DNA from: Alphaproteobacteria bacterium
GTDB lineage: Bacteria; Pseudomonadota; Alphaproteobacteria; RS24
DNA length: 32,327 bases
Direction of reading: 5' to 3'
Assembly: GCA_949498175.1 (NCBI GenBank)
Contig: CATDDF010000095.1
Coordinates: 1-32,327 of the forward strand
Position numbers and translations under genes: made by a program. Shown here one piece after another: positions 1 to 32,327 of the stretch (its first letter is position 1; each line of letters begins with the position of its first letter). The notes beneath the pieces are model-generated. The model was not told the origin of the DNA. It worked only from the letters and a program-made list of their open reading frames with translations, and did no database searches.

Positions 1-61
<61 letters not shown>

Positions 62-365
62 CGTGGAAGATATATAGCGGCTTATCGCCTGACTGGCTAT
101 CGGCATTATGCATAAGTTCAACCGATGCGCCGCACTCCTATTGTCGATGACCCAAAACAAGCGCATACTGGCGCGGTCTTGAGAGCCGGATTGGGGGGAT
201 CATGCTTGTGGACGGCAAAAACAACCATCAAATGGCCCGTTTTGGGTGGTGGCGCGATAAGCTGACAGCCCTCGACAAACTCCTGTTTTATGGTGTGCGA
301 AGGCCTATCGGGTCAATCAAGACACATAAACAATTCTTTTGGGCCTGTGCGTGGGCAGCGTGCAA

Positions 366-1916
366 ATGTCACTGAGCCGCAAAATAACAAGCCTGAAATT
401 ATGGCAGAAAATTTTTCTGTCGCTCGGCGTTTTCGCGCTCGGCTTTGCCGGTTTTACCTATTGGTATTTCGCAACACGCGATGCGCGCGAGCCGTCCATG
501 CTGGCTTTCGGTGTCCATTGCGCAGGCTGTCACGGGGTTGATTTGACGGGATCGAAAGAAGCGCCTCGGCTTATCGGGCGCGATTTGGTGCATGGCGACG
601 ACCATGCCGCGCTCATCCAAGCGCTGAGCGGTCATAGCGCATTGCCGGTTTGGCATGATTGGCAAGATGAATTGCCGGAAAAACTGATTAAGGGGATTGC
701 GCTTTATGTCAGCGAACGGCGGCAAGATTATGTCTCGACCGCTGCCTCTTATCAATTCGTACCGCAAGAAAGAACCGTCAGCTCGCAATATCATGATTTT
801 ACGCTGCACCGCGTCACCGCGCTTCAAAGCCGCCCCTATGCGCTGACCGTTCTGCCCGACGGAAATCTCCTGGTCGGTGAAAAAACCCGCGGCCTGTCGC
901 TTATCAAGGGCGGGCAACAAGGCGCGCTCATTCTAGGCACGCCGCGCGTTTGGGACACGATTTTGAGCGTGCGCGGGGCTTGGCTGAATTTGGGAATTAT
1001 GCTGGATATCGCCCTTCACCCCGAATTTGACGAAAATGGCTGGATTTATATTTCGCACACGGATCGCTGCTGGTTGGATTGCGGTGCGCTTGTGCCGGTC
1101 ACTATGGTTCGGGTTTTGCGCGGCCGCATTGCAAACGGTCAATGGGTCGACGAAGAAATCATCTGGTCCGTGCATCGCGATCATTATACGCCCGTGCCCG
1201 ACGGGGTGGCGGCGGGGCGGCTGGCTTTTGACAAATCGGGATATTTATATATTTCGATTGGCGGCAAAAATACCTATGACAAGCTGCACGATTTGGATAC
1301 GCCTTTCGGCAAAATACACCGTGTGCGCGATGATGGATATGTGCCGCCGGACAATCCTTATTTCGTAGCGGCCGAAAACCGCTCTGCCAGTTCCACCCGG
1401 CATACCGTTTGGAGCATCGGGCATCGCACCGGACAAGGATTGGCAAGCCATCCCGACACGGGGGCCATATGGAATGCGGAAATGGGGCCACGCGGCGGTG
1501 ATGAGATTAACCTCATTCGCGGCGGCGGCAATTATGGCTGGCCGCTCTATACAAACGGATTGGATTATAATGGCGATTGGGTGCGTATCGGTGAAGATTT
1601 GGGGCTTGATTTTGCGCTTGATGACACTTATTTGCCGACCGTCGATTTCTCGCCCGCCCCGGCCCTGTCCAATTTAAGCTTTCATCAGGGCAAGGCCTTT
1701 GCCCGATGGAATGGCGATGCGCTGGTCGGGTCATTGAAAGCGGGCACGCTTTACCGCATTCGCTTGGGCGCAGACCGGGCGCTCGAAATTGAGAAATTAC
1801 TGCAAAATTTCGGGCGCATACGCGATGTCGCCATTGCGCCGCAGGGGGAGGTTTATCTGGCTCTGGAACATGGCAAGGCCGGCTCGGTATGGCGCTTGCG
1901 GCCAATGCGGAATTGA
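366..1916 (+). CDS. Membrane-anchored or secreted cytochrome c / PQQ-type soluble aldose sugar dehydrogenase (YliI/sorbosone dehydrogenase-like) fusion
   Basis: N-terminal hydrophobic segment (IFLSLGVFALGFAGFTYWYF), CxxCH heme motif (CAGCH), then GSDH-like beta-propeller motifs (YISHTDR, GRLAFDKSGYLYISIGG, WSIGHRTGQGLASHP, EMGPRGGDEINLIRGGGNYGWP). ORF track begins at TTG 339; ATG 366 is an alternative start. Confidence 0.85.
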   Translation: MSLSRKITSLKLWQKIFLSLGVFALGFAGFTYWYFATRDAREPSMLAFGVHCAGCHGVDLTGSKEAPRLIGRDLVHGDDHAALIQALSGHSALPVWHDWQDELPEKLIKGIALYVSERRQDYVSTAASYQFVPQERTVSSQYHDFTLHRVTALQSRPYALTVLPDGNLLVGEKTRGLSLIKGGQQGALILGTPRVWDTILSVRGAWLNLGIMLDIALHPEFDENGWIYISHTDRCWLDCGALVPVTMVRVLRGRIANGQWVDEEIIWSVHRDHYTPVPDGVAAGRLAFDKSGYLYISIGGKNTYDKLHDLDTPFGKIHRVRDDGYVPPDNPYFVAAENRSASSTRHTVWSIGHRTGQGLASHPDTGAIWNAEMGPRGGDEINLIRGGGNYGWPLYTNGLDYNGDWVRIGEDLGLDFALDDTYLPTVDFSPAPALSNLSFHQGKAFARWNGDALVGSLKAGTLYRIRLGADRALEIEKLLQNFGRIRDVAIAPQGEVYLALEHGKAGSVWRLRPMRN

Positions 1917-1944
1917 CGCGCGTATGAGGTGGTGCCTCGCTGTC

Positions 1945-2352
1945 TTAATGCGGCTTTTGCATCAATTCAACCAGCACACCGCCCATATCTTTGGGATGCA
2001 CAAAAATAATTTCCGTGCCGTGCGCGCCAATGCGAGGCGCGCCCAAAACACGCGCCCCTTTGGCGACCATGTCATCGCGCGCCGCATATAAATCATCGAC
2101 TTCAAAACAGATATGATGCTGACCGCCTTCAGGGTTGTTTTTCAAAAAACCGGCAATCGGGCTTTTGTCGTCAATCGGCTCAATCAGCTCAATCTGGCTG
2201 TTCGGCACATCGACAAAACATACCCAGACGCCCTGTTCTTCCATTTTAAACCTGTTGTGGATTTTGGTCGCGCCCAACACATCGCGATAGAGTGCGATTG
2301 ATTTTTCAATTGACGGGGTCGCAACACCGACATGGTTCAAACGTCCAATCAT
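1945..2352 (-). CDS. mce: Methylmalonyl-CoA epimerase (VOC family)
   Basis: 135 aa; LNHVGVATPSIEKSIALYRDVLG, GGQHHICFEVDD, HPKDMGGVLVELMQ. Confidence 0.9.
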   Translation of the reverse strand: MIGRLNHVGVATPSIEKSIALYRDVLGATKIHNRFKMEEQGVWVCFVDVPNSQIELIEPIDDKSPIAGFLKNNPEGGQHHICFEVDDLYAARDDMVAKGARVLGAPRIGAHGTEIIFVHPKDMGGVLVELMQKPH

Positions 2353-2363
2353 AATTCTCTCCC

Positions 2364-3287
2364 TTAAGAGGTCAGTTTCAAAAATACGTTTTCCAGCTCA
2401 GCGCCGCGCGTGTCGAGATCGGCAATATCAACACCGTTCTCGTTTAATTGCGCAATCACCGCACCGGCCGGTATGAGGCCCGGATTATAGGTGACGGCCA
2501 AACGGCCGTCCTCGGTCAGCTTGGCGTCCAGCCCGTCAAGGGACGGCGCGGTGGCCAAAGGCGAAGCGGGGCGCACCAAAAGCGTCTTATTGTCAATCTG
2601 CGACAGCAAGTTTTGCGTGCTGTCGCAAGCGCGCAATTCGCCTTGGTCGATAATGGCAATCGTGTCGCATAATTCCTCCGCCTCTTCCAAATAATGGGTG
2701 GTCAAGACAATGGTGACACCGGCTTTATTCAATTCGAGCACATAATCCCAAAGCTGACGGCGCAGTTCAATATCAACCCCCGCGGTCGGCTCATCCAAAA
2801 CCAAAACAGGCGGATTGTGCACCAGAGCTTTGGCGACCAAAAGGCGGCGGCGCATGCCGCCCGATAAGGTGCGCGCATAGGCATCGAGCTTGTCATCCAG
2901 CCCCATGGCGGTAAGGATTTCCAATGTGCGGCGCTGGCTTTTCGGCACGCCATACATGCCGGCCTGTAAATCCATAATCTCGCCCGGCGTAAAAAACGGA
3001 TCGATGGAAAGCTCTTGCGGCACAATGCCAATGGAAGCGCGCGCTTGGCGCGGGTTTTGCTCAATATCAAACCCCCAAATCTCGGCCGCGCCGCCGCTTT
3101 TTACTACCATGCCCGCAAGAATATTGATAAAGGTCGATTTGCCCGCCCCATTGGGGCCCAGTAGGCCGAAAATCGAGCCGCGCGGAACCGCCAAATCAAT
3201 GCCTTTCAAGGCTTGTTTGGCCGCCGTGGGGCCAACCGCTTTATAGGTTTTGGTCAGGCCTTTGGCCCGTAACGCATATTCTTGCAT
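2364..3287 (-). CDS. ABC transporter ATP-binding protein (ABC-2 export type, YadG/CcmA-like)
   Basis: Walker A GPNGAGKST, signature LSGGMRRRL, Walker B VLVLDEPTAGVD, H-loop TTHYLEEAEEL. Start set at MQEYALRAKGL (ATG at 3287); the ORF upstream of it looks non-coding. Confidence 0.9.
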   Translation of the reverse strand: MQEYALRAKGLTKTYKAVGPTAAKQALKGIDLAVPRGSIFGLLGPNGAGKSTFINILAGMVVKSGGAAEIWGFDIEQNPRQARASIGIVPQELSIDPFFTPGEIMDLQAGMYGVPKSQRRTLEILTAMGLDDKLDAYARTLSGGMRRRLLVAKALVHNPPVLVLDEPTAGVDIELRRQLWDYVLELNKAGVTIVLTTHYLEEAEELCDTIAIIDQGELRACDSTQNLLSQIDNKTLLVRPASPLATAPSLDGLDAKLTEDGRLAVTYNPGLIPAGAVIAQLNENGVDIADLDTRGAELENVFLKLTS

Positions 3288-3412
3288 GGTGAAAACTCCT
3301 GAACCTTGTCTAGCATTTATGTTCTGGGGAATAAATCGGCAAATCGGTTTTGCTGTCTTGTCTTGGCGCGGCACGCGGCTACAGTTGAAGATAGATTCGA
3401 CGGGAGCGCAGA

Positions 3413-6268
3413 TTGGCTGAAGCAAAACTAGGCAAAAAAGACCATCTCTATTTGGTTGACGGCTCGGGCTATATTTTCCGCGCCTATCACGCCTTGCCGC
3501 CCTTGACGCGCAAGTCGGACGGTCTGCCGGTCGGGGCGGTGTCGGGCTTTTGCAATATGCTGGTCAAATTATTGAACGATATGGGGGCGCAGGAAACGCC
3601 GACCCATTTGGCGGTGATTTTTGACGCTTCGGGCAAAAGTTTCCGCAATGAGATTTACCCCGATTATAAAGCCCATCGCCCGCCCGCCCCGGAAGATTTG
3701 GTGCCGCAATTCCCGCTCGTACGCGAAGCGGTCAAAGCCTTTGATATTCCGGCCATTGAGCTTGAGGGTTTTGAGGCCGACGACCTTATTGCCGCCTATG
3801 CCGACGCCGGCGCCGCCCAAGGCGCGCGCGTCACCATTGTCTCGTCGGATAAGGATTTAATGCAGCTGGTGAGCGATAAAATCGACATGGTCGATACGAT
3901 GAAGGATAGATTCATCAATGCAGCCGGTGTGGTGGAAAAATTTGGCGTCGGCCCCGATAAGGTTATCGATGTGCAGGCTTTGGCCGGTGACAGTGTCGAT
4001 AATGTGCCGGGCGTGCCGGGTATTGGCATTAAAACCGCGGCACAATTGATTGAGGAATATGGCGATCTCGATACGCTCTTGGCGCGCGCTGAAGAGATTA
4101 AACAAAACAAACGGCGCGAGAATTTGATTGAATTTGCCGAGCAAGCGCGCATCAGCCGCGAACTGGTGACGCTGAAACGTGACACCCCCATGCCCGTCGG
4201 TTTTGCCGATATGGCGCTGAGTACGCCTGAGGGCGACAGACTGATCGGTTTTGCCAAAGCGATGGAGTTCAACACGCTGACCAAAAGATTGGCCGAACGT
4301 TATGGCTGGACAGTTGATGATTTTGAAGCCAGCGCCGCTTTGGCGGCAGATGACGCACGGCCCGCACCAATGGCCGAAAATGCAGGTGATTATCGTGCCC
4401 TGCCGGCTCAGATGCCGGCGCTCGATACGGGCAGCTATGATTGCATTAGTGATGGCGACACGCTTGCCGGATTTATAGCGCGCGCCTATGAGACCGGGAT
4501 TGTGGCCATTGATACCGAAACCGACGGGCTGGATGCCATGCAATGTCGTTTGGTCGGCGTGTCATTGGCGGTCGCGCCCGGTGAGGCCGCCTATATGCCA
4601 TTGGCGCATGGGGCGGGTGACGGGCTTGCCTTGGAAGATGAGACACCGCCGCAAATCGATGAACGCCTGGCACTCGATATGTTGGCCCCGCTTTTGGCTG
4701 ACCCGTCGGTCAAAAAAGTTTTGCAGAACGCCAAATTCGACACGCAAATTCTGGCCCGTTATGGGCTGGTAATGAACGGCTTTGACGACACCATGCTGAT
4801 GTCTTATGCGCTCGATGCGGGCAATCACGGTCATGGCATGGATGCGCTGGCGCAAAAATATCTCGGCCATGCGCCGTTACCGATTAAGGAATTATTGGGC
4901 AGCGGCAAAAACCAAATCACCTTTGACCAAGTGCCGATAGACAAGGCGACGGCCTATGCGGCGGAAGATGCCGATGTCACTTTGCGGCTTTATAAACATT
5001 TGCAGCCGCGCTTGCTGGCGGACCATATGATGAGCGTTTATGAAACCACGGAACGGCCCTTGGTCGAGGTGCTGCGCGCCATGGAAGCGGAAGGGGTGGC
5101 GGTCGATCGCGCCGTGTTGTCGCGCCTGTCGGGTGAGTTTGCGCAAAAAATGGCGGCGATGGAGGCCGAGATTTACGAGACGGCGGGCCAAGATTTCAAT
5201 ATTGCCAGCCCCAAACAATTGGGCGAAATCCTGTTCGATAAAATGGCGCTGTCCGGTGGCAAGAAAACCAAAACCGGCGCTTGGGGCACCGGTGCCGATG
5301 TGCTGGAGAGCCTCGCCGCTGAGGGGGTTTCTTTGGCGCAATTGGTGCTTGATTGGCGCGGCCTCGCCAAGCTGAAATCGACCTATACGGATGCGCTGCC
5401 CGAATTTATTCATCCTGAGACCGGGCGCATTCACACTTCTTATTCTTTGGCTGCGACGACGACCGGGCGCTTATCATCGTCAGATCCGAATTTGCAAAAT
5501 ATTCCGATACGCACGGAAGACGGGCGGCGCATCCGCACCGCCTTTATCGCAAGCGACGGCAATCAGCTGGTCAGCGCCGATTACAGCCAGATTGAATTGC
5601 GCGTATTGGCGCATATGGCCGATATTGAGGCGCTGAAAAACGCCTTTTTGAACGGCGATGATATTCACGCCATGACCGCGTCTGAAATGTTCAATGTGCC
5701 GATGGCCGAGATGACGGCGGAAGTGCGGCGCCGCGCCAAGGCGATTAATTTCGGCATAATTTACGGCATTTCCGCCTTTGGGCTGGCCAATCAGCTCGGC
5801 ATATCGCGCGGCGAAGCGGGCGATTACATCAAAGCCTATTTTGAGAAATTTCCCGGCATTAAGGATTATATGGAGCATGTGAAGGCGGAAGCGAAAGCGC
5901 AAGGCTATGTCACCACATTATTCGGGCGCAAAGTGCATGTGCCGGAAATCAACGCCAAAATTCCGGCGCGCAAAGCCTTTGCCGAGCGTGCCGCCATTAA
6001 TGCACCGATACAGGGCACGGCGGCCGATATTATCCGCCGCGCCATGGTGCACATGCCCGATGCCTTGGCTCAAGCCAAGCTGAAAGACGCCAAAATGCTG
6101 CTGCAAGTGCATGATGAGTTGATCTTTGAAGCACCGCAAAAAGACTGTGAAAAACTCATCAAAATCGTTAAATCGACGATGGAAAGCGCCTGCGCGCCGC
6201 GTTTGAGCCTCTCTGTGCCGCTTTTGGTCGATGCCAAAGCGGCAAATAACTGGGAAGAGGCGCATTAA
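3413..6268 (+). CDS. polA: DNA polymerase I, with 5'-3' exonuclease, 3'-5' exonuclease and polymerase domains
   Basis: 951 aa; YLVDGSGYIFRAYHALPPL, GFEADDLIA, DNVPGVPGIGIKTA, 3'-5' exo motif AIDTETDGL, polymerase motifs SADYSQIELRVLAH, RRRAKAINFGIIYG, LLQVHDELIFE. TTG start preceded by GGGAG. Confidence 0.97.
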   Translation: MAEAKLGKKDHLYLVDGSGYIFRAYHALPPLTRKSDGLPVGAVSGFCNMLVKLLNDMGAQETPTHLAVIFDASGKSFRNEIYPDYKAHRPPAPEDLVPQFPLVREAVKAFDIPAIELEGFEADDLIAAYADAGAAQGARVTIVSSDKDLMQLVSDKIDMVDTMKDRFINAAGVVEKFGVGPDKVIDVQALAGDSVDNVPGVPGIGIKTAAQLIEEYGDLDTLLARAEEIKQNKRRENLIEFAEQARISRELVTLKRDTPMPVGFADMALSTPEGDRLIGFAKAMEFNTLTKRLAERYGWTVDDFEASAALAADDARPAPMAENAGDYRALPAQMPALDTGSYDCISDGDTLAGFIARAYETGIVAIDTETDGLDAMQCRLVGVSLAVAPGEAAYMPLAHGAGDGLALEDETPPQIDERLALDMLAPLLADPSVKKVLQNAKFDTQILARYGLVMNGFDDTMLMSYALDAGNHGHGMDALAQKYLGHAPLPIKELLGSGKNQITFDQVPIDKATAYAAEDADVTLRLYKHLQPRLLADHMMSVYETTERPLVEVLRAMEAEGVAVDRAVLSRLSGEFAQKMAAMEAEIYETAGQDFNIASPKQLGEILFDKMALSGGKKTKTGAWGTGADVLESLAAEGVSLAQLVLDWRGLAKLKSTYTDALPEFIHPETGRIHTSYSLAATTTGRLSSSDPNLQNIPIRTEDGRRIRTAFIASDGNQLVSADYSQIELRVLAHMADIEALKNAFLNGDDIHAMTASEMFNVPMAEMTAEVRRRAKAINFGIIYGISAFGLANQLGISRGEAGDYIKAYFEKFPGIKDYMEHVKAEAKAQGYVTTLFGRKVHVPEINAKIPARKAFAERAAINAPIQGTAADIIRRAMVHMPDALAQAKLKDAKMLLQVHDELIFEAPQKDCEKLIKIVKSTMESACAPRLSLSVPLLVDAKAANNWEEAH

Positions 6269-6333
6269 TAATATTAATTATTTAATATAATACTACTATT
6301 TTGAATCTTTTACAGGTTTATGCCATTAAATGG

Positions 6334-6360
6334 AAAAAGGCGGGGTTGAGACCCCGCCTT
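6334..6360 (-). terminator. Rho-independent terminator candidate downstream of pckA
   Basis: Perfect 10-bp stem AAGGCGGGGT-TGAG-ACCCCGCCTT (6337-6360). On the - strand the stem ends in a T-run (CCTTTTTCC). Located ~80 bp past the pckA stop. Confidence 0.65.
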
Positions 6361-6411
6361 GAGTTCAAATCCCGTTTGATTGTGAGACTGTTTCGCCCGT
6401 CATACACGCTT

Positions 6412-6431
6412 CGCTTGCCGTCCGGCAAGCG
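6412..6431. repeat. Short intergenic inverted repeat
   Basis: CGCTTGCCG-TC-CGGCAAGCG, perfect 9-bp arms, in the polA/pckA convergent gap. Confidence 0.6.
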
Positions 6432-6442
6432 GGCACTTTTAG

Positions 6443-8044
6443 TCACTCAGCAGCGAGCGCCGCGGCTTTCACATTATCATCGACATGCTCGATAAATTTG
6501 GCAAAATTATCGACAAACATGGCGACCAGCTTGGCCGCTTGCGCATCATAAGCCTGTTTATCGGCCCATGTGTCGCGCGGATTGAGGATTGAACCGTCAA
6601 CGCCGGGCACGGCGACCGGCACATCAAAACCGAAATTCTCATCTTGACGGAACTCGACAGTGTTCAAGCTGCCGTCGAGCGCGGCCGATAAAAGCGCACG
6701 GGTTTCTTTAATCGGCATGCGATTGCCGATGCCGTAAGACCCGCCCGTCCAACCGGTATTGACGAGCCAGCATTTGGCATCATGCTCGGCAATCAGATCG
6801 CGCAACAAATTGCCATATTCCGACGGGTGGCGCGGCATGAAGGGCGCGCCGAAACAGGTTGAAAAGGTCGCTTCCGGCTCGGTCACGCCTTTTTCCGTGC
6901 CTGCCACTTTGGCGGTGTAACCGGACAGGAAGTGATACATGGCTTGACTCGGCGTCAGGCGCGAAATGGGCGGCAAAACGCCAAATGCATCCGCCGTCAG
7001 CATGATAATACTTTTCGGATGCCCGGCCGTTCCGGTTTCCGACGCATTGGGAATGAATGAGAGCGGGTAAGCGCCGCGCGAATTTTCGGCCAGCGAATTA
7101 TCATCGAAATCCAATTCGCGGGTCGCCGGATCCATAACGACATTTTCCAACACTGTGCCGAAGCGCTTGGTGGTGGCAAAAATTTCCGGCTCGGCTTCTT
7201 CCGACAGATTGATCATTTTGGCGTAACAGCCGCCTTCAAAATTGAACACGCCATTTTCCGACCAGCCATGCTCATCATCGCCGACCAATTCGCGATTGGG
7301 ATCCGCCGAAAGCGTTGTTTTGCCGGTGCCGCTCAGGCCGAAAAATACCGCGCTGTCGCCGTCTTTGCCGACATTGACCGAGCAATGCATCGGCATAACG
7401 CGCTTGGGCGGCAAAGTATAATTGAGCATGGAGAAGACGGATTTTTTGGTCTCGCCGGCATAAGAGGTGCCGCATATCAGCACGATTTTCTTGTCAAAAT
7501 TGACTGCAATCATGGTCTCTGAGCGGCTGCCATGGCGCGCCGCATCGGCCTTGAAGCCGGGGAAATTCATAATGACGAATTCAGGGTCAAAACCGTCCAG
7601 TTCATCTTCCTGCGGCTCGATGAGCAGGTTTTGAATAAACAGAGAATGCCAGGCCAATTCGGTAACGACACGGGTTGCCAAGCGATGTGTTTTATCGGCG
7701 CCGCCAAACAAATCCTGAACCAGTAATTCCTTGCCTTCGGCATAGGCCAGCATGTCTTCATGCAAAGCATCGAACTGTTCGGCAGTGATGGATTTATTAT
7801 TATCCCACCAAATATTATCTTCCGTCGTCGCATCGCGAACGATGAATTTATCTTGCGCCGAGCGTCCCGTATGGGCGCCGGTTTTTACCAAAAGCGGGCC
7901 GCTGGCAGCAATTTCGCCTTCGCCGCGCGCCAGCGCCATTTCATAAATCTCGGAGGGGCGCAAATTCCAATAAATGGCCGCTGCTTTCTCCAAACCCTGC
8001 TGGTCAACGCCGTTCGAACTCATGTGAAAACCGCTTTGCTGCAT
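6443..8044 (-). CDS. pckA: Phosphoenolpyruvate carboxykinase (ATP)
   Basis: [70 protein letters not shown]. Start placed at MQQSGFH behind a GGAGGA SD; the ORF track extends to 8092. Confidence 0.96.
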
Positions 8045-8286
8045 AATGGCATATCCTCCGAAGTCTCGCCTGTTTAGAGGCGGACGCTGCATGAAACTTC
8101 CCCATTATATATGCGACTGCTCGCGCTGACGCAAGCGCGGCCGCTGAGGCGCGCCGTAAGTCTGCCACAATTCTGTTGATGGTTGTTATGGGGCGATGAC
8201 ACGCCGACAGAGCAGCGTGCAAAACCCTTTCTAAGGGGGCGCGAAATGCCTAAACTCATAAATCACAGGCAATGAAGGGAAAGCCT

Positions 8287-9006
8287 ATGCCGCAAATCAT
8301 TCTGGTCGATGATGACGCCAATATTCTTGCCTCAGTGCGCATGGCACTGGAGGCAGAAGGCTTTGGCGTGCGCAGCTTTACCGATGGCGAAAGCGCGCTG
8401 GAAGGACTTGCTCAAAGCCCCGCCGATATCGGCATTTTCGACATAAAAATGCCCCGCATGGATGGCCTGGAATTGCTGAGAAAACTGCGCCAAACCAGCC
8501 AAATGCCGGTGGTTTTCCTGACCTCGAAGGATGATGAAATCGACGAAGTATTCGGGCTCAAAATGGGGGCCGATGATTATATCACCAAGCCGTTTTCGCA
8601 GCGCCTTTTGATCGAGCGCATTCGCGCCGTTTTGCGCCGCACCAAAGCGCGCCATGAAAGCGCACCTATCGGCCAAATCGCCACCGGCGATGAGGCGGGT
8701 CAGGTCATGATACGCGGAAGGCTGACTTTGGACGATGAACGCCATGATTGTTTATGGGGCGGCGCCGAAGTCGCCTTGACGGTTACGGAATTTATGATCC
8801 TTGATGCGCTGGCGCGCCGCCCGGGTGTGGTGAAAAGTCGCGACCAGCTCATGGATGCGGCTTATGATGACCAAATTTATGTCGATGACCGCACCATTGA
8901 CAGCCATATCAAACGGCTGCGCCGCAAATTTCGCCAGGTCGATAAGGATTTCGATGCCATCGAAACGCTTTATGGTGTCGGCTATAAATTTAAAGAAGTG
9001 AGCTAA
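8287..9006 (+). CDS. chvI: Two-component response regulator, OmpR/PhoB family (ChvI-like)
   Basis: Receiver domain [46 protein letters not shown]-terminal winged helix ([18 protein letters not shown]). Located between pckA and chvG/hprK. SD AAGGGA precedes ATG 8287; track starts at 8272. Confidence 0.92.
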
Positions 9007-10722
9007 ATGGCTGAAAGTGACGCGCGTAAAATCATTCGTCCGACCATATGGCGGTCGCTGATTGCGCGTCTTATCGGGCTCAATATGCTGGGGCTATTGG
9101 TCTTGGTCGGCGGCTTTTTCATGTTTCAAGAAAGCCGCCAGCTTCTGACCAATGCCTATCGGCAAAGCCTGGAAACGCAAGCCAATCTGATTGCCGGTGC
9201 GCTGGCCCCGACAGCGCAAGCCGATAATCCGTTTCAATTTTTTGAACCCTCCATCATGAACCGGCTGTTGCAAAATGGCGGCCGCTCGGATTGGCAATTG
9301 CGTGATGCGGAAGCGATTTTGGCGCGCGCGCGTCTGGTTTCTGCCTCGCGGCTCAGGCTTTATGCACGCAATGGCCGACTGGTATTGGACAGCGCACATA
9401 TGGATCGCTCGGCCCGGGTCATTGCCAAATCGCTGCCGCCCATGCCCGAAAGCGACACCGTGCCGAGCCTTATGCAAGGGGTGATGAAGTCCATTAGCGC
9501 GCTATGGCGCGAACCGACCCCGCTTTTGAGCGAGCTGAATGCAGCCGACGGATTGCGCCTGACCGAAGTGGCGCGCGCGCTGCGCGGGCAAGCGGCCAGT
9601 GCGCAGCGCCAATCGGAAGAGGGCGGCGATATTTTGACCGTTGCCGTGCCGGTGCAGGGCTATCGCGCCATTGTCGGCGCGCTGATGGTGTCGACACGGC
9701 CGGGCGAGATAGATGCGCTTTTGGCCGAAGAAAGACGCTTGATTTTGCAGCTCTCCGCCATTGCGCTGGCCGTCAATATCATCACCTCGCTTTTATTGGT
9801 CGCCACTATGGTGGTGCCGGTGCGCCGCCTCGCCGCTGCCATGCGCGGCTTCGGCAGCACCTCGCCGAGCCTGCCGGGCTTGGAAACGATTCCCGATTTA
9901 TCGCATCGGCGCGATGAAATTGCCGAATTATCCGGCGCCTTGCGCGATATGACCGAGCGGCTATTGGCGCGCATTAACGTCATTGACCGCTTTGCCGCTG
10001 ATGTGGCGCATGAATTGAAAAACCCGCTAACCTCGCTCCACAGTGCGGTGCAAAGCCTTGAGACCTCACAAGATGATGACCGCGCGCAGCTTATGGGCAT
10101 TATCCATAATGACATTAATCGCCTGAACCGTCTGATTTCAGACATTTCAAAAGCCACACGGCTTGATGCCGAGCTTAATCTGGAGCCCAGTGAAAAATTT
10201 GATTTGAGCGCGCTGGCAGAGGAGTTATCGGGCGCTTTGGCGCAAGGCTTTGAAAGCGAGCGCAAAGTCGTTTTGGTGGCGCGCACCGATATGGCGTGTC
10301 CGGTTTTGGGGCAAAAGCCGCGTATTGCACAAATCATCGACAATCTTTTGACCAATGCGGTGTCATTTACGCCATCGGGCGGACGGGTTTTCTTGACCAC
10401 CCAGCAGCGCGACGGAGATGCGCTTTTATTGATTGCCGATGAGGGCCCCGGTCTGGCCGCCGATACGCAAGAAAAAATCTTTGAACGCTTTTACACTGAT
10501 CGCAGCGCACAACCTGTTCGCGATAATGAACACCCATCGAGCCTGGGTCATTCCGGCTTGGGTCTTTCGATTTCACGACAAATTGCGCGCGCGCATGGCG
10601 GCGATTTGATTGCCGATAATCGCCCCGACGGCACGGGTGCTTATTTTACCTTAAGCCTGCCTTTGGCCGATGCACCGACCAAGCGCAAACGCGACAAAGA
10701 TAAAGATGCCGGAGATGAGTAA
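9007..10722 (+). CDS. chvG: Sensor histidine kinase (ChvG-like)
   Basis: Two TM segments flanking a periplasmic region, HAMP-like linker, H-box DVAHELKNPLTSLHSA, N-box and G-boxes (LLTNAVSFTP, IADEGPGLAADTQEKIFERFY, GHSGLGLSISRQI). ATG directly follows the chvI TAA. Confidence 0.92.
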   Translation: MAESDARKIIRPTIWRSLIARLIGLNMLGLLVLVGGFFMFQESRQLLTNAYRQSLETQANLIAGALAPTAQADNPFQFFEPSIMNRLLQNGGRSDWQLRDAEAILARARLVSASRLRLYARNGRLVLDSAHMDRSARVIAKSLPPMPESDTVPSLMQGVMKSISALWREPTPLLSELNAADGLRLTEVARALRGQAASAQRQSEEGGDILTVAVPVQGYRAIVGALMVSTRPGEIDALLAEERRLILQLSAIALAVNIITSLLLVATMVVPVRRLAAAMRGFGSTSPSLPGLETIPDLSHRRDEIAELSGALRDMTERLLARINVIDRFAADVAHELKNPLTSLHSAVQSLETSQDDDRAQLMGIIHNDINRLNRLISDISKATRLDAELNLEPSEKFDLSALAEELSGALAQGFESERKVVLVARTDMACPVLGQKPRIAQIIDNLLTNAVSFTPSGGRVFLTTQQRDGDALLLIADEGPGLAADTQEKIFERFYTDRSAQPVRDNEHPSSLGHSGLGLSISRQIARAHGGDLIADNRPDGTGAYFTLSLPLADAPTKRKRDKDKDAGDE

Positions 10723-11188
10723 GCTGAAGCATGGGGCAAAAACCGAGACCCTGCATGGCAGCGCGGTCGCGCTCAAAGATGGCGGTGTGCTGCTTTTGGG
10801 AGCCGCAGGCAGCGGTAAATCGAGCCTTGCCATACACTTAATCGACCATTATGGCGGCCGATTGATTGCCGATGACCGCATCAGGCTGACCGTTGAGGGG
10901 ACGAAATTAAAGGCCGCGCCGCCTGATAATCTGGCCGGTCTGTTGGAACTGCGCGGGCTGGGCATTGTCGCCATGCCCCATCAGGCCGCGCTGATTGATA
11001 TGGCGGTTGAACTGGTGGCGCGCGCAGAAGTGCCGCGCTTGGCCGAGCTCAATGTCTTTACCCATGAAAAAATAAGCGTGCCGCTCATAAGGCTGCATGG
11101 TCATGATATGGCCAGCGGCGCCATAGTCGCCCGCGCCGTGGCCCATTTGTCAAAAGGCGGCTTTGCGACTGGCGGGATTTATCGCTAA
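10715..11188 (+). CDS. hprK: HPr kinase/phosphorylase, short alphaproteobacterial form
   Basis: Walker A LLGAAGSGKSSLA, HprK signature LLELRGLGIVAMP; lacks the N-terminal domain. Start overlaps the chvG stop. Confidence 0.88.
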   Translation: MSKLKHGAKTETLHGSAVALKDGGVLLLGAAGSGKSSLAIHLIDHYGGRLIADDRIRLTVEGTKLKAAPPDNLAGLLELRGLGIVAMPHQAALIDMAVELVARAEVPRLAELNVFTHEKISVPLIRLHGHDMASGAIVARAVAHLSKGGFATGGIYR

Positions 11189-11255
11189 GTGATGGCCGGT
11201 GTCTTGATTGGCTGAGGAAACTCTTGCAAAGTGAAACCGCATAAAGGAGGTGCTT

Positions 11256-11666
11256 ATGATCGGTTTGGTTTTGGTCACGCATGGCGCATTGGCGGATGAA
11301 TTTCGTGCTGCGCTGGAACATGTGGTCGGGGCGCAGGAAAATATCTCCAGCATATGCATCGGCGCCGATGATAATATGGAAAAACGCCGACAAGATATTG
11401 TCGATGCCATAGGCGCGGTCGATAGCGGTGCCGGTGTGGTTTTACTGACCGATATGTTTGGCGGCACGCCGTCCAATTTGGCCATTTCGCTGTTGGAAAA
11501 GAACCGCGTTGAAGTGATTGCCGGCATTAATCTGCCCATGCTGATTAAATTGGCTTCGATACGCGAGGGCATGGCTTTGGCTGAAGCGGTTTTGGAAGCC
11601 AAACAGGCGGCGCAAAAATATATTTCCGTTGCCAGTGAAGTTCTCGGCGAAGCGTCCGGCGACTGA
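11256..11666 (+). CDS. PTS mannose-type EIIA component
   Basis: MIGLVLVTHGALADEF, VVLLTDMFGGTPSNLAISLL; strong SD AAAGGAGG before ATG 11256. Confidence 0.9.
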   Translation: MIGLVLVTHGALADEFRAALEHVVGAQENISSICIGADDNMEKRRQDIVDAIGAVDSGAGVVLLTDMFGGTPSNLAISLLEKNRVEVIAGINLPMLIKLASIREGMALAEAVLEAKQAAQKYISVASEVLGEASGD

Positions 11667-11945
11667 ATGAGCGGCCAATCCGTTACCGCTTCACTGACAC
11701 TCGCCAATCAGCGCGGCTTGCATGCCCGGGCCTCAGCCAAATTCGTTCAATTGGCGGAACGTTTTGAGGCCGCCATTAGCGTGTCGAAAGATGGCGAGAG
11801 CGTAAACGCCACCTCGATTATGGGCTTGATGATGCTGGGCGCCGCTTGTGGCACACAAATCACGGTCAGCGCCAGCGGTCCGCAGGCCGAGGAGGCGCTG
11901 ACCGCATTGACCGCATTGGTGGTCGATAAATTTGGCGAAGATTGA
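11667..11945 (+). CDS. ptsH: Phosphocarrier protein HPr
   Basis: 92 aa; active His in GLHARASAKFVQLA and Ser46-type region NATSIMGLMMLGAACG. Confidence 0.92.
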   Translation: MSGQSVTASLTLANQRGLHARASAKFVQLAERFEAAISVSKDGESVNATSIMGLMMLGAACGTQITVSASGPQAEEALTALTALVVDKFGED

Positions 11946-11956
11946 CCGTTCTTAAT

Positions 11957-11976
11957 ATATAAAGAAATCTTTATAT
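11957..11976. promoter_or_regulatory. Perfect 20-bp palindrome, candidate operator upstream of ahcY
   Basis: ATATAAAGA-AA-TCTTTATAT, 9-bp arms, ~60 bp upstream of the ahcY start. Confidence 0.6.
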
Positions 11977-12019
11977 CTATCTTGCTTGGTTGCGGGCAAG
12001 CTGCTACAAAGCCGTCTAA

Positions 12020-13327
<1,308 letters not shown>

Positions 13328-13362
13328 CTTGCCGAAACCTTATCGGCTTCGTAAAAGCAGAT

Positions 13363-14865
13363 ATGGCGGAACGTATATTTACCTGTGACAGTGCCGATGA
13401 AGCGGCCAGCGCGCGCGTGGCGGGTTGGCTGGCCGCTGCGCTTGATGCGCCATGTCTGATTTTTTTGCACGGCGATTTGGGGGTCGGTAAAACCGCCTTT
13501 GCACGCGGTTTCATTCGCGCCCGTTGCGGCCAGGCGACGCAAGTGCCAAGCCCCAGCTTTGCCCTTATCCAGCCTTATGAAGCCGCCGTACCGATTTGGC
13601 ATGTCGACCTTTACCGCCTTGCCGAGGCAGAAGAGATTGATGAATTGGGTCTCATTGAGGCTTTAACCGACCATATATGTTTGATTGAATGGCCGCAAAA
13701 CGGCGCGGGCGTGCTGCCCGAAGCCGATATTCACGTGACGCTTGATATGGCGGCTAATGGCCGCCGCATTTCCATTGAAGCGGATGCGGACATATTGGCA
13801 GCGCTCACCAAAAGTGCGGCGCGCGAGGCCGCCTTACAGGATTTTCTCGCCGCCGCGGATTGGCACCAGGCCGGCCGCCAAGCGTTGGCCGGTGACGCTT
13901 CGACGCGGCGTTATGAGCGGCTGCAAACCGAGACCGGCAGCGCCGTATTGATGGATTGGCAGGAAATGCCCGACGGGCCGCCGGTCTATGACGGCCAGCC
14001 CTATAGCCGCGTCGCCCATTTGGCCGAAGCCATGCCGCGCTTTGCCGATATGGTGAACTGGCTGCGCGATATCGGTCTTGCCGCGCCGAGGCTTTATGCC
14101 TGCGACCGCGACCGAGGCTTTGCCGTGTTGGAGGATTTCGGCGACCGCCATTTGGCCGCTCCGCAAACCGACGAAAAGCCGATTGACCGCACGGTGTTTT
14201 ATTATGAAGCGGTGGAAAATCTTTTGCATCTGCACCGGCAAACCCCGGCCGATTTTTTGCCGGTCTATGATGGTGGCGTGCAAGCCGTGGAGGCCTCGCT
14301 GTTCACCGATTGGTTCTTGCCATGGCGCGGCGTTGAGATTGACAATACCGCCAAGCAAGACTGGTACGATATATGGCACAGGCTCGGCGACGGTTTAATG
14401 GCCGATGAAAAGGTTACGGTGCTGCGCGATTACCACTCGGTCAATCTTCTCTGGCGCGAGACCGCCCAAGCCAAGCAGCGCATCGGGCTGATTGATGTGC
14501 AAGACGCGCTTAAAGGCCATGCCGCTTATGATCTGGCGGCGCTGATCCATGATGCGCGCATTCATGTCAGCGCGGCGCATCAAGATATGATGCTGAGGCA
14601 TTATTTGGATAAGCGTTTCGGCGATGATAAAGCAGCGCGCCAGGCTTTCACCAATGCTTTTGCCGTCACTTGCGTGCAGCGCAATATGAAAATTGCCGGC
14701 ATTTTCATCCGCCTTGCCGAACGCGACGGCAAGCCGCGCTATTTGACCCATATGCCGCGCATTATCGGCCATATCAAAGCGCATTTGGCAACACCGGTTT
14801 TGCAGCCTGTCACCGCTTGGTTGGCGCATTATGCACCGCGCGCGCTGGAGCTTGACGATGATTAA
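13363..14865 (+). CDS. Fusion protein: N-terminal TsaE (t6A biosynthesis ATPase) and C-terminal aminoglycoside-phosphotransferase-like sugar kinase (AmgK-like)
   Basis: TsaE part: FLHGDLGVGKTAFARGFIRA, SPSFALIQPYE, HVDLYRL, LIEWPQNG. APH/AmgK part from ~residue 165: GDASTRRYERL, VLEDFGDRHL, VLRDYHSVNLLW, GLIDVQDALKGHAAYDLAALIHDAR. Confidence 0.9.
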   Translation: MAERIFTCDSADEAASARVAGWLAAALDAPCLIFLHGDLGVGKTAFARGFIRARCGQATQVPSPSFALIQPYEAAVPIWHVDLYRLAEAEEIDELGLIEALTDHICLIEWPQNGAGVLPEADIHVTLDMAANGRRISIEADADILAALTKSAAREAALQDFLAAADWHQAGRQALAGDASTRRYERLQTETGSAVLMDWQEMPDGPPVYDGQPYSRVAHLAEAMPRFADMVNWLRDIGLAAPRLYACDRDRGFAVLEDFGDRHLAAPQTDEKPIDRTVFYYEAVENLLHLHRQTPADFLPVYDGGVQAVEASLFTDWFLPWRGVEIDNTAKQDWYDIWHRLGDGLMADEKVTVLRDYHSVNLLWRETAQAKQRIGLIDVQDALKGHAAYDLAALIHDARIHVSAAHQDMMLRHYLDKRFGDDKAARQAFTNAFAVTCVQRNMKIAGIFIRLAERDGKPRYLTHMPRIIGHIKAHLATPVLQPVTAWLAHYAPRALELDDD

Positions 14866-15571
14866 AAACGCGATGATTTTGGCGGCCGGCAAAGGCACGC
14901 GCATGCAGGCGCAGGCCGATGACCCGCCCAAACCGCTGACCGCGATTGCCGGTCAAAGCCTGCTTATGCGTATGCTGGCGCGTTTTGAAAAAATCGGCAT
15001 GGAGAAAATCATCATCAATCTGCACCATAAAGCCGAGCGGATTGAAGCGGCGCTGGCTGCATATGGGGGGCCGTGCGAGATTATGTTTTCCGATGAGCGC
15101 GACGCTCTTTTGGAGACCGGCGGCGGCGTCAAAAAAGCCCTGCCGCTTTTGGGCAATGCGCCGTTTCTTGTCGCCAATGGCGATGTTTTATGGCACGAAG
15201 CCGACCATGCCAATCATGCGCTTACACAAATGATAAAAAGCTATGACGCGAACGACATGGACGCGCTTTTATTACTGGCCGACACGGCGCGGGCCAGCGG
15301 TTATGACGGTCATGGCGATTATATTGTGCAGGGCGACAAGCGTTTGACGCGGCGGCAAGATGAAACAGGGGCGCATGTTTTTGCCGGTGTGCAAATTCTC
15401 ACACCCGCCCTGTTTGACGGCATGCCCGATGGGGCGTTTTCCTTAAATGCGGTTTACGATGCGGCGCAGGCGCAAAATCGGCTATTCGGTCATATGCTGG
15501 ACGGCTATTGGATGCATGTCGGCACGCCGGAGGGTCGTATGGCGGCAGAAAACTATTTGGCCCAACATTAA
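14858..15571 (+). CDS. murU: Sugar-phosphate nucleotidyltransferase, MurU-like (N-acetylmuramate-1-phosphate uridylyltransferase)
   Basis: MILAAGKGTRM, PKPLTAIAGQSLL, ETGGGVKKALPLLG, VANGDVLW, YWMHVGTPEG. Overlaps the kinase fusion stop by 8 bp. Confidence 0.85.
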   Translation: MIKNAMILAAGKGTRMQAQADDPPKPLTAIAGQSLLMRMLARFEKIGMEKIIINLHHKAERIEAALAAYGGPCEIMFSDERDALLETGGGVKKALPLLGNAPFLVANGDVLWHEADHANHALTQMIKSYDANDMDALLLLADTARASGYDGHGDYIVQGDKRLTRRQDETGAHVFAGVQILTPALFDGMPDGAFSLNAVYDAAQAQNRLFGHMLDGYWMHVGTPEGRMAAENYLAQH

Positions 15572-15616
15572 CCGGGCGCTTTATAGGCCTGCACCGCCGC
15601 CATGCTATAATGGTGC

Positions 15617-18600
15617 ATGAACAAAAACCCGACTGATTCTGAGCACGCTCGAAAACAACCAAAAGGCGCGCCACATGTTTACAATATTGCGGCCGGTCAG
15701 CCGTTTTTGCCCAAGCTCGCTGCTGCTCTTTTAAATGATGGGCAGCGCGGTGATTTGTTTGGCCCGTGCCACCTTGAGGAAGTGCACATATTGCTGCCGA
15801 CGCGGCGCGCCGCGCGGATGCTGGCCGGTGAATTTTTGGCGCAAGCGGCCAAAGCCGGACAAGATGCGCTATTGCTGCCGCGCATTGATACGCTGGGCGA
15901 TTTGGATGAAGAATTGCCCGACACGCTGACCGCTTCCATGCCGGAAGATGATTTGCCCCCCGCCATTGACAAAATGGCGCGGCATTTCCATTTGCTGCCC
16001 TTGGTTGAAAAATGGGCCGCTGAAGGCGGTTTGGGGCGCTTTGGCGACGATGCAACAACACCGCTCAATGCGGTCAAATTATCGGCATTGGTGCATGATT
16101 TGGAGCGCTTTCTTGACCAAACCGAAAATGAGCAAGCTCGGCTTGAGCGGCTTGAAAATTTGGCCCCTGAAAACCTTGCGGAAAATTGGCAGCATATTGT
16201 CTCTTTGCTGAATATTGTCTTGCGCTTTTGGCCGGCGCAATTGGGCGAATTGGGCAAAATGGACCCGACGGCACGGCGCAATGCGCTGTTGAAACGGCGC
16301 CGAGAAAATTGGCGCGACAGCCCGCCTGACCGCCCCATTCTCGCCGCCGGTTCGACCGGCTCAATTCGCGCCACTGCCGATTTGCTGGCAGTGATTGCGC
16401 GGTTGCCGCGCGGCAGGGTGGTTTTGCCCGGGCTCGATGAGGCGGCGGATGAAGATTTATGGCGCGCCATTTCCAAAGATGATGTGCACCCGCAATATGC
16501 GCTCGCACATTTGCTTGACCATATGGGCGTTACGGCGCGGCAAGTACGGGCTTTTCCCGGCGCAAAAGCCAGCTCGGCACGCGCGCAGCTTATCAATCAG
16601 GCTTTGGTGCCGGCGCAAGAAACCGTGCATTGGGTTGACAAAAACCCGGCACGCGATGCCGATGGCGGCGCGGCGCAAAAGGCTTTTGACGGTCTGACAC
16701 TGATAGAGGCGCCCGATATGCGCACCGAGGCCGGCGCCATTGCGCTGGCCATGCGCGAAGTGCTGGACGCACCCGACAAAACCGCCGCTTTGGTAACACG
16801 TGACCGAAATTTGGCACGCCGCGTCGCCGCCGAGCTTAAGCGCTGGGACATTGATATTGACGATTCGGCCGGTCAACCATTGGCCAATCAGCCAGTGGCG
16901 CGTTTTTTGCGGCTTATTTTGCAGGCGCATGGATCGCAATTCGCACCGGTCGATATGCTGGCGCTGTTGAAGCATCCGCTGGTCTGCCTCAGACAAAACC
17001 GCAAAGCGCATCTGGCGCATCTGCTTATTCTGGAGAATGCCGTGCTGCGCGGGGCGCGTCCATTTGGCGGCATGGCCGGATTGCGTGCGCTGTTGACCGC
17101 ACAAGAAAGGCTGAAAGCGGCGGATAAGGAAGCGGCGGATACGCTATTGGCTCGTCTGGAAGCGGCGTTTCGGCCGCTCGCTGCCTTGGCAACTCACGCC
17201 CCTATGAGCCGCCATTTGACCGCGCTTATTGATACCGCCACCGCCCTTTTGGCCGATTCTGACGGGCAAGGCGCGAGTGATGAAAACCCGCATGGCGACA
17301 ATATTTTATTCAAAAACAACGAAGAGGGCCGCGCTTTGGCGGCTTTGTTTGAGACCTTGCACGCGCATGACGCGCTGGCCCCGCCCATGACGGCGGCCGA
17401 CTTTGCACCGCTTTTTGATATGTGGCTGATGCGCCAAAACATTCGCCGCCAAGCCCCGGGCCAGCCGCGCCTGTCGATTTTGGGACCTTTGGAAGCGCGC
17501 CTCATTCAAGCCGATGTGATGATTTTGGGCGGGCTCAATGAAACCGTCTGGCCGCCCATGCCGGAAACCGGCCCGTGGCTGTCGCGCCCCATGCGCGATG
17601 AATTGGGCATGAGCCAGCCGGAACGGCAAATCGGGCAAGCGGCGCATGATTTTGTGCAAGCCGCTGCGGCCCCGGAGATTTATCTGACGCGTGCCCAAAA
17701 AATTGACGGCGCCCCCAGTGTCGCGGCGCGCTGGCTGAGGCGGCTGGAAACCTTTGCCGGAAAATTGCCGCGTCAAAAGGGCCAGAGGCTGATTGGGTGG
17801 TGGCAGGGTTTGGACCAAAGCGCGTCGCCACCCTGCCCCGAAAGCGCGCCGCAGCCCTGCCCGCCCCTTGCGGCTCGCCCCAAGCAATTATCAGTGACAC
17901 AAATTGAAACCTTGCTGCACAATCCGTATGAGATTTATGCCCGCAAAATATTGAATTTACGTGCGCTGGATGCGGTGGACGCACCACCCAATGCGGCGCA
18001 TCGCGGCATTTTTTTGCATGCCTTATTGGAAAAATTCATTGCCGGCGGGCATCATTTGTCGCCCGATGCGGCGCAGGCTTTTCTGACATTGGCGCAAGCA
18101 GAAGAGGCCTTGCACGGTGGCGGCGCAGCGCTGATGCAATTTTGGCAATCGCGATTGCAGGCATTGGCTTATTGGCTGGAAGAATATGAAACCGACCGGG
18201 CCGCTTTGGTGGCGCAAAGCCATGTCGAATTGAGCGGCCGTTTGCAAATCGGAGATTTTACCTTGACCGCCAAAGCCGACCGTATTGACCGACTGAAAAA
18301 CGGTCGCTTTGACATTATTGATTATAAATCCGGGCAGCCGCCTACGCAAAAAGCGGTCAAAAATCATTTGGCTCCCCAATTGACACTTGAAGCGGCGATT
18401 TTACGCGACGGATATTTTGTCGAGAATGGAAAAAAAATATCGGGGATAAGCGAAACGCTGCGTTATTTGCGCTTGAGCGGTCGCACACCGGCGGCGGAGC
18501 CGAAAAATTTTACCGTTAGTGATGCCTTGCTTGATGACGCGCTTGCCATGCTGCGCCGTCTCATCGCCACTTATGATGATGAACATCAAGCCTATCTCGT

Positions 18601-18703
18601 TCATATTCGCCCGCGCCCGCGTTTCGGCGCTGATAATCTGACCCATATGCCATATGACCATTTGGCGCGCTGCCCGGAATGGCATGAGGAAGATGACGCA
18701 TGA
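15617..18703 (+). CDS. addB: Double-strand break repair protein AddB
   Basis: 1028 aa; N-terminus VYNIAAGQPFLPKLAAAL; GGLNETVWPPMPETGPWLSRPMR; C-terminal nuclease motif FDIIDYKSGQPP; partner addA directly downstream. Confidence 0.92.
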   Translation: MNKNPTDSEHARKQPKGAPHVYNIAAGQPFLPKLAAALLNDGQRGDLFGPCHLEEVHILLPTRRAARMLAGEFLAQAAKAGQDALLLPRIDTLGDLDEELPDTLTASMPEDDLPPAIDKMARHFHLLPLVEKWAAEGGLGRFGDDATTPLNAVKLSALVHDLERFLDQTENEQARLERLENLAPENLAENWQHIVSLLNIVLRFWPAQLGELGKMDPTARRNALLKRRRENWRDSPPDRPILAAGSTGSIRATADLLAVIARLPRGRVVLPGLDEAADEDLWRAISKDDVHPQYALAHLLDHMGVTARQVRAFPGAKASSARAQLINQALVPAQETVHWVDKNPARDADGGAAQKAFDGLTLIEAPDMRTEAGAIALAMREVLDAPDKTAALVTRDRNLARRVAAELKRWDIDIDDSAGQPLANQPVARFLRLILQAHGSQFAPVDMLALLKHPLVCLRQNRKAHLAHLLILENAVLRGARPFGGMAGLRALLTAQERLKAADKEAADTLLARLEAAFRPLAALATHAPMSRHLTALIDTATALLADSDGQGASDENPHGDNILFKNNEEGRALAALFETLHAHDALAPPMTAADFAPLFDMWLMRQNIRRQAPGQPRLSILGPLEARLIQADVMILGGLNETVWPPMPETGPWLSRPMRDELGMSQPERQIGQAAHDFVQAAAAPEIYLTRAQKIDGAPSVAARWLRRLETFAGKLPRQKGQRLIGWWQGLDQSASPPCPESAPQPCPPLAARPKQLSVTQIETLLHNPYEIYARKILNLRALDAVDAPPNAAHRGIFLHALLEKFIAGGHHLSPDAAQAFLTLAQAEEALHGGGAALMQFWQSRLQALAYWLEEYETDRAALVAQSHVELSGRLQIGDFTLTAKADRIDRLKNGRFDIIDYKSGQPPTQKAVKNHLAPQLTLEAAILRDGYFVENGKKISGISETLRYLRLSGRTPAAEPKNFTVSDALLDDALAMLRRLIATYDDEHQAYLVHIRPRPRFGADNLTHMPYDHLARCPEWHEEDDA

Positions 18704-21700
18704 GCACCGCCGGTAAAACATCCTTTGATGCGCTTGACCCACATGGCTCGGCCTGGGTCGGGGCCAATGCGGGGGCCGGTAAAACCTATATTTTAGTGTC
18801 GCGGCTGGTGCGCCTCATGCTGGACGGTGTGGCGCCGGAAAAATTATTGTGCCTGACCTATACCCGCGCCGCCGCCGCCGAAATGCAAAGCCGCCTATTT
18901 GACCTCTTGGCCGAATGGGCCTTGCTCGATGACGCCGCCTTGCGTGCCGCCATTGGTGAAAGATTGGGCACGAAAACCGATAAAAAAATGCTTGCTGCGG
19001 CGCGCATTTTATTCGCCCGCGCCTTGGAAACGCCGGGCGGGCTGCGGGTGCAGACCATTCACGGTTTTTGCGAAAGCCTGCTCAAACGCTTTCCTCTGGA
19101 AGCCGGCCTGTCACCGCATTTTGACCTGATGGATGAACAAGACGCGCAAAATCTGCAAAGCGCAGTGATTGCCGATTTACTGCTTAATACGCAAAACCCC
19201 CAATCCGCCGCTGCCATGGCAGCGCTGACGCGTGCTTTGACCGAAGCCGATCTGATGGCACTGGGGCGGCAGGTTTTGGCGCGTCGCGCCCATTTTGACG
19301 GGGCGCAGGCGCGCACTAATTTGCGCGCATTGGCCCAATCCATGCAACTCGGTATAGGGCAAAGCGACGATTCGGCCCTGCCACAACCGGCCGATTTACT
19401 GCGCGCGGCGGGGGAAAAATTTCGCGCTACGGCGCGCGCCGCTAAGGATTGGTATGCAGCCGGCACAAGCACTGACCAGCAACAAGCCGCAAGATTGGAA
19501 AACTGGCTAGCCGCTTTTGCCGAAGCCGACAGTCCCGCCCGCAATGGCACCGACGCAGAGGCCGCTTGGCCTCATTTGCAGCAGGTCTTTTTCACCGGTG
19601 CCGGCGCGCCACGCGCCAGCCTATACACGCAAGGTCGCGCCGGTGAAAACCCGAAACTCGCCAATGCAATGGATGCAGCCGCGGCCGATATGGCGGCGCT
19701 TGACAATCAGCTGAAAGCCTTGGGCAATTACCACCTCACGGCCGCAATTTATGATTTTGCCGAGGCTTTGCTGCGCCTTTATGCGGCCAAAAAAAATCGT
19801 CATGGCGTGCTTGATTATGATGATTTGGTGACCATGACCGACCATATGCTGAGCGGGCCTGGCGCGGCGCAATGGGTTTTGTTCAAAATAGATAACGGGC
19901 TGGAGCATATTTTGGTCGATGAAGCGCAAGACACAAGCCCGGCGCAATGGCGCGTCATCACCGCGCTGGCCGATGCGTTTTTCGACGATGCCGGTCTGGC
20001 GGATGGCACGGAGCGCCCGCGTACTCTATTTGCCGTTGGCGACGAAAAGCAATCCATATTCAGCTTTCAAGGGGCCGACCCGCGCGGCTTTGACAATCAG
20101 CGGGCGCATTTTGAAAAAGCCATCGCCGCGATTGGCGGGCAATTTTCCTATATTCCTCTGACCCTGTCATGGCGTTCGTCGCCGGAAATACTGAAAGCCG
20201 TTGATTTGGTGTTTGCCGATGCGGAAAACCGCCAAGGTGTAAGCGCCGACGGTCGAGAGATTCATCATTTGGCCGAACGCGCCCAGGCCATTGGCCATGT
20301 GGAAATATGGCCCGCCTTGACTACACCACGCGCCGAAAATGCCGCCGCGCCATGGCAAATTCCCGATGGCGAGGAGATTGGCGGCCGCCGCAAATTGGCA
20401 CGACAAATTGCCGAGAAAATCGATACGCTTTTGCGCGATAAGGAGCAAAATATCGAAGCCGGTGATATTTTGGTTTTGGTGCGCAAGCGTGACGGCTTTG
20501 TGCCCGAACTAAGCCGAGCACTGAAACGCCGTCATATTGAAGTGGCCGGAGCTGACCGCATGGTGCTGCTGCAGCAATTGGCGGTCGCCGATATATTGGC
20601 TGCCTTCAATGTCACCTTAAACCCGAGCGACGATATGGCGCTGGCAATATTTCTGCGCAGCCCATTGGGCGGGTTGGACGAAAAAGCACTGTTCGGGCTT
20701 GCCCATGGCCGCAAGGCGAGCCTGTTTCAAGCCCTCGAAAACGCCGCAGAGAACGGTAAAAATGAGATAATCAGGGCGGCGCATCAGCGCCTTGATTGGT
20801 TGCGGCAACATAGCGATTTTCTTTCGCCTTATGAATTATTGGCGCAATTTTTGGGTGCTGAGGGCGCGCATAAATTACTGAGCCAAAGATTGGGCCAGGA
20901 AATTGACGATCCGCTGCACGAATTGCTGCGTCTGGCTTTGGCTTATGAAGCGCGCCATGCCGCCAGCCTGCAAGGCTTTGTCCATTGGCTGCAACAAGGT
21001 AGCCAAGACATTAAACGCGATATGGAAGCCGGTGGCGGCGCGGTGCGCATTATGACCGTGCACGGTGCCAAAGGGTTGGAAGCGCCGATTGTATTCTTGC
21101 CCGATACATGCCGCCATGCGGGCGGGGGCGGGACCGGCGAGCGCGTGCAATTTGCCGATTTGCCGAGCCAAGAAAATGTGCCCCTTTGGCGCGCCAGCAA
21201 AGCGCTGCGCGACCGACATAATGCGGCGCAAGTGGCGGCGGCAAAACAGGCGGCTTGGCAAGAAGAAAAGCGGCTTTTATATGTCGCCATGACGCGGGCG
21301 CGCGACCGACTTTATATTGGCGGCTGGCTATCAAAAGGTCGCTCGCAACCGCCTGATGACAGCTGGTATGGCATGATTGCCGGCGCGCTGGATGTGGCGG
21401 CGCAAGAAAAATTGGCCGGCGGAGAAAAGGCGCTTGAAAAGCAGGAAAAGGAAACCGCGCATGCGCCGATGATTTTGCCCGCTGCGCCCGCTTGGCTTAC
21501 CGAAAACCCGACCGATCGAGGGGAAGGATATGGCTTTTTCGGCAATAAAATATTCTCGCCGTCGGGGCTGGCCGATACAGGAGATGGTTTGGCCGGTCGC
21601 GGTCTCGATGATGCGCGTTTGCGCGCCGCCGCCGAGCGCGGCCGCGTCGTGCATAAATTATTTGAAATCCTGCCGCGCTATGAAAAAACCCGCCGCCGCG

Positions 21701-22152
21701 CGGCGGCGCAGGCCTATCTTGAGCATCATTTGGGCGCCGTTGACGCGGCATTGCCGGAGCAAATTATGGCCGTGATGGAAGATGCGACACTGGCCCCGCT
21801 ATTTTCAAATGCCGCTATGGCGGAAGCCCCGATTGGCGGGTTTTTGACCCGCCATGACGGCACAAGACTGGCACTTTCAGGACAAATTGACCGATTGGTC
21901 GAGACCGAAAGCGCTATTTTACTGGTCGATTTCAAAACCGGCACACCGCCAAAAGACCGAAATGGCGGTTCTTATTTGCCGCAAATGGCCGCCTATCGCG
22001 CGCTCATGCAAGCGACCCGAAAAACCGACAAGCCGGTTCAATGCGCGCTCATATGGACGCAAAGCGGGCGTATTGATTGGCTTGATGAAAACCGGCTTGA
22101 TGAGGTTTTGGCCGATATATTGGGCGGTACGCGCCCCCTTGAGAATCAATAA
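18700..22152 (+). CDS. addA: Double-strand break repair helicase-nuclease AddA
   Basis: UvrD-like Walker A GANAGAGKTYILVSRL, LCLTYTRAAAAEM, ILVDEAQDTSPAQW, VGDEKQSIFSFQGAD, RIMTVHGAKGLEAPIVFLPD, nuclease motif ILLVDFKTGTPP. ATGA overlap with addB. Confidence 0.95.
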   Translation: MSTAGKTSFDALDPHGSAWVGANAGAGKTYILVSRLVRLMLDGVAPEKLLCLTYTRAAAAEMQSRLFDLLAEWALLDDAALRAAIGERLGTKTDKKMLAAARILFARALETPGGLRVQTIHGFCESLLKRFPLEAGLSPHFDLMDEQDAQNLQSAVIADLLLNTQNPQSAAAMAALTRALTEADLMALGRQVLARRAHFDGAQARTNLRALAQSMQLGIGQSDDSALPQPADLLRAAGEKFRATARAAKDWYAAGTSTDQQQAARLENWLAAFAEADSPARNGTDAEAAWPHLQQVFFTGAGAPRASLYTQGRAGENPKLANAMDAAAADMAALDNQLKALGNYHLTAAIYDFAEALLRLYAAKKNRHGVLDYDDLVTMTDHMLSGPGAAQWVLFKIDNGLEHILVDEAQDTSPAQWRVITALADAFFDDAGLADGTERPRTLFAVGDEKQSIFSFQGADPRGFDNQRAHFEKAIAAIGGQFSYIPLTLSWRSSPEILKAVDLVFADAENRQGVSADGREIHHLAERAQAIGHVEIWPALTTPRAENAAAPWQIPDGEEIGGRRKLARQIAEKIDTLLRDKEQNIEAGDILVLVRKRDGFVPELSRALKRRHIEVAGADRMVLLQQLAVADILAAFNVTLNPSDDMALAIFLRSPLGGLDEKALFGLAHGRKASLFQALENAAENGKNEIIRAAHQRLDWLRQHSDFLSPYELLAQFLGAEGAHKLLSQRLGQEIDDPLHELLRLALAYEARHAASLQGFVHWLQQGSQDIKRDMEAGGGAVRIMTVHGAKGLEAPIVFLPDTCRHAGGGGTGERVQFADLPSQENVPLWRASKALRDRHNAAQVAAAKQAAWQEEKRLLYVAMTRARDRLYIGGWLSKGRSQPPDDSWYGMIAGALDVAAQEKLAGGEKALEKQEKETAHAPMILPAAPAWLTENPTDRGEGYGFFGNKIFSPSGLADTGDGLAGRGLDDARLRAAAERGRVVHKLFEILPRYEKTRRRAAAQAYLEHHLGAVDAALPEQIMAVMEDATLAPLFSNAAMAEAPIGGFLTRHDGTRLALSGQIDRLVETESAILLVDFKTGTPPKDRNGGSYLPQMAAYRALMQATRKTDKPVQCALIWTQSGRIDWLDENRLDEVLADILGGTRPLENQ

Positions 22153-22193
22153 TCGCGCGCTTACATTAAACATAAGCGGAAAAGGAGCAGAAA

Positions 22194-22514
22194 ATGAGTG
22201 TCTCGCATATTAAGGATGATGAATTTGAACAGGCCGTTTTGAATGCCGACGGCCCGGTGCTGGTCGATTTTTGGGCCGAATGGTGCGGCCCGTGCAAGCA
22301 GATTGCACCGGCGCTTGACGAATTATCGGATGAATATGCGGGCAAAATCTCCATCATCAAAATCAATATTGATGAAAATCCCGAAGCGCCGACCACTTAT
22401 GGCGTGCGCTCCATACCGACCATGATGATTTTCCAAGACGGCCAAGCCGCCGCCACTAAAGTCGGCGCGGCACCAAAGAGCGACATTAAAAGCTGGATTG
22501 ACGAAAGCCTATAG
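22194..22514 (+). CDS. trxA: Thioredoxin
   Basis: 106 aa; [35 protein letters not shown]. Confidence 0.96.
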
Positions 22515-22525
22515 GCCGTCTCACC

Positions 22526-23815
22526 TCATCCATGATGGCGCAGCACGTCTCCGGCCAAATAGAGCGAGCCGGCAATGATGATCAGCGCATTCGGGTCGTC
22601 AATGGCGGCCAGCGCCGCAGCCGGATTGTCATAAGCGGCAGCCGATAAACCGATTTTCTGCGCCGCAGCCGCCAATTCGGCAGGGGGTAAGGCATTTTCA
22701 TTGCCGTCTATCGGCACGGCATATATCGACGCCGGTCTGTCGGAAATACCGGCCTGCAGCGCCGCCAAATAAGCCTCATGCGCTTTGCTGGTCAGCATAG
22801 CAAGAACGATATGCACCGGACGCGCCTCTTGCGCCATAGCCCAAGCGGCCAGCATATGCGCCGCCGCTTCATTGTGACCGCCATCGAGATAAAGCGCGGC
22901 CTCAGGCAAGCGTGCCGCCAAAGCCGTCACCATTGGCCCTTTGGTCAATCTCTGCAAACGCGCGGGCCAGCGCACGGTTTGCAAACCGGTTGCCATAGCT
23001 GTTTCATCGACACGCAAATAATCGGCACAGGCCAGAGCCAGACCGGCATTGTCAATCTGATGGCGGCCTTGTAATGCGGGCAAGGGCAGGGCATGGACGC
23101 TGTCGCCTATGGCAAAGCTTATGCCCTGTTCAGCGGGGCGGGCGGTGAAATCGCGCTTTGCCAGTTTGACCGGCGCACCGACCCGCGCCGCATGCGCCAA
23201 TAGAAATTCTTCCACTTGGCTTTCTTGTGCCGCCAGCATGAGCGGCACGCCCGGCTTCATAATGCCGGCTTTTTCCTCGGCAATCGACAACAGCGTATCG
23301 CCGAGAAATTCCTGATGGTCAAAACTGATCGGCGTAATGGCCGTGCATTTGGGGGTCACAACATTGGTCGCGTCCAGACGCCCGCCCAGCCCCACTTCAA
23401 GAATAAGATAATCGGCCGGATGCTCGGCAAAGGCGAGAAAAGCAGCTGCTGTCGTGACTTCAAAAAAAGTGATGGGACGGCCCTGATTGGCCGCTTCCAC
23501 GCGCTCTAGCACTTCTTCCAAAAGCGCTTCGGCAATCGGCTCACCGCCCAGAATAATGCGCTCATGAAAGCGCGTCAGATGCGGTGAGTGATAGGCATGG
23601 ACGCGGTGGCCTTGTGCTTCCAACATGGCCCGCAGCATGGCCGCAGTCGAGCCTTTGCCATTGGTGCCTGCAATATGGATGATGGGCGGGCATTTGTCTT
23701 GCGGATGCTCAAGCGCTGCCAAAAGCCGCCACATGCGGTCGAGCGATAAATCAATCAGCCGTGGATGCAACGCCAAAAGGCGTTCAAGCAAAATCTCTGA
23801 GCCGACGGTCGACAC
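22526..23815 (-). CDS. folC: Bifunctional folylpolyglutamate synthase / dihydrofolate synthase
   Basis: IIHIAGTNGKGSTAAMLRAML, YHSPHLTRFHERI, LEVGLGGRLDATNVV, YLDGGHNEAAAHML. Confidence 0.93.
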   Translation of the reverse strand: MSTVGSEILLERLLALHPRLIDLSLDRMWRLLAALEHPQDKCPPIIHIAGTNGKGSTAAMLRAMLEAQGHRVHAYHSPHLTRFHERIILGGEPIAEALLEEVLERVEAANQGRPITFFEVTTAAAFLAFAEHPADYLILEVGLGGRLDATNVVTPKCTAITPISFDHQEFLGDTLLSIAEEKAGIMKPGVPLMLAAQESQVEEFLLAHAARVGAPVKLAKRDFTARPAEQGISFAIGDSVHALPLPALQGRHQIDNAGLALACADYLRVDETAMATGLQTVRWPARLQRLTKGPMVTALAARLPEAALYLDGGHNEAAAHMLAAWAMAQEARPVHIVLAMLTSKAHEAYLAALQAGISDRPASIYAVPIDGNENALPPAELAAAAQKIGLSAAAYDNPAAALAAIDDPNALIIIAGSLYLAGDVLRHHG

Positions 23816-23823
23816 GAGTGGCG

Positions 23824-24699
23824 CTATGCGCCGGCGCTTTCGGGCGCGCGGCCACCGGTCAGCAAATCAATAAGCCGCGCCAAGGTGGCCGGCATATCAT
23901 GGCGATGCACCACCATATCGACCATACCATGCTCGAGTAAATATTCGGCGCGCTGAAAGCCCTCGGGCAATTTTTCCTTAATCGTATCTTGAATGACGCG
24001 CGGACCGGCAAAGCCGATAAGCGCGCCCGGTTCGGCAATATGAACATCGCCCAACATGCCGTAAGAGGCGGTTACCCCGCCGGTTGTCGGATCGGTCAGC
24101 ACGACAATATAAGGCAGGCCGCGCTCGCGCAATTGCTGCACAATCACCGTGGTGCGCGGCATTTGCATGAGCGATAAAATACCTTCCTGCATACGCGCGC
24201 CGCCGGCCGCCGCGACCATGATAAGCGGCGCATGATGAGCGAGTGCCGCTTCACCGGCGGCCACCACCGCCTCACCGGCGGCCATGCCCAAAGAGCCGCC
24301 CATAAAGGCAAAATCCTGCACGGCGATAATCGCCGGACGCCCGCCCAAATCGCCTTTGGCGACTTTCACCGCATCCTTATCGCCGCTTTTGGCGCGTGCT
24401 TCTTTCAAGCGCTCGGCATATTTTTTCTGGTCTTTGAATTTCAGCGGGTCATGGGCGACATCGGGCAGTTCGAGCAGTTCATATTCGCCCTTATCAAACA
24501 AGGCTTGAAAGCGCGCTGTCGCCCCAATGCGCATATGATGGTCGCAGCCCGGACAGACTTTTTGAAGGTTCTCCAAATCGCGATGAAAAATCATCTCGCC
24601 GCATTTTTTGCACGCCTCCCATAAATTATCAGGCGTATCATCATGCTCGCGAAACACGCTTGGAAAGCGCGGACGGACGAAATTTTTAATCCAATTCAT
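23824..24699 (-). CDS. accD: Acetyl-CoA carboxylase carboxyltransferase subunit beta
   Basis: [12 protein letters not shown], zinc finger [59 protein letters not shown]. Confidence 0.96.
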
Positions 24700-24739
24700 A
24701 GCCTGCCTCCATATTGCATCAAGACCAAAGGCGAATCAG

Positions 24740-25546
24740 CTATTTCCTGTTTACACCCTCGGCCAGCGCACTGGCAAGCGCCAGAACCCGTTTTACCGTA
24801 TCGGCTCGGTTTTCTGCCGTTTCGGCAATCACATCAACCAGGGCCGAGCCGACGACAACGCCATCGGAACTGGCCGCCAAAGCGGCGGCTTGTTCAGGCG
24901 TGCGAATACCGAAACCGACACAGACCGGCAGTTGGGTTTGCCGTTTTATGCGCGCAATATTTTCGGCGACGGCCTGTTGCTGCGGCGCGGCGGCACCGGT
25001 TATGCCGGTAATGGAGACGTAATAGACAAAACCCGATGTATTGTTTAACACGTGCGGCAGACGCTTATCATCCGTTGTCGGCGTGGCGAGGCGAATAAAA
25101 TTAAGTCCGGCCTGCATGGCGGGGAGACATAATTCATCATCTTCCTCGGCCGGCAAATCGACAATAATCAAACCGTCAACCCCGGCCTGTTTGGCCTCGG
25201 CAATGAATTTATCAACGCCATAATGATAAATCGGATTGTAATAACCCATCAGCACAATCGGCGTGGCGTCATTTCCGGCGCGGAAATCGGCGACCATATT
25301 TAAAGTGCCTTTAAGCGTTTGACCGGCGGCCAAAGCGCGTTGCGAGGCGGCCTGAATGGCCGGCCCATCGGCCATCGGATCGGTAAAGGGCATGCCCAGT
25401 TCAATAATATCAGCGCCGGCCGATGGCAGACCGGCAAGGATCTCGGCGGAAATCTGCACATCCGGATCGCCCGCCGTGATGAAGGCGACAAAGGCCTTGC
25501 GGTTCCGGCTTTGCAAATCGGCAAATAAATCGTCAATACGGCTCAT
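24740..25546 (-). CDS. trpA: Tryptophan synthase alpha subunit
   Basis: [65 protein letters not shown]. Confidence 0.96.
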
Positions 25547-25547
25547 A

Positions 25548-26759
25548 TCAAAGCGTCACATTCAAATGGTCGGCCACGGCGAACACATCCTTATCACCGC
25601 GTCCGCACATATTCATCACCAATAAATGCTCGGGCGGCAAATCACCGGCAATTTTACCGACATGAGCGAGCGCATGGCTCGGTTCCAATGCCGGAATAAT
25701 ACCTTCCAAGCGGGTGATCAATTGAAACGCTTCCAACGCTTCCCCATCCGTGGCCGAGACATAATTGACGCGGCCCGTATCACGCAAATAAGCATGTTCC
25801 GGGCCAATACCCGGATAATCAAGCCCGGCCGAAATGGAATGACCCTCAATGATTTGCCCATCATCATCTTGCAAAAGATAGGTGCGATTGCCGTGCAATA
25901 TGCCGGGCGTGCCACCGGCCAGAGAGGCCGCATGGTCGGGCGTATCGAGACCGAAACCGCCAGCTTCAACGCCGATAATATTGACATCGCGCTCGTCGAG
26001 GAACGGGTGAAACAAGCCCATCGCATTGGAGCCACCGCCAATACAGGCAATCAGCGTATCGGGCAGACGCCCTTCGCGCTCGAGCATTTGCCGTTTGGTT
26101 TCACGCCCGATAATCGATTGAAAATCGCGTACCATGGCAGGATAGGGATGCGGGCCGGCCACTGTGCCGATAATGTAAAACGTGTCATCGACATGGGTCA
26201 CCCAATCACGCAACGCTTCATTCATCGCATCTTTCAGCGTGCCGGCACCCGAAGTGACGGGACGAATATCAGCCCCCAAAAGCTTCATACGAAAGACATT
26301 GGGCTTTTGCCGTTCAATATCCGTCGCGCCCATGAAAACCGTGCACGGCAAACCGAAGCGCGCCGCCACTGTGGCCACGGCGACACCGTGTTGACCGGCA
26401 CCGGTTTCGGCAATGATGCGGGTTTTGCCCATGCGTTTGGCGAGCAATATTTGCCCCAAACAATTATTGATTTTATGGCTGCCCGTATGGTTCAACTCAT
26501 CGCGCTTCAAATAAATTTTCGCGCCGCCATAATGTTCAGTCAAACGTTCGGCAAAATAAAGCGGGCTGGGACGGCCGACATAATGGGTCTGCAAATCCTG
26601 CAATTGCGCGGCAAAGCCGTCATCTTGTTTGGCCGCTTCATAAGCCGCTTCCAAATCAAGGATAAGCGGCATCAGCGTTTCGGCGACAAAGCGCCCGCCA
26701 TAAAGTCCGAACCGACCCTTATCGTCAGGCCCTTCGCGATATGAATTTTCTTGCGCCAA
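25548..26759 (-). CDS. trpB: Tryptophan synthase beta subunit
   Basis: [55 protein letters not shown]. No in-frame ATG near the N-terminus; candidate TTG starts at 26759 (with upstream GGGG) and 26795 (ORF track). Confidence 0.94.
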
Positions 26760-26763
26760 CTCG

Positions 26764-27417
26764 CTACCCCAAATCTTCGCCGCGCGCGGCGGCAATAAAC
26801 GCTTCCATCAAATGCTCATCTTTCTCACCCGCCGCGCTTTCAACGCCGCTGGCCGCATCGACCATAGGCGCGCCGGTCACGGCCAGCGCTTGCGCAATAT
26901 TCTGCGCCGTCAAACCGCCGGCCAAAAGATAAGGCTTGGACAGGTCATACGCTTTCAATGCGGTCCAGTCAAAGGTTTCACCCAGCCCGCCGGTCAATTG
27001 CGCCTCTTTGGGCGGTTTGGCATCGAACAAAAACCAATCGGCACAATCCTGATAATCCGCCGCGCGCGCTACATCATTGGCGGTTTCCACAGGCAGTGCC
27101 TTGATTATGGCGGCATGGGAGCGGCGTTTTATCTCGGCCACCCGCGCCGGCGTTTCATGGCCGTGCAATTGCAAGCGATGCGGGCTAATGGCGGCCAAAG
27201 CGCGGTCTATGGCATCATCATCGGGATCGACCAAAAGGGCGACGCGCTCCATATCGGAACGGCAGGCCGCGGCCAAGGCAGCGGCATTATCTTGCGTCAC
27301 ATAACGCGGCGATGTCTCGACGAAATTAAACCCGACCAAATCGACGCCGAGGCGGTTCATCGCTTCAATATCGACCGCCCGTGTGACGCCGCATATTTTG
27401 ATCAAGGGCCCGCCCAT
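26764..27417 (-). CDS. trpF: Phosphoribosylanthranilate isomerase
   Basis: [58 protein letters not shown]. Start ATG shares one base with the pyrF stop. Confidence 0.94.
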
Positions 27418-28154
27418 TATGCGGTCTCCTTTGCCGCCAGCAGCGCGGTTTTAATCGCTTGCGCCGCCATGGCACAATTTTCGGCTTCGGTAATGGCACG
27501 GCCAATGACCAATATATCGGCACCGGCGCTTTGCGCCTGTTCCGGCGTCATCACCCGTTTCTGGTCATGGGCATCACTGCCGGCCGGGCGAATGCCGGGC
27601 ACAATGAGCTTGAACTCATCGCCCATTTCGGCGCGCAGCGCATCAATCTCATGGGCTGAACACACCACCCCTTGCATACCATTGGTGCGCGCCAGCTCGG
27701 CCAGCCGCAAAACCTGCTCGCGCGGTGTGCCTTTTATGCCCATATCGTGCAAATCGCTTTCGGCCAGGCTGGTCAAAACCGTCACCGCCAACATGGTCGG
27801 CGCAGCAAAGCCTTTATCCTCGGCTTGCGCCGCCGCATCGGCCGCCGCGCGCATCATGGCGCCGCCGCCGCCGCCATGCACATTCAAAAGACGCGGCTCC
27901 AAAGGCGCCAGCGCGCGCACGGCTTGCGCCACCGTATTGGGAATATCGTGCAGTTTCAAATCGAGAAATATCGGCACGCCGCTTGCCGCCAATTTTTGAT
28001 AACCGACAGCGCCATGCGCGTAGAAAAATTCCATGCCGATTTTCAGCCCGTCAATATGGCCGCTCAGGCGTTGCATCAAGCTTTCCGCTTGGCCGATATC
28101 AGGCGTGTCAAGGGCGCAATAAATCTCAGCCGACATCGCTCTTTCTTGCATCAT
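27417..28154 (-). CDS. pyrF: Orotidine-5'-phosphate decarboxylase
   Basis: FLDLKLHDIPNTVAQAVRAL, LLNVHGGGGGAMM, IVPGIRPAGSDAHDQKRVMTPEQA. Start could be ATG 28154, 28151 or 28136; SD AAGGGA fits 28154 best. Confidence 0.94.
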   Translation of the reverse strand: MMQERAMSAEIYCALDTPDIGQAESLMQRLSGHIDGLKIGMEFFYAHGAVGYQKLAASGVPIFLDLKLHDIPNTVAQAVRALAPLEPRLLNVHGGGGGAMMRAAADAAAQAEDKGFAAPTMLAVTVLTSLAESDLHDMGIKGTPREQVLRLAELARTNGMQGVVCSAHEIDALRAEMGDEFKLIVPGIRPAGSDAHDQKRVMTPEQAQSAGADILVIGRAITEAENCAMAAQAIKTALLAAKETA

Positions 28155-28569
28155 TTTTTGCTTCCCTTTCCTCATCCTGCGGCGCGGCAGGCTTGTCTGA
28201 CAAAGCCGCTTTGGAGGCAATGGCCGATGCCGTGTCAGCACGGCCTGCTTCTGATGCGGATTGTGACGCTTTTATCACGGGCAGTGCGGCAGGCAAAGCG
28301 CGCCCAGAGGCTTTTTTCCCGATATGACCGAGCGCCCATCCGGCCAATAGGCCGACGGCAAAAGCCGCCAATATGGCGATGAAAAGCGGCATGGTGACAG
28401 CACTCTCAGGCGCCGCGCGGGTCAAATCCAAAGGGTTGAGCGACACGGTGACGGTCTGTCGGTTGAGTATGGCGAGCGGCAATAAAATTGCCAAAGAAAG
28501 AAGGAAAACCAAACGCGTGACAAGATTTTTGACCAGCCTTGCCGATGCTGTAAGCCATTGCCCGACCAA
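28126..28569 (-). CDS. LapA/DUF1049-like small membrane protein with an extended Ala/Ser/charged C-terminal tail
   Basis: Two TM segments (LVFLLSLAILLPLAILNRQTVTVSLNPL; MPLFIAILAAFAVGLLAGWALGHI), NRQ-VTVSLNP motif, position between ihfB and pyrF. Confidence 0.72.
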   Translation of the reverse strand: MVGQWLTASARLVKNLVTRLVFLLSLAILLPLAILNRQTVTVSLNPLDLTRAAPESAVTMPLFIAILAAFAVGLLAGWALGHIGKKASGRALPAALPVIKASQSASEAGRADTASAIASKAALSDKPAAPQDEEREAKNDARKSDVG

Positions 28570-28571
28570 GC

Positions 28572-28862
28572 TTACGAACCGCCGTCCCGGTTCATGCGTT
28601 CGCGCAAATCCTTGCCGGTCTTGAAAAACGGCGCATGTTTTTTGGCGACGGCAACGGATTCGCCGGTGCGCGGATTGCGTCCGATACGGGCATCGCGTTG
28701 TTTTACCGAAAATGTACCAAAGCCTCGCAATTCAACGCGGTCGCCGCGCCCCATGGCGTCACCAATTTCGTCGAGCAAATGATTGACAATGGATTCGACA
28801 TCACGTTGGTAAAGATGCGGATAAAGCTCCGCAATTTTGACGATGAGTTCAGACTTAATCAT
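28572..28862 (-). CDS. ihfB: Integration host factor subunit beta
   Basis: [78 protein letters not shown]. Confidence 0.95.
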
Positions 28863-28948
28863 ATGCATGCCTTTGAAAATGCTTGCTTAAGCTGCCACTA
28901 AGCCCGCCATGCGTCAAGCGTCTGTGTAAGAAATAATGCTTGAGACAA

Positions 28949-28985
28949 AACCGGCCCGCCGGAGCTTTTGTCCGACAGGCCGGTT
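28949..28985 (-). terminator. Rho-independent terminator candidate downstream of rpsA
   Basis: - strand AACCGGCC-TGT-CGGA-CAAAAGC-TCCG-GCG-GGCCGGTT followed by TTGTCT; long interrupted hairpin ~40 bp after the rpsA stop. Confidence 0.6.
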
Positions 28986-29022
28986 GGATTTATATCGACG
29001 GCGGTGCGCCGAAAGCGGACGC

Positions 29023-30876
29023 TTATTTATCGTCGCCGTCTTCCCCTTCTTCAGAGGCTTCTTCAGCAGCTTCTTCAGCAACCTCTTCGACGGCCTCTTC
29101 AACAGGCGCTGCCTCTTCAGCTGCTTCTTCGGCCACTTCTTCAGCTGCTTCTTCGGCGCCTTCTTCGGCCGGGGTTTCATCGCGATTGAGCGCAGCACCC
29201 AGAATATCGCCCAGCGAAGCTCCGCTATCGGATGAACCATATTGCTCGACCGCTTCTTTTTCCTCAGCGATTTCCAGAGCTTTGATGGATAGGCCGACAC
29301 GACGGTCACGCTTGTCGAGATTGGTCACCATGGCATCAAGCTTGTCGCCAATATGGAAACGCTCGGGCCGCTGGTCTTGCCGGTCGCGCGACAAATCGGA
29401 ACGACGGATAAAGGCCGTGACATCGCCATCGCTGACCGCGACTTCCAAGCCGCCATCGGTAACAGCGGTCACTTCGCACGTCACCGTATCGCCGCGGCGC
29501 AAATTGGCAATGCTCTCGAACGGGTCACCATCGAGCTGTTTGATGCCCAAGCTGACGCGTTCTTTTTCCTGGTCAACATCGAGCACCACGGCTTCGACAT
29601 TTTGACCTTTTGAGAATTGCGCCAAAGCCTCATCGCCCGACGCATTCCAATCGAGGTCTGAAATGTGCACCATGCCGTCAATCTCATTATCAAGACCGAC
29701 AAACAATCCGAACTCGGTAATGTTTTTGATCTCGCCTTCGACTTTCGTGCCGACCGGGAATTTCGATGAGAAATCTTCCCACGGATTTTCCATACATTGT
29801 TTCAGACCCAGCGAAATACGACGTTTCTCGGCATCGACTTCCAGCACCATGACTTCAACTTCTTGGCTGGTCGAAACGATTTTGCCCGGATGCACGTTTT
29901 TCTTCACCCAGCTCATTTCAGAAACATGGACGAGGCCTTCAATGCCGTTACCCAATTCAACAAAAGCACCGTAATCGGTAATATTGGTGACCCGACCGGT
30001 GACTTTGCTGTTGAGCTCGAATTTTGACGCCGCCTCATCCCACGGATCGGCTTCCAGCTGTTTCATACCTAAGCTGATGCGTTGCGTTTCGGAATTGATT
30101 TTCACCACTTGCACACGCACTGTTTCGCCGACAGTCAAAACCTCCGACGGATGGTTGACCCGTCGCCAAGCAATATCGGTGACGTGCAACAGCCCGTCGA
30201 CACCGCCCAAATCAACAAATGCGCCGTAGTCGGTAATGTTTTTTACCACCCCGTCCACTTGCTGGCCCTCCAGCAAATTGGAGACGATTTCATTGCGCGC
30301 TTCGGCCCGTGTCTCTTCCATAATGGCGCGGCGCGAGACAACAATATTGCCGCGGCGGCGGTCCATTTTCAAAATTTGGAAAGGCTGCGGCGTGTTCATT
30401 AAGGGTGTAATGTCGCGCACCGGACGAATGTCCACTTGGCTGCCCGGCAAAAACGCCGTGGCGCCGTCCAAATCAACGGTGAAGCCGCCTTTGACACGGC
30501 CGAAAATAACCCCCTCGACACGCTCATCGGCTTCGAAATTTTTCTCCAGCTTGACCCAGCTTTCCTCGCGGCGCGCCTTGTCGCGCGACAGCACGGCTTC
30601 GCCCATCGCATTCTCAATACGATCGACAAAAACCTCGACCTCATCGCCGACATTTATCGCGGCGGGTTGGCCGGCCATAGAAAATTCGCGCAAAGGCACG
30701 CGGCCTTCCGTCTTCAAACCGACATCGACAATCGCCAAATCATTTTCAATGGCGGTAACACGGCCACGCACCACCGTGCCCTCAATCGGCGCATCGGCGG
30801 CAAAACTTTCTTCCAAAAGCGCAGCGAAATCATCAGTGCTCGGGTTCATGCCCGTTTCATTTGTTTGTTCAGACAC
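29023..30876 (-). CDS. rpsA: 30S ribosomal protein S1 with acidic Glu/Ala-rich C-terminal extension
   Basis: Six S1-type repeats (e.g. NITDYGAFVDLGGVDGLLHVTDIAW, NITDYGAFVELGNGIEGLVHVSEMSW), conserved end GASLGDILGAAL, then a ~50 aa EEAAEEV-type tail. GTG start at 30876 with AGGAG SD; track starts at 31056. Confidence 0.95.
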   Translation of the reverse strand: MSEQTNETGMNPSTDDFAALLEESFAADAPIEGTVVRGRVTAIENDLAIVDVGLKTEGRVPLREFSMAGQPAAINVGDEVEVFVDRIENAMGEAVLSRDKARREESWVKLEKNFEADERVEGVIFGRVKGGFTVDLDGATAFLPGSQVDIRPVRDITPLMNTPQPFQILKMDRRRGNIVVSRRAIMEETRAEARNEIVSNLLEGQQVDGVVKNITDYGAFVDLGGVDGLLHVTDIAWRRVNHPSEVLTVGETVRVQVVKINSETQRISLGMKQLEADPWDEAASKFELNSKVTGRVTNITDYGAFVELGNGIEGLVHVSEMSWVKKNVHPGKIVSTSQEVEVMVLEVDAEKRRISLGLKQCMENPWEDFSSKFPVGTKVEGEIKNITEFGLFVGLDNEIDGMVHISDLDWNASGDEALAQFSKGQNVEAVVLDVDQEKERVSLGIKQLDGDPFESIANLRRGDTVTCEVTAVTDGGLEVAVSDGDVTAFIRRSDLSRDRQDQRPERFHIGDKLDAMVTNLDKRDRRVGLSIKALEIAEEKEAVEQYGSSDSGASLGDILGAALNRDETPAEEGAEEAAEEVAEEAAEEAAPVEEAVEEVAEEAAEEASEEGEDGDDK

Positions 30877-31033
30877 TTTCTGTGTCTCCTTGATTATGCC
30901 AACCCGGCGCCTTGCGCGCGCCTTTCGGGCGGACTTCCCGCACCGGCATACGCGCCAAGCGCAGCACTGCAGCGGGCAATGGTTTTGAAATATGTTCGCC
31001 CCATTCACGGGACGCGGGGTTTTGGATTTCTGG

Positions 31034-31726
31034 CTAAGGGTTGAGTTTTGCCTCAACCCGCGCCAGAGCCGCTGCGAACGCCTCTTCTATAGACAAATCA
31101 GAGGTATCAAGCAAGGCCGCATCATCGGCTTGTTTCATCGGCGCGGTCGCACGATTTGCGTCGCGCCCGTCGCGGGCTTGAATATCGGCCAAAACGGTTT
31201 CGAAGCTTAAAGACCCATCATTCTCGCGCAATTCGGTAAAACGGCGTTGAGCGCGAATTTCAGCACGCGCCGTGATGAATAATTTGGCCGCGGCATCAGG
31301 GCACACCACTGTGCCAATATCGCGCCCGTCAAGCACCGCACCGGCTTTATTGTCGGGCGGCATAGTGGCAAATTGGCGTTGCGCCGCCAAAATGGCCGCG
31401 CGCACCGGCGCCATGGCGGCGACCACGGAAGCGGCAAGGCCGGTGTCGGCAGTGCGCAAACGGGCGGCGAAATCGCCTTCTTCAAGCCGCGCCATATTGA
31501 GGTTTTCGGCCGCGCGCACGGCCGCGCTTTCATCTTCAATTTGGTCACCCGCATCCATGACGCCAAGCGCCACAGCGCGATATAGCGCGCCGGTATCGAG
31601 ATAGGCAAAATCGTAATGCGCGGCCAGGCGACGCGCCAAAGTGCCTTTGCCCGAAGCGGCCGGGCCGTCCACGGCAATGATGCAAGCAGCGCGCGGTAAA
31701 GGCTCAGTAAGGGGTGTATCAGTCAA
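31034..31726 (-). CDS. cmk: Cytidylate kinase
   Basis: IIAVDGPAASGKGTLARRLAAHYDFAYLDTGALYRAVAL, LDGRDIGTVVCPDAAAKLFITA. TTG start overlapping the aroA stop. Confidence 0.95.
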   Translation of the reverse strand: MTDTPLTEPLPRAACIIAVDGPAASGKGTLARRLAAHYDFAYLDTGALYRAVALGVMDAGDQIEDESAAVRAAENLNMARLEEGDFAARLRTADTGLAASVVAAMAPVRAAILAAQRQFATMPPDNKAGAVLDGRDIGTVVCPDAAAKLFITARAEIRAQRRFTELRENDGSLSFETVLADIQARDGRDANRATAPMKQADDAALLDTSDLSIEEAFAAALARVEAKLNP

Positions 31727-32327
31727 TCTGTGCTCCCAAACTCTGCATCAGCTCGAAAAAGTTCGGAAAACTTGTGGCAATCATGGCGCGATCATCCACC
31801 GCCACCGGCTGTTCGGCAATCAGACCGAGGCATAAAAACGCCATGGCAATGCGATGGTCATGATGGGTTGCGACGGTTGCGCCGCCGGCAATCGGGCCGC
31901 CGGTGATGCGCAACCAATCATCGCCCGCTTCCACGGCCACACCATTGGCTCTAAGCCCCGCCTCTATCGCCGCCAAGCGATCGCTTTCCTTGACCCGCAA
32001 CTCAGCCAGGCCGGCCATATGGCTGGTGCCGTTGGCCGCCGCCGCAGCGACCGCCAAAGCGGGAAATTCGTCAATCATATCGGGTGCGGTGTCGGGTGTC
32101 ACATCGCACGCCGTCAAGGCGCCGTGCCGCACCCGCAAATCAACCGCCGTCTCGCCGCTAGCGCGGCGCTCATTGGTGATTGCAATATCGCCGCCCATGG
32201 CGCGCAGGACGCGGATAAGTCCGTCGCGCTGGCGATTGAGCATAATATTTTCAAGCACCACATCAGAGCCCGGCACGGTAAGCGCTGCGACCAGCGGGAA
32301 AGCAGCGGAAGACGGGTCACCGGGGAC
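31719..32327 (-). CDS. aroA: 3-phosphoshikimate 1-carboxyvinyltransferase (EPSP synthase), C-terminal part; 5' end beyond the window
   Basis: Frame stays open to the window edge (PGDPSSAAFPLVAALTVPGSDVVLENIMLN), plus DEFPALAVAAAAANGTS, LRVKESDRLAAI, DHRIAMAFL. Confidence 0.95.
   Translation of the reverse strand, partial: VPGDPSSAAFPLVAALTVPGSDVVLENIMLNRQRDGLIRVLRAMGGDIAITNERRASGETAVDLRVRHGALTACDVTPDTAPDMIDEFPALAVAAAAANGTSHMAGLAELRVKESDRLAAIEAGLRANGVAVEAGDDWLRITGGPIAGGATVATHHDHRIAMAFLCLGLIAEQPVAVDDRAMIATSFPNFFELMQSLGAQID

Follow-up and report, generated by a model that had tools for sequence, protein, structure and literature searches.

A probable SahR operator ahead of ahcY in a small-genome aquatic alphaproteobacterium

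S-adenosylhomocysteine (SAH) is a toxic by-product of methylation that is cleared by the product of ahcY, and in other Proteobacteria SAH-responsive control of SAM-cycle genes, ahcY among them, is exercised by the SAH and SAM-SAH riboswitches. The closest described relative of the locus considered here is the SahR regulon. According to the text of Leyn et al. (2014, PMC4239095), the motif of SahR is a 20-bp palindrome, its core regulon consists of sahR, ahcY, metH, metF and metK, and SahR occurs in each alphaproteobacterial group that was studied. The same text cites the SahR of Desulfovibrio alaskensis (Deltaproteobacteria), likewise an ArsR-family, SAH-responsive regulator of SAM-cycle genes; it also states that the motif differs slightly between the alpha and delta groups, and the likeness of our system to that of D. 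alaskensis is one of description. In Ensifer aridi, deletion of sahR raises the activity of the sahR promoter (PMC8877191). The lineage that we examine lies outside the groups named in the text of PMC4239095, and the nearest named relatives of the genome are metagenome genomes that carry the labels PS1 clade, Rhodobiaceae, Phyllobacteriaceae or plain Alphaproteobacteria; a search of a genome collection with this SahR returned only seven close relatives.

The site in question was found in a contig of 32,327 nucleotides, the whole of which is referred to here as the window. It occupies the 92-bp gap between ptsH and ahcY, an AT-rich intergenic patch (Table 1), and was confirmed letter for letter as ATATAAAGAAATCTTTATAT, in which perfect arms of 9 bp, ATATAAAGA and TCTTTATAT, stand around AA. 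A reading of the sequence alone had called it a perfect 20-bp palindrome; its sequence, place and arms were as described, but the AA centre is 2 bp of non-palindromic sequence, and strictly the site is an inverted repeat. That reading had also attributed operators of this type to SahR, and the attribution proved correct: Leyn et al. describe a palindrome of this length together with its core regulon (PMC4239095), and the ahcY and sahR sites of Sinorhizobium meliloti agree with it too. We matched the site to the published motif through the description in the text and through our own comparison with S. meliloti.

Table 1. Features of the ptsH-ahcY region, in window coordinates
Feature	Position	Strand	Basis
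ptsH, HPr family phosphocarrier	11667..11945	+	TIGR01003, 94.9 bits (cut-off 47.9)
SahR operator (almost certain), 9-bp arms and 2-bp centre	11957..11976	.	sequence, genome scan, cross-genome conservation
probable ahcY -35, TTGCTT, 5 bp past operator	11982..11987	+	conserved spacing and TTG
probable ahcY -10, TACAAA, 17 bp past -35	12005..12010	+	cross-genome conservation
ahcY, S-adenosylhomocysteine hydrolase	12038..13327	+	TIGR00936, 661.6 bits (cut-off 497.6); N-termini of relatives

The ahcY reading frame is open from 12020, the start given in the list of open reading frames; its likely start is the ATG at 12038, which has a Shine-Dalgarno-like GAGGAGG in front of it and at whose methionine the proteins of relatives also begin. 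This start places the operator 61 nt upstream of the gene, close to the 60 bp first estimated. Upstream, family matches identify chvI, chvG, hprK, a PTS IIA gene and ptsH, the last of the run. The gene order around ahcY is shared with S. meliloti (CP090106.1), where chvG-hprK-IIA-ptsH-ahcY are arranged as they are here and the equivalent gap holds ATATAAAGACCTCTTTATAT, with arms identical to those of our palindrome. Every one of the 22 family genomes checked has an HPr gene immediately ahead of ahcY, and three of seven genomes from other families have one nearby; the ptsH-ahcY neighbourhood is, judged by these gene orders, old. In Brucella, ahcY is co-transcribed as well with the upstream bvrRS and PTS genes (PMC9491525); here, a search of the ptsH-ahcY gap gave no terminator, and read-through into ahcY from the PTS genes is possible by analogy. 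The earlier proposal that ahcY is separately regulated therefore stands in part: the gene has an operator and probably a promoter of its own, but its independence from the genes upstream is put in doubt by the Brucella precedent and by the missing terminator. Downstream of ahcY, a single open reading frame at 13363-14865 encodes a TsaE domain (residues 11-143) fused to an AmgK-like sugar kinase domain (residues 154-493).

The host genome (1.68 Mb, 92.6% complete) was scanned by sequence pattern with mismatches allowed. At up to three mismatches, ATATAAAGANNTCTTTATAT occurs in exactly two places genome-wide, both of them exact, and the reversed control pattern in none. The second site, ATATAAAGATATCTTTATAT (contig C18:8567-8586), is fully symmetric and lies 10 bp ahead of sahR, the first gene of sahR-metF-metH, so that the regulator has a site before its own operon and the other site fronts ahcY. 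Because sahR, metF and metH are contiguous, two operators suffice for the regulon. Weaker places with two mismatches numbered four, for a total of six including the two true sites against a control count of three; once the true sites are subtracted, the total is little above the control. Two of the four were inspected: the one on contig C42 is within a methylmalonyl-CoA mutase-like coding sequence, and the one on C88 overlaps the opening codons of an unrelated small open reading frame. A 1-mismatch site common to another genus was dropped, as it is part of a polynucleotide phosphorylase-like coding sequence. The expectation of further copies near methionine-cycle genes was borne out for metF and metH, through the operon site, but not for metK: the site scan gave no SahR site before metK in this genome or in its genus, in which respect the system differs from the alphaproteobacterial regulon given in the text of PMC4239095. 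In another genus of the same family, imperfect SahR-like sites, ATATAAGGAAAGCTTTATAT and ACATAAGGAAAGCTTTATAT, do precede metK (loci L184 and L178; genomes G013 and G017), at equal distance in both, about 100 bp ahead of the GHPDK codons. It is possible that metK was gained by, or lost from, the regulon within the family.

An ArsR-family gene of SahR type, which the sequence-only reading required of the genome, is indeed present. Its product of 314 aa combines an ArsR helix-turn-helix (residues 14-57) with a class I methyltransferase domain (residues 153-249), both placed by sequence families, and is the sole match to PF01022 (HTH_5, ArsR) in the genome. metF begins one base past the sahR stop and metH eight bases past metF. 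The DLGTGTGR motif of the methyltransferase domain is nearly invariant among SahR orthologues; as a SAM/SAH-binding signature it would fit SAH sensing, and this C-terminal domain most likely binds SAH. The protein shares 47% identity across 98% with its S. meliloti counterpart, the ArsR protein encoded beside metF, whose gene (1023 bp, the length of the published E. aridi sahR; PMC8877191) has a 3-mismatch site, ACATAAACATATCTTTATGT, in front of it and metF behind. Sphingomonas parapaucimobilis has the exact symmetric site ahead of sahR-metF, and its methionine synthase genes lie a short way downstream. The resemblance to the alphaproteobacterial SahR regulon extends to the 20-bp palindrome, the ArsR-family regulator, the targets sahR, ahcY, metF and metH, and a site for probable autoregulation.

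We gathered the sequence ahead of ahcY and of sahR in as many as 61 genomes, ranging from the genus out to other families of the class. Co-occurrence was counted in the 49 alphaproteobacterial genomes in which the sequence upstream of ahcY could be read, a site being any match within three mismatches. As the first reading would require, the palindrome is conserved ahead of ahcY in relatives: it is present in 31 of 38 genomes with SahR and in none of 11 without (Fisher p about 1e-6). With one genome per family the figures are 10/16 and 0/10 (p = 0.0026), which are the safer ones because the genomes are related. Shuffled ahcY regions hold a site in 0.06% of cases (mean chance per region 0.0006). 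Upstream of sahR the site occurs in 38 of 42 genomes. Seven SahR-positive genomes (G015, G034, G038, G041, G043, G051 and G054) have neither a recognisable ahcY site nor a riboswitch match upstream of ahcY; in these, either the operator would have diverged or ahcY would have dropped from the regulon.

These distributions bear directly on whether the palindrome could be something other than a SahR site. That it is a chance inverted repeat is suggested by its setting in an AT-rich gap; none of 100 dinucleotide shuffles of the window matches it at up to three mismatches, and across ahcY upstream regions its columns hardly vary, unlike most of those on either side. Coincidence is practically inconceivable, and is already refuted by site conservation that tracks SahR across genomes. 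This tracking also weighs against a different regulator, a thought encouraged by the many regulators that bind AT-rich palindromes; the sole twin of the site fronts sahR, no other HTH_5 ArsR protein is encoded in the genome, and such an assignment is very unlikely. A role as RNA structure, be it as 5'-UTR hairpin, as riboswitch or as terminator of the ptsH transcript, is highly improbable. The strand does form an 8-bp stem, but its fold is only moderately better than that of shuffles (z = -1.62), and Rfam gave no match, either for the window or for the ahcY and metK loci tested, the search upstream of ahcY including the SAH and SAM-SAH riboswitches. Together with the lack of a terminator, this led us to reject all three RNA readings. 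A palindrome of identical type lies inside the sahR promoter, and since the predicted ahcY promoter is downstream of the palindrome, a transcript from that promoter would not contain it. The palindrome is almost certainly a SahR binding site, and we put at about 0.94 the probability that it is an operator of SahR, an ArsR-type dimer that would repress ahcY and sahR-metF-metH until SAH binds.

The two operators are not placed alike. At ahcY the predicted conserved promoter has the form TTGCnn-N17-TAnnnn, and the spacing and TTG of its -35 are kept across the family and several other families. In 21 of 22 family genomes, and in 5 of 10 from other families (S. meliloti among them), the operator ends 4-5 bp before TTGnnn-N17-TA, an arrangement seen at 1 in 1210 control offsets. 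A general promoter scan did not call the predicted ahcY promoter. At sahR the operator fills the spacer between the predicted -35 and -10, directly after TTGAC(A) and before an A/T-rich -10; this placement holds for most members of the genus and for several related genera. A dimer bound within this core promoter would block it. Only some 7 bp separate the predicted sahR -10 from the ATG (contig C18, L002:1480-1530, beyond the window), and the sahR mRNA may be leaderless or near-leaderless in this genus. The contrast in placement between these predicted promoters is the part of our result that was not simply to be expected.

Our model takes SAH as ligand and repression as mode from published work on SahR. 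When SAH is low, SahR would occupy both operators, one in the sahR-metF-metH core promoter and the other directly upstream of the ahcY -35. Accumulating SAH would bind SahR and release it from the DNA, whereupon AhcY would be made for SAH clearance, and MetF and MetH for methionine regeneration. Repression from the ahcY operator position is the default reading. The difference in placement could instead mean that SahR represses only at sahR-metF-metH, where its site sits within the TTGAC(A)/-10 spacer, and acts at ahcY as an activator or as a modulator from upstream, since a fixed 4-5 bp before the -35 suits an activator, or a repressor using upstream contacts. We consider this unlikely: SahR has been described as a repressor (PMC8877191), the footprint of an ArsR dimer is perhaps wider than the 20-bp core and could reach the ahcY -35, and the promoters are predicted ones, none of which the general scan called. 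It is similarly doubtful, though conceivable, that two conserved geometries under one regulator set SAH clearance apart from methionine regeneration in the sense or threshold of their control.

As an almost certain SahR operator, the palindrome adds an ordinary case to a known regulon, here in an aquatic alphaproteobacterium that has been little studied. The genome-wide test confirms what had been predicted from raw sequence, and the SahR regulon is extended to a small-genome aquatic lineage of the Alphaproteobacteria. In this compact genome the SAM cycle would be run by one regulator and two operators, and the conserved difference in their placement opens the sign of control at ahcY to direct test.
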